Program-made: the position numbers and the translations under genes
DNA from: Trachythela sp. YZ-2020
Lineage: Eukaryota > Cnidaria > Anthozoa > Malacalcyonacea > Clavulariidae
Assembly: GCA_016169945.1 (NCBI GenBank)
Contig: JADLSH010000147.1
Location: forward strand, 248,001-312,000
Length of the DNA: 64,000 bases
Direction: 5' to 3'
The notes under the pieces: model-generated
Told to the model about the DNA's origin: nothing
Seen by the model: the letters and a program-made list of their open reading frames with translations, nothing else
Databases searched by the model: none
Shown here: positions 1 to 64,000 of the stretch, piece by piece
How positions within the stretch are numbered: the stretch's first letter is position 1
Layout: each line of letters starts with the position of its first letter

Positions 1-192
1 GAAAGAAGTGAAAATAAGGAGTAAGTCGTTACCCTGGATGAACAACACAATAAGACTTAAAATAAACAGGAGATTTAAACTCTTAAGAAAGCTATAAAAA
101 CCAAATGCGCAGAAGATTGGAACAATTACAAGAACTTAAGAAATGAGATTACGTCAGAGCTAAGAAAGGCAAAAGCTGATTATTTCTCGAAC

Positions 193-1002
193 ATGTTCGG
201 CGAGGTAACGACTTCTAAAGCATATTGGGATTTAATAAAAAAATCTGTTTCACCAAAAGTTCGCCAAAATATCGGACCTATCAAGAGAGATAATGGTACC
301 CTAGCAGTGAAAGATGAAGAAAAATCAAACCTATTTAATTCATACTTCGCAATGATAGGTGAAACATTAGCTCTTTCATTACCTAGACCCCCGACGACCA
401 CCCCTACGCAAATGAATGACTCTAGAAGATCATCATGTGATAAAATTTGCATATCCCAAGATAACATACAGAGGTATATTATAAACATAAACCCCAAAAA
501 GTCAACAGGACCGGACGGCATATCCCCAAGACTCTTAAAGTTAGCTGGAAATGAAATTATACCATCTTTAATCGATTTATTTATTTGGAGCGCCCAGGCA
601 GAAGAAATGTTCGAAAGTTGGAAACTTGCCAGATTAACCCCGATCTTTAAAAAGGAGGCCAAAGAAGACAGAGAGAATTATCGCCCCATCAGTCTACTGT
701 GCGTGCCGAGCAAGATCCTTGAAGAAGAGGTAAACAACACCCTCGTGAAACACGTCTTCGAAGAAAATCAGTTAATGACAGATCGACAGTGGGCTTATCG
801 TCGCGGCTATTCCACGGAACTGCTTCTGGCTCACTTAACAGAAACTTGGAGAAAGGCTGTCGATTCCGGCTTAAAAGTTGCCGTGGCCTTTATAGATTTT
901 AAAAAGGCATTTGACAGTGTATCCCACCCAATTCTAGAACGTAAGCTTCAAAACGACTTTGGCATCGGTGGCAGCCTGCTCACGTGGTTAAAAGCTATCT
1001 GA
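193..1002 (+). pseudogene. LINE reverse transcriptase, N-terminal part (frame 1)
   Basis: This 269-residue frame carries the region between endonuclease and RT (GPIKRDNGTLAVKDEEKS, the standard pre-RT linker), then NPKKSTGPDGISPRLLK, YRPISLL and the first catalytic aspartate in FIDFKKAFD. It stops at TGA 1000-1002 because of the one-base shift at 990-993, and the chain continues in the next frame. The stretch upstream of 193 reads as linker in another frame with stops, so the first codon here is not a genuine start. Confidence 0.85.
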
Positions 1003-2003
1003 GAGATAGGACGCAGTACACGGTTGTAAATGGTAAAGAATCCTCTATCGCTAAGATTACCTACGGAATCCCACAGGGATCAGTACTAGGCCCCACCCTA
1101 TTTGCACTGTTTACAAACGATCTACCTGAAAATGTAGAATCTGGAGATGTTTATATGTACGCGGACGATACGACGTTATATTGTATCGGAGACTCAGCCG
1201 ACGAAGTGGTATCGACACTTAACAAAGCCCTGAGTGAACTTTATGTGTGGTGCATAGCCAATCAACTAACCCCACATCCCCAAAAAAGCGAAGTGATGCT
1301 CCTCTCAAAACAACGTATAACAGGCCCACTTGCCCCAGTTTTTCTAGGAGAGCAAATGATCAAGTGGGTAAAAAAGACGAAACTTCTCGGGATGGTCATT
1401 GATGAGAATCTCAGTTGGAATGAACATATATCGGAACTAAAACTGAATTATGTTAACAAATTAAATCTTGTAAAAACATCAAGGTTTTTGCCGACAAGTG
1501 TACTATTAGATTTATACTTTAAAGTCATTCTTCCATCCATTACCTACGCATTAGTTGTCTGGGGTGGATGTAGTAACAAGGAAAACTTCAAGTCATTAGA
1601 ACGCTTGCATTGTAGAGCTGCAAGAATTATATACAAATTACCTAGATATATGCCATCGGAAGATGTGCTTTCCAAAGTTGGTTGGAACACATTATTCTTC
1701 TACTATAAGACAGCTATATTGAAACTAATTTGTAAAATAATTAAGAATGTAACACCTAACTCGATGTCAGACTTGGTAAACAGACGAGAATGCAATTACT
1801 CTCTACGAGCCAAATACCAACTATCTACACCCCGCTTCAAAACAAAAACTCTGAAGCTCTCTATAACGTATAGAGGTGCAACCTTGTGGAATGATATAAA
1901 TCGAAAACATAGCGAAATAAACATTGATGAATATGACAATGTTAACGCTTTCGTAAAAAAGGCCATAAAAACAATCACCTTTAAAGACTTTGTCTTTTTA
2001 TAG
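984..2003 (+). pseudogene. LINE reverse transcriptase, C-terminal part (frame 3)
   Basis: This frame covers the catalytic and C-terminal half: GIPQGSVLGPTLFALFTNDL (motif B), MYADDTTLYC (motif C with the two catalytic Asp), the LGMVIDENLSWNEHI block, a thumb region, and a tail in which ATLWNDI matches the conserved RGA-x-LWN motif of CR1/L2 elements. It runs uninterrupted to the TAG at 2001-2003. The nominal start lies in the overlap with the preceding frame and is not a translation start. Confidence 0.85.
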
Positions 2004-2143
2004 ACATAGTTAGTAAATAGATAGTAATTAATTCTTATATGTAATTCATAACTTTTGTATATATCTCTAAGTGCACGACCCCACAAGCTTATGCTTTAAA
2101 AATTATCGTGCTTAAATAAAGTCATATTATTATTATTATTATT

Positions 2144-2980
<837 letters not shown>

Positions 2981-3180
2981 TTTGTATATTTAAGTGCGAA
3001 GTGTAAATTTTAGTTTTCGTAATAGAATATAGATTTTATTCAAGAACAGATCGCTGTAAAAGTTCCTTAGCGAACATTTTGGTCCTTCGAACTGATTTAA
3101 AAATATTTACTTAATATATTTACAGCAAGTTGTAAAATTTATAGGTTGGTCAATGCAGAAGTTATGTTTTTTAATTTTTG

Positions 3181-5530
3181 TCATAAATTTTGATAACTTT
3201 TCTCCTCTTTAAGTTCAATTGGTAAGGAGTTCCAAAGTAAAGATTCAGATACCGCAAAACTTATTTTATAACATTCAGTTCGAACATTAGGTATCTGAAC
3301 ATTTCGACCAGATGATCTTAAATTATATTTAGTTGATCCAAACTGCTTCGCAAACATTTCTGATAAATATGATGGTGGATATCCATTCATAATTTTGTGC
3401 ATCATTATAGCTTTCTGAACTTTGCGGTTGTGTGCCAGAGATCACCACCCCAATTCAGAAAATACATCACACGTGTGAATTGTTTTGTATGGCGCCCCAG
3501 TAATGGTACGAGCTGCACGATTTTGCAACTTCTGTAGTTGGTCTGCTAGCGTCATATCAATACTGTCCCATACAGTACTACAGTAATCAAAGTGAGGTTT
3601 TATGATTGCATTGTAAATGTTAATGAGAAGCTGTCGATTCAGATATGGTTTGGATTTTTTCATAACACATTTCAGTTTTAATGACATTCAGTGTGAGTTT
3701 GTTTGCACAAAGCCATTCTACAACACACTGAATGTCATATTCTAACATTGATTTGATTTCTGGGATGCTACATCCCGATGCAGTTAGGTTTGTATCATCT
3801 GCATACATTCTGGTAGAACTATTGGTACCCAATTAGGTAAATCATTAATGTAAATGAGAAAACAGGAGTGGTCCTAAGTTAGTTCCTTGTGGAACCCCAC
3901 AAGAAAGTTGCTGTGCATCTGATAAAATTCCATTGACAGTGCACATTTGCACTCGACCTCTGAGATAAGATTTAAACCAGTTAATTGCTGTTTGATTTAA
4001 GCCGAGATACTGTAATTTATTCAGTAAAATTTCATAGTCCACAGTATCAAATGGCTTTTTAAGGTCAAGAAATAAGGCTCCGTTTATAAGTTTTCTATCA
4101 ATGTTAAAACACCATTCATTTGTAAAATCTAACATTCTTGTTGCAGTTGAAAACATAGAGCGAAATCCAGATTGTTTAGGATTTATCAAATTGTTTTTCT
4201 GAACATAGTTCTCTAATTGAGTGTACACAAGTCTCTCAAATATTCTAGCAATTGTAGATATAATCGAGATAGGCCTATAGTTGTTAGATTCACAGCGATC
4301 TCCTGTTTTAAATATTGGGATCACTTTTGCCATTTCCCAATCACAGGGAAATGTATTACTTAGTAAGGATAAGTTGGAAAGTTGAGCCAATGACTCACAA
4401 ATATATGGAGCTGAAATTTTCAAAATGTTGTTTGAAATTTTATCTACTCCAACTGCCTTTGCTGCATCACTAGTTTTTAGTAATCTTTGACTTGAAAAGA
4501 AGAAAACTTTCCAAACCCAAAAATCGAATTTGATTTATTTAGGTAATCTCTAAATGATTTATTTTTGGGTGGCGATAGTATCTTTGATGCTATTTTAGGA
4601 CCAATTTCTGTGAAATGAACATTGAGTGTGTTTGCTATGTCTTTGGCTTTTGTTATAGACTCAGAAGGTGAAATGTTTATTTTATTTATTTATCTCAGTA
4701 CTTTTTGATTTTTTACCTATCAGGTTATTTAGCACCTTCCAAGTACCCATTGAGTTTCCTAAATTGTGTTTCAATTCATTTTTATAGTAACATTTTTTTT
4801 ACCAATTGATCAACTACATTTCTTTTTGCTTTGAATTACATCCAGTCAGCAGGCGAATTTTATTTGGTAGCTTTTTTCTTTAACAAATCTTTGGCATACA
4901 TTTCACGCTTTACTTCTGAGTTAATCCAGGGAGATGGTTTGTTGCGTATTCGTTTTGTTCGACCTGGCGCATGCTTATCAATAATACTTTGCATTTTAAA
5001 TTTCCACTCTTCCCAAACAATGTTAATGTCGTCCACATTGTTTGGAGATGGCCAGACTGTGTTTTTAATATTATCTATAAATAATTTTGCTTCGATAAAA
5101 TTTTTAAAATTTCTAGTCTCAAAAATCGAGGTGATCCTCTTCGAATCCCTACTTTTCGAATTGCATAAATTAAATTATGATCACTGATAGAGGTACTAAT
5201 AGTTCTCCATTTGGTAAGTTTTCTTTACTATTCGTAAGAAAAAGATCAATTAGTGTCTTTGTTGTTTCAGTCACATGGGTTGGTTGTTCAATTAATTGCA
5301 TTAGTTGATAATTATCCAACAAATTGACCAGTTTTGAAGCATGAAATCTCCTAAAATATAGTATTCTTTGTTAGATGAGTCTAACTTAATTAAAATTTCT
5401 TCAAATTTGTCGAAGAGCTCAACAGGAGGTGGTCTATACCATGTTGTTATTAAATATGGATCAGAATGTGGCTTTTTAATTTCAATTGTGATCATTTCAA
5501 GACTTTTGTCTTCAAGATTAATAAGAAAAT
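3181..5530 (-). mobile_element. Degenerate LINE (minus), endonuclease remnant to RT tail
   Basis: Read on the minus strand from about 5530 to 3181, the pieces follow LINE order. An exonuclease/endonuclease-type stretch (TTWYRPPPVELFDKFEEIL, YILGDF) lies at 5301-5495. A linker (INSEVKREMYAKDLLKKK type) is readable in reverse at about 4830-5190. RT motifs occupy 3845-4423 (NYRPISIISTIARIFERL, FLDLKKPFDTVD, CGVPQGTNLGPLL), YADD is at 3620-3832 (RMYADDTNLT), and the C-terminal tail is at 3181-3687 (YNLRSSGRNVQIP, LWNSLP). At least four frameshifts separate the pieces, so the copy is dead. Confidence 0.85.
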
Positions 5531-5539
5531 CTTAACCAT

Positions 5540-6345
5540 GACTTGGAAAAAATATCAACTTGGATGTCAGCCAACCAACCTACTTTAAACCATTCTAAAA
5601 CGAAATACATGATAGTAGGTAGTAATAGAAGAATCAACCAAATAGACATAAAACCCACATACATATTGAAGGTAGGAAAATAGACCGAGTTAAAGTAACC
5701 AAATCACTTGGCGTAAAGATGGACGAAACTTTGTCATGGAATGCCCAAGTGAACCAAGTTACTAAAACGGTCAATCAATTACTCAACCTCACTTTGATTA
5801 CTGCTCGCAAGTTTTGGGTTGTCTAGGAAAAGGCTTATCAGACAAATTACAGAAGCTCCAAAACCGAGCATTTCGAATAATAACACGTGAAAACTACGAG
5901 ATTCGATCTGTTGACATTTTGGAAAACGTAGGAGTTTCTAACATACAAGCCAGAAGAGAGCATCAATTAGCGATTCTAATGTACAAAGTCAAAAACAAAA
6001 TGCTACCAAATTATTTAACAGAAATTTTCACCTACACGAATTCAATACATGATCATAATACGAGAAATAGAGAATTTAATTTCGCATTACCTAAACCAAA
6101 AACAAATAATATGAAAAAGGTTTTTGCCTACAGGGGGGCTGAGGCTTGGAATAACTTTTCCACTGCAATAAAATCATCGACAAGCATCTCTAGCTTTAAA
6201 ACCAAAATAAAGCGAATATACTAATACTGGAAATTCATTTTCAGCAATCTAATTAGGCCTATTTGTAGACCATTGATAATTAATATAATATATTTGTAGT
6301 GCATGCCAACGGCCTATTGGAAGATCACCTTTTTCTTTCTTTTTT
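5540..6345 (+). mobile_element. LINE 3' fragment (RT C-terminus), plus strand
   Basis: The stretch from 5600 reads LNHSKTKYMIVGS in broken frames, followed by the LGVKMDETLSWNAQV block. The open frame 5814-6224 then gives SDKLQKLQNRAFRIIT, LPNYLTEIF, HNTRNREF and RGAEAWNNF, the ordered landmarks of a LINE C-terminus. It stops at 6222-6224 and is followed by about 120 bp of AT-rich UTR. It abuts two minus-strand LINE pieces, so this is a LINE-on-LINE insertion cluster. Confidence 0.85.
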
Positions 6346-6370
6346 TTTCAATTAATATCTTTGTAAACAA

Positions 6371-7330
6371 TTAATTAGGTGAAATAGTACCTTTTTTAAT
6401 AAAGTCTATAAAGTCAATATTAGCTTCGCTATTACTGGCCTCGATAGCCCGCTTTCTTTGTTTTAGTAAATGTTTAACCAAAGGAGAAATTAATGGAGGG
6501 TCTCTTGTTGACGTACGAACTTTGATAATTGGGAAGCTTTTCTCGAATCTTGGCCAGATGTTTTGATAAAATTTTCCTACCATTTAATCAACACTTTGCC
6601 CTTCTGTAGTTATTTTATTCCAATTAATTGCTTCTAGTTCATTCAACATGTTTAGTTTTCTGTGTTGTCTCACGTCTCTAAAATAGGAATTTGATCCTTT
6701 TGCTTTAATAACATCCCGTGGGTATGCTATAACCATACTATGATCTGATCTTACAAAACTTTTCGCGACTTTTTTTTCCAATAATGTGGAATGTTCGTAA
6801 TAAAGACGTCTAATATATTATCTCCTCTTGTGGGTGCTTTAACCATTTGAGAAAAGGATAGTTGATTTAATAGAATACGGACATTTAGTTTATTTAAATC
6901 CCCTTCAATTATTATCTTAGTAGCGGGTTGGGATAATAGTAAGTGGTCACATGAGTCCAAAAAGAAATCAACTAAGTCATTGGTATCATATGTATGATCT
7001 GGAGGATGACAGATGGCTGCAACATGGAAGATAGAGCTTTTAGTTGTGATTTTACCCCATGCACATTCAAAGTCATTAGTTAAATTTGGTAACAGCTCCA
7101 TTTTCCAGTCATTCCGGCATATTATTACCACTCTGCCACCACGATGATTTGTTCTGTCTTTCCTTAAGATGGAATAACCAGAAAGACAGATGAGAGAATC
7201 ATATACAAAACAAGTTAGCCATGTTTCATAGATACAACAGATATCTATATCATTATTTTTAAGATCTGCATTTGATGCCGGAAGAGCATTCGGCTTTACA
7301 ATCCATCTTGCATTCAATATGAAACATTGT
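6371..7330 (-). mobile_element. LINE endonuclease-domain fragment, minus strand
   Basis: The 188-residue frame at 6751-7317 resembles the APE-type endonuclease of LINEs: ICCIYETWLT, a G-rich GGRVVIICRN strand, a GDLNKLN motif (aspartate-containing GDFN block) and VKAPTRGDNILDVFI, the usual end of the domain. Two further frames at 6584-6781 (SDHSMVIAYP, the SDH catalytic motif) and 6371-6583 (TRDPPLISPLVKHLLKQR linker) continue in order after a frameshift. RT itself is missing. This is a dead copy, 3'-truncated on the minus strand. Confidence 0.85.
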
Positions 7331-9043
7331 CGAGTTATTTTGAACTGTCGACATTAAATTCGAACAGATTGATCGAAAATGGTCAAAAGATTACAATTAA
7401 AGTGCTCTAAAATTGAAATTATATATTTACATTCTCAAGAAGTAAGAAATTATTGAAATGGTGTATACCGCACTGTTCTATACGGCCACGTACTATAAAT
7501 GTCTCATATCAAACTTATAGGCCAGCGTACGTCACGTATTACCGTTCAATATACTAGCTAATAAATTAGCTATAATATATATGTATTGTCTGTGGAGAGG
7601 TGCGTGAATTATATTACATGTTATTGCAAATTTCCTGAAAATTGGTCCAGTATCTAACATTGTTGTTGTTATGCATGGGAATTCAATGTACGACATGTCC
7701 ATTATTTTACAAAAATATTGGATGCTATAAAATTAATTTTCAAAAAAATGTTGGACATCGCTCGAAATAATGGGCACCCACAGGTACAGTTCATTATAGA
7801 ATAGTTGAAATGGACAGGTACCGCTGGGATATAAGTAGTGTAAAAACCTCCAAGCTCCATTATAGAAGAATATTCAATTAATGCCATTTAAGGGAGAATG
7901 GTTGCATTTCGTTAGCGATTCGTAACTTGATACTTAAACGTATACATAGCCTAAATATATTGTGTTTTAAATAAACTGGTCCCGTACCAACTTGCATGTA
8001 AACAATTCCCAGGAAATATATAGTTGAAAGGAAATTTTAAATTAAGTTAATGTGATGTCCAGAATCGTATATCAAAATCAAGCTATATGTTATCAACAGA
8101 AGCTGAAGACTGTCAGCAATAGCACTTTCCGAAACATTAATAATGATTGTCGTAAATCGCAAAATCTGGTCTGTACAAATATAGAAACCTATAAATATGC
8201 ACAATTTATATTTCGGGGTGCTAAATATACAGAAAGAAAAATAAAAATTATATAGAAAGTAAAATTTTTGAAAACGCCAGTGACATTTAATTTAAACTTA
8301 CTTTTTAGGAGCAAGCGAAAGGGCATTGCTACGATATCTGTGTCCTTGGGCGTGCAGTAATCTTCCGATTTGCCAAGAAGAGGCAAGAACAATAAAACAA
8401 GAAACTGTGGTGATAAAAGGGCATCTCGAAGAAAACGTTTCATTTCGTCTACGGGAAACAAGGCAGATAAATTTGCCTAATTGTTGGCTTATAAGCGACT
8501 GCCCCAAAACTAAACGGAATAATTATGTTAAAACGTGTACTAGGAAGGACTTGAACCTGGACTAAAGAGCCTAGTGAAACGCGAACTGGACTCGTTTAGT
8601 AAAACGCAGACTGGACTCGTTTAATATAAAACGCGAAGTAGTCTTATGAAGTCAATTCATCTTTATCAGAATACGCAGAATTCATTAGGATTTTACAACA
8701 ACATTAAGTCTATATTCATGCACATTGACATAATAATATTTACTTATTGGGGCTTGTGCATTCATTGACATAACGCTTCAGGTCAAAACAAATTTCGCTA
8801 CCCTCTCTCCCAGTTCAATATTGTGAACAACTGCCAAGAGTCATAATTTCTGACACAGATTACGATGCACAACATGTCAGTGTTACAGCTGGCAATTTAT
8901 CACGAGGGGTATACGAAAATTTTATAAGGGAAATGGAAATATCCGCCAGTTATGTGCATCGAAGTTTGCAGCTTATTTACACAATATGATAATAACATCA
9001 ATTTAAACCACCTGTTTAATTTTGCATGAATAACCCGTTATCG
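7331..9043. other. No recognisable gene (1.7 kb)
   Basis: AT-rich sequence with only short stop-bounded frames on both strands. None shows a known motif or a plausible splice pattern. A B-box-like string (minus strand near 8547-8558) is isolated and has no matching A box. Confidence 0.6.
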
Positions 9044-9051
9044 AACATAAC

Positions 9052-9204
9052 CAGTCGCTTAGCCCGCCCGCCGATTTAGTCCCGCTATGCAAATTTGTTC
9101 GTGTTCATTGACGGTGAAAACAATCAATTTCTAAAGAAATGAATAATGATAATGATTTGAAATTTGCATAGCGGCACCAAATCGGCGGGTTGGCTACGCC
9201 ACTG
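9052..9204. mobile_element. hAT-like MITE with near-palindromic arms
   Basis: The left end begins CAGTCGCTTAGCC and the right end, reverse complemented, begins CAGTGGCGTAGCC. Arms of about 45 bp pair through the GCCGATTT and CGCTATGCAAATTT blocks. It is flanked by AACATAAC (9044-9051) and AATATAGC (9205-9212), six of eight bases equal, as expected for an aged 8 bp hAT target duplication. It has no coding capacity. Confidence 0.75.
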
Positions 9205-9212
9205 AATATAGC

Positions 9213-10180
9213 ATTTTAACCATTGTCGAAATCCAGTCAGAGATTTTGCTGCCCTTACATCACTGGGTATACAGTGCCATAAGACTACACCACTATAGCT
9301 ACAGCAATTTTTGAAATGAATAATACTTGATATACTGGGAACAGCAAGTTTTGTAGGATTTGTAAAATGAGTGTCCCAAAAATACTAAATTAAATTGCAG
9401 TATATAACATTTTCATTTTGATACAATATTGACCGAGGTCCAGATGTTTGAAATTGAATTAACACATTTGAAAATGCCAAAAAAATAGCATAAAACGGCC
9501 CGATCAAATATATACATCGATATTTCTATTTTGCTCAAAAAAAACGCATGTACATCGTTATTGTTCCAAACATCAAGATTTATTCATCTGAGGAAAACAT
9601 TATCCTTGGGCATGAATAGATCTTCTTGTCATCAAAGGAATTTTGGTTCAGTTCTTCATTGAACGTTTCACAGGCCAAAACAATTGCCTCCCGAAAGTGT
9701 TTTCAATGTTTTCGACTAAATTTTCAGTCAACGTGCATTATTGTTTCATTTCTATTCCCAAGGGTTACAAAAGACTAAAAAAATAACAAATCTACTAGGA
9801 AATAATCTGAAGTTAAAGTTAACTTCGGTCAATATTGCATCAAAATTCAAGTGTTATATACCAAAATTTGCATACAGTAAAGCTTATTTTAGTGAAACAT
9901 CTGTTCTAGTTTTTCTAACTAAACAGTAATGGAGATGCCTAGGTAAATTTGTTGGGTCGTTGAACCTCAATTTGTTCAATTATGCTCTGGATATCCGTTG
10001 AGCACTTTGCCAAAAGTTCCTATAATCAACGACATCAATTTTAAATATTATATGAATTATTTAGCAATTCTCGGTGGTTAACGAGGTGATGCGCTCAAAC
10101 GCAGCAACTATGATGTTACTGTACAATAACCGCGGCCGGTAATAGTTCGACCCGTTCTCCATAAAAAAATAGAAGACGCA
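9213..10180. other. No recognisable gene (about 1 kb)
   Basis: AT-rich, with short frames only. Nothing with a motif or homology that I recognise. Confidence 0.5.
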
Positions 10181-10185
10181 GTAGA

Positions 10186-10600
10186 AATATCATCTGGTTC
10201 AATCCTTCCTTTACCAAGATAGTGGAAACAAATATTGCTCGAAGATTCATTCGTCTCATTGGTAAGCATTTTCCAGCTAAAAATCAACTCCACAAGATCT
10301 TCAATCGGAACACTGTCAAAGTTAGCTACTCCTGTATCGAAAATGTCAAAAGTAGTATATCGCGACACAATCAACATCTACTCTCAAAACCCCCAGCTCT
10401 ATCCAAACCCTGTGGATGCAACTGCGGAAAAACAAGTGAATGCCCATTAGATGGCATAGAAATATGATGTATGGGCGACAGCTTTGTTAGTAGCATAGTT
10501 TACAAAGCGAAAATGTAAACACTTGATGACCGAACGACAAAAGAGTACATCGTAATGACAGTCAAGTCATCGTAATGACATCGTAATGACAGTCCTCCAA
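10186..10600 (+). pseudogene. Retroelement C-terminal fragment with Cys-rich knot, probably pre-GIY-YIG
   Basis: The plus frame at 10222-10467 reads IARRFIRLIGKHFPAKN, LHKIFNRNTVKVSYSC and CGCNCGKTSECPLDG. Continuing past a stop it gives IVYKAKM and then further broken sequence. The ordered pattern (KVSYSC, HNQHLL, CNC-x-CPL, VYKA) is the Cys-rich segment that precedes a GIY-YIG nuclease domain in a class of cnidarian reverse-transcriptase proteins. That assignment is from memory of the family. The nuclease core is not preserved and no RT is adjacent. Confidence 0.5.
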
Positions 10601-10899
10601 CAACAAAATCTACTCGCCCGACACAGAGCTTTCCAAATAGGTGTGGGAATTAAAAGAGAACGAAAGCCAGTACGACATTATAATTATGGTCAACTTTGAG
10701 TCGAGCTTCGGGGTATATGCCTGATGGAGAAGTTAAAGATTATGAAGTCAGATAAGACAAACCTACTGGACAAAAGATTAGAATTATTCGCGAAATGTCG
10801 CCAACCAAGAACAATTCAGCGCGGGGACATTCAAGCGCACGCCCCGAGAACACACGCATCACCGAGCGGTAGATGAATTGACCCAAGCAAAAAAGGCTG

Positions 10900-11890
10900 A
10901 ATTATTCGAACAAAAACGCCTGAAGATCGTCCCTAAATGAAGCGAAACTCAGAGTATCAATAGTATAACTACAAGGAGAAACTATAGAACAGTTAGTAAT
11001 TCGCTTAAAACACCAGGTAAAACTCGGCGAATTTAGCATGATTCGTGACCAAATTATCGAACGTTGTTTGTCCACTCGTTTGAGACGCCGACTACTTCGC
11101 GAACCGGAGATTACTCTCGCAAAACTATCGAAATCGATCGTTTGTTCGAAATATCTGAAAGACAAGCTTCCCAAATAGAAGCAGGCAGATTGCAAACAAC
11201 TGACCTCGGAGGGAATGCAATCCGTTCTCACGCCTCCAACATCAACACCATCCAAAAATCAAGTATATAGGCAGATATGATATAATATTGTTTGTTATTG
11301 CTGTGGCAATGCGGGTCATCGAGCTAATAATCCCCGTTGCCCTATCGAAGGGATGTCCTTTAATAACTGCCACAAACTCGTACATTTCGCTAGAGTTTGC
11401 CGTCAATCGCGATCGGTAAGCAAATCAGGAATAAGAAAATAGTACAAATTCATCGAAAGATAAGTCACAGAATAAACCCTACGACTACAAACAAAATACA
11501 TGTTCACGACGCGCCACTTCTGGTCCGCGGGGAAAGTTCTTCGCATGATGAATACATTTTCGAACTTAGTGCCACCGTAAAAATGCCATTTGCAACCGTA
11601 AACCTTATCGTTTATTCAGACGCCTCTGTTAGTATACTTGACGATGCAACATTTTCGAAAATGAAGGCGAACTACCCGATCACACTAACCCGAAAACACA
11701 TATTAAATTATATCCATATGGATCATCAACATCAATGAGCGTTCAAGGTTCTTTAATCTTACGTCACAGTGTGGCATAAAGACCAAATTACGAATGCCAC
11801 CTTCATAGTTGTTGAACATTAAAATTGCGGTTCACTTTTGGGTCACAAAACCGCAACTGATCATGGGTTATTTCAGGAACATGAGAAATT
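10900..11890 (+). pseudogene. Gypsy-type LTR retrotransposon relic: gag, zinc knuckles, protease
   Basis: In shifting plus frames one reads a gag segment (GETIEQ-LVIRLKHQVKL, MIRDQIIERC, LRRRLLREPEITLAKL) at about 10975-11145. A CCHC knuckle (CYCCGNAGHRANNPRC) and a second Cys/His cluster (CHKLVHFARVCR) lie at 11290-11410. A retropepsin-like segment at 11500-11735 has VYSDASVSILDDATF in place of the usual DSGAS. Loss of the catalytic D-S/T-G and several stops show that it is inactive. No LTR or pol was recognised. The neighbouring fragments are other retroelements, so this is a graveyard locus. Confidence 0.75.
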
Positions 11891-12029
11891 CCATCCAATA
11901 CAGACATACGTAATGACGACAACCTGTTAATGCGAACACTTCTATCCAGAAGTTTTCAATGGCATTGGAAACTGAATGATTTTCAACTTCAGTTACCACT
12001 TCCTCAGATTAGAACCATTTCCTAGGCAT

Positions 12030-12890
12030 CGGCGTCATTAACATATGGAATTCCCCAAAGTTCCGTCCTTTCACCGTTTTCATTTAATATCTACAATCAA
12101 CATGCACCTAAATCCTGCTGCCTAAAATCGTACGTGGATGACTGAAAAACATTTCTATGTTTTTCTTTATCGTGTATGGACTGCTCTTTACCAGCAATAG
12201 AAAAATACCTACAAAGAGTATTCGAATGGTGGTGTAACAACAGCCTTTTGATAAATCCAGATAGAACCAAAATGCTGATGGTGGGTTCACGACAACTGCT
12301 TCAACAACTGGAGACGTTTCCAAACCTCAGTTTTATTGGCAAAAGTCTTGAACCTGTGACCGAAGTTAAAGATAGAGGGGTATTTCTTGACTCTCACCTA
12401 AGGTAATATATCTCCGGTTTTAGAAACACTTGGTTGGTTACCGATTAAAGAACATTTGCTGTACATAGATGCTGTCTTAATTTACAAATGCGTAAATGAC
12501 CAAGAACCTTTATACCTTTGTCACAAGTTTGAACAGAGAAATCAAATTCACGATCATGTTACGATCGTGTTACGATCGTGTTACCGAAGTATGGAACATC
12601 CAGTGGCCAAAGATGTTTTTAATATAGAGGAACTAAAATATGGAACGCTCTGGACACACAATTAAAATCCATTATTGATCTACAGTAAGGTGTTTTTAAA
12701 ACTGGACTAAAATCCGACCTTTTAAAGGAACATTTATCTTAAATTTTAGGACTATTTTAAATCATTACATTGTCTGTGTATAACTCGTAAATAGTATTCT
12801 GGATTGTAAATAGTGTTTATATTTAATCTTTAGTGCACCTTTTTAAATTTTATGTAAATTTTCATTGAAAAGCCCATTAGGCGTTACTGG
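12030..12890 (+). mobile_element. Degenerate LINE RT fragment, plus strand
   Basis: The plus strand reads GIPQSSVLSPFSFNIY and KSYVDD (motifs B and C, broken) at about 12045-12145. It continues in frame 12176-12406 (NNSLLINPDRTKMLMVGS, the post-palm segment; VTEVKDRGVFLDSHL, the LGV-x-LD block), and then 12456-12665 (LIYKCVNDQEPLYL, HDHVTIVL, YGTLW), the C-terminal tail. Frameshifts separate the parts. The final ~200 bp are AT-rich UTR. Confidence 0.8.
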
Positions 12891-13218
12891 AAATGTCAAT
12901 TAATAAATATGTAATAGCTATGATGATTAGTCAATGCCGTCCTGTCAAGCTCAAGGGCCAAAAACCAATCCTGAACCTCTCCACATGTCAAACGATGCGG
13001 ATATAGAAACCGTAGATGGTCGACAGCATCTTTAATGGTCGATAGCATCTTTCATTCGACTTTTTATACACGACATTTTCTACTCGTCATTCTGCGACTG
13101 TTTTTACGCGAGATTATATTTCACATCATTTCAGCTGGTTCACTGGTTGTTTACATGTATAGCGAATTGATAGCGTCTTTTATAAAGGTGAAACGAAGTT
13201 TTTCGACATCTATCTAGA

Positions 13219-15433
13219 GGCCTGCATTGGGATCTTAACTCGCCTCAAATCGCCCTAACTCGCCTTAAATCGCGGCTAAAAATTGGCAAAGTTTCTCTTA
13301 AATCGCCTAAACTCGCACTAAATCGCCTAAACTCGCCAACCAAATGAAAATGCAGAAAATAGTAAATACTATATACAGTGTAAACACCCTTTTCCCGGGA
13401 AAGGGGGAATCCAGGTTGCCTATTTCAGACAGGATTAGGAGGGGGTCTTATCCGAGAGGGCTTGCTGGAGAGAGCAGGCTTAGTCGAAACACAGGAAGCC
13501 GTTACATGCTTATTGATTATAGCCGAAACACAGTATGCACTAGTCATTGGAAAGCCCCACACCTCCCTAACCAGGAAACAGCGGGACATTAGATAAAGGT
13601 TGTGTCCTAAATCATTCTAACCCCCCGCTATACGTGGCATTCTTACTAGTCTAAACATGACTAGTGATAAACATTACTAACCTAAACATGATCCTCCGCT
13701 TTTTTTAAATTTATTAATTCGCCCAAAATATAACAATTACAACTAAAAGAAAGAAACTATATCTTTACAAGACTTGGGCTAGGAGCCTACTAGAACTAAT
13801 ATGACTTTTATTTTAGATCCCTAGATTATAACTTTAATTAAACTAATTAACAAATATAATATAGTAAAACAAGTCTATAGAGTATAGGGTAAATGTCCAT
13901 GAACAAGGCTTAATAATACATCTCGAACAGACGAATCCCACTGATTCGGCCCATAATCCCTGGCCATCATGACATACAGCTAACGCTGTCTAATGGCCCG
14001 AGTACCATGCATAACAGATAGGCTAATCTGCAAATAAATCCCCGCTATTTCCCGGCATGTGCCAAGTAGGGGGTTGCAGGGCTTTCCAATGACTGGTGCT
14101 TAAGTTACATACTATTAAGCATAGGTATATAGTATGACATTGAAACAGAAAAAAATTGGCAAGAATCATGCACATGGCACAGTTCCTTTCCTATATTATA
14201 TACAAGTGCTAAATTGCTGCAGTAGTGCACAACATTTAATATTTTATATCAACTGTGTTGAAACTTACATAATCTACATTGATAAACCACACCATGATCC
14301 TAGTCAACGCACTTGTGCGGTTTACATTTTTATGGAAAGGAAATGATAAATTATGTTCTCATTGAACATATTGGAAATATTTATGCCATAAATGTCATAT
14401 CTGGATGTCATCATATCGTCTTATTTCATTTTTCGTGAATTCGTTTAACTACTTCATGTTAGCCACTGCCGACGAGGCAGCCTTCTCTCAGGCTATCCAG
14501 CTGAAACTGTTTATTATTAACTACTTCATGTTAGCCACTGCCGACGAAGGAGCCTTCTCTCAGGCTATCCAGCTGAAACTGTTTACTATTAAACGCTGGG
14601 AAACTTTAATTATATTTTAATATTAGTGAATTTTTGTAAATAATGTACTTTATATATCGAGGGGAATTGAAATTAATACTGCTAAATGTTGATTTTTAGT
14701 TATTAAATAAACATATGGAAATGAAATACTATATTTGCAACGTAAATTCGAGCTTATTTGGTAAGTTTAACATATATGTAAATTATTTAAATAGCTATGT
14801 GTTGCCACATTGGACATGCATTATCACAGTTTTAACTTTTAATATATTCTGTACCCTTGGAAATTCCAAGATATTGACAAGGCATTCATGCATTCGGAAA
14901 TTCTCAAAATATATATAGGATAGCAACCCCATGGGATGCACTAAATCTTCTCGTTCCTACATTCCAGTCACAACCCTGATTTTTCCGATTTCCAATTGAT
15001 TGTGGTTCCAGGCTTGAACTTAGTAATATGTATAAGTATGCAATTCAATTTAAGAATACATGTTATTATATACTGGTTTATGTTCTTCATTGTATTAATT
15101 CCAGCAATTTGGTGATATAACCTTAAAATTAGTAATACGGCAAAATAACAAGCAAATTAATAATAAGTTTCAACTGGGTCTTGTGTACATGACAGTCTAA
15201 CCAGAACCCCTGGGGGTGTGAGTTGTGCTATTTAAAAATACATGTACTATGCACTATTAATTATGTATTACTACTGTATTTTAAAGGTCCTATACTTGCA
15301 TATAGAATTACCATGTGTTTTTTTCTTAAATCGCCCTAAAACGCATTAGCTAAAAGTTGTGTTTTTCCTTAAATCGCCTAAACTCGCCTTAACTTGCATT
15401 ATCTCGCGGCGAGTTACGATCCCAGACCAGGCC
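13219..15433. mobile_element. 2.2 kb non-coding element with TCGCC-rich inverted ends
   Basis: The left end is GGCCTGCATTGGGATC followed by a cluster of TAAATCGCC / AACTCGCC units (13234-13345). The right end is the mirror image (15325-15433), closing with GATCCCAGACCAGGCC. Flanks are TATCTAGA (13211-13218) and TATCGAGA (15434-15441), 7 of 8 equal, which suggests an 8 bp target duplication. Inside there is an inverted pair (TAGTCATTGGAAAGCCC near 13540, its complement near 14075) and a 72 bp tandem duplication, but no credible protein. A second, truncated and inverted copy lies at about 62060-62369. It is probably a non-autonomous DNA transposon; the superfamily is uncertain. Confidence 0.65.
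14447..14590. repeat. 72 bp tandem duplication (2 copies)
   Basis: Two copies with period 72 bp, each starting AACTACTTCATGTTAGCCAC and ending in CTGAAACTGTTTA, differ at a few bases only (GAGGCAGCC versus GAAGGAGCC). They sit inside the TCGCC-ended element. Confidence 0.9.
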
Positions 15434-15754
15434 TATCGAGAGAACTCAATGAAAACATAACATTGTGAAAGCATCACGGTAAGTCTCGTTTACGATACAT
15501 ATAAATGTTTTAATATTAAGTTCTATACCCAGGTATATCACATGACGCAACACGTGTTGTTCGTGACTTTAGCATGATACTATTTTAATATAGTGATTTA
15601 TCTGTTTTATATAGTTAGTTTATAACGGAGTGTTATTATAGAAAAAACATATTTAGATCGCCTATTAAAATGACTACCCGATTTGATTTTTGTATCTGCG
15701 CTAGCGCAGATATGTTGTCGTCGTCGTGTTAATGTAAGTAATGTAACGTGCGTT

Positions 15755-15790
15755 ACCACGCACCAATCAGGACGAGGTTGTATAAGTGAA
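15755..15790 (+). promoter_or_regulatory. CCAAT and TATA-like pair, candidate promoter
   Basis: CCAATCAGG at 15762 is followed by TATAAGTG at 15781, a spacing compatible with an RNA polymerase II promoter on the plus strand. A plausible 3' splice site (polypyrimidine tract ending in TTTGTAG, 17139-17151) precedes the start codon of the Helitron OTU gene, so this could be its promoter with a 5' UTR intron. There is no direct evidence of use. Confidence 0.25.
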
Positions 15791-17130
15791 CGAATCAACC
15801 ATTCTCTACCGTACAACCTCGCCCCAGGATCATCTTTGTGACAACAGTGCTCCGTAGCCTACATGTATGTTTTTACCATTTGTGCTTCGAAGAATATATT
15901 TTTGGGTTTTGGTTGATAAGTTATCCGTTTTTCTCCTCGTTTTACTGGTGAAATTATTCTGCTTTGTTGCTATCTAACATGGAAACTTATTCTCATGTGA
16001 TAAGTAGTTTAATCATGAATTCTTACGTTTGAATTGTGTAAATTTAAACAGCGACCGTTTATAAGATTGTATTTACTGACCCGTATTTTGCGTTTTGGCA
16101 AAGAACCAACTTCGTCGCATGGTAAATATACCTTTTCGGAGTGTATGAAAACAATCACTTCGGATATCACAACAATATATTAGTGGATTATAAAAACAGT
16201 TCTATGCATATATAAATGCCTAACAGTCGGTCAGGAAACCGATGATATTGCCCTGTCCGCCTAGTTGTTGTAATATAGTCTAAAATGGACGCCCTAGTAT
16301 AGCTAGGCTATGAACAATTAATGTATAAATGGTCATTGATTTTTAAATTGATTGGCCTAATTTCCGCACTGTCGATTTTCATGCACAAACTTAAACGGCA
16401 TGCTCAATATTTGAATGTACGGGTACGATATAGAAATAATGCAGTAAAACTATTTATCAATATTGTTTTAAATTTGTACATATTTCCGGTTAACAAAGGT
16501 TAAGTTGGTTTTGTTAAAACCATTTCATGTTAGCGAAGGTAGTGACTTTATTTCAAGCTGTGTGACATAATACAAGCCCTGAACAACACTAGGATGCACC
16601 ATGGCTCATTAATAATATTAATGCCTTGAAGCAAAATTCGTATCTTCAAAATGCAACTGAAAAAATGCATCCACCATGGTATTTAAGATTTTGAGAGCCA
16701 AATTTCAATAAAAATAAAATGTCGGGGTTTTAAAATGTACAGTACATTCCTGACTGTTCAATTCCAAAAATGCCTGCAAATATCAGAAATCATCCCAAGA
16801 GATTTGGTGAATGTAATACTAAAACTCTTGGTTAGAATTTAATAAATATGTCTATGTAAATACAACCCTTACGGCTCTATTCTAAAAGATCACTCACACT
16901 CACTAAGTAAGAGATCACAATCACCTCATACCCATTCCATTACGGTATTTCCACACGATTTAGAGCTTGATTTTAAATATTCTAGACAAAATCTTACCGT
17001 TGATTGAAAAAAGACTGTATTATTGATCAGCAGAAACATGATTGCTGTGTCACACTCATGACTGAGTGTGAGTGTGAGCAAGCTTTTAGTATACAGGCAT
17101 TAGAGATTCTTAAGTCTCTTTCTAAGTTCT
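15791..17130. other. No recognisable coding sequence (1.3 kb)
   Basis: AT-rich. It contains a short stretch of ACTCAC repeats near 16893-16905 and ACTGAGTGTGAGTGTGAG near 17060. It may be 5' UTR intron of the gene starting at 17164. Confidence 0.4.
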
Positions 17131-17163
17131 TGCTTTTTGTTTCCTTTGTAGGAAAAGTTGGAC

Positions 17164-18357
17164 ATGGTTAGTGTTAAACCTCATAATAGTAGAATTGTCA
17201 AGCCTCACAAGAGGAGAACTATCAAGCCTCATAAGAGGAAAATTATCAAGCCTCGTAAGAGGAAAGCTATTGAGCCTCGTAAGAGGAATATTGAGCCTCG
17301 TAAGAGGAATATTAAGGGTCGCAAAAGGAATATTGAGCCTTGTAGCAGGAAAACTGTTCAGCTCCAGAAAATGAAAATTTCCACACTATGTAAGAAAAAA
17401 ATGATTTGCAATGACTACAGTTTCCATAATTCCAATACTTGTTTACATAACACATGTACTGTATTAAGGAAAATGACCAGGCAGGCATCTGGTAAACGAT
17501 ACCGTGACCGTGAACCATCCCGTGTACCATTGAAAAAGATTATAGTAACTATGAGAAAAAGAAAAAATCGACAATCAGTTAAAGATTTATTCTTAAGGTC
17601 TACTCTCAAGTCTCCTATATTGAACAAGATATCAATGAATTTTAAAGAATTTTGTTTTAAGAATGCACACTTGCAAAGTATCTTCACTAAAACTTTTGTT
17701 AAGCATTTCAAACTATACATTAATTTTGATAAATTCTGTATGAAATTGGATTCTAAGATTCAAAATACAATTAGTACTCGTAATTTATTTAGTAAGAAGT
17801 ACAATATTTGTGAAAACAGACTGTTATTATCAGGAGACATACAAACAAATCCTGGCCCTGTTCTGACTGTGTTAGAGGAAAGACTGCAACAATTTCAGTT
17901 AAGACCATTTGATGTTGGTGGTGAAGGTAATTGCTTTCTTCGAGCTGTTTCTTACCAGCTGTATGGTGACCCAAGTCATCACTTAGAAATAAGTGCATCT
18001 GGGGTTGCTTATATGAGGGATCATCCTGAGATGTTCATTGAAAGCAATAATGAAATCTCATGGCTAGCGTATTTAAATAATATGTCTATGGAAGGGACAT
18101 GGGGTGATGCTATGATAATACAAGCCATAGCTGACCAGCTTAAGCTAAAAATTACAATTGCTGAGACACATGAAGGGTTTAGTGAATACAGTATTATACA
18201 ACCAGTACAATCAACAGAGCAACTAACTGATGTTTATTTGGGTCATATAGATGAGTATCATTATGTTTCAACATTGCCGTGTTTTTCAACGTCACATTTC
18301 TCTCATAATGAACTGAATTCTCCTCTGGAATTAGGTACTAGTAAATTGTTGAAATAA
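17164..18357 (+). CDS. OTU-family cysteine protease with basic repeats and 2A-like motif, Helitron-borne
   Basis: This is an open frame of 397 residues from ATG 17164; the longer TTG start at 17158 is unlikely in a eukaryote. Residues 1-60 are a basic tandem repeat of the form KP(H/R)KRK, a likely nuclear-localisation tract. Residues 220-232 read LLLSGDIQTNPGP, a 2A-like ribosome-skipping motif (consensus D-x-E-x-NPGP; here Q replaces E). Next comes an OTU protease: DVGGEGNCFLRAVSYQLYGD with the catalytic Cys at residue 257, RDHPEMF, a WGD-x-x-x-IQAIADQL helix, and the catalytic His region HIDEYHYVS near the end. Skipping at 2A would release the protease from the basic head. OTU domains are known in some animal Helitrons. 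The frame is intact, unlike the genes that follow it. Confidence 0.8.
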   Translation: MVSVKPHNSRIVKPHKRRTIKPHKRKIIKPRKRKAIEPRKRNIEPRKRNIKGRKRNIEPCSRKTVQLQKMKISTLCKKKMICNDYSFHNSNTCLHNTCTVLRKMTRQASGKRYRDREPSRVPLKKIIVTMRKRKNRQSVKDLFLRSTLKSPILNKISMNFKEFCFKNAHLQSIFTKTFVKHFKLYINFDKFCMKLDSKIQNTISTRNLFSKKYNICENRLLLSGDIQTNPGPVLTVLEERLQQFQLRPFDVGGEGNCFLRAVSYQLYGDPSHHLEISASGVAYMRDHPEMFIESNNEISWLAYLNNMSMEGTWGDAMIIQAIADQLKLKITIAETHEGFSEYSIIQPVQSTEQLTDVYLGHIDEYHYVSTLPCFSTSHFSHNELNSPLELGTSKLLK

Positions 18358-18371
18358 CCATTAATCAAAGT

Positions 18372-19016
18372 ATGAGGAACAACGAGACTGTAAGCCTGCC
18401 ACAGTCAGTACAAAGCCCTCCTCAGTCTAAGCAAATTAGAAAAAAGTACTTGAAAGATTACATGAAACATAAACGAAGTAATGCAACACAGAGCACTGTG
18501 GCTAAACAAAAGAAAAGGCATTATATGAAGGAATACAGGAAACAGAAACAAACAAGTCAGTCACAGAGACTTGTGGCTAGGCAAAAGCAAAGTCAGTATA
18601 TGAAGGAGTATAGGAAACGAAAACAAGCTAGTGATAGTTGCCATCTCTTGACACACAGCCCTGAGGCTAAACAAAAGAAAAATCAATATATGAAGGAGTA
18701 TAGGAAAAAGAAACAAGCTGGTGAGTCACTGAGACGTGAGGCTAGGCAAAAGTAAAGTCAATATATGAAAGAGTATAGGAAACGAAAGCACGCTAGCGAA
18801 AATTGCCATACCTCAACACAACTGAGTCCACAGGCTAAACAAAAGCAGAATCAGTACATGAATGAATATATTAAGCGAAAACGTTCTGAGAGTGGGTCAC
18901 TACAAAGTTTAATATCAAAATTCCATGATATTGTTTCACATGGCCCTCTCTTTATATTTGCACTTGTTGCGACCAATTATGGTATAAGCATAGTGTCATC
19001 CCCACTGCAACACTGA
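18372..19016 (+). pseudogene. Basic YMKEYRKRK-repeat protein of Helitron (broken by one stop)
   Basis: Starting 15 bp after the OTU stop, this frame encodes five or six repeats of the form (Q/H)YMKEYRK(R/K)K spaced by about 30 residues, rich in K, R, Q and S. A TAA at 18753-18755 interrupts it, but the same frame resumes immediately at 18756 and carries two more repeats to 19016. Such repeats occur at the N-terminus of cnidarian Helitron-type polyproteins and presumably bind nucleic acid. The C-terminal residues (SKFHDIVSHGPLFIFA) begin the next conserved segment, which continues in other frames. Confidence 0.7.
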
Positions 19017-19019
19017 AAG

Positions 19020-21410
19020 AAAATAATCCTGATGTTCAAAAAAGATTGTTAAATAGAAAAAGTGTTAACAATATTGAGTGGTTGTGTCTGACATGTAATG
19101 AACACTTAAAAAACAATAAGTTGCCTCCTTTGTGCTGGCATGCAGTTCCCAGAATGAACTAGAATGTAGGTTGCTTGCTCCAAGACTTGCATTTCAAAAA
19201 TTAATGCAGGCTCCTAGAGGTAGACAACTAAAAATCAATGGGAACATTGTTAATGTTCCAGCAGATGTTGTTAATACTATAAATATGTTACCAAGGTTTC
19301 CAAATGAGACCAGCACAATTAAAGTAAACCTTAAGAGAAGATTGCAATACAAAAGCTCAGCTTTGTCACTCAATATAAGACCAAACAAAAGAGCAGAAGC
19401 TGCCAAATGGCTGGTAAACAATGGTAACCTTTATAAAGATGAAGGTATAACTTTCAATGATACTTGGCTTGAAGGTAATGCAAATGCTTTGGTACTTGAT
19501 GGTAATGACAATGAGCAATTTTCAGGGAATTCAGAAAATGTGCTGGACTGTAATGTAGAAAGCTTGAACTGTGATACAGACTGTCACACTCAGCAAACAT
19601 TGCTATATGATGATGATGATGATCACTGGAGTGAAGACGGGGCAGAAATACCTACTGAAGTCACTGACACTATGTTAACATCTTCAGATTTTGTCACCGA
19701 TATGAACGTCAGCATATTTTAAATGTTGCATCTGGTGAGGGCAACACACCTATGAGCATACTTAGGGATAGATATTCAGAAATATTAGCATATCCTGGTA
19801 TATTTCTTGGACAGAAACGACCTGACAATACAAATAGACTAACTGATGTCCATTATAGTGAAATTTGCAAATCTGAATTAAGTAGTCTGGCCGAAGGGCA
19901 GCAATGTGTGTTGAAAATATTTTCTTTAAACTAAGAAATTGCAAATGAGAATTTTTCTTGGGCAATTACAAGTAGCATTAGGAAGATGTCAACGAAATAG
20001 TGGCACCATCACTGCCGGTCAACTAAAACAGCCAGGTGCAATAGATAACATGATTCATTATGATCAAGGATATAAATTTCTAAGAGCTGTGAGGGGTTCA
20101 CCTCCATATTTTGAAAAAGCAAAAAAGGATATATTTGCAATGATTAGACAGTTAGGACCTGCTTCACTATTCTGTAGTTTCTCTTCTGCAGGAACGCAAT
20201 GGCTTCATTTGCTGGGAATACTTGGCAAGCTTGTTGATAACAAAGAATACACTGACATTGAACTTGAGAACCTTAATTGGGAAGACAAAAGCAGGTTAAT
20301 TCAGAGTGACCCAGTTACATGTGCTAGGCACTTCGATTATCAAGTACAAAAGTTGCTGCAAAACTTCCTTTTAAGTAATTCTGCACCTTTAGGAAAAATT
20401 GCAGACAGGTTTTACCCAGTTGAATGCAACAAAGAGGATCACCTCATATTCATATGTTAATATGGCTGGAGATTTTGATGGTGATGTTGTCCCATTTATT
20501 GACAAAATTATCACATGTCAAAAGACAACTGAGAATCAAGAGTTACTTGCACTTGTAAACAGACAGGTTCATCGTCATGCTCACACTTGTCGAAAGAAAT
20601 CCAAAAGTATATGTCGTTTTAATTACCCACAACCACCTATGAGATCAACGGAAATTCTTTATCCATTAGATAATTATATGGACAATAATGAATTTGAACA
20701 TAAAGATGCTTGGAAGTTTATAAAGAAACAACTGAATGATATGAAAGAGGGTGAAGATATAACTTTTGACCAGTTGTTGGTTAATCTTAAACTAACAGAA
20801 CAAAATTATTTGCTGGCTGTTCGATCCGGCCTCAAGGCACCAACTATATTCTTAAAAAGAAAACCAAATGAATTAAGGATCAATAATTATAATGCTGCAT
20901 GTCTTAGGGCACGACGTGCAAACACGGACATTCAATTTGTACTTGATGTATATGCATGTGCAATGTACATTGTATCATATATATCCAAAGCTCAAAAAGG
21001 CATGAGTGAACTATTTTGAACTGCTTGTGAAGAAGCAAGAAGGGGGAAATTCCAGTATCAAGCAGCAAGTCAGAGATATTGCTAATAAATTTTTAAACAA
21101 TGTTGAAATAAGTGCGCAAGAAGCAGTCTACATAGTACTGCAACTCCCAATGAGAAAATCTTCTTGTCAAGTAGTATTTATAAATACTTCACCTCCTGAA
21201 GATAGAGTTCAGTTGCTTAAACCAATACAAGAAATTATTTATATGGAAGAAAATTATGACGAGGTCTATGCATCTGGTTTAATAAAGCGTTACACAAAAC
21301 GACTAGCCAAACTTGAAAATTTATCACTTGCTGATTGGGCTGCATGGTATGACTCCTGTGGTAAGCCATACATCAAGCCATCTCGTGAACTAGATCGATA
21401 TTGATAACTA
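19020..21410 (+). pseudogene. Helitron replicase, DUF6570-like, Rep (HUH, Y2) region, frameshifted
   Basis: Pieces in order follow Helitron RepHel proteins. A Cys segment (WLCLTCNEHLKNNKLPPLC) lies at about 19078. DUF6570-like sequence is at 19132-19722 (LECRLLAPRLAFQKLM, GRQLKINGNIVNVPADV, MLPRF). The Helitron_like_N region at 19752-20460 contains FLRAVRGSPPYFEKAKKDIF and RQLGPASLFCSFSSAGTQW. The HUH nuclease motif [13 protein letters not shown] is intact but sits in a third frame at 20433-20471. Then come [20 protein letters not shown] (20570-20640) and the catalytic Y2 motif MYIVSYISK near 20963-20992. A post-Rep segment (FLNNVEISAQEAVYIVLQLP, VVFINTSPPEDRV) is at 21006-21404. Seven or more frame changes make it inactive. 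The domain order is textbook Helitron. Confidence 0.9.
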
Positions 21411-21671
21411 TCCTCTCGAGGCAAATTTGGATGATAACGATGATGATAATGATGTGAAGGAAAATGAACAAAAAAATAAAAAAAGGTCTGAAGCCAGAAT
21501 TATTCTGAGAAGCATTACCGTGAACTAATTATGTTATTCACATCGTGGAGAAATGAAACGACTGACTTCATTAAAGATTATACCAAAGAGCACTATTTAC
21601 AAGTTAAAAGTACAAAATGAAATGCTATTTGTAGTGAAGACCTGAATGAGATCCAAGAACAGCTATATAAT

Positions 21672-22017
21672 ATGGATAATAATTATGATAATTATGATGT
21701 TATTGCTCCAGGAACACAAAATATCGAGCGTCAAGATGAATCTGAAGGTACACAAGACCTTCATCCAGAATTGAATGCAAACTATGACCTATCTAGTGAT
21801 CTTGGAATTCCTTCAACTGCATCAAATACTGAGCAGCTTATATTACATGAAGAGCAAGATGATGTTTACAGAGGAATGTTGCAAAAACTGAACAAAGAAC
21901 AAAAATAATTTTTCTATCATGTGTTACATCTTATTAAAACTTCTGCGCGTCCATTCTACTGTTTTCTCAGTGGAGGAACCGGAGTTGGCAATTGCATCAT
22001 TTAAAATCTCTCTTTAG
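21672..22017 (+). pseudogene. Helitron helicase (PIF1-type), only the start incl. altered Walker A
   Basis: The frame 21672-21908 carries the acidic pre-helicase region (EQLILHEEQDDVYRGMLQKLNKEQK). After a stop the sequence reads FYCFLSGGTGVGN, the Walker A loop of PIF1 helicases with Lys replaced by Asn, and one frame later HHLKSLFR. The similarity then ends at AGG followed by GTAAGA (22018), which looks like a splice donor. The remaining ~400 helicase residues are absent, so either the element is truncated here or the exon continues beyond a lost segment. Confidence 0.8.
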
Positions 22018-22608
22018 GTAAGAATAAGCAATAAACCTCAATTTTGTTCAATGATAGCATGACAAATATAGCTGAAAGAAAAGAATATCTATTCTCAACA
22101 CTTATCTACTAATTACTAAACTGTATAACGGCGTTCCAATCTCCTTTGGCTTTGGAACAGACCATCACAGTCATGTAAAATGTTCATCAGATAAAATAAT
22201 TAAGATATAGGCGACGTAAAAAATTGATTGACTATTTCATACAGTACATATATTATGAATAACAATTTTAAGGATCTTCAGGGAAATATCTAGTAAGCAG
22301 TGATATGATGTTATTTCGTTAATTGCGAAATTCAATATAAACTTGCTGCATAAAATTTTATAAATAGGCTCTTGATAAAGACTCGAAAAGAAGACTGTAC
22401 TTTGATCCTTTCGAAGGAGGAACTGTGAAAAAGGAGATACAGCCATCAACAATGTACCATATTAACAAACTAAGGTATGCTATGGATTAAAACTGTTTCT
22501 TAAAAACAAAGTATACAGTACTTCCTATAACCAAATTTTACCCATCACATGAAAGTTTACAGTAATTCATTTATAATTTGTCCACTTTTTATTGTTTTCA
22601 CTGTCTAG

Positions 22609-22717
22609 CGCTTTGGTAGATGTCAAACTTGGTTGGAATTCAAGCGAGTGGCAGTGCTTTGAACCACCTCATTGTCAACAACATGATATGTATAACTGTG
22701 GTGTATATGTTTGCCTT
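22609..22717 (+). pseudogene. Exon of a Ulp1/SENP-like (C48) cysteine protease
   Basis: A 109 bp stretch sits between a good acceptor (TTTTCACTGTCTAG ending at 22608) and a perfect donor (GTAAGT at 22718). It reads VKLGWNSSEWQCFEP, then QQHDMYNCGVYVC. The last segment is the Ulp1 signature (Q-x5-DCGVFVC-like) containing the oxyanion Gln and the catalytic Cys. The open frame is phase-compatible with splicing on both sides. It lies 590 bp after the truncated Helitron helicase. Some Helitrons carry C48 domains, so it may be part of the same element or a separate gene relic. The His and Asp portions of the catalytic triad were not found. Confidence 0.65.
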
Positions 22718-22856
22718 GTAAGTTTCAATTACAGTATTTAAGGTGGTGCAGCTTTCTCAATTGTAACAAGGATGTAGTAATCTGATCGCAGATGATATTT
22801 CATTTAACAATACATATCGAATGCAACAAGCAGTTTGGTAAAAAACCTTAACTAAT

Positions 22857-25400
22857 ATCCCGGTGCAGCGCTCCCTGCGATTCCGGTGCAGCGCTCTGAC
22901 CACTGAGCTACAGAGTCCAGTTGCCGAGCGTTAACCACAAGTTCGTGTATATATATATATAGATGCGGGTACTGCATGTACTGTGGGTACGGCGGGTACT
23001 GCGGGTACTGCGGGTACTGCGGGTTGTGATAAGGTAAATTACAAGATTTTTTTTTGTTTTGGGGGGGGGGTTTCTGCATCTCACTCGATTGAAATTGATG
23101 TAGAAGGTTTAGGTGGATGGAAATTTCGAGTAAAATATTATATACAATATTTTAGACCTGAACGGGAACGGCTGCGAAAAATGCAACTCTAAGTCCTCCG
23201 ACAGAAATTGAACCTGCGGCCCTGCGATTCCGGTACAGCGCTCTGACCACTGAGCTACAGAGTCCAGTTGCCGAGCGTTAACCACAAGTTCGTGTATATA
23301 TATATATATAGATGCGGGTACTGCATGTACTGTGGGTACGGCGGGTACTGCGGGTACTGCGGGTACTGCGGGTTGTGATAAGGTAAATTACAAGATTTTT
23401 TGTTTTGTTTTGGGGGGGGGTTTCTGCATCTCACTCGATTGAAATTGATGTAGAAGGTTTAGGTGGATGGAAATTTCGAGTAAAATATTATATACAATAT
23501 TTTAGACCTGAACGGGAACGGCTGCGAAAAATGCAACTCTAAGTCCTCCGACAGAAATTGAACCTGCGGCCCTGCGATTCCGGTACAGCGCTCTGACCAC
23601 TGAGCTACAGAGTCCAGTTGCCGAGCGTTAACCACAAGTTCATGTATATATATAATATAGATGCGGGTACTGCGAGTTGTGATAAGGTAAATTACATGTT
23701 TTTTTTTGTTTGGGGGGGGGGGTTTCTGCATCTCACTCGATTGAAATTGATGTAGAAGGTTTAGGTGGATTGAAATTTCGAGTAAAATATTATATACAAT
23801 ATTTTAGACCTGAACGGGAACGGCTGCGAAAAATGCAACTCTAAGTCCTCCGACAGAAATAGAACCTGCGGCCCTGCGATTCCGGTGCAGCGCTCTGACC
23901 AGTGAGCTACAGAGTCCAGTTGCCGAGCGTTAACCACAAGTTCATGTATATATATAATATAGATGCGGGTACTGCGAGTTGTGATAAGGTAAATTACATG
24001 ATGTTTTTTTTTGTTTTGGGGGGGGGGTTTCTGCATCTCACTCGATTGAAATTGATGTAGAAGGTTTAGGTGGATTGAAATTTCGAGTAAAATATTATAT
24101 ACAATATTTTAGACCTGAACGGGAACGGCTGCGAAAAATGCAACTCTAAGTCCTCCGACAGAAATTGAACCTGCGGCCCTGCGATTCCGGTACAGCGCTC
24201 TGACCACTGAGCTACAGAGTCCAGTTGCCGAGCGTTAACCACAAGTTCATGTATATATATATAATATAGATGCGGGTACTGCGAGTTGTGATAAGGTAAA
24301 TTACATGATGTTTTTTTTTGTTTTGGGGGGGGGGTTTCTGCATCTCACTCGATTGAAATTGATGTAGAAGGTTTAGGTGGATGGAAATTTCGAGTAAAAT
24401 ATTATATAGGCCTACAATATTTTAGACCTGAACGGGAACGGCTGCGAAAAATGCAACTCTAAGTCCTCCGACAGAAATTGAACCTGCGGCCCTGCGATTC
24501 CGGTACAGCGCTCTGACCACTGAGCTACAGAGTCCAGTTGCCGAGCGTTAACCACAAGTTCATGTATATATATAATATAGATGCGGGTACTGCGAGTTGT
24601 GATAAGGTAAATTACATGATGTTTTTTTTTTTTTGGGGGGGGGGGTTTCTGCATCTCACTCGATTGAAATTGATGTAGAAGGTTTAGGTGGATTGAAATT
24701 TCGAGTAAAATATTATATACAATATTTTAGACCTGAACGGAAACGGCTGCGAAAAATGCAACTCTAAGTCCTCCGACAGAAATAGAACCTGCGGCCCTGC
24801 GATTCCGGTGCAGCGCTCTGACCAGTGAGCTACAGAGTCCAGTTGCCAAGCGTTAACCACAAGTTCATGTATATATATAATATAGATGCGGGTACTGCGA
24901 GTTGTGATAAGGTAAATTACATGATGTTTTTTTTTGTTTTTGGGGGGGGGTTTCTGCATCTCACTCGATTGAAATTGATGTAGAAGGTTTAGGTGGATTG
25001 AAATTTCGAGTAAAATATTATATACAATATTTTAGACCTGAACGGGAACGGCTGCGAAAAATGCAACTCTAAGTCCTCCGACAGAAATAGAACCTGCGGC
25101 CCTGCGATTCCGGTGCAGCGCTCTGACCAGTGAGCTACAGAGTCCAGTTGCCAAGCGTTAACCACAATTCATGTATATATATATATATATAGATGCGGGT
25201 ACTGCGGTTGTGATAAGGTAAATTACAAGATGTTTTTTTTGGGGGGGGGGTTCTGCATCTCACTCGATTGAAATTGATGTAGAAGGTTTAGGTAATATTT
25301 TAGACCTGAACGGGAATGGCTGCGAAAAATGAAACTCTTTGAAACTGCGATTCCGGTGCAGCGCTCTGACCACTGAGCTGCAGAGTCCAGTTGCCAAGCG
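22857..25400 (-). repeat. Tandem array of a tRNA-derived SINE, nine copies
   Basis: On the minus strand each unit contains a tRNA-like head: TAGCTCAGTGGTCAGAGCG (A box with D arm), then GCAGGTTCAATTCCTGT-type T arm (B box), followed by a common ~150 bp body, G/T homopolymers and AT dinucleotides. Using the string GCGCTCTGACCA as anchor, copies start near 22891, 23238, 23588, 23890, 24195, 24508, 24813, 25118 and 25361. Spacing is about 350 bp for the first two intervals, 302-313 bp for the next five, and 243 bp for the last. The first three units also carry a GCGGGTACT minisatellite. Head-to-tail arrangement is unusual for a SINE. The anticodon loop lacks U33, so these are not tRNA genes. Confidence 0.9.
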
Positions 25401-25950
25401 TTAACCAGGACTTAGAGTGGCATTTTTCGCAGCCGTTCCGTTCAAAATATTGTATTATAATATTTCACTCGAAGTTTCCATCCACCTAAATTTCAATTCC
25501 AATTTCAATCGAGTGAGATGTAGAAAAAAAAATTCTTCTAATTTACCTTATTGCAACCCGCAGTACCCGCATCTATATAATTATATATATATACATGAAC
25601 TTGTGGTTAACACTTGGCAACTGGACTCTGTAGCTCAGTGGTCAGAGCGCTGCACCGGAATCGCAGGGCCGCAGATTCAATTCCTGTCGGAGGACTTAAG
25701 GCTCTTTTCCACTCATCGCAAAACCAACTCGCAAACTCGCTGCGAGTTCTTGCATGTAATTAAAATAAACTGTCGAGCATTGTGATTGGATGAAAGTACT
25801 CGCAGCGAGCTTGCGAGTTGGTTTTTGCGACGAGTGGAAAAGAGCCTTAAGAGGTGCATTTTTCGCAACCGTTCCCGTTCAGGTCTAAAATATTGTATAT
25901 AATATTTCACTCTAAATTTCCATCCACCTAAACCTTCTAAATTTTAATGT
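25401..25950 (+). mobile_element. Inverted (plus-strand) copy of the same SINE, split by a MITE
   Basis: The SINE body appears in plus orientation (CATTTTTCGCAGCCGTTC at 25420; tRNA-like head at 25628-25690), so the array ends in an inverted copy. The SINE continues after the TTAA-flanked MITE at 25700-25846 with GCATTTTTCGCAACCGTTCC. The orientation switch forms a long inverted repeat with the adjacent units. Confidence 0.8.
25700..25846. mobile_element. TTAA-flanked MITE, 147 bp, about 54 bp inverted repeats
   Basis: The element starts GGCTCTTTTCCACTC and ends in the complement GAGTGGAAAAGAGCC. The arms stay paired for about 54 bp through AACTCGCAA and CTCGCTGCGAGT. Exact TTAA copies flank it (25696-25699, 25847-25850). 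The empty site is the SINE sequence GGACTTA-GAG. TTAA target choice points to piggyBac, Kolobok or Sola3-type transposases. Confidence 0.9.
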
Positions 25951-26006
25951 GGTAAATTTTAGTAAATCTATTAAATACATAATTATGTCACATTGATTAT
26001 ACTTAA

Positions 26007-26136
26007 TGGTTGCATTGGTGAGTGCGCACGATTTTTATTTACGAGTTGTGAAGGATCGCTAAACAAACGAGTGAGCGCAGCGAACGAGTGCGTTTAGCGA
26101 TAGTAATTAATAAAAATCGTACAAAAGAACCAACCA
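26007..26136. mobile_element. TTAA-flanked MITE, 130 bp
   Basis: TTAA at 26003-26006 and 26137-26140 flank inverted ends TGGTTG...CAACCA. The arms continue to the block ACGATTTTTATT / AATAAAAATCGT. The centre is GC-richer and contains GAGTGAGCGCAGCGAACGAG. Confidence 0.75.
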
Positions 26137-26157
26137 TTAAGTCATTTGTTTATTATA

Positions 26158-26588
26158 TAAGTATAGAGATAATTATGTGACACTGACAGACTCACAATTT
26201 CTCACAGCGAACAACACGGAATCGAAGTATATCTAGCCTCAAAAACAGAGTTCTTACCGCCTATTTCTTCATTTGCTTGCTGAAATTCCAATCAAACAGG
26301 TTTATCTTAAGTCTTTTTAGGCTTGAGTGCTTTTCTTGATTGAAATATAGTTTCCTTATTAGCGAAAAACGTAGTAAAACTATCACTTCGGTGATTTCGC
26401 TAAAACCCGACGCCATGTTTACAAGTTTAAGCTCGAAAATACTAGCTAATCTGAATACTCGGACGATAAATTTCACATGTGAGAAAAATCATCCGACCAA
26501 TCAGAGCGCTCGCACGATAAATTTCACATCCACCGTGAGAATACGATTTTTATTTCACCTTTCTACTTCACGGAAATCTCTATACTTA
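26158..26588. mobile_element. Candidate MITE with 13 bp inverted ends
   Basis: TAAGTATAGAGAT at 26158-26170 is the exact reverse complement of 26576-26588. A subterminal block (GATAAATTTCACAT) is repeated at 26465 and 26514. No clear target duplication was seen and no protein is encoded. Confidence 0.45.
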
Positions 26589-26901
26589 CTGCATCACACT
26601 ATTCATACACGTTATGCGTCTGCGCGGGCTGAATACACTGTAACAAACTCAATTTTTTGGTTGGTAGGCCGAACGATGATTTATGACGTCATGGAACATT
26701 ATAACTTTCGAAATGCATGATCAGCGGTAAGTGTACAGCGCTTGCGTATGTACTTTATTTTCTGTGGCCAAAGTCGATCCTTGAACCATAGGTCAACAGC
26801 GGTTTAGTGATATTTTACGGAAATGCAATGTTCTTTTATTATGAGTTTTTCAGCCTTATTATGTGCTCAAGTATATCCAACACGACAATGGCGTCGTTTA
26901 A

Positions 26902-27287
26902 GCCCGTTACAGACGGGCAAATTTTCCAATTTCTATGACAAGACTTAGTCTTGATATGGCAAGTTTTATTTGCTCGTCTGAAAACGCAACTTTGCCAAGT
27001 TTTTCTATGACAAGTACACTTGTTCAAAAGCTGACATGCTGGCTTTTGAACAAGTGTATTTGTAATAGAAAAAAATTGCAAACACAAATTTCGCTCGTCT
27101 GTGTCACTGGTCTGTGGTCTGTGTGGGTCAACAAAGAAAACTTGTCAAAGTAATTTGAGCACTTAATTGCGGTTGGTCGGCCAAAAACTTGTCATAGAAA
27201 ATTTGTTGTACGTGTGTACGTGCAATTAGCAAATCAAACTTGCCATATGAAAACTTGTCATAGAAAATTTGCTCATCTGGACTGGCC
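26902..27287. mobile_element. TTAA-flanked MITE, 386 bp, with internal copies of its end motif
   Basis: Exact TTAA flanks (26898-26901 and 27288-27291) bound ends GCCCGTTACAGACGGGC and, at the right, CATCTGGACTGGCC, whose complement matches loosely. The subterminal motif AAATTTTCTATGACAAG is present at both ends and again inside in both orientations, a pattern expected of transposase-binding repeats. Confidence 0.85.
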
Positions 27288-27291
27288 TTAA

Positions 27292-28200
27292 CAGTAGAGA
27301 GCAGGGGATATGATGTATTTGAACACTCTTAAAATGGTGAAATACCTAATGCAGAAATTATATCGGTTAACTTGTAATGGATATATTACATCATTTGTAA
27401 TGGAATGGAATCTGCCACCTATATAAATAATTATATATATCCAACATATGTCATGTGGATCCCTGCTCACAGTTGTTTCGGAGAGAGATACTATGTTGGT
27501 TTGCTGTATAATCATGTATTTTGACAATTCACTGGACAGTACAGATGAACACTGATGGAAGCTAAATGCTAAATAAGTATGAAATGAAATATCTACAGAT
27601 TGGGAACAAAGACTGTTGTGACATGTTTGTTTAGCACATGGCAAGTGCAGTATCAATATATTATGAACACAGACAACATGCAAACTATTATTGTACCACA
27701 AAGATATTAGGAGACATTGTCTCTACTCTTCCAAATTTATTTGCAATTGCAAGATGCAATTGACAGCTTTGAAATAAAGAATGATTTCTAATAACAGGAA
27801 CGATGATATTGGTACCAAGAATTCCATTGAGAATAGTCAGGACACTCTGATATGTGGCTTTGAAAACCACTTGTGTACTTCTTATATATTATTATTTACA
27901 ATAATCACAGTGTTGTAATCTCATCGTTTGGACCAGAAAATAAATCTATACATACAGTGTGCCATTAGCAATATAAATACGTTCAATACTACTAGTCGGG
28001 TTGAGGAATTTTGCATGCAGTTTGGGCGTCAAGGCAGCACTTTCCTTGCGATAGTAACTCCTAGTTAGTATGATATATAGGCGACATGAAATGCCGGCAC
28101 GCATTAGCACCATTCGGTTGGAACGAATGACGCTATAGTTAGGTAACATTACACTTGTCTGGTGTCCCAAGGCACAAATTAATACGCTGTCAGTCAGTGC
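27292..28200. other. No recognisable gene (about 0.9 kb)
   Basis: AT-rich sequence. A 137-residue minus frame at 27288-27701 has no motif that I recognise and is not supported by composition. Confidence 0.4.
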
Positions 28201-28220
28201 TTTCCCTTAGCTACATCAAG

Positions 28221-28386
28221 TCGACCTAGATAAATCATGAAGTCAAATCCAGAAAGGTTTGATAGAGGGAAGTTGTTGCTTATCTCCTTTGTTATGAGAA
28301 GAAGTGGTTTCGTGAGGAATGGTGGTAATGAACTAAAGGAAGTAATTCGAATCACGCCAAGTTCGTCCAAAAAAGATCAACTGAAA
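28221..28386 (+). CDS. Candidate first coding exon, unknown protein
   Basis: A pyrimidine tract ending CCCTTAG at 28210 precedes a segment with an in-frame stop (28231) and then ATG 28237. Fifty codons (MKSNPERFDRGKLLLISF..., basic and hydrophobic) run to AAA followed by GTAAGTATAG, a consensus splice donor at 28387. I recognise no family and found no following exon before the opposite-strand GPCR, so support is limited to the splice pattern. Confidence 0.3.
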
Positions 28387-28744
28387 GTAAGTATAGGGTA
28401 ACATTGCATCAATACTACAATAGTTGTTATCGATGTTTGACACGCGCGTTTCAATTTTCGTTTCTAGATGTCAATCATTAGCATGAAATGATAAGCCATG
28501 CAGTATTAAGATGTTAAATAATTAGGATAATATGATGAGGTCAGTGTTAAGTTAGAAAGATAGTATGGCATTTTAGTAACTTATTTAAACCTCCAGCAAA
28601 GATATGATTTCTGATAAGTGGGGTCCAAGAAGGGGCAATGTGCTTGGAATTTAGTATTTTCCCCAAGATAATGCGTAAATCCCTCTAGAGTTCTGTATAC
28701 CTCCGAACGAAACCGATCATCCGTCACATATTAAGAGTTACAAG

Positions 28745-29716
28745 CTATTTTTTCAAGAAAGTAGTCAGAAAAGAGTGAAAGATACTCGTGGCTTCTTTTC
28801 TTAATATTCCATTTCGCCAAAAGAACACGATGCAATTAAGAACTGAGGCAGCAAGAACAGATGTATTCCTCCAGGGATTAAATAGAATCACTTTGAACGT
28901 ACTTGTTCCTGTCATCCCGTCTTCTATAGCGGAAGGCAAGTAACAAAGCACAGTACACAACAAAACCATCAAGCAAGACTTCGCTTCTCGTACGCCATGT
29001 AAAAAGGACTTGCTTTGACGTACGTTTGAGGATTGTAGAGCACCAGCGAAGCCAACTCTGCGTCGTTTATATACAGCCACGGATATTTTAATGTGAATAA
29101 AGGCAAGAACTACCAGCGTTATCGATATAAAGATAGTCACAAACATGTTCGCGGCACGTTTTTCGACGTGGAACGCAAAAAGATAAGATCGCCCGATTGA
29201 AATGAGTCCTACGATGCCCAGAATTTTTAGTACACGTCTGTTTGTGATTTTAGTTTTATGGAAAATTGGATAAATAATGGACAAGTATATTTCGACATTT
29301 AAAACAACAAACGTCGCGAGAGATATTCCGGGTAAAATATCCATGATTTCTTTTTTCAGCGTACTGCCAAAACAATCCTCCATTCCATAAATTTCCCTGC
29401 CCAAATGAAACAAAAACACTGGATCAGCGATAATCCCAAGCGCCAAGTCGTTTGCAGATAAAATCATGACGAGGAACAATGTAGTTTTTCGTCGCAGTTG
29501 CGATGATTTGCATAAGGAATGTACAGCGAGGTAGTTAAGAAATATAGTCAGAAGTGTTTGGATGATATTGAAAACAAAACAAAGCACGTGGCTCATATAA
29601 TATATCCAGGAAGGAAAGCGAGCAACAAACGCCGACTCAACATTTTGCCAAACACAGTTTTCTATATACAAATTATCTGCAGCTGGCATCATTGATGGTT
29701 TCATTTCAATTTTCAC
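28745..29716 (-). CDS. Rhodopsin-class G-protein-coupled receptor, single exon
   Basis: An intact 323-residue frame encodes a seven-transmembrane receptor of the plasma membrane. Segments are TM1 about 39-66, TM2 78-103 (LSANDLALGIIADP, matching the LxxxD motif), TM3 124-150, TM4 162-182, TM5 191-215, TM6 246-264 (CYLP in place of CWxP) and TM7 284-300 (NCIVFFW in place of NPxxYF). TM3 ends VEIYLSIIYP, so the DRY motif is EIY. A Cys before TM3 (residue 115) could form the usual disulfide, but no clear partner is seen in loop 2. The C-terminal WRNGILRKEA matches the helix-8 start common in cnidarian orphan receptors. Ligand is unknown. This is the only intact host-type gene in the window. The start at Met1 is chosen because no upstream in-frame Met precedes a stop. 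Confidence 0.85.
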   Translation of the reverse strand: MKIEMKPSMMPAADNLYIENCVWQNVESAFVARFPSWIYYMSHVLCFVFNIIQTLLTIFLNYLAVHSLCKSSQLRRKTTLFLVMILSANDLALGIIADPVFLFHLGREIYGMEDCFGSTLKKEIMDILPGISLATFVVLNVEIYLSIIYPIFHKTKITNRRVLKILGIVGLISIGRSYLFAFHVEKRAANMFVTIFISITLVVLAFIHIKISVAVYKRRRVGFAGALQSSNVRQSKSFLHGVREAKSCLMVLLCTVLCYLPSAIEDGMTGTSTFKVILFNPWRNTSVLAASVLNCIVFFWRNGILRKEATSIFHSFLTTFLKK

Positions 29717-30310
29717 GAAACAAAATATTAGAATTGTGGCGTTTAACTGTTCTTCGATATGGCAGTTTTTCTTAGAATTTCTGATCTTGGTGTGACAACA
29801 TCATAGGGTCTATAAAATCGTACTTTATGCGAATAGGATTTGGAAATGTTGATGACAATTAAAACTGATTGTTATTGACAGTTATTTGTTTTGTTAATAA
29901 TGACGAATAAGAGTCGACATAATAGATGTTCATTTTTCAAAAATGTAAATTAAGAAATGAGAAAAAATATTGAATGCTATTCAAATATTGCGTATCGATT
30001 CGCAGCTGTCTCTCTTTTAGGCATCAGTAATAATTTTTAATCTCTGAATGAAACCATACAAAAGTTTATTAAATTGGCAAAGACTGCCTGAATTTGTTAT
30101 TAATGAAAATAAGCCAAAATTTTATTGCAGAGCATGGATGACAAGACTACATCAACGCAGAATCTATATACGAATTAAGACAAACGGCCTGTAGACATGT
30201 TGATGACTGTTAATTGCAGCTGCAATTACAAAGTTTTTAATTCAAGTTTATTACTGGGACCGTGAAAAACAGCATGGTTTGTGATTCCGAGACTGCCAAT
30301 TTTCGCAGTC
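29717..30310. other. Intergenic AT-rich DNA, no feature seen
   Basis: This is the upstream flank of the receptor gene up to the hAT insertion. No repeats or coding signals were recognised. The receptor promoter would lie here on the minus strand, but no clear box was found. Confidence 0.4.
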
Positions 30311-30518
30311 GAAGTGCCCAGGGGCGGATCTAGGGGTGGTCAAACCGGTCACGCGACTCATGTAAAAATTGCGCAGATAATTAATATTCTAAGTTAATCC
30401 AGTTAAATACCTTTCGTGCAGCGGCATATATAAATATAATAGTTATTAATATTGGAATTCTAGTCCAGTTAATTAAATTCGTTCAGTGGCGCAGTTTTGG
30501 TAAAGCAATCCAATCCAA

Positions 30519-30788
30519 TGACCGATCAGCTGTCTTACCCATGAGTTTTGACCGGTCTCCGGTCAAATTCTAGCAATCTGATTGGTCAATATGCCTATTT
30601 GGGGTCATCTCCATGGAGATTCGCCATTTTGACCGATCTGTGGGGCGGCCTGACCGGTTTGTGCAGTTCAGGAGCTCGAATGCGAGCATTCGATTGGATG
30701 ATTCAAAAAATTATCCATCCTTATCCATGGCTAGATTTTTGACCGGTCATGACGCAATTTTTGACCAGTCGCAGCGTGGGGTATAAAT
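30519..30788 (+). promoter_or_regulatory. GACCGG-motif cluster and TATA box of the hAT element
   Basis: Repeats of TTTTGACCGGTC or a close variant occur at 30519, 30546 (with an inverted partner directly after it), 30627, 30649, 30736 and 30758. A further copy in the other sense lies at 30338 close to the terminus. Such subterminal repeats are typical of transposase-binding sites. TATAAAT at 30782 stands about 95 bp before the first ATG (30878), so the same region probably contains the promoter. Confidence 0.6.
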
Positions 30789-30877
30789 ACGTCAGGTTTC
30801 GAGCTGACTAGCCTTCTGCTCGATATTCTGTATTGCTAGCTTCAATTTTCAAGCGATTATAATACAGTGTATCGACA

Positions 30878-31123
30878 ATGCGCGAGAATATCATCGCAGG
30901 ATTTCGGAAGAACGATCTCGAAAGTCTTAACGAGATTTACGGGCATCTGATCAAGCGAATCGACGCTTTGAATAGCATAACAACGATGTCTGCGGCTCAT
31001 CTATTGGATGCGATAAACAGCACAAATTCTAGCCTCGCTAGAAATTTCGGTGCTGAGAAGTTTATCCGCAGCATGCACGTGAAGGAACAATTGATGGCAG
31101 ACGAAAGTGTTGTACGGCAATAA
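30878..31123 (+). CDS. Small ORF of 81 aa inside the hAT element, unknown
   Basis: The first ATG after the TATA box opens an 81-residue helical-looking frame (MRENIIAGFRKNDLESLNEI...), ending TAA just before G-GTAAAG, which resembles a splice donor. No family is recognised. It may be a short accessory product, or a leader exon whose frame is closed before splicing. Its position between promoter and OTU-like exon suggests that it belongs to the transposon transcript. Confidence 0.45.
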   Translation: MRENIIAGFRKNDLESLNEIYGHLIKRIDALNSITTMSAAHLLDAINSTNSSLARNFGAEKFIRSMHVKEQLMADESVVRQ

Positions 31124-31519
31124 GGTAAAGATATATTCCTAACATTTGCATAATGTTGCGTGTGTTTCTTTGTCAAATAAAGGTTACTTATGCATTCATA
31201 TTTTAATCCTATTGATATATTAATGATATTAGCATATTGTTTATACTCTGTCGTCGCGTCGTCTTCAATCAAGACATTTATTTCTATTTTCTATATAAAG
31301 TATGTATTAAAGCTTTGTTGCGGTGTAAAATAATACTATATATATGAACCGTGTTCATAGCTGCTAGCTGGCCCTGCATGTTGTTTTATTTGTTGTCACC
31401 ACATGGTCCACATGGCCATAGAATAAAGATTTATTCTGTGACATGGCCTGGTGTATTAATGATTTATAGTTCTGATCGGATGAACTATATTAACTATATT
31501 AATAGTAAATATCTTTATT
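31124..31519. other. Probable intron within the hAT gene
   Basis: AT-rich, non-coding, starting with GTAAAG after the small ORF and ending in TTTTGTATAG (31519) just ahead of the OTU-like segment, which is compatible with an acceptor. Confidence 0.4.
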
Positions 31520-32107
31520 TTGTATAGATCTGAAATTTCTGGCAATTGCTTATATAGCTCTGCATCATTGGCACTGGTAGGCAGCAACAAGTTTGTGAAT
31601 GATTTGAGAATGTTAACCTCACTTGAGCTTTTCATTAATGCTAATTTTTATTCTCAACACCCATGCTTTTTGTCGGCTGTGAATGATCATAATGAATGCT
31701 TTGGTAAAAGTATTAATAATCTTTTACCTTTGTCTGTCTCTCTCGCATGCCTTGACACAGGTTTGACCAAGGATGACTTGGTAAAACAGGAGGCCATTTT
31801 AAATTGTACAGATACAAAATGGTCATCATTTCTTTGTATTTTAGGTCTCTCTTCTGTTTTAAGTAGAAATATTTTTCCTACTACCCAGATTGTGGTGAAT
31901 TAAGGTATAAACTGCTATTTAACCGCCTAGTTGAGCCACGTCAACATGTTAAGAAAGGTGTAGATGATCTTCATGTTCTATTTTGTTATGAAGGTAATAT
32001 TAAACCCGGAGAAACCTTTAAACCTAACCACTTTGTACCTCTTCTTTTCATCAACACCAGGAGAAACGAAAGCCGGCAGTTAATTCACAGGCATCTGGCA
32101 GAATAAC
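31520..32107 (+). pseudogene. OTU/Vertnin-like cysteine-protease-type domain upstream of hAT transposase
   Basis: The frame 31520-31903 reads SGNCLYSSASLALVGSNKFV (Cys within the GNCLY box), RMLTSLELFINANFYSQHP and then a variable segment. After a frame change at about 31900 it continues LRYKLLFNRLVEP and FKPNHFVPLLF, the His-containing block expected at the end of such domains. Cys and His positions match OTU-like or Vertnin-like folds. It differs in sequence from the Helitron OTU domain at 17.9 kb. It lies 5' of the transposase in the same element, so it was probably expressed as part of, or next to, the transposase. Broken by at least one frameshift. Confidence 0.6.
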
Positions 32108-33966
32108 TAAGAAGCAAAAAGTTTCTACAATTTCTAATTTTTTACTACCGGTATAGTGTCAAAGACAAAGGTTAATATTATAGATCCAACATGTTCAAAG
32201 AAAGCCAATAATGAGACTTTTCTTCTTCCAAAAGACTTGCTGCTCATAAGTTAGCTGGGGACTCAACACCTAGCACCTCAACTACTTCTCTTCAATCAAC
32301 TAGTAAGGTTAAAATTGAAGAGGTGAAACATGATTTAACTAATAATTTTGATGTTGCATTCTTTAGAGACAAGGTTAAAGGTATGGATACATCTCAAATT
32401 TGTAATTTAATTAAAAATGTTTATAAACCTGATAAACAGCACTCTTTTCCCAGGACTAATGGTAGAAGTTTTAGGTATGATTGGTTAAAATTATATCCCT
32501 GGCTTTGTTATTCACCCTCTGAAGATGGTGCATACTGTTTGTCGTGTGTACTTTTTGGAGATCGTTTTCCGGGTAAGGCTAGGAAAATCCAGAAATTATT
32601 TTCTCAACCACTTTCTCGCTGGAACGATACCGCACAAAATTTGAAACGCCATGCTGGGCATGGTACAGGAGGAAATGGGCCTGCATGCTTGTACTTTCCC
32701 AATTTTAACTTCTTTACTTTTGCAAATGTCAGGAGCAGCACAGCCTATTGAGGTTATGATAGATGCCAACCTCAAAAAGGAAATTGAGGATAATAGGAAA
32801 AACTAACTCCCATTGTTGACTCTGTGGTTTTTGTGGCGTCTTGGTTTGCCACTTCGTGGGCATCGTGATGATGCCAAGTACCATCCAGAAGTGGGTAATT
32901 ACTCTACGGGGGGAGTGGGCAATTTTGTGGAGTCTCTCAATTTTAGAGTTCGGGCTGGAGATAAAGTCTTAGAAGAGCATTTAAAGACTTGTGGAAAGAA
33001 CCAAAGCTATATCTCTAAGACCAGCCAGAATAAGATAATTGAATGTTGTGGCCAGGTTATTAGTGAGCAGATCATCAACGATATAAAGAAAAGTAAGTTT
33101 TTGTATTATTGCTGATGAGGCTTCAGACACTTCTCGCAAGGAGCAAATGTCCTTGTATTACGTTTTGTTGATAGTGACATGAATATCAGAGAAGATTTCA
33201 TTGCATTTTTGCACTGCAAGTGGGGTTGAGTGGTGCCCAACTTGCGAAATTAATTCTCGATGCGCTTAAAGATTTAACCTTGTCTATTGAAGATTGTCGT
33301 GGTCAAGGGTATGATGGTGCTGGTGCAGTGGCTGGGCACATAAATGGGTTATCTGCACATATTTTAAGGCTAAACAGTAAAGCCCTTTACACTCACTGCT
33401 ATAGCCATAGATTAAATTTATCTGTTTGTGATTCGTTAGCCATTGTTGAAGTGAAAAACATGCTGAAGCATGTTAATGAGGTTTCTCACTTTATTAATAT
33501 TTCTCAAACACGTAACATGCCTTTTGAGGAAAGTATTAAAACCCATTGTTCTGCATCAGATACAAAGAAGACCAAGCTAGCTGATGTTTGTAGAACCAGG
33601 TGGGTTGAACGTATTCAGGGTATGGATACTTTTCAGGAGCTTTTTATCCCTTTATATCGTTTATTTGAAGATATGGTTGATAATGCAGAGGGTGAGTATA
33701 ACCCCTCTCTTTCCAGTGATGCTCTATCTCACTTTAAACATATTTCTACTTTTGATTTTATTGTAGTATTTATTATAACCAGACATGTACTAGATGCAAC
33801 TCTTGCTGTCACACAATTGTTGCAAGGAAGAGCCTAGACATCATGGATGGCATTCATTTAATTAACAGCTTGAAAGACAACATGATTCTAATGAGGGATT
33901 CTGTAGATACCTATCATGATTCCTGGTATCAAGAAGCTCTTACTTTAGCAAATGAGCTTGACATTG

Positions 33967-34185
33967 CAGCGTGTAACATGTCTTCGTGCAACTTGTCTCG
34001 CAATGTTTACTTCTTGGAGAGTTCCTATTGGCTCTTACCAGTCCGTTTGCTTGCCTCCGTTCTAATCGTTGCGAGTTGCACAAAACTTATTGCAGCGTGT
34101 AACACCTCTTGCAATGGCTCGTGCAACTTGTCTTTCTACGGCGTTGCGAGACAAGTTGCAAAAAATTGCACCGTGTAACAGCGCC
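33967..34185. mobile_element. TTAA-type MITE inserted in the hAT transposase, 5' edge degraded
   Basis: Inverted arms: GCAGCGTGTAAC and GCAACTTGTCTCGCAA on the left match their complements on the right (TTGCGAGACAAGTTGC, GTGTAACAGCGCC). The right flank is TTTAG instead of TTAA. The left edge coincides exactly with the end of a 29 bp direct repeat. Confidence 0.7.
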
Positions 34186-34365
34186 TTTAGTCGCCTATCG
34201 TTTTTCAGAAGAAGATTGATTTTTTTAATTACTGTGAAGTGTGGTCTCACGGCTAACCCCTCAGTATGGGGGGTGGGTACAACAGTATAAATCCCTGCAT
34301 TTGGATAGGCAGTCGAAACTACGAACTGGTATATATAACTGGATAATGTGGCTACCTAAGATATA

Positions 34366-34775
34366 AAAGGTTTGCAAACACCTGGTGCTCCACACCGTTT
34401 TTCCATCATTGGAGGGAGGTCTACCCATACATTTGCGGTTAAATCAAAACATTCCACAGAATTTGTTGCTTCGTTGCCGTCCCATCCTCCCATCACAACA
34501 AATACATTCCCACTCAAAACAGCTGTACACTCTCTTCTCTTGCATTTCATGGCAGGCAGCATTTTGATATTCTTCACAGTTACATTATAACTCACAACCG
34601 TGTTTAGGATGTTGCCATTCTTGTCTTCTCCTCCAATGATGATAATGTTGTCCTTCCAAGCAACAGTTGCCATCAGACGTACAGGAAATGGGAGGGGTGC
34701 CAATGTCAGACAACAGTTTTTGGTGATGTCGTACATCAACACTGAATTCAGGATGCCTTCTTTATACCCAGATAG
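34366..34775 (-). pseudogene. Captured Kelch-repeat gene fragment
   Basis: On the minus strand about 135 codons without stops encode two Kelch blades: LMYDITKNCCLTLAPLP, IIIIGGEDKNGN, then MLPAMKCKRRECTAVL, VFVVMGGWDGNEATNSVECF and WVDLPPMMEKRCGAP. The double-Gly and Y/W spacing are diagnostic. It ends in ACCAG followed by GTGTTTG, a possible splice donor, so it may be a genomic exon rather than a cDNA. It lies antisense inside the hAT transposase, between the MITE and the second 29 bp repeat. Confidence 0.8.
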
Positions 34776-35807
34776 TCTTACTTTAGCAAATGAGCTTGAC
34801 ATTGATGAGTCAAAGCCAAGGACTGTGGGCAGACAGACTAAGAGAGCTAATCACCCTTTTACGTCTATTTCAGAATATTATAAACGTACTATTACCATTC
34901 CTTTGATTGACCATTTTAATTTATCTTTACAGACACGTTTTGACATTGATAGTGTTAATGTCTATAAAGGATTAAGTATTGTGCCCACAAAGATGATGTC
35001 TTTAATTAACAAGGGAATTGATTGGAAAGAGGAGTTTAAGACCGTTTCTGCTTTTTACAGTGATGATCTACCCAACCCCTTAGCTTTAGATGCTGAGCTT
35101 TCGTTGTGGAACACCTATTGGGAGACGTTTGAGGGACCTCTCCCGTCTAATATTGTATTGACGTTGAAAGCTATCAGTTTTGATGGTTTTGAGAATATTA
35201 AAGTTTTACTTCGAATTCTAGGAACTCTTCCCATCACTTCTTGTGAATGTGAACGGTCCATTTCTGCCCTTAGAATACTCAAAGACTACAAGCGCAGTAC
35301 CATGGTTGAAGAACGCCTGAATGGTCTCGCTTTGATGAAGATTCACCAGGAGATTGTTCCAGATATCGGAAAAGTTATAGATAGGTTTTCCGTTGGAAAC
35401 ACAAGGTTGAAATTTAGTTAAGAGTGTAGTTCTGTTTGTTAGCACTATTTTAGTCTATCTAAGCATTTGCCTAAACTCGTAGTTATATTCAACTCAATTC
35501 ATATCTACATGTATCTCTATCTAACACAGCGTAACACGGAATCCTCTGTAGTATTTCTGTTATCGTATTTCCGTAATACACAGTATGTCAGTATCATTAC
35601 CGTTATATTGTGAGCATTATATGCTTTCTTAACTTGCTGCACACTGTAATATATTGTGCCATTGTTACATAATTCTATCTTTCTTACATTTTGCAATGCA
35701 ACAAAATATTGCATACTGTGGTTATCTTTGCCGTGAGCTTATGTGTAACTCAAAACTATAAAAGTAATAAAACATAATGTTGCTCCGAAAATTGGTAGGG
35801 CAAATAG

Positions 35808-35968
35808 TAGTAGACCAAAGGCAAATACAGTAGCTTGTCTACCTTGATGTTGACGTCATAACCGTCAAACACTATAAGTGTACAGTATAGTAGACCAAAG
35901 GCAAATACAGTAGCTTGTCTACCTTGATGTTGACGTCATAACCGTCAAACACTATAAGTGTACAGTAT
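35808..35968. repeat. 80 bp tandem duplication (2 copies)
   Basis: TAGACCAAAGGCAAATACAG starts at 35811 and again at 35891. The whole 80 bp unit, including TGACGTCA, is repeated exactly. It lies in the 3' part of the hAT element. Confidence 0.95.
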
Positions 35969-36199
35969 AAACTGGGCACAACGCGTACAGTAAACACAAA
36001 GTGTACAGTATGCAGTAACTGGGCACAACGCAACATAAACATAATAAAACACGGTGATACTATGACATCTTTCATTCTTTCTTAACCTTTGCAATTAACA
36101 AAATATTTCTAAAAGTATTATTAAATGTTGTCTACTAATTATAAAACCTGGCTAACATGTCTTTTTAATTTGTTCTTAATAACTTTAATAATCTACTTT

Positions 36200-36770
36200 C
36201 ATCCCTGTATGTGTATGTTTGTGTGTGTGCATATTGACTGGGATGGCATGAAAATTGAGCAATTTCATGTCCATGAAATGTCCCATACAGTCAACCTTTT
36301 CTAACCAAACTCCTCTAGGCGAGTCTCTGGCGCCTTAAAACCAGTCTGCTCTTTGAAAGATAAATTGTCCTTATTTTAGTTATTTATATCTAATCACCTC
36401 CTTTCATCCCTGTATGTTTGTGTGTGCATATTGACTGGGATGGCATGAAAATTGAGCAATTTCATGTCCATGAAATGTCCCATATAGTCAACCCTTTCTA
36501 ATCAAACTCCCTCTAGGCGAGTCTCTGGCGCCTTAAAACCAGTCTGCTCTTTGAAAGATAAATTGTCCTTATTTTAATAGTTATTTATATCTAATCACCT
36601 CCTTTCATCCCTGTATGTTTGTGTGTGTGTGTGTGTGTGTGCATATTGACTGGGATGGCATGAAAATTGAGCAATTTCATGTCCATGAAATGTCCCTTAC
36701 AGTCAACCCTTTCTAACCAAACTCCTTCTAGGCGAGTCTCTGGCGCCTTAAAACCAGTCTGCTCTTTGAA
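36200..36770. repeat. Three tandem ~200 bp repeats with (GT)n and a hairpin
   Basis: Units start CATCCCTGTATG at 36200, 36415 and 36606 (periods 215 and 191 bp; the difference comes mainly from the GT tract and an ATAG insertion). Each contains the self-complementary block ATTTCATGTCCATGAAAT. The third unit leads directly into the hammerhead ribozyme. Confidence 0.9.
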
Positions 36771-36779
36771 CAGCCGTCT

Positions 36780-36889
36780 AAAGGCTGTCCATGTCGGAAT
36801 CACCACTTTGCTCTATATACTGTTGATATATTGCAATTTGTGTTTCCTAGGCATGCTGATGAGCCCTGATATAGGGCGAAACGGCTTTT
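36780..36889 (+). ncRNA. Hammerhead ribozyme, type III topology
   Basis: All core bases are present. Stem III 5' strand AAAGGCTGT (36780-36788) pairs with ACGGCTTTT-type sequence starting at A36881 (nine pairs, two of them G-U). The cleavage triplet is GTC with C at 36789. Stem I CATGTC (36790-36795) pairs with GGCATG (36850-36855) around a 54 nt loop. CTGATGA lies at 36856-36862. Stem II is GCCCT / AGGGC with loop GATAT (36863-36877), and GAA is at 36878-36880. Predicted self-cleavage falls after 36789. It sits near the 3' end of a hAT DNA transposon, an unusual place. Confidence 0.85.
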
Positions 36890-37053
36890 TTAAAATTCCT
36901 TCGAAGTTTTGTCTATCGCGAAATTAAATACCGCGAACGATCGTGTCACGGGGGGTCTTTTTTGCCGATCGAAAATCAAGACCACGCCCAAGATAACATT
37001 TCAGACTTTTTGACTCACGTACGAAAATTCCTAGATCCGCCCCTGGAAGTGCC

Positions 37054-37570
37054 TTCCTGCTTTTTAAAATTAATTACTCCTGAAATTGTTTGATATTTTG
37101 ATGTGAAGACCGAACGTTTGAGCGAGCTTATTAATTATATGGCATTTTAAAAGTAGAGCATTTGTTTTAAAAATTGAATAACATCTGCCAAATTCGCAGC
37201 CGCTTCACTTTGAAGATATCGTTATCATTTGCACAAATATTAAAACACCACTTTTAATTACAACACGGTCTTCAAGTGCCTACGTCGTAGTCAGGGAATT
37301 GGCCAATTTCGATAGTTTAGGTAATTTTAAGAACTTTGGTAATATATTTTATAATTTGAAAATTTGATCTTCATGTTCTTTGGAGAAGTCAAAGTTGTCG
37401 ATTTTTCGCTTAACCGTGAGCATAAAAGGACTAGGGCGAGAATACTTTCAACGCCAGATCTGACGTCACGACGGGAACACCCAAATCTTGTAAAACTGAA
37501 AAACACTGTATCGAGACGAGTTAAAATAGCTTTTGAATTGCACGTTTTTTCAATATTTCCCCACATTTTG
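37054..37570. other. No recognisable gene (0.5 kb)
   Basis: Downstream flank of the hAT element. AT-rich, with only short frames. It may include the upstream region of the relic gene at 37591. Confidence 0.4.
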
Positions 37571-37590
37571 TTTGCACTGTGAAGGAGAAG

Positions 37591-38170
37591 ATGTCATCAA
37601 GCGTTAGTGATCCAAACGACAGCCAAAATTATCCAGAAATCAATCTTATTGCGAGCTAAATGATGGAAGTTGGAGATGATGCTATTTTGACGACAGAGGC
37701 ACAAGGCGATGAAGAACAGTGGATTATACAACCATATCAATACGAACCAATTGCTGATGCAGAATAGGTTGCTCAAGATAAATTAGAAATGCTTAGGTGT
37801 CGCCTCTAAGAACTTGTATCTGTAGAAAGCTGTTGGGTAATTTTCATGAATGCAATTTACATTATTTTCAAACCGCATTAAATATCACTGGGAATTCATT
37901 GATTATTTTATAATTCTTTTTGTATATCGGTGTTAATGCGGCAATTGTAAAACTGACCTGCTGGAAAATGAGAAAGAAAGCCAATGTTGCCAAGAAATCG
38001 AAGGTTGTGTCGAATCACTGAACATTGATATTTTCATGCAATAAGTAAACGGTGTTCCCAATTCCATCACACTTCATCCAGGCTTCAATTCTATATGTTT
38101 GCCTACTTGGTATTGCGCATGGCTGGACCAAAATACAGAAAGAAGGGCAGAAAGGTAAACTAGAAAACAG
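37591..38170 (+). pseudogene. Relic of a Cys-rich, P2RX7-tail-like multicopy gene
   Basis: From ATG 37591 the sequence reads MSSSVSDPNDSQNYPEI, a stop, then an acidic segment EQWIIQPYQYEPIADAE, a stop, and ends near CW at a GTAATT donor-like site (37836). After a ~100 bp intron-like gap it continues CGNCKTDLLENEK, QCCQEIEGCVESL, a stop, then VPNSITLHPGFNSICLPTW. The CxC-GNC, CC-x-E and HPGF-x-x-CL-x-x-W spacing matches the cytoplasmic Zn-binding tail of P2X7 receptors, which occurs alone in many cnidarian genes. Three stops make it a pseudogene. Confidence 0.6.
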
Positions 38171-38870
38171 GTAAACTAGCATGTCCATATATCAAATTCT
38201 CAATCGTATATTAATTCCAATACTTTAATTACCATTAATGCACCTTTCAATGTTAAGTCCAATGAGCCGGCAGTGCTGTAGAACTAAATCAATAACTAGG
38301 GGAGCTATCGAGGCTAGCATCGGAGCATGTTACCGTGGATAAAAACATTCAGGAACGGATGACGTCATAAGTAACCCCCAGTCGCATGATTGCATCTTTT
38401 AATGATATTCATGCCTGAAATAGACATAAGTGATTTTGGAGAATGAAAACTATGGAAAAATTATATATTTCAAGCATTCTTGCAAAAATAAGGGAGCTCA
38501 GCCACCCCCTATAACTTGAGCAAGGGGGCTCCCGCCCCAAGAGCCCCCCCCCCCCATCCCTTCTACAACATTGGGAGGGAGGTTGGACATCAAATGTTAG
38601 TCAAATGCGACCAAATGTCCCTCTGTTGGGCAGAAAATATCGGTCAACATGTAAACGTTTTCAAAGCTGGTGTGATCCAACACATAAGGTTTTCAGTTCA
38701 AATATCCTCGTCCTCGGGAAGAAAATTAAGATTCCCCAAGTTCTCAAGGGTGGGGAGGGTGTTGGTGTATTTGTACGGTAGAAGGTGCTAAAGAAAATAA
38801 ATTTCTTGTGAATCTAAAGTTTCTAGCGAAATATAATAAGATTTATTATTGTATGGCAAGCGCCTAAAAG
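38171..38870. other. No recognisable gene (0.7 kb)
   Basis: Mixed-composition sequence with a poly-C stretch at 38544-38554. Only short unconvincing frames. Confidence 0.4.
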
Positions 38871-38878
38871 TTCGGTAC

Positions 38879-38967
38879 AGTAAAATATTAAATTAAACCT
38901 CGGTCTTACCGTATTGAACTCGCTATCGCTCGGTCAATACCGCAAGATCTCGGTTTAATATTTTATC
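38879..38967. repeat. Imperfect palindrome (fold-back MITE)
   Basis: GTAAAATATTAAA... at the left and ...TTTAATATTTTATC at the right pair, as do CTCGGTCTTACCGTATTGA and its near-complement in the centre. Non-coding. Confidence 0.65.
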
Positions 38968-39034
38968 GTAAAGACCTCACTCTCGGTTAATAAGTAGTCA
39001 ATATACCAACTACAATCACACTGTACAAGAAATA

Positions 39035-39400
39035 TTACGCATTTACACATTCTCCAGTACAGTATACATGTACGGTACCTGCAGTAAGTCGAACATTGGC
39101 AAAAACCATTTCCTTGCGAACAAGCGTTTTATGTGTAGCCTCTTCTCTTGACTGCTTTCCCAGTATGGCATTCATGGGAGCTGGTGCCATATCCACCAAT
39201 TCTTTATATGCCTTTTCAATTTGTTCCTTATCTGCACTTATAGTGGTTTGGTAAAATTCTCCAACATAATCTAAAGGCAATGTGACGAATACTCAGGGCA
39301 TTTCACTGACAGAAATTTCATAAACCAGGAGAAATGGGAAATGCTTGGCAATGACTTGCCGGTGTGCAAATATATTGTTGATACGATATTGGTGATCTTT
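39035..39400 (-). pseudogene. THAP/Kolobok-like transposase, putative C-terminal exon
   Basis: The minus frame 39035-39280 reads LDYVGEFYQTTISADKEQIEKAYKEL, APAPMNAILGKQSREEA. This resembles the C-terminal end I recall for a THAP-type transposase family in cnidarians. It lies on the same strand as, and in the expected order after, the exons at 40.8, 48.4, 48.9 and 49.7 kb. Weak support when taken alone. Confidence 0.4.
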
Positions 39401-39657
39401 TGTTATCTTAAATTCTATTTCACTTAGCCTATCAAGGCTAACATGCATTAGTCAATCAGGCAATTGCAGTTCTGCTTCCAATCCTACCCCTACTGTCTAC
39501 CACTAGGCAGGATAACCACAATACATACATGACTTGTATACTGTATTCAACTCTTATCATAAATTTTCCTGGACTCAGACACATCGTACAGTGGCTTCCT
39601 CATTCTTACATTTTGGATAAACAACTTTAACTTGTGTTCTTCCAGTTTGGATTAAAG

Positions 39658-39842
39658 GATTACCGAAAGGTTTTCCGTGCAGGATTGCGTGATCCTATAA
39701 CACTTTGGATGTCGCGAGACTTTCTGAAAGCGTAAAAAAATACGAGCCGATAGGCGAGTATTTTTTAGCTTTCAGAAAGTCGAGCAACATCCCAAGTGTT
39801 AGGATCACACAATCCTGCACGGAAAACCATTCGGTAATTATT
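39658..39842. mobile_element. Nearly perfect 185 bp palindrome (fold-back MITE)
   Basis: Left arm from TTACCGAAAGGTTTTCCGTG pairs across about 88 bp with the right arm ending CACGGAAAACCATTCGGTAA, with only scattered mismatches. The loop is GAGCCGATAGGC. A second, partial piece of the same sequence (TTTTCCGTGCATGATTG) lies at 39911. It lies within the presumed THAP-transposase locus. Confidence 0.85.
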
Positions 39843-40798
39843 TTATAAAATAACGGCAAAGAAACAACAGCATGTCCTTACATTTTAAAAACCCCGCGAA
39901 GCGCCTAAAATTTTCCGTGCATGATTGTCTCATCCTGCACGGGTATTGACCAATCACAGCTCGCGTAGTAAACATGTTATTTTATAATACTTCTTCATCT
40001 CTTCTGAGGTTGTTGTTGAAATGAATAACAGCCAAGATGTGTCTAAATATTATAAAATATTACTATAGCTCTAATTTTAGTTGCTCACATACGAAGATAA
40101 CAAATGTTGTACCAGTTAAGCTGCAATGCACAATAGTGCACCCCTTCTTGTTATTCGCTAACATACGATAATTTGATTTGACTTCATTAAATTAACAGGA
40201 AAGTGCTTGATGATAATGGTTTAACAAGACTACCCATCTGTGTCATTGTTAACCCATAATGCCACAATTTGCTTTAATGAACACTACTACATTATGTATA
40301 ATATACAAGCATGTACCTGCAATACATCCCTTGAAACGAGTATGCAATCATTTTGGTTGGGAGAAAAATGATTAAAAACTGACTGGAGTCCCTCCAAACA
40401 GCTAGTCTACGAAAGCGGTGATGCTTGACAAATAGCCTTTTTTATCTTCTTGTTCATAAAGGCATTGCGCAGTTTTTCATAAACAACAGAATCTAAACAT
40501 TGAAAGCAGTGTATGTATTGTAATGGTTCAGTGTATTTTCAAATAACAAGTTATTAATCCTGCAAACTGCTGTAAGATTGGAAATTGTACATTAAATACA
40601 GTGTAACAGGCCAAATGTTTAGTTGAACATGCCTAAATTTCTCTCTTGATATACGTATTTAGTAAGTTCAAGCATGTTTCTGCCAAAGAGAAAGGGAATG
40701 TTTGTAAGATCTTTCTGATAGTCATCGGCAGTTTACAGCTTTGCAGTTAAGGTATACTGTATCTATTTAAATACTATAGATAACATATTTGTTTACCT

Positions 40799-41052
40799 TT
40801 ATTAAGCCAAGTCCTTTCCTCTATAGCATCCTTATGAGCACACTTGTTGAACACAAGATTTGGCAGATTTAAGTGTATATTCGCAACATGTTCCACGAAA
40901 GACCCAAATTTTTCCCAAATTACCTGATCATTACCATCAGCTGTAGATGTTGCACTCCAATTATAGAGATGGCTTACACATGGCTTTACCCATGGAAGAA
41001 GTACAACAACCTTTTTCCTTGGCAATTTTGTTCCGAACTTTGGAAAATTCTA
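40799..41052 (-). pseudogene. THAP/Kolobok-like transposase, internal exon
   Basis: On the minus strand an acceptor-like TTCATGTAG (ending near 41053) leads into LPRKKVVVLLPWVKPCVSHLYNWSATSTADGNDQVIWEKF and SFVEHVANIHLNLPNLVFNKCAHKDA, ending TWLNK followed by GTAAAC (donor, 40798). The block W-x-x-x-x-HLY-W-x-A-ST-DG...HV-x-x-H-x-x-x-P...KC-H is conserved in a cnidarian transposase family that begins with a THAP domain. Family recognition is from memory. Open frame across the whole exon. Confidence 0.55.
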
Positions 41053-41813
41053 CATGAATGTATGACAAAATGATTTAAAATACAAAAAGTGCTAAACCTA
41101 AAATTATAGCACAAAACCACTCTTTGCTGCATGCCTGTTAATTATCATTGGACAAGAGCGCTTAAACGACAACAAAGGTTGTCTGTTTTCATTAGATTGC
41201 AATGCACTCATTTACAGTACATTTCATCAAGTAGTAAAAAATAATTACAATAGTATAATGGGCTAGGGACCTTTGGAAATCCTGTTGGACTTCTATTGTA
41301 AGTCCCCTAGTTTTAGTATTCCGAGTGATAAAAGTTTATATGAAAGAAGAAATTATTTACAAGCAGATACTATTTACAACAAATTGAATGATAAATCTTT
41401 ATTTACATCAATTAGATAATAAGTAATGGGATTTTGCTTTATCCTTAAAAGAAAAACATGTTTTAGTATTTTTAATTTCGTCATCAAGAAAATTCCATAA
41501 AGAAACTCCTTTGTTAAATACGGTATATTTACGGTAGTTTGTTCTTTTATAGCTCACGTGTAACTTGGTAGAATTTCGCGTATTATAGTTGTGTAGTTCG
41601 TTATTTTGTTTGAAGTAATTATTATAGAAATTCGGCAAATTTTGACAAAAATTGAGACGATACATGAATACACTACATAAATAATCATTAATTTTGTAGA
41701 TGTTCAAGATATTCAAATCTAAAAATAATGGTTTGGATTAATCCATATAGGATTTAAAACTAATTATTCGAACAATTTTCTTTTGCACATTCAGTAACTT
41801 TTAAAGCCTCGTT

Positions 41814-42438
41814 CAGGGATATCGCGAAGGCATGAACATTGGGGGGGTGTCCTAAAATTTTGACCAAGTTTTGGGGAACATTTTTACCAACTTTCAAGTT
41901 TTAAGTTTTGACAACGTCACTTACGTGAAGGAGAAACTGAATGCTTGTTGGGGGGGGGGTTGTGCTAGGTAATTTAAGTTCCTGTAAAATTGTAAACAGC
42001 ATTTTTAAGAAAATAATATTTCAATGACTTTAACATCTTTACTCCAAACTAAATTACTGCACAGTTGTTACAAATTATTTGAACTCATCTTAGAAAAGCA
42101 ACTTAGCTTATATTGACTGATAAGCACTTCATCTTGCAAGGATATAGTGGGTCAAGAATAATCAAGGTGAGGTTTACTGGTTTAGCTAGATTTTCGTATT
42201 TATGCCCAAAACAAAACAGAAAATGTTGACTGTTAAACCGGATGTCAATTCGCTGCTAATTCGCTCCCTGTTGGTCAATAAATATTTTGGTTTTTGACTA
42301 TATACTTTCGCACTTTCAGCTTATAAGTGACCAATTATTTTGACCAAAATATTTCCAGTTTGACCAACTTTTCCCGCTTAAAATTATTGGGGGGGGCGTG
42401 TAACACCCCCCCACACCCCCCCAGTAGCGACGTCCCTG
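41814..42438. mobile_element. Non-autonomous hAT element, 625 bp
   Basis: Ends are CAGGGATATCGCGAAGGC and, at the right, the complement of CAGGGACGTCGCTACTGG. Both continue into a G-run (GGGGGGGTG). A perfect 8 bp duplication GCCTCGTT flanks it (41806-41813 and 42439-42446). It splits the LINE coding sequence, which reads through once the insert is ignored. No protein is encoded. Confidence 0.93.
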
Positions 42439-42495
42439 GCCTCGTTGGGTACGTATTTCCCAAAATTAGATTTCCGTACGTGAGGTATGGATAGA

Positions 42496-43655
42496 CTACT
42501 AGAAATACATGCTTGCAGTAACCCCTCGCCCCAGCTGAACATTGCCAGACATTACATTCCAAAACATTACTATTGCTATTCTTTTTTATCAAAAAATCTG
42601 CCATGCAAAGGTTGTAGGCGAGTCGGATATCTGCGTTCAAAACAAATTTTTGGCATAGAAAACAGAATTGGATCCTTGGCTCACACCCCTCTTCACGACG
42701 CAATAAAAGGCTATCGCCAAATGAAATGTTTTACTTGACGTAATCACTGTGGCTTCCTTCATTTTAAATGTACCATTACAATTTTGATCATTACTCTAAT
42801 AGTTTGGAAAGAAGAGTGGAAGGAAACAATAATATTTTGGGAAATATATTTTGAAAGAATAAAAAATGGAAATTTAATTTTGTTTCAAGAAGAGGAAGCA
42901 CAGTAGCCATGGCAACACGATAAAATAAACTTTTCTGGAGTACAAAACAGCTAAACAGGTTACAAAAACTACAAAAATAATTAAAATATTAGTTGCTTTA
43001 GCCACACAAATCTGAGATATATGGTGTAGGTATGTTCTTATGCATTCTATAAGCTTCAAATTAATGTTTAAATGCAACCTTCCGTTTACTAAAACGTTGC
43101 CAAAAGTTTATAAAACTAAACTGCCTTTTACTTATAAATTAGTTTTTGAAATGAAATCAGTTGAAAATATACAAATTCTCTCGTGTGAAACGATTTTGCT
43201 TTCCTTTTAAGTTGGAACTTTTTGATAGCATAAAATATAGGATATTTTAATTGGAAAGAAATGAAAATCTATGTAAATAAAACAACATTCTTACGGCTAT
43301 ATTAAAATACATCAACAATTTAATATAAGAAACTTGCCATATTTTTTCGACCATCTATCTCTATTTATCCTTTTTTATAAAGTATAAACGATAAATTTGT
43401 TCCGCAGCTTTTCCTGAAGTCCCAAAAAGGATCTTATAATTCAGACTTACTGATATGACTTACTCATGTTTTTTTAATTCGCTCATTCCACTCCTAACAA
43501 AGATTTATAGTGAGATGCCACCCATCACACCCGTCACACCCATGCGCCCGCAAAACTTGATGAACTTTGGATTTCCCATTGCTTTCCTTTTTTCCCGGGT
43601 GTAAATATCCGAGCGGAATTATTACCCTCGCACGGCGCTTCGCGCCGGCTCGGGG
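42496..43655 (-). mobile_element. Non-autonomous Helitron-like repeat, copy 1 (1.16 kb)
   Basis: On the minus strand the element begins ATCCCCGAGCCGGCG with a GC-rich hairpin (GGCGCGAAGCGCC) and ends GCATGTATTTCTAG followed by T. The surrounding LINE frame resumes with no duplicated target (FEIG before, VYPYLTYG after). TC-type start, CTAG end, and no target duplication fit Helitrons. The same 1.1 kb sequence occurs at 51844-53070, with about 90% similarity by eye and small indels. Confidence 0.65.
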
Positions 43656-45894
43656 ATAATATACCAATTTCAAAGTATACCAATTTCAAAGTGTCTTTGT
43701 TTGTAAAATGTCTTAATTTTTCAATCAGACCAGCAGATTTAGTTATGTTTTTCAGAACTGAGCTAATATGGTTCTTCCATGTCAAATCTTGATCAATTAT
43801 TAGACCCAAGAACTTTACATAAGGTGCTTGTTTAATAATATTATTATTTATTTTTAAAGTGATTTCTTTATCCAAAGACTTATTTTTTTATTTAAAGATA
43901 ACAAATTTTGTTTTGGATGTGTTGATTGATAATTCATTGGCATTTAGCCGTTCCACTCTCTTATTCATTTCATTTTGTATAGTACTAGATAACGTTTTCA
44001 AGCACGAATTCGAATTTGTATTTGTATCATCGGCAAATAAAACAAAAGAAAGAATATTACTACAATTTTCAATATCATTTATGTAGGCCTATATTAGAAA
44101 TAATAGTGGTCCGAGAATTGAACATTGTGGGACTCCAGTTGTAACATTCATTTCAGTTGACCTATGTTGCTTATATTTGACAATTTGAATTCTTTCCTGC
44201 AAATAATTTATAAACCACTGTAGACCTATTCCTCTGATTCCATGGTGTTCAAGTTTTTTTATAAGAATTTCGTGATTCACTGTGTCAAAGGCTTTAGAAA
44301 GATCAAGGAAAATACCTCTTGTATATATTGACCTTCATCTATTGCCTTCGATGTCTTATCGACTAGCTCAAGAATGACATGGTCAGTTGATCTGTTCTTT
44401 CTAAAACAAAATTGATGTTCTGAATGTATTTGATGTTTCTCAATATAGTTATGTAGTCGTTTGTACATAAGTTTTTCAAGTAATTTAGAAAAGCAAGTTA
44501 ATACCGTTATCAATTTTCTGGGGATTTGTAACATTGTTATTTGAATTCGTCTGCAAAAAAGTATCAGGTAGATTTGTTCTAGTTTTAGTTCTGTTTAGAA
44601 CTTCGTTGATAGTTTGCCATGTCTTTTTGATATCATATCTGTACTCAAAATATTGTTTTTCATAATAGGCCTTTTTGCAGTTTTTATAACATGATTCAGT
44701 TTGTTTTTGTATTTTTTATCGGCTGTCCCGATATAGATTCAAAGACACCACTTGTCATCCAGGGACTTTTGGTGTGATCTACAATTTTGTTTTTCATTTT
44801 TACTAAGGGTAAACTTTTATCAATTGCTACCTTCAAATTATTATGAAAGTACTTTTCCCATGATATACTTTTTACAGATACTATAAACGAGTCAAGACTA
44901 TTTTTTATTATTATTCTTTGATAATGTGAATTTCCTGTTTTGGGTTCATTTTTATTTGTGGATAAACAAGCTATATGAAATATACGGAGATGATCAGAAA
45001 TATCTGAGAAACTTACTCCGTTTACGCTAGATTCTATCTGTTCAAGATCGTTTGTAAAGATGTTATTCATTTAAAGTAGTTGTATGCTGGGTAATTCTAG
45101 TTGGTCTATTTGTAAGTAGAAAAAATGATGAGGTGAAAAGTCGCTCTAAAAATCTATTAGAATATTCACAATCATCAGATTTTAAAAGATCAATGTTAAA
45201 ATCCCCTGTCAAATAAGTTGTTGTTTTTGTTTTGTCAACTTTAGTTAGTATTGTATTTAGCTTATTTTCAAACATTTCAAAATTACCACTTGGTGGTCTA
45301 TAGATAGACCAAGGATAATATTTTTACCAGTTGTTGAGATAGTTTCAATGAAAAGTGTTTCAATTATTCCATCTTCGTTTATATTTAGGTCAGTTCGCAG
45401 TTTGTAGTTTAAATTATTTGAGATAAAAAATCCAACTCCGCCGCCTTTTTTATTTGCCCTGTTTGAACAAACAAAATCAAAGTTACTAAGATTGAAATTT
45501 TCACTATTTTTGTCATTAAGCCAAGTTTCAGTTATTATAGAAAAGGGTTGCTTTAAAGTATTTAATAGATTTCCAAACGAGTCAAACTTATTTCCTATGC
45601 TTCTTATATTAAGGTTTAGTATTAATAGTTTTTTGCTGTTAGTGTTAGTTACAGCAAAGCCGCTTGGTAGGTAATAATTGCATGTTAAACAATCAAGATT
45701 TTCCGGCATATCATTTTCAAAATGTCGAGCGTTAGTAATGTTGTTATCAAAGCCTAAAGGATTAAACTTGAGTTGTGTTAGTCTATCCATAACCTCATCG
45801 CTTGGAAGTCGATTGAAATCGCCAAAAATAAAATGGAATTCTAAATCATCAATTGAATAAAAAGGAAGCGAACACTTAAGCACGTGTTGCATAT

Positions 45895-47500
45895 ATCATG
45901 AATTTCCGTTTGTTGACATGTGAGAGGTAATTTTATACATACGGTGCGAGCATGAAACCATCCCCCGAATGTGTGACACTTAATGATTTTTTTTATTTTT
46001 ACTTATTTTAAGAGAACAGGTAGAACATATTTTCTTATCTAAACTTAGATTGGTCATATCTCGTTATGTATATATGATTAAAAGTGAAAAATAACTCTAA
46101 GAATACTATGTACGCCCTACTTAAGTATTTTACTCTCTCTAACGCCAGACTATTTACTCTGTCTAATACCAGTGGGTTTTGCTCGTCAGTAGTAGGGTAC
46201 TGCCAGTTAATGTTGAAGATATGGTACAGTCTGTGCATGTCAATGTGTATATTGGAGTCTTCGGCTCATAAATACGAACAGTAGGTTATTTGTTCTTGCA
46301 AAGCCAGATTGTGCTACTTTAATCATAAATGTCAGCAACTTCTTTATATAGTTCATTATTTGGAAAAAAAAAGGTAAATAATACAGCTGACATGTACAAA
46401 TGGATTGCATCACATTTTAAATCCCACGTTTAGTGCATAAGGTACAGGATACGACATACTTTTGGTCAAATGCCACAGGTCAAAAAGTAGCGGGTTATTT
46501 CAGGCAGCTTTTCTCTCATGTGTTTGGCAATGGATGAATGGCGATCAGAAACAAAATTTCTCACACTCAAATAATTTTCCGATATACTATCCATTGATCT
46601 AGTGAATCCCATATATTCCATTGCAGAAATGCTACGAAGCTGGTATTACCAGCTTCATTTCTCTAAATGAACAAAAATTACAAATATATATGTCAAGCTA
46701 TGGTTCATTAAATTAATAAAGGATGGTAAATTAATAAAGGATGGTACCTAGTGCAAAGAAACATTTTCACATTAAGAATGTTTCACGACATTCATTTCAC
46801 AACCTTTAGAATGAACTGCATTCCCAAATAACATGTATATCAAAACATACATGTATTTTGGGTCTGATCATATACCAATCACACGAAAAAATGCGTAGTG
46901 GTACACTTAAACAATTAAATTGGACTTGAATTTGGGTTACTGTAAATCATTACTGTTCAAGCAACCATTAATACATCTTGAATTTTGAAAAGGTAAAAGA
47001 ATAAAGTAGGCATATTTTGTAGCCGCATCAGGTCACCAATTTAGATAGATAGTAGAGAAATGTAGCATGACGCACCAGGTCACCAATTTAGATAGATAGC
47101 TATAAGAAATGTACATTTTAGGTTGACGAAATATTTAAACGTTTTTTATAACTAAGGAAATTTTGTAAATATAATAATTTACGGGTATTTTAAGATTAGT
47201 AGAACCTTTAAGATCTTTATAGAGTAAATTACCTATGTAATAAGTCACGCAATTCAGTTCCTACTGTCATGTGATCTTAATTTTAATAAATAAATAAATC
47301 AATCGATAGATAATATTATTTATTCAGGAGAAACCAACATCACATATTGTGTTTTTCAGAAGGTCCCTGAGAAAATATTGAAATACAAAAGTCTATACTA
47401 TAAAGTAGTAGCTAATAAGCATGCAGGATATATTACGTATATATACATGAAAAACAATACAAAAAATAGAACTAAGTCTAAGATAATTATATATTACAAG
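45895..47500. other. No recognisable gene (1.6 kb)
   Basis: AT-rich, with short direct repeats (CAGGTCACCAATTTAGATAG at 47030 and 47069; AATTAATAAAGGATGG tandem near 46715). No coding signal. Confidence 0.5.
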
Positions 47501-47518
47501 GAAGAGCAAGTTTCAAAG

Positions 47519-47735
47519 TGAGTTTCATTAAATCATGGATATGAAGTTCTAAAAACTATATTTCGAAAACTAGCTAATTGAGGAATTGACTTAATGTTAT
47601 AATCCAAAGCGTTGTACTCCTTACCAGCCTGATACAACAGTTTCTGCTTTCCCCAATTGGTCTTTGGTTTTCTAAGATATATTTCGTCTCTTTGTCTGGT
47701 GTTATACAAATGGTTAGTTTTAGGTAGATTAAAAT
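47519..47735 (-). mobile_element. LINE C-terminal fragment, minus strand
   Basis: The minus strand reads HLYNTRQRDEIYLRKPKTNW, GKQKLLYQAGKEYNALDYNI and SIPQLASFRN, the order of the CR1/L2 tail (HNYNTR, G-x-x-x-WN, FK). About 70 codons are free of stops. No other part of the element is nearby. Confidence 0.75.
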
Positions 47736-48229
47736 TAAACTATGTTAGGTTATAACTAAAGGTACCATACCTGCACTAAACTAAACTAAAATCGACCATT
47801 GCATTTAACGGTTCATCACAACAAAAATGCTGTAGACAAAATATTTCGCACTGTCTCCCATACTCTCATGACGTCCATCCCATGCTAAAACAATTTCATT
47901 CATATCCTTTTAATTTGGATTGCCTTGAAGTTTTATAACTATTCCAACATATGGATAGTTGGAAACACTTGGTCTGATAAAACAAAAAAATACCATGATA
48001 AGGAAAATGTAAGAAAACTATTTCAGAGCAATGCTACAGTCCCTGACTGGCTAATTGGTGTTTGCCAATATGTATGTCTAACAGGGAATCTTTGCCACTA
48101 ACACTTAGATTAATTCACCAATTAACAAGACCATTCCTTTGACAAGTAAAATCGCCTGGCGTTAGACAGAGTAAAATAACAAAGTATAGGGCACAACAAC
48201 AATTGTTAAACAATTAATGTGCAAGACCA

Positions 48230-48615
48230 TTCCCTTGACATGCAAGTAAAATCGTCTGGTATTAGACAGAGTATGAGGACAGAGATATGCATCCCAAACC
48301 CATGTGCTCAAATATTCTCAGAAACTTGCTTGCAGATCCACCTCCACTTAGCAAATGACATTAGTAAGTTGCCTGCTGGAACAGTGGAGTTGGGCATTCT
48401 GATTCTTGGTTGGCTTGTCCACATATTGTTGCGCTTCTAACATTTGCTATGGTTGTAGGTTGTCTGAAGTTGTACCATTGTTCTAAATTTTGTTTCTTCA
48501 ACTAGAACACCTCGCATCTTACAGGTTGGACAAATGTTAAACAATTCCATGAGTCGTGAAAGGAAGACAACAAGCTTTGGTTCCTTCATCAAATTCTCAT
48601 CTTTAAAATAGACTC
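48230..48615 (-). pseudogene. THAP/Kolobok-like transposase, Cys-rich exon
   Basis: After a strong acceptor (TTCTATTTTTCTAG, ending at 48616) the minus strand reads VYFKDENLMKEPKLVVFLSR, LFNICPTCKMRGVLVEETKF, TMVQLQTTYNH, then CNNMWTSQPRIRM and VPAGNLLMSFA. After one frameshift it continues GGGSASKFLRIFEHMGLGC. The CPxCK...W-x-SQP...AGN...KFLR-x-x-HMG pattern is a conserved core of a THAP-type transposase family that I recall from cnidarians. It follows the THAP and acidic exons at 49.7 and 49.0 kb on the same strand with correct splice signals. Confidence 0.6.
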
Positions 48616-48914
48616 TAGAAAAATAGAATGGGACTGCATATAGCACAATAAATCATACAATAGGCAAAATGTGTTTAAAAATGTTTATACCCAAAAACGT
48701 CCGCCTGTATTTGAATGCAATCACGTGGTGTTGGACAGAATATAATAGGACGACAATGTATATCCGGGCAGATTGTGGCATATTAAATTATATATGTAGT
48801 ATAGCAATGAAAAGTAGTGACGCATAATTTGTTTCAACAAAACAGTTGGAAATATGTACTTACCTTTACTAGACGAACATCATCAAAATGGCATAAAGTG
48901 TAAGCCATACATAC

Positions 48915-49129
48915 CTTTTCCTAATTGTATCATCTTCTGCTTCTGACTCTGTATCAGTGGCAGTCGATCGCTCTTCCATTAATGGTTCTTCCTCTGATGG
49001 TGTGGATGGCTCTGATGTAAAAAGTTCGGCTTCATAATTATCAACCTCATCATCATCACTTTCAATATCATCAGGGATATGGCTCAGCTCCTCATCACTA
49101 TTATGACTTAATGAATTATCACTATCTAC
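48915..49129 (-). CDS. THAP/Kolobok-like transposase, acidic linker exon
   Basis: Bounded on the minus strand by an acceptor (TTCATTTTAG) and a donor (GTATGT at 48909-48914), this 215 bp exon is open throughout. It encodes an acidic serine-rich linker (NSDEELSHIPDDIESDDDEV, EEEPLMEERSTATDTESEAE). Acidic linkers between the THAP domain and the catalytic core are common in this class. The intact splice sites are the main evidence. Confidence 0.5.
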
Positions 49130-49606
49130 TAAAATGAAGTAGAAAAATAGATTTATTCAGACTGTGCTCTTTTAAAAGCTAGTTACATAACAATATTCCA
49201 TCCAGCAACATGGTCACATTATAATGACCATAACTTAATTTAATTGAGACTGATAAAAGAGAATCCTCTTTTTCATTTGCCTCAGTTTTGCAGATAAAGT
49301 AGCGTAATTCTGACATCTAGATGGCATTGTCTGAACAGAAGCATTGTTACATTTGTCTTCAATATCAACCTTAAAATGATAATAAGAATACGACATAATA
49401 CGCATATATAATACCTGCAGGCCCTACCTATTTAACCCATTAACCTGCAATACATGGGATATAAAGTAACTTTACTCAGCATTATTTGCATTGTATGGCA
49501 AATACTGCAAACAGAATTATATACTGTACACAGCCATAATCACAGAATTTATCACTATTTTGTTTATATTAACGAAATCATGAACAAAAAAATTGTATAT
49601 ACTCAC

Positions 49607-50010
49607 TATTTCTGGTTCATCAACTTCTACTGACCAGGGTTGCTCACCACTCTCCACTGATGAACTGATGCTTTGAAGGACATACACATATGCCTATCTT
49701 GTCTTGCTTCAAGCGAGGAGCCACAATCAATGGGTTGTCCGCACCGGGAACTTCGTGGAGGCCAATAAAACGGGTCACAAAGTATTCTTCTTTGAAATGC
49801 AATGAGCAAATTTCTGAGGGGATAGATGGTTCCCATTTTTCGCGTTTTCGTCGAACAAAATCAACCCAAGTTTTCCTTCGTTTCTCTGCCTCAGGCCGCG
49901 TATCGTTTGCATATGGAATTCTATGCAGCGCAATTCCTTCGCTTTAATTGGCAAGACTACAAATCTGTGTGGCATCCTTACACCATGAATGTCCAATGAA
50001 AAAGGCATAT
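49607..50010 (-). pseudogene. THAP-type zinc finger exon, one or two frameshifts
   Basis: The minus strand reads (third frame from 50010) CSLAN, a stop codon, then ALHRIPYANDTRPEAEKRRK, WVDFVRRKREKWEP, ICSLHFKEEYFVTRF and LIVAPRLKQDK. ICSLHF is the C-x2-H part of the THAP C2CH zinc site, HRIP and WVDFVR are conserved THAP positions, and the AVPF-type end follows. After a frameshift near 49690 the exon continues YVLQSISSSVESGEQPWSVE to a GTGAGT donor at 49601-49606. The upstream Cys pair is only partly clear. It would bind transposon ends. Confidence 0.7.
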
Positions 50011-50286
50011 TTTTTCAAAAACTCTCGTTTATGCTGGCTTTAACAATGTAACACTTTTGTATTTCTATAAAATAGCTTATTGTTGTCTCGGCGACTTCCC
50101 GATGTGACTGCAACTGATTCTGATTTCTAGAATGAAGGCAACTATTTAGTATTAAACACCAAAACAGCGCAATCTGTTTATATACTTGACATAGTTGTCA
50201 TAGTACATTAGCAAGTTAAAGTACGTTATGTGTTTGTACAATTTTTGCATTGTCACCTATATTTATATATATATATACATATATAC

Positions 50287-50590
50287 ATGCATGTCTGCAG
50301 ATTTGACTATATATGCTCCTTCACTTGTGTTGTTGAGCACTCTGTGAGGTTAATTGGTGGCTATAAGCTATAATGCAAAAGCTCACTTCCCTTGTGGTCG
50401 TTTGAGCACTCTGGCCCCAAGACACTTCACGCATGTCTGGATGCGCATGTGTCTGAGTATTGTAGCCTACCACATGCGCTTGGTGAGGGCAAGAGTATGG
50501 TGTATAAATACGAAGTCACTCGCATCTAGACTGCGTTACAAGCTGCACTGACGAGCCGTTGAACGGCGAAACATGCATGTCTGCAGATTT

Positions 50591-50610
<20 letters not shown>
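50287..50610 (+). mobile_element. Retrozyme (hammerhead-bounded small retroelement), 286 nt monomer
   Basis: The block CATGCATGTCTGCAGATTTG at 50286 is repeated at 50571, so the sequence is a little more than one unit of a 286 bp repeat (50296-50581 between predicted cleavage sites). The 3' repeat carries a full type I hammerhead; the 5' repeat carries only its 3' part. A stem GCGCATGTG / CACATGCGC (near 50443 and 50470) and a TATAAATA box (50503-50510) lie inside. It is flanked by AT dinucleotides. This matches the architecture described for animal retrozymes: non-coding retroelements that make circular RNA and are mobilised by other elements. Confidence 0.85.
50543..50586 (+). ncRNA. Hammerhead ribozyme, type I, intact core (retrozyme)
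   Basis: Stem I CTGCA (50543-50547) pairs with TGCAG (50582-50586). Core CTGACGA lies at 50548-50554 (C at the tolerant position 7). Stem II is GCCGT / ACGGC with loop TGA. GAA is at 50568-50570. Stem III is the self-complementary ACATGCATGT, which leaves a two-base loop in one molecule and favours a dimeric fold. The cleavage triplet is GTC, with cleavage after 50581. Confidence 0.92.
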
Positions 50611-50621
<11 letters not shown>

Positions 50622-50704
50622 CGTGTAGGTTTAGGTCTACGAAACGCAAAGAGTGCTCGACAACATATAGTTAGAGCAAATTATAGATTTTCGCTTACCT
50701 CAAA

Positions 50705-50760
50705 ACTTGTCTGCAACAGGCTGTTTCATCTGTAAAAGAATCATCAGGCAGTTTACAAGT
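50705..50760 (-). ncRNA. Hammerhead-like ribozyme of the Penelope-like element, left arm
   Basis: Identical to the fold at 51318-51373, in the opposite orientation. Stem I is ACTTGT-AAA-CTGC with GCAG-ACAAGT. Core is CTGATGA and GAA. Stem III is ACA / TGT with loop GCC, and the cleavage triplet is GTT. Stem II is weak (TCT / AGA closed by a U-U pair). Confidence 0.65.
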
Positions 50761-50809
50761 ATCGAAAAGAAATGACCGCTTATATGCTTCCTGCCGGGGC
50801 GTGGGAGTG

Positions 50810-51064
50810 TGTGTGGGAGACAATGTGTGCATGCATGGCTTTGTTTGCGTTGTTTACGCGAAATTTGTTACGATGACGACATCGTGAAATTATTTCAGCT
50901 CTTTTGTTGAGTAAACAATCCTTGTTTTTTTCTTTCAAAATACAAAATTTTTCTTCTAAACATAAATTGCATCGTTTTGATCCTCCCGTATACGAAATAG
51001 AATGTTTTACGAAATACGTATTAAAATTGGCAAATTTTAAAAGGATTTCAGTATTAATTGGCAA
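50810..51064 (-). pseudogene. Penelope-like element C-terminus, left arm
   Basis: The minus frame encodes the last ~80 residues of a Penelope-like protein: a Cys pair CNLCLEEKFCIL, then LLNKRAEIISRCRHRNKFRV and a His-rich tail (HAHIVSHTHSHAP). The reverse transcriptase and most of the nuclease domain are missing because the copy is 5'-truncated at the palindrome centre. Confidence 0.75.
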
Positions 51065-51300
51065 ATTTTAAAACATTCTATTTCGTATACGGGAGGATCA
51101 AAACGATGCAATTTATGTTTAGAAGAAAAATTTTGTATTTTGAAAGAAAAAAACAAGGATTGTTTACTCAACAAAAGAGCTGAAATAATTTCACGATGTC
51201 GTCATCGTAACAAATTTCGCGTAAACAACGCAAACAAAGCCATGCATACACACATTGTCTCCCACACACACTCCCACGCCCCGGCAGGAAGCATATAAGC
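51048..51300 (+). pseudogene. Penelope-like element C-terminus, right arm
   Basis: This is the mirror copy of the left arm, in plus orientation, with the same CNLC and CRHRNKF blocks and only a few substitutions (for example THIVSHT versus AHIVSHT). It truncates at a different base from the left copy, which leaves the short asymmetrical loop. Confidence 0.75.
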
Positions 51301-51317
51301 GGTCATTTCTTTTCGAT

Positions 51318-51373
51318 ACTTGTAAACTGCCTGATGATTCTTTTACAGATGAAACAGCCTGTTGCAGACAAGT
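51318..51373 (+). ncRNA. Hammerhead-like ribozyme of the Penelope-like element, right arm
   Basis: ACTTGT (51318-51323) and CTGC (51327-51330) pair with GCAG (51364-51367) and ACAAGT (51368-51373). CTGATGA is at 51331-51337. Stem II TCT / AGA has a U-U mismatch at its base (51338-51350), and GAA is at 51351-51353. Stem III ACA / TGT has a GCC loop, and H17 is T (51363). Minimal type I hammerheads of this kind are known in Penelope-like elements. The poor stem II may reduce activity. Confidence 0.65.
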
Positions 51374-51399
51374 TTTGAGGTAAGCGAAAATATATATAT

Positions 51400-51840
51400 A
51401 TATATATATATACATACTTTATAGATTACTTTTGTTTCAAAGTGTTTTGTTTCATGGGATGTTGAAGACCTGAAGAGCAAATATTATAGTATAGGTTGGC
51501 TTGCCTCAAACACAAAATCTAAAAGGCTTAGTTAGGGTGCACCTATCAGGACAATCTGGCCAACTCACAAAATATATGACGGTTTGGGGGGAGAGGATGG
51601 GTGTGTTTAAGCAAAAGTCACATATATTGTCACACAAGCAGGAGGAAGTATCACATGCAGTGTAATGTGACAGACGAACTGAAATAGAGCAAGACAACGT
51701 TTATGCAAATCCATATTCTATTTGAAAACTATATAATGTATTATGTACCTTCTTGATAAACTCAACAAGCACTTGAATGAGAAACTTGTAAATCTGGTCT
51801 TTTCATAAAAAGATATGCATTCATGTGAAGCTAAAAGTTA
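51400..51840. other. No recognisable gene (0.4 kb)
   Basis: AT microsatellite to about 51412, then unique AT-rich sequence. Nothing recognised. Confidence 0.4.
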
Positions 51841-51843
51841 ACT

Positions 51844-53070
51844 AGAAATACATGCTTGCAGTAACCCTTCGCCCCAGCTGAACATTGCCAGACACTACAT
51901 TCCAAAACATTACTATTACTAAGCTTTTTCATCACAAAATCTGCTATGCAAAGGTTGTAGGCGAGTCGGATATCTGCGTTCAAAATATCTTAGAAAACAG
52001 AATTGGATCCTTGGCTCACACCCCTCTTCATGACACACTCAAAGGCTATCGCCATATGAAATGTTTTACTTGAAGTAACCACTGTGTTTTCCTTCATTTT
52101 AAGTGTGCCATTAAAATTTTGATCATTACTCTAATAGTTTGGAAAGAAGTGTGGAAGGAAACAATATTTTGGGAAATTTATTTTGAAAGAATAAAAGGTG
52201 GAGATTTTGCTTCAAGAAGAGGAAGCACAGTAGCCATGGCAACACGATTAATAATATAAATCTATTTGCTGGAGCCGGTTGTTCAAAAGCCCGTTAACTT
52301 AACCCTGGGTTAGCGGTAACTTTCATACAAGTTTCCCGACATCGGTTATATTAATATGAATACTTTTTTCTACCAACCTTGTACTGGGCGATAGAAGTTT
52401 TTGTTTGTAAAGTCTTGAAATAAACAAACATGTACAAGTATAAAAACCAGAACGGCAGATTAAAATTTAACCCAGGGTTAGCGTAGTTAACTGGCTATTG
52501 AACAACTGGCCCCTGGAGTACAAAACAGTTAAACAGGTTACAAAGACTACAAAAATAATTAAAATATTAGTTGTTTTAGCCATACAAATCTGAGATATAT
52601 GGTGTAGGTATGTTCTTATGCATTCTATAAGCTTAAAATTAATGTTGAAATGCAACCTTCCATTCACTAAAACGTTTCCAAAAGTTCATAAAACTAAACT
52701 GCCTTTTACCGATAAATTAGTTTTTGAAATGAAATCAGATGAAAATATACAAATTCTCTCCTGAAATGATTTTGCTTTCCTTTTAAGTTGTTTTTTATAA
52801 TTCACTCATTCCACCACAGATTAATGATCTAATAATAGACTCTTTAATCTGTGATCCACTCCTAACAATCCACCACACTCAAAGATCAGTGAGATGACCA
52901 CCCATCACACCCATGAAACATAGCCATGCGCCCGCAAAACTTGATGAACTTTGGATTTCCCATTACTTTCCTTTTTCCCGGGTGTAATAAATAGCCGAGC
53001 GGAATTAGTACCCTCTCCCCGGGCTATCGCCCGGAACGGCGCTTCCCGCCGTTGGCCCGGGGATTATTGT
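51844..53070 (-). mobile_element. Non-autonomous Helitron-like repeat, copy 2
   Basis: Collinear with 42496-43655. It starts (plus view) CTAGAAATACATGCTTGCAG and ends in the hairpin-rich sequence CCCGGGTGTAATAA...GGCCCGGGGATTATT. This copy carries an extra ~250 bp block (about 52250-52510: GCCCGTTAACTTAACCCTGGG...GGTTAGCGTAGTTAACTGGC, itself with inverted ends), so a further small element is inserted in it. In the minus sense it also ends CTAG followed by T. Confidence 0.65.
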
Positions 53071-53082
53071 AATAACAATAGG

Positions 53083-53345
53083 CCGTAGGATGAGCATCCG
53101 AAAGATGCTTAGAAAACGGATTCCGTAGCACCCCTCGTGGAACTACATCATTTTCACATGAATCAATAGATAAAAACTTACTTTATCAGAATCCGTTGCT
53201 CCCCAAGCGAAACAGGTGCACAATTGGGAAAAAAATCCCTCCAAAGTTTGCTATTTTCGCGCTTCGAAATATTCGAACCGCCATTGTTTTGGTAGCAAAT
53301 ACGCATGCGCATACAGCCAAACTCGCACTGCGCACGCGCACAAAC
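53083..53345 (-). repeat. Inverted segmental copy (left) of promoter and first exon
   Basis: This ~260 bp matches 56975-57236 in reverse complement at above 90% by eye. It contains a minus-strand exon-like frame (ISKRENSKLWRDFFPNCAPV) ending in AAA-GTAAGT, and an upstream region with NRF1-type palindromes (GCGCATGCGT, GCGCACGCGCA). The plus-strand gene at 53393 starts just beyond it, so the segment could act as a two-way promoter. Confidence 0.75.
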
Positions 53346-53392
53346 ATGCACATTCCTCGAAGTGGAAACACGCTTAGTTATGCAAAACAATC

Positions 53393-54694
53393 ATGGCTGA
53401 AGATGTTTATAAAACCCGAATATCCTCATGTTTTATGCATTTTGATGGCGTTACGGAGCAACATTGCAAAGTTACACGCCAAAGGCTTAAGAAATTTCTT
53501 GAGTGTAGGTCTAAATGGGCCAAACTTAAATGTCAACAAGCTGAAATAGCTAAGAAATCGTACGAGAACATCGATGACGGATCTGTCAATTCGATGTCAA
53601 TTCATACATGGAGAAGAACCCTGACAGCATTAACTTAGAATGGTACCATCATATGAAATGCTGGAAGAGATTTTGTGATGAAGATCCGATCCGTAGACAA
53701 CAGAGAAAAGAACTGTAACTTCTAAACTGTATAAACTTCTATCGAAGAACCACATGTGGAAGTGAAGCCAAATAGCCAATAGAACCAAGGCGATCAGTCG
53801 CAGAAGCTTATAAGACCCTGCCTATAAAAAGAAACGAGCAAGTACTCCCAGAGATATGTATTATTTGTGGAAGAGACGCCTCTTGGTTCTCACTAGACAA
53901 GGTATGGTCATTTTGATAGGTATAATACTAGCACAATGTGCACAACATTCTCGGGTTTGGTTTTAAAATATCTTGAATTGTGATCAATTAAGTTTATTTA
54001 GGGTAAAGTAGTTTCTAATGCTACAAACATCCAACCTTGTTATTAGCAGATATTTAGTTTAATAATTTTGTTTCACACCAGGTAACTAAGAAGAGAAGAA
54101 GAACCCCACTCATGTTGACAGAAACAATTGATGCTGGTCTTCTACGTACAGCTGCCGAGAGAAAGAATAATGAACGGATACTCGTGCAAATCCGGGGGAA
54201 AGACTGTGTAGCACTGGAAGTCCGCTATCACAAAGTTTGCTACTGCAATTAAGCAATCGGAAACTGAAAGATGTACATCAGTGTACGAGAAGTCTTATGA
54301 TGTCTTCTGTAAGAAAGTAATCGAGACGGAGGTCATCGGAAAGAAGCAAATAAAGTATATGAAAGATTTGCTGGAGAAATTTGTTATCATTGCTAAGGAC
54401 ACCGAGAATGTGGATGCATCTAAATATAGAGCTTTTAAACTCAAGTAACGACTGATGAAAAGTTATCCCCAACTTGTGTTCTGTGTACCGAAAATGAGAA
54501 ATGTTAGTGAGATTGTATATGTGGAAAATTTGGATGCTTTTGAATTGGTTGAGGAACATATATCAAATAAGTCTGAAAACAACGATGAAGACTTTGATGA
54601 AGAGAGCTGTACCATTCATGATGATGATCTGAATTCCAACACAGAAACTCAGGGAAATTCTGAATTGTTCCTTGTTATTCTAGATAGTGGCTAA
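53393..54694 (+). pseudogene. Two-exon relic of an unnamed Cys-rich multicopy gene
   Basis: From ATG 53393 the frame reads MAEDVYKTRISSCFMHF, LKKFLECRSKWAKLKCQQAE, SIHTWRR, then after frameshifts NLEWYHHMKCWKRFCDED and LPEICIICGRDASWFSLDK. A donor (GTATGG, 53902) and an acceptor (CACACCAG, 54081) join it in phase to VTKKRRRTPLMLTETIDAGLL, GKDCVALEVRYHKVCYCN. It continues SVYEKSYDVFCKKVIETEVI, LKSYPQLVFCVPKMRN-type text and an acidic tail to 54694. The CIIC...YHKVC...YE-x-x-FCKK order belongs to a family that I remember from cnidarian genomes without a name. At least three frameshifts or stops. Confidence 0.55.
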
Positions 54695-54894
54695 ATACCA
54701 ACTTATGTCACAATATAATATATGTAATAGTTCAAATACGAGAAGTATAACTTTACCAGACAAAAGCCAGGACAGCTTATTGTAGAATACATGCAATCTC
54801 GTTTTGAGCGTAGGCCCTTGGCCAGGATCCAATAAGTGAGATTTTATTGTACTGATGAAAATCTGGGCTCAAGGATGAAAACATTTCTTTCAAT

Positions 54895-55005
54895 TATTTA
54901 ACAATTATTCGCCGAAGGCGAAGTGATTATCGGTGAATATTCACCGAGACGAAGTCGAGGTGAATATTCACCATAATCACTGAGCCTGAGGCGAATAATT
55001 GTTTT
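54895..55005. repeat. Fold-back repeat
   Basis: ACAATTATTCGCC at the left and GGCGAATAATTGT at the right pair. The centre holds GGTGAATATTCACC twice, itself palindromic. A related inverted string (AGTATAAATTTTGCATA at 55008 and TATGCAAAATTTATACT at 56003) suggests a larger ~1.1 kb inverted-repeat element spanning 54.89-56.03 kb. Confidence 0.6.
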
Positions 55006-55918
55006 AGTATAAATTTTGCATATGAAATTAAACAACAGCTTTAAATATCAGTTTAAAAATTCAGAAATTAAGTTATGTTCAGCCGGTTTACAATTGCTTT
55101 ATTTTATAGTGTTGCAGTGTTTCTTGTTCGCACGCACTTTCAAAAGTAGTTTCCTTTCAAAAGTTTTTTATCTTACTAAATCTCTGTTTAGAATATAATA
55201 CACAAGCTAGGATAGGCTGACTGGCTACGTTTGTAGTTGAAAATTTGGAGAAATGCTGTACTCAACTTACGAACTTTGTTTTGCGAACATTTTTCCAAAC
55301 GACAAGTTGTTTATTTTCAGCCTCAGCAAAACAGAGCATAAAAACACACTTTGCAAAGAATAGATCAATGCCTATAGGTATGGAAGATAAAATTGTAGCG
55401 GTGAATTGACATTTAAAATATATTGTTGAGATTCTGGTTATTCTGTCCTGAAAAAAACTGAGAAAAATACGAAAATTCAACCGAAAAACTGATGATATTA
55501 TAGCTAGTATACAAATCTCACATGCGAGTTTCGAAAACATAATTATAAATATATTGATAAAGCACGACAAAAACAAAACATTTAAAAGTGAATATGGTTA
55601 CTATAGAGAGTCTCGGATAGATACAAATATATATATACAAAGTAAAATGATTTAAAAATATTATTAACAGCCAGGTTTTGCCAGCCTTAAAGTATATTTT
55701 TTTGCTAGGAAACTTGAAAAAAAACGGACAAAGTTTGAAGCGTATCACGGATGTTTCGGAGTTTTTAGATGATATAAATTGTCAAAAAAAGTTTGATACA
55801 AAGTATTTAAATGCGTCTTACCTTTTATAGAAAAACACTAAACTTTTGTTCTTCTTTTGGGAGTTTTTTTCATCGTTTAAAAATGTTTCAAACAACTTTG
55901 CCAGGCCATTCTTTTGGA

Positions 55919-55954
55919 AAGCATTATTTACTAGCAGGCTAGTAAATAATGCCT
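55919..55954. repeat. Perfect short palindrome
   Basis: GCATTATTTACTAG and CTAGTAAATAATGC pair around CAGG. It could be a cruciform or a cryptic terminator-like hairpin, or the remains of a MITE. Confidence 0.8.
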
Positions 55955-56345
55955 CAGATTTACTAGTGCAATAACCAATCAGAACGCAGGAAAGCTCATT
56001 TCGTATGCAAAATTTATACTAAAGATAGTTATGATGAAATTATGGATTTTATATTTCCTCCCAATTTATCTTTTTTGTGATGAATTTCGAGTTGGTGCCT
56101 GGGACATGTTTCTTTCACAGTTAAAGGTCCTTCTCTGGTGCAGTCTGGCTTCGTCGGTTGGAACAGATGGTTGGAATGAATGGAAAAGTTGGTCCACATT
56201 CAAGATTGGTATCCATAGAATATACTTAAGCGATGGATGGAACGCACAATTTAAGAAGCGCCAAACATATCTTGCATAGTTATTCAATAATACATTAAAG
56301 ATTCAATCAGAGGTTTTCCTAGGAGTTTATATAAATATCCCTTAA

Positions 56346-56634
56346 AGCCCGGGACAAACTGGGAAACATTGTTGTGCAAAGATATTTGTCATATTATTTG
56401 TCTTACCAATGTTTCGGTATGTCATATTGTCCTACCAGCGTCGGCAAATGCAGAAAGAGTGTTTCATCAAATGTTTCTGAATTTGGTAGGAAATATTTTT
56501 GCTTTCCGGGAAGCAAATTTTGTTTCTGCAATAAAAGCCAATGTTTCCAGATGTGGGAGACAGGGAAACATTTGAGCAAACATTGAAAATCACGAATATT
56601 TCCGCGACAATGTTTCTTACGTTTGGCCAAGGCT
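56346..56634. mobile_element. TTAA-type MITE, 289 bp
   Basis: The left end AAGCCCGGGACAAACTGGG follows TTAA (56342-56345). The right end, complemented, reads AAGCCTTGGCCAAACGTAAG and is followed by TTAG. The inner motif GGAAACATTGT is repeated several times in both orientations, giving an internally repetitive non-coding element. One base of the target copy has changed. Confidence 0.65.
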
Positions 56635-56974
56635 TTAGTTTAGCGAAATATTTAATTTGTTCCTTGATCGTGTGAATGTATATTTATATATTCTCCGTCC
56701 TGTTTGATACAGGTGGGTTTTTTACCTCACAAATTTGTATTTGAATTAGGATGTTAATAAGTAGAATTAAACGTTAAAACGGTATTTTGAAACAATAGCC
56801 AATGAATTGAAGTGATTTAGCATATGAGCAAGCAAAATGTACAATGTGTTTTAAACAATATTTAATGTGTGTGTATTTATTCGTTAATATTACAAGGTTT
56901 GATCTCTATTCCGTGATTTTATTTTGTTGTTTTTACGGGGAAATTGGGGAAAACCCACAGGGAAAATCCATTTT

Positions 56975-57236
56975 TTCTGTCTGCGCGTGCGCAGTGCGAG
57001 TTTGGCTGATATGCGCATGCGTATTTGCTACCAAAACAATGGCGGTTCGAATATTTCGAAGCGCGAAAATAGCAAACTTTGGAGGGATTTTTTTCCCAAT
57101 TGTGCACCTGTTTCGCTTGGGGAGCAACGGATTCTGATAAAGTAAGTTTTTATCTATTGATTCATGTGAAAATTACGTAGTTCCACGAGGGGTGCAACGG
57201 AATTGCATCTTTTGGATGCTCATCCTACGGCCTACA
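56975..57236 (+). repeat. Inverted segmental copy (right) of promoter and first exon
   Basis: Mirror of 53083-53345. It holds two NRF1-like palindromes (CTGCGCGTGCGCAG at 56981, ATGCGCATGCGT at 57011), a CAATGGCGG start-like context at 57037, and an exon-like frame ending at AAA-GTAAGT (57142). Similarity to the left copy ends at the GGCCTA block (57236). The two copies enclose about 3.6 kb. Confidence 0.75.
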
Positions 57237-57317
57237 ATACCCCAAATGTATTTGTTCGGATGAATTTGTTATTTAAAATCTGAAATATTCTTATAATTAT
57301 TTAGTTATTTGATGCAG

Positions 57318-57434
57318 GTTGATGGTAAAGTGTACAAGGCCATTCTTCGGATAATACCGTTGAAGCTAAACAGAAAACCATCACCAAGTTGCACACATAT
57401 TGGCCCTGATGTTGATGAAAATTTAAAAAACTAA
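57318..57434 (+). pseudogene. Short exon-like ORF after the right copy, unknown
   Basis: Follows an acceptor-like TTTGATGCAG (57317) and reads VDGKVYKAILRIIPLKLNRK, ending TAA. The frame does not join cleanly to the open frame of the exon ending at 57141, so at least one frameshift or another splice site must be assumed. No family recognised. Confidence 0.3.
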
Positions 57435-57654
57435 GCAATTTTCTAATGGCATGTACCTGTATCAACAGATACCTGTTAAAGCTGAAGAATTTGGCAGAGT
57501 TTATAATGAATGGAAGACAGGAGATAATAAATATGAGGTTGACAACATGTTATGGAGAAAATCTTTGGACAAGTTACATGTACAAAAAATAATAAATATA
57601 ATTTTTTTTTTGCGGTCCTGTATCCAGTTAAATGGTGCGTTTTTATTGGCTACC

Positions 57655-57700
57655 GAGTGGTCCGGTATCCTGCTATCCGGACCGGATACCGGACCGTTGC
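57655..57700. repeat. GC-rich hairpin
   Basis: GGTCCGGTATCC and GGATACCGGACC are exact complements around a 13 bp loop that itself contains TCCGGACC. Confidence 0.8.
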
Positions 57701-57784
57701 GTGAGCAAAACAAAACAAAACAAAATTTGCAAATTTCGCAAATATTCAAGGTTTTAAATGCTATTTAAAAAATATATATTTATG

Positions 57785-57850
57785 ATCCCCGAGCCGGCGC
57801 GAAGCGCCGTGCGAGGGTACTAATTCCGCTCGGAGATTTACACCCGGGTA
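57785..57850 (+). mobile_element. Isolated end fragment of the Helitron-like repeat
   Basis: ATCCCCGAGCCGGCGCGAAG followed by GCCGTGCGAGGGTACTAATTCCGC and ACACCCGGG repeats the 5' end of the elements at 42.5-43.7 and 51.8-53.1 kb, here on the plus strand. Similarity then fades, so it is either a truncated copy or a diverged element. Confidence 0.65.
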
Positions 57851-58520
57851 TGTGAAAACATTGTGGAATGCAAAGTCGTCCGCCATTTTTTTTTGTCATG
57901 GGCTGGACTGGACTGGACTCATTTTATAAGTAAGTTTCTATGTTAAGTCTCCAAAATAAGATAAATGAAAATTTTATTTTAAACAGGCAAGTGTCTATTT
58001 TGCATGCTTGCTCTGCCGATTTTTTAACATAGCATGCAGTATAGTTTGTGAATTTGGAAATGATCATTCTGTGTGGTCAATACAACATTGATTGATCTTG
58101 AAGAGTATTTTAGTATTGATTCAAATATGTTATAGAAAAATAAAAAAACATTAAATCTCAAAAACTTCATTGCAAAAGCAAGTGCGAAGTATAAAAATAC
58201 TCCTCGAAAAGCAGTTGAAGTTTTTTGAAAATTTCGAAACGTTTTGTGAACGTTTAATTAAGGTTGAATGTTACAGTAAATCAAAGCTAAAAGAGTACAT
58301 ATTAGCATACCCACTTTATATAGTTGGGCAATTGATAATTTTATAGTTAAAAACAAAATAATATTTTGTACAAATTAAAATATAGAAAATGTGCAATGTT
58401 GCGTGTTACCATGGTTGCATTCGTCGACTGAGTACTTCATGTTACAATAACTTTTGGGGAGTAAATTTTTGGTTCAAATGAGCGAGGGGATTCTGCATGC
58501 ATGTATTTCTAGTTATTTTA
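57851..58520. other. No recognisable gene (0.7 kb)
   Basis: AT-rich. Likely the upstream flank or 5' region of the Crypton relic. No motif seen. Confidence 0.4.
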
Positions 58521-58539
58521 TAAACTTAACACCGAAATG

Positions 58540-59600
58540 TACAGTGAAGACGATAGTCACAGTGAAAGTGAATTCCATTACCCAAACGAGATGGAAAAAT
58601 AAAACAACTTAGACGAAAGGACAAAGGTCTGAAAATACAACAAAAAAACAACTTACGATTTAAACGTGTGGATCCGTTACTGTGCTTCAGTAAAGGAGGC
58701 AAGAAAACTAGACGAAATACCAGCAAAAGAGTTAAACGGCCACCTGTGCAAGTTTTTCATGATCGCCGTGAAGAAATACGGCAGTGTTTACGAGTCAACA
58801 TCTCTAACCTCTTTTCAGCGCAGTATTCAACGATATCTGAACAACACAAACTCCAATATAAACATTCTCAAAGACCCCGAATTCTCCAAGTCCAGAGAAG
58901 TCATCACCACCAGAAAGAAGCAGCTCGTCGAGTGTTTTGGCAAATAAAATCGTCCGCAAGCCGCCCGAGTCCTGACCGAAGCTGAAGAAGACTTGCTCTT
59001 CGAGAAAGGCTTGTTTGGAGACCATGATCCAGAAGTCCTCCAGAGAACAGTTTGGTGGTCTTTGTCATTCCATTTCGGCTTCAGAGCTCGAGACGAGTCC
59101 AGGAAACTCAAGTGGGGAGATGTTGCCTTGGATATCGACCCAAAAACAGGAAACGAAGTCGTTGTTTGGATGGCAGTACGAGGCTCTAAAACAAGACATG
59201 GCGACGGACATCAAAGAGCGTTCCTACCAACGGCTCAAGCAACCAACAACCAACGTTGTCCAGTCAGTCTTTACAAAACCTTTGCCAGTCATCGACCAGA
59301 CCAAGCTAAAAATCCAGAGTCCCCTTTCTTTCTGGCTGTAAACCACCGACGAAAACCTGATTCGCAGATATGGTACAGCAACGGCGCTTTGGGCAAAATA
59401 CGATTGGAAAATTTCTCTTGAACGCCGCTAAAGCTGCTGGTCTACCCGGGAATATAACCAACCATTCCGTTCGGAAGACTTACATATCTCGTCTTATGCA
59501 TGCAGAAATTCCCGTGAATTATGTGGCTCAACTCAGTGGGCACAGAAATCTAAAGAGTCTCGATTCGTATAAGTATTCCCCTATCCGGACCTCGCAGCCA
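58540..59600 (+). pseudogene. Crypton-type tyrosine recombinase relic (DUF3504-like)
   Basis: The frame at 58666-58947 encodes an N-terminal SAM-like segment (LCKFFMIAVKKYGSVYESTSLTSF, SIQRYL). The same frame continues past a TAA at 58948 with AARVLTEAEEDLLFEKGLFGD and QRTVWWSLSFHFGFRARDE, placing the first catalytic Arg in FRARDE, then LKWGDVAL. After a frameshift near 59400 it gives NHSVRKTYISRLMHAEIP (the H-x-x-R pair) and LSGHRNLKSLDSYKYSP (the final His and the Tyr nucleophile). All recombinase landmarks are present in order. Metazoan Cryptons and their domesticated relatives (KIAA1958, ZMYM2, QRICH1) share this domain. One stop and one frameshift only. Confidence 0.85.
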
Positions 59601-59624
59601 CTAAATAACATATATATATATATA

Positions 59625-59735
59625 TATGTCTGGATGCGCATGTGTCTGAGTATTGTACCACATGCGCTTGGTGAGGAAGCTGCACTGACGAGCCGTTGAA
59701 CGGCGAAGCATGCATGTCTGCAGATTTGACTATAT
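59625..59735 (+). mobile_element. Truncated retrozyme copy
   Basis: Shares GTCTGGATGCGCATGTGTCT, the CACATGCGCTTGGTGAGG stem and the terminal hammerhead with the 50.3 kb retrozyme, but lacks an internal stretch of about 55 bp that includes the TATA box. Flanked by AT dinucleotides on both sides. It lies directly after the Crypton recombinase. Confidence 0.85.
59680..59723 (+). ncRNA. Hammerhead ribozyme, type I, one core change
   Basis: CTGCA (59680-59684), CTGACGA (59685-59691), GCCGT-TGA-ACGGC, GAA (59705-59707), GCATGCATGT, cleavage triplet GTC (59716-59718), TGCAG. It differs from the 50.5 kb copy by G instead of A at the first stem III position (59708), which must pair as G-U. Confidence 0.8.
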
Positions 59736-59739
59736 ATAT

Positions 59740-60060
59740 ATATATATATATGTACATATATGTTTTCCTTGGAGAGTAATAGAAGAGGATGTATTGAGGC
59801 TCATTCCTGCTTAATAACAATTGAATAATAATAATAAGTTTAATAATAATGTTATTATAATTACACTGTTATTTATTAACCAGTGTATGAAATACTAATC
59901 CCTAATTTTACCCTATTACTATTCATTTAATCGTGCCAGAATTGTTTCTGCAGCATATTTGGTGTATAAATAAAGGAACACCGATCGAAATTCAAACAAG
60001 CTGTTATAGGCTAGATGGTGACAGCTTGTGCTGAGTTGAAGATTAGATTAACCACATTAG
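59740..60060. other. AT-rich spacer, no gene
   Basis: AT dinucleotides and an AATAAT-rich stretch. Nothing coding. Confidence 0.5.
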
Positions 60061-60067
60061 TTTGAGT

Positions 60068-61480
60068 GGATCATTTCAATTGAATCCCATTTTTTGACAA
60101 AATATGGGATATAGATGTTTTTGAAACGTTCTGTTCTTCATACTTTCGAGGGTTCCTAAGATGATTTTTGTGGTTAGCAGGATCAGGAAGAAGTTCATGT
60201 AATTTGTTATCATGGTTTAACACAGATTTATACAAAGACAAGCATTGTTTCTCTCTGCGTTCGTGGAGTGTAGATAATCGCGATTGATCGAGAGAAGCAG
60301 TATATGAGAGATGAGGGAACATAATCTTTATCGCTCTTTTTCGAACATGTTCGATTTGGTCAGATAAAGTTAAGAAGAGTGAAGTATGCCAAACCTGACA
60401 TGCATATTCCAATACCGGTCGGATAAAAGTACAGAAGATATTTAATAAGTCTGCAGCCGGGACACCATTGCGTTTCAAAATTCGAAGGGCATATAACCTT
60501 TTACTAGCTTTAGCACATATGTTATCAACATGAATATTCCATGTAAGGTCGCTTGAGATTGTTATTCCCAAGAGCTTGAAACTTTTCACTATATCAAGTG
60601 AGATGTTATTGATGGTGAGCTGATCATTTGCTAACGGGGTCTTTAGGAAAGATATTCGGAATTCTTTCGCTTTCTTAGTGTTAACGCGCATGTTATTAGC
60701 TTCTGTCCAGGTATTGACGATGTTGAGGTCCGTTTGGAGCATAGTATAATTAGTTGACTTGGAAACGACTTCATAGGCAGTACAATCGTCTACATATTTG
60801 TATAAGGGTAGGGTTGTTGTAAGATCGTTTATCATTATAAGGAAGAATAAGGGGGCAAGTATAGTTCCTTGTGGGACACCAGCATTAATTTCCTTCCAAT
60901 CAGATTTTATTTACCCATTTTTACTTGGAAATAACGGTGTTCTAGGAAATTTGCACACCAGTTCAATAGTATGGGGGGAAAATTGAGATTTGATAGTTTT
61001 TCTAGGAGGGTATGGTGGTCAACGCGATCGAAAGCTTTGGAAAAATCGATCATGCAGGATCCTATGGAGTTACCAGGTGTTTCGAGTGCAGCTAACCAAT
61101 TATGGATAAGGTGAATTAGGGCATGTGTTGTGGAGCTTTTCTTGATATTTCCGTATTGGTAGTGGTCTAAATGCGGCCAGATATAAGGACTCAGCCAACG
61201 GAAAACAAACCGTTCCAGTATTTTACTTAGGGCAGGGGTAAGTGATATAGGTCTTAGGTCGTCATCGACGGACTTTTGATTGGGTACTTTAGGTATTGCT
61301 AGAACGTCGGCACTTCTCAAAACGTTTGGGCGAAAGCCTTGGACGATTGAAGCATTAAATATGGAGGATATGGGATCACTGAGGATACGCGCACAGGTCT
61401 TGAGGAGCCAATTGGGTATATCATCTGGCCCAGTGGATTTCTGCGTGTTAATGTGAGACTACACTGACTGCTGTTCTTGA
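60068..61480 (-). mobile_element. LINE (CR1/L2-like), minus strand, RT half
   Basis: From 61480 down: QMIYPIGSSRPV region; 60907-61320 with LAIPKVPNQKSVDDDLRPIS, LTPALSKILERF and MIDFSKAFDRVDHHTLLEKL (motif A); a frameshift where GVPQGT (readable near 60870) stands; then 60071-60835 with YKYVDDCTAYEVV (YVDD catalytic box), LGITISSDLTWNIHV, PVLEYACQVWH and LSDQIEHVRKRAIKIM. Only one obvious frameshift between the two long frames (254 and 137 residues), so it is fairly young. The endonuclease is absent (5'-truncated). Confidence 0.9.
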
Positions 61481-61509
61481 TTTCCAGCAAGAACTGCTTA
61501 TTCAATAAT

Positions 61510-62050
61510 TATGTATTCAATTTTGTATATCTGTGGCTTGCTTAAGCTCTCCATAATATTGTATGTATGACACTTTCATCAAATGTGTCCAATATGGCCT
61601 TGTTTAGTTCTATTTCCTTCACAATTGACCGTGTTTGTGCCTGCATGAAGAGACAACATTGTACTCTTTAATTTACATGACTATATTCCACTGATAGATA
61701 ATCATATTCGAATATATAATGAAAAAAATTCATACAAATTTACCTTCAAAAGTAATATTTTGAAGAGATTCATCCATCTCATCCAAAGCTAAAAGCTACT
61801 GTAAATACTCTATTATAAGCCCTTCCCTACTAAACTCCATAGGCCCCTCACCGTTTTCAATAAAGAAAAACATGCATGTGTACCAATCATTTAAATTGAA
61901 TAATTGTTCTGGAAGTTCATGTCATTCACAATAGTGGTATATTAATTATACTTATTCAAATAGATCAAATGTTGAAAACAGACTGATTCTTTCCATCCTG
62001 ATTTTTTTCTTGTTTGAATATAAGGGTTCCTATTTCAAATTCTATGCCTT
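61510..62050. other. No recognisable gene (0.5 kb)
   Basis: AT-rich, non-coding as far as visible. Confidence 0.4.
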
Positions 62051-62059
62051 TGCTTGATA

Positions 62060-62369
62060 GTATGTAACTTACTGTGTTCGGCTATAATCAATAAGCATGT
62101 AACTTACCATGTGTTGGCTAAACCTTTCCCTCCAGCAAGCCCCCTTCGAATAAATCTCAAAGTTGTCTGAAATAAACAACCAGAAGCGCCCCACAGGAGG
62201 GGTCCTGGGGGAAAGGTGTCCATATAGCCTTTCCAATTTTCAGCATTTCAATTTTGTTGGCGAGTTTAGGCGCTTTAGTGCGAGTTTGAGCGATTTAAGA
62301 GAATCTTTGCTAATTTTTAGCCGCGATTTTAAGGCGTATTAATGCGAGTTAAGGTCCCAGAGCAGGCCT
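62060..62369. mobile_element. Second copy (truncated, inverted) of the TCGCC-ended element
   Basis: The reverse complement of 13219-13550. The TTGGCGAGTTTAGGCG tract (62258) and GAGTTAAGGTCCCAGAGCAGGCC (62346-62368, in parts) match the left end at 13.2 kb, and GTTCGGCTATAATCAATAAGC (62079, in parts) matches the inner sequence near 13530. The other end is missing. Confidence 0.7.
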
Positions 62370-62379
62370 GTGCATAAGA

Positions 62380-63360
62380 GTAAGACCAATCGTTATTTAA
62401 TTAATTCGGTTTTATAATGCATTTGACACTCGCTACGAAGACTAGAGATTGCTTGATATTGCGACCAAAACGCTGACCAAAACGCAGCTTGCTGCCACAA
62501 CCACCTAGATATTTGAAATCCAGCGTTTACAACCCTTAGTGTATGAGGGGTGATTACCGCCAAAATTAGGCAATGCAATTATGCAATTGTTTTGCACTTA
62601 TGCAATTGCATCTTCAATGAATTTTGCTATTTTGTAGTTATGAATGCTGTTTTGCAATTCTGTTTGCTATTTTGTACCTCTATTTGACAATCCGACATTT
62701 TCTTTTCGCGTTGTGTTTTGAAATGCCATTGCCGGTATGCGATGTGCCATTCGCCAGGGGGCCGAGTTTGAAATACTTGAATCTATAGATCGTCGGAAAT
62801 GTCTTCTCTACCTCTTTCGTTATAGGCCCTTTCATTAATATATATAAGATTTCAAACACTCTAGTTTCGAATTCAAATATTTCGCTGCAATTTTCTTTAA
62901 ATGCAGTTATTTCAATAAAAACGCCCCCCAAAACGTAACCTTCAACATCATAAAGACCCAATTAGAAACTGCATTAATAACAACAGAGTTGACTACGTTG
63001 GAAATAGAACGCACAATGCGGCAGAGTAAAAGTTAGGAGGTTTTGCGCAGTCGTGTATGGCTATGTCATCTTATACGTTTGAGTATATTGTTTTAAGAGG
63101 AAAATATATCTCTGGGTTTTGCAATGTTGATTTCTTTTATTGACAATTTTTGTATCGTTTATTATACGTTTTTAGACAGGATGTTTCGGACCAACTCGGA
63201 CCGAATTAAGTAGTGTAATTTTACAATTTGGGACCGACTTTTTTGAAAAATTCACCCCCTACGCCCAGCCCTTTCAATCCGCGCCAGTAAACAGCCAACT
63301 CGCTGTTTAGTCCCTACAGTAAAGGCAGTTCTTCTCTGGGTTTAAGCAGGGGAACGGGGT
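62380..63360. other. No supported gene (1 kb)
   Basis: A 93-residue minus frame (62680-62961, MGLYDVEGYVLGGVFIEIT...) is open but has no motif or splice context that I recognise. It is noted, not called. TGCAATTATGCAATTG repeats occur at 62573-62610. Confidence 0.4.
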
Positions 63361-63369
63361 GTAGGCCTG

Positions 63370-63848
63370 TTAGAAACAACAGGAGGAAGCGACAACAACA
63401 CGCAAGTACTAGCTCTCACCAGACTCGAGAAGAAACCTGGACGCACGAAGTATTCTGCCTGGCTAGCTCATCGCAACAGGTTGCACCGAACCGGGAGGTA
63501 AAAGAGGTTCTTCAGCGAGCTGGTTTGGGGCGAATGAAGGTTATTTTTAATGCGAAGGGGTATCCCAAATAATTTAAAGAAACCTTAGAACAGGCGTTTC
63601 CGAAACTTATGTGTGGCGGGGGCTTCAAATTACTACGACGTGGTATGTCCGGCGGAAACCAACTTGCTTTGATCCAGCCGCCACCAATAGGATATTCGGT
63701 TCAGTTTTTAAGGACCTCCTATGGAATTGGTCAAGCCATACCTTATGTGCGGCCAATTCAATCTGATCTGGACACTCAAGCAATTAAAACCGAAATGCAT
63801 AATGAGGTAAAATATTCTATTATCCCCCAGCAATGCATTTATCAATGA
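63370..63848 (+). pseudogene. Exon of an unnamed multicopy cnidarian family
   Basis: The plus frame reads EVFCLASSSQQVAPNREVKE, VLQRAGLGRMKVIFNAKGYP, a stop at 63569-63571, then FKETLEQAFPKLMCGGGFKL, LLRRGMSGGNQLALIQPPPI and GYSVQFLRTSYGIGQAIPYV, followed by RPIQSDLDT. I recall the FPKL...GGGFELLR...YSVPFLR...GQA-x-x-YVRP pattern from numerous uncharacterised coral and anemone proteins. Function unknown. One in-frame stop suggests a dead copy. Confidence 0.5.
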
Positions 63849-64000
63849 AAACTCTGTGGGGGGAAAGGCTGGGGATTTGATCATGCCCCTCCTGGGCATG
63901 CCTTCTTTTGAACATGCAAGTTGACTAAACTACGTTTTCTAATTTGCATAATTCGATATAGTCGATATCATCGATATTTTTTTTTCGATATCGATATATC

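Follow-up and report, generated by a model that had tools for sequence, protein, structure and literature searches.

A non-coding hammerhead retrozyme in Trachythela sp. that is probably copied by the machinery of Penelope-like elements

The stretch of Trachythela sp. YZ-2020 DNA analysed here (64,000 nucleotides, referred to as the window) carries a small element with a type I hammerhead which is, with little room for doubt, a retrozyme. The fuller reading, namely that it is a retroelement without coding capacity or autonomy, belongs with the metazoan non-LTR retrozymes and is copied by the machinery of Penelope-like elements (PLEs), we regard as probable. Retrozymes of this kind are already known; the pattern of insertion ends and the hairpin shared with PLEs are new. 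A second copy, the truncation of the window copy, 3′ ends anchored in TA tracts and the PLE-shared hairpins are additions to an earlier sequence-only reading of this DNA. The features are collected in Table 1.

Table 1. Positions in the window of the retrozyme copies, their flanks and the PLE sequences.
Feature	Position	Strand	Remarks
PLE relic	9984..10804	+	hairpin 9984-10008; PLE coding homology 10150-10804
TA-rich left flank of insertion	50258..50284	.	sequence; (TA)n tract 50264-50277
Half hammerhead, truncated 5′ end	50285..50303	+	stem III strand, cut site after 50295, stem I 3′ strand
Retrozyme unit, cut site to cut site	50296..50581	+	286 nt
TATATAT, unit 13-19	50308..50314	+	putative reverse-transcription start; 47/55 unique 3′ ends at unit 12-20
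Hairpin A, GCUC..GAGC-ACUCU	50315..50343	+	model R1, E 0.0093 in 64 kb
Hairpin B, same signal, second copy	50381..50412	+	model R1, E 0.012
TATAAATA, putative promoter	50503..50510	+	in 28/32 full units
Complete type I hammerhead	50535..50593	+	cut predicted after 50581; palindromic stem III ACAUGCAUGU
(TA)14 tract at 3′ junction	50594..50621	.	common to retrozyme copy and PLE neighbour
Inverted pair of 5′-truncated PLE 3′ ends	50622..51396	-	348-nt arms 97% complementary; PLE C-terminal homology in both arms
Hairpin of PLE neighbour	50650..50677	-	model R1
Second retrozyme copy, 5′-truncated	59626..59737	+	51-nt internal deletion; core GAAG for GAAA

Organisation of the window copy

The retrozyme copy spans positions 50285–50593 of the plus strand and has TA-rich DNA on both sides (50258–50284 and 50594–50621). 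Exact 30-nt direct repeats at 50285–50314 and 50571–50600 place cut-equivalent positions after 50295 and 50581 and so define the 286-nt unit that had been proposed. The accompanying proposal, that the repeat is bounded by a complete hammerhead, holds for the right end only; the left end is a half hammerhead that lacks the catalytic strand. Since the left repeat retains nothing but this cut half, the locus comprises 1.08 units, truncated at the 5′ end, and is not a dimer. In principle, the core further downstream might also cleave the left half site.

The unit has a GC content of 47.6% and its longest stop-free stretch is 65 codons, and no reading frame for RT plus GIY-YIG is present in it. The box said to lie inside the unit was found as TATAAATA, which ends 24 nt upstream of the first paired hammerhead base at 50535.

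The hammerhead and its folding

A strict structural scan of the 64-kb window by our own rules, built on the general hammerhead core, returned two type I hammerheads, at 50543–50586 and 59680–59723. The claim of an intact type I hammerhead was borne out for the first of these, with every core base in place: CUGACGA, G10.1-C11.1, GAA, A15.1-U16.1 and C17. Stem I has an inner part of 5 bp and a possible outer part of 4 bp (GUUA/UGAC), with the internal loop CAAG/AUU. A triloop UGA is present as well, and these loops may take part in loop 1–loop 2 tertiary contacts. Rfam lends this hammerhead weak support: a permissive search over 701 bases scored Hammerhead_HH9 there at 23.2 bits (E 0.003), while the gathering score is 52, at which Rfam finds no hammerhead in the window. 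Among the full units from the genome, 29 of 32 preserve the core.

The lone hammerhead is computed at −11.0 kcal/mol and the best fold of the same sequence at −15.0, that is, another fold is preferred. The dimeric hammerhead reaches −38.7 kcal/mol, compared with −30.0 for a pair of monomers in their best fold and −22.0 for a pair in the hammerhead fold, and the best dimer fold (−41.7 kcal/mol) retains the dimeric core. Computed energies thus favour the dimer that had been proposed from the self-complementary stem III. A dimer formed through the palindromic stem is, on these models, the likely active form. Dimeric hammerheads have been reported for newts and axolotl (PMC7229834). Folded as a linear molecule, with its register shifted by one base, the unit is modestly more stable than shuffled sequences (z −1.71).

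Copies across the genome

The 34-nt core has 4421 matches with up to three mismatches in the genome (578 Mb, 396 contigs), and a longer 46-nt pattern that extends across the cut site as far as ATTTGAC has 4080 with the same tolerance; reversed controls gave 0 in both cases. Because 4421 core matches stand against none for the reversed control, the copies are not due to chance, and the expectation that the element would recur in the genome is confirmed. Against viral contigs the 34-nt core gave 0 matches.

A sample of 36 loci was studied in detail, consisting of 16 loci from among the best DNA matches and 20 loci around listed exact core matches on contigs C2–C6; it was drawn from the matches listed and is non-random. 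Tandem arrays are frequent, with a spacing of about 282 nt, and 18 of the 36 loci hold arrays with at least one full unit. Tandem units had thus been rightly predicted, with the correction that their usual length is 282 nt (16 of 32 measured full units; range 274–288) rather than 286.

The second copy in the window lacks 51 nt upstream of stem I and is flanked by (TA)n tracts at 59610–59627 and 59731–59750. It lies directly 3′ of DUF3504 and phage-integrase-like (tyrosine recombinase) frames at window positions 58948–59699. At locus L008 (1501–2112) a 173-nt deletion derivative of the unit occurs twice in tandem, each time with the hammerhead, and corresponds perhaps to a smaller circle.

Insertion ends

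Ends were mapped by BLAST with a natural 282-nt unit, which yielded 58 chains at the 36 loci; ends at locus edges and duplicates are left out of the counts. Among 55 unique 3′ ends, 47 lie at unit positions 12–20 (40 of them at 19), past the cut site and beside TA-rich DNA, with the exact end point blurred by the unit's own TA sequence. The remaining eight are found at unit positions 29, 46, 48, 149, 202, 223, 227 and 256. Loci selected by the core necessarily contain the hammerhead, but the position of the 3′ end beyond it is not fixed thereby. The 54 unique 5′ ends are scattered over unit positions 6–278, with 9, 12, 12, 6, 9 and 6 ends in 47-nt bins. An alternating TA run of at least 4 adjoins 32 of the 54 5′ ends and 31 of the 47 clustered 3′ ends, while such runs account for 2.2% of window positions. 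Counted by motif over 34 loci and the window, there are 52 terminal 3′ ends, 16 of which have another end opposite them across one TA tract: an inverted retrozyme 3′ end in 11 cases (most pairs being counted from both sides) and a PLE end in five, that in the window among them. A further 37 junctions are internal to arrays.

Fixed 3′ and scattered 5′ ends, as read from the genomic copies, are the pattern of target-primed reverse transcription, for which either a circular or an uncut multimeric RNA would serve. A purely DNA-level spread would make the element a satellite with a relic ribozyme, homogenised by unequal exchange and by extrachromosomal circles at TA microhomology. It would agree with units being more alike within arrays (3.9 mean differences between full units, 28 pairs) than between them (8.0, 468 pairs), a difference that local duplication would produce likewise, and TA microhomology could fix one end. 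It accords poorly with the many solitary 5′-truncated copies that have one common 3′ end, and with TA tracts on both sides, and we consider it very improbable.

Within the preferred reading of copying by reverse transcription, a 3′ end past the cut site means that the template crossed this site and was hence a circle or an uncut multimer. The ends themselves are explained equally by uncut and by re-joined RNA. Copying from the uncut multimeric transcript, with no circle and a ribozyme dispensable for copying, has a parallel in the lizard PLE, where hammerhead mutants insert like the wild type and unprocessed RNA is the dominant substrate (PMC11167929). The abundance of retrozyme circles in a coral, a mussel and an axolotl (PMC7229834) and the hammerhead cores kept intact in nearly all full units speak against such a template, which we hold to be a serious but lesser possibility next to the circle.

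A hairpin shared with PLEs

The retrozyme unit carries the GCUC..GAGC-ACUCU stem-loop twice, and the same stem-loop occurs near the TA-rich ends of other elements, several of which are PLEs, some with hammerheads. Over the 209.5 kb of the window and 35 loci, non-retrozyme sequence contains 48 occurrences of the hairpin box TTGAGCACTCT with up to one mismatch, and one of the reversed string. GAGC[AG]CT[CT]T sites outside retrozymes have GCTC within 30 nt upstream in 36 of 44 cases. In the fold common to 15 distinct hairpins, GCUC is followed by an inner stem, then by a bulge near UU, by GAGC and finally by ACUCU. With inner triplets assigned by eye, 41 of 45 cells are paired, as against a permuted mean of 26 (p 5e-5). 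In the alignment of the 15 hairpins 99% of cells are paired and the covariation score was reached in 0 of 500 shuffles; three pairs are altered on both sides, a number matched by 11 of 500 shuffles. The outer stem is altered once, from UA to AU, in the family of loci L002, L009 and L010, where the hairpin lies 3′ of the TA site and leads into the PLE frame. This family is the only one to share that arrangement with the retrozyme unit; in PLEs the hairpin is otherwise 5′ of the TA end.

A TA run lies within 90 nt of the hairpin in 29 of 36 cases with enough sequence, compared with 21% of stretches drawn at random from these loci. Same-strand PLE coding is present within 400 nt upstream of 13 of 41 hairpins and of 7 of the 15 distinct model hairpins; the other 28 of 41, which have none over this distance in the sequence examined, are 5′-truncated or unassigned. 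Model R1, which was built from the 15 non-retrozyme hairpins with the retrozyme rows left out, has four window matches at E up to 1: the hairpins at 9984 and 50650–50677, which belong to its training set, and hairpins A and B of the retrozyme. Because the 15 hairpins were gathered by a box that is present in both elements, their 3′ halves were selected and the E-values flatter the match.

The retrozyme hairpins have a weaker inner stem in place of the covarying one, and the UU bulge is not part of their predicted fold. They might accordingly be fossils, if the unit came from, or recombined with, a PLE end and is now copied by another RT, for instance that of a LINE, or if recognition does not depend on the hairpin. 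LINE-type reverse transcriptase frames in the same window and a junction of PLE and retrozyme sequence at locus L067 are compatible with this. It is countered by the TA target common to retrozymes and PLEs and by the retention of ACTCT together with the outer stem (unchanged throughout the 32 full units for hairpin A and in 30 of 32 for hairpin B), though the copies may be too young to show selection. On balance we think fossil hairpins unlikely and favour hairpins that are in use by a PLE enzyme.

The PLE neighbour and PLEs of the same genome

The retrozyme copy is adjoined, across a common TA tract, by an inverted pair of arms, one of which ends in CACG-TATA with the hairpin whereas the other stops about 60 nt earlier. 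Coding homology, inverted copies, a single tailed arm and an AT-rich target all fit a PLE, the arms being 5′-truncated fragments; features described for PLEs include a tail carried by just one arm of an inverted pair and insertion that favours AT-rich simple sequence (PMC3846280). We reject the alternative that 50622–51396 is a derivative of a TA-inserting DNA transposon on account of the PLE coding homology in both arms. Inverted PLE pairs made of a tail-site arm and an arm about 60 nt shorter recur, namely in the window (50622–51396) and at L003, L012, L071 and L073, which looks like the outcome of priming on the two strands of a single TA site at two different start sites.

The neighbour also contains a hammerhead-like motif at 50690–50760 of the minus strand, between the coding remnant and the hairpin, with a core starting at 50747. 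We do not claim it as a hammerhead, given U.U at the base of stem II and no Rfam match there. A relaxed scan of the sampled loci gave six further hammerhead-like motifs, at L005 (poor), L006, L061, L068, L071 and L073, whereas ten shuffles of the window by base composition gave 0.0 on average. At L006, L068 and L073 the hammerhead lies on the same strand as, and between, PLE-like coding sequence (5′) and the TA end, and at L061 the PLE-like coding is on the opposite strand. The shared hairpin starts 52–59 nt past the cut site at L006, L061 and L073 and is absent at this distance at L068.

Homologues indicate that PLEs are present in the retrozyme's genome, with a domain identity that is weak. 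A 313-aa frame at L066 has 1424 homologues at E ≤ 0.001, and among the 120 matches listed those with a named source are cnidarian or sea cucumber. Pfam GIY-YIG matched 0 of 15 PLE frames scanned. Aligned L066 homologues matched GIY-YIG in 5 of 32 cases (best E 0.00049), Dam in as many (best E 0.00073) and RVT_1 in 1 of 32 (E 0.017). Foldseek with an AlphaFold model of the PLE frame (pLDDT 77.7, pTM 0.37) gave no match at E ≤ 0.001, and a PDB profile search with PLE frames lent no support to a GIY-YIG identity. The assignment to PLEs rests on homologues, on motifs read by eye and on the form of the insertions, and the GIY-YIG identity is weak. At L067, around position 1884, a PLE is joined to a retrozyme at the short common string GAAACA inside the hammerhead, a junction that resembles a template switch.

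Other features of the window

A tandem array at 22873–25293 with units of 305–350 bp contains seven tRNA-like Rfam matches on the minus strand and recurring TA tracts; one more such match lies on the plus strand at 25626–25692. ARAGORN found no tRNA in the window, this array included. An ACAG microsatellite of about 210 copies (97% matches) occupies 2144–2980. Two split reverse transcriptase frames (Pfam RVT_1) at 79–2003 (plus strand) and 60071–61458 (minus strand) are LINE-like by eye. An OTU-domain reading frame has 53 matches, of which the two with a named organism are from octocorals, namely Dendronephthya (identity 76%, 41% of the query covered) and Paramuricea (82%, 24% covered).

Discussion

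From the copies, their arrays, the hammerhead core, the end pattern, the shared hairpin and the PLE ends in the same TA tracts, all of which are read in the sequence, we infer the following course of events. Arrays would be transcribed, perhaps from TATAAATA in each unit, and hammerheads, most likely as dimers via the palindromic stem III, would process the transcript to RNAs of about 282 nt, and these may be circularised by a host ligase. A PLE protein would then recognise the GCUC..GAGC-ACUCU hairpins and cut a TA microsatellite. Reverse transcription would begin at UAUAUAU, directly 5′ of hairpin A and 12–19 nt past the cut site. Copying round the circle, or along an uncut multimer, would yield copies in tandem whose 3′ end is fixed and whose 5′ truncation is random.

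Several observations count against this account. The hairpin lies on opposite sides of the TA end in the retrozyme unit and in most PLEs, most hairpins (28 of 41) are without PLE coding within 400 nt upstream, 8 of 55 3′ ends are stray and the GIY-YIG evidence is weak. To these are added the selection of hairpins by their box, the weaker inner stem in the retrozyme, a lone hammerhead that is not the best fold and a mismatch with the start site of the lizard PLE.

For the mobility of animal retrozymes, the laboratory that first described these elements has named PLEs as likely candidates and characterised the repeats as lacking a conserved motif that would identify the partner (PMC7761336). A PLE hairpin or a TA-anchored start for animal retrozymes was not found in the literature searched, which comprised few subscription papers and no supplements. 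If our reading is correct, the shared hairpin, the TA target and the fixed 3′ end name the partner, the recognition element and the start site, and mobility is thereby opened to direct bench tests; retrozyme arrays would then document in the genome that reverse transcription had run round a circular RNA. A more general proposition, which in our estimation might equally well prove right or wrong, is that animal retrozymes are parasites of PLEs. They would carry the PLE recognition hairpin in duplicate beside a TA priming site, and a PLE RT primed by cut (TA)n would run round their circular RNA and leave copies in tandem, all fixed at the 3′ end; the ends of many PLE families would bear the same covarying hairpin.

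Plant LTR retrozymes (PMC4918200, PMC7229834, PMC7761336) are likewise non-autonomous, carry hammerheads and have proposed circular RNA intermediates. They differ by type III hammerheads placed in LTRs, a primer-binding site and polypurine tract, RNAs of 600–800 nt and 4-bp target duplications. A plant-type LTR retrozyme (type III, unit of about 700 nt) is ruled out here by the type I hammerhead and the 286-nt unit.

Metazoan non-LTR retrozymes (Cervera and de la Peña 2020, PMC7229834) have type I hammerheads, tandem units of 150–450 bp and a GC content under 50%. The layout proposed for the present element agrees with this, with its type I hammerhead, tandem units of 274–288 nt and GC content. 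Further likenesses are the non-coding nature of the units, the many copies and the presence of PLE-type elements in the same genome, and the short palindromic stem III resembles that of amphibian hammerheads acting as dimers. In contrast, 3′ ends in TA tracts and a hairpin pair shared with PLEs are features of the element described here, and no such description was found in the part of PMC7229834 consulted. Circles and cleavage, which are predicted for the present element, have been demonstrated for metazoan retrozymes (PMC7229834).

Like PLEs (PMC11167929, PMC3846280), the retrozyme has a hammerhead and a putative start site downstream of it, inserts at simple AT-rich targets, is truncated at the 5′ end and occurs in tandem and in inverted copies. 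The active lizard PLE carries a hammerhead, starts reverse transcription internally and prefers AT-rich DNA; in vitro it uses two adjacent internal start sites and cuts and extends both strands, and the hammerhead is not needed (PMC11167929). Its start site is not homologous to the cut DNA (PMC11167929), whereas at the retrozyme start site TA would pair with TA. Unlike PLEs, the retrozyme has no protein-coding capacity.

SINEs with LINE-like 3′ ends are small non-coding elements that bear the RNA recognition signal of their partner. The retrozyme appears analogous to these as a small non-coding element with a partner's recognition signal, but the partner here would be a PLE, and the template may be circular and so lead to tandem copies. 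In our view, the retrozyme is most likely copied by PLE enzymes in the way that SINEs are copied by LINEs.
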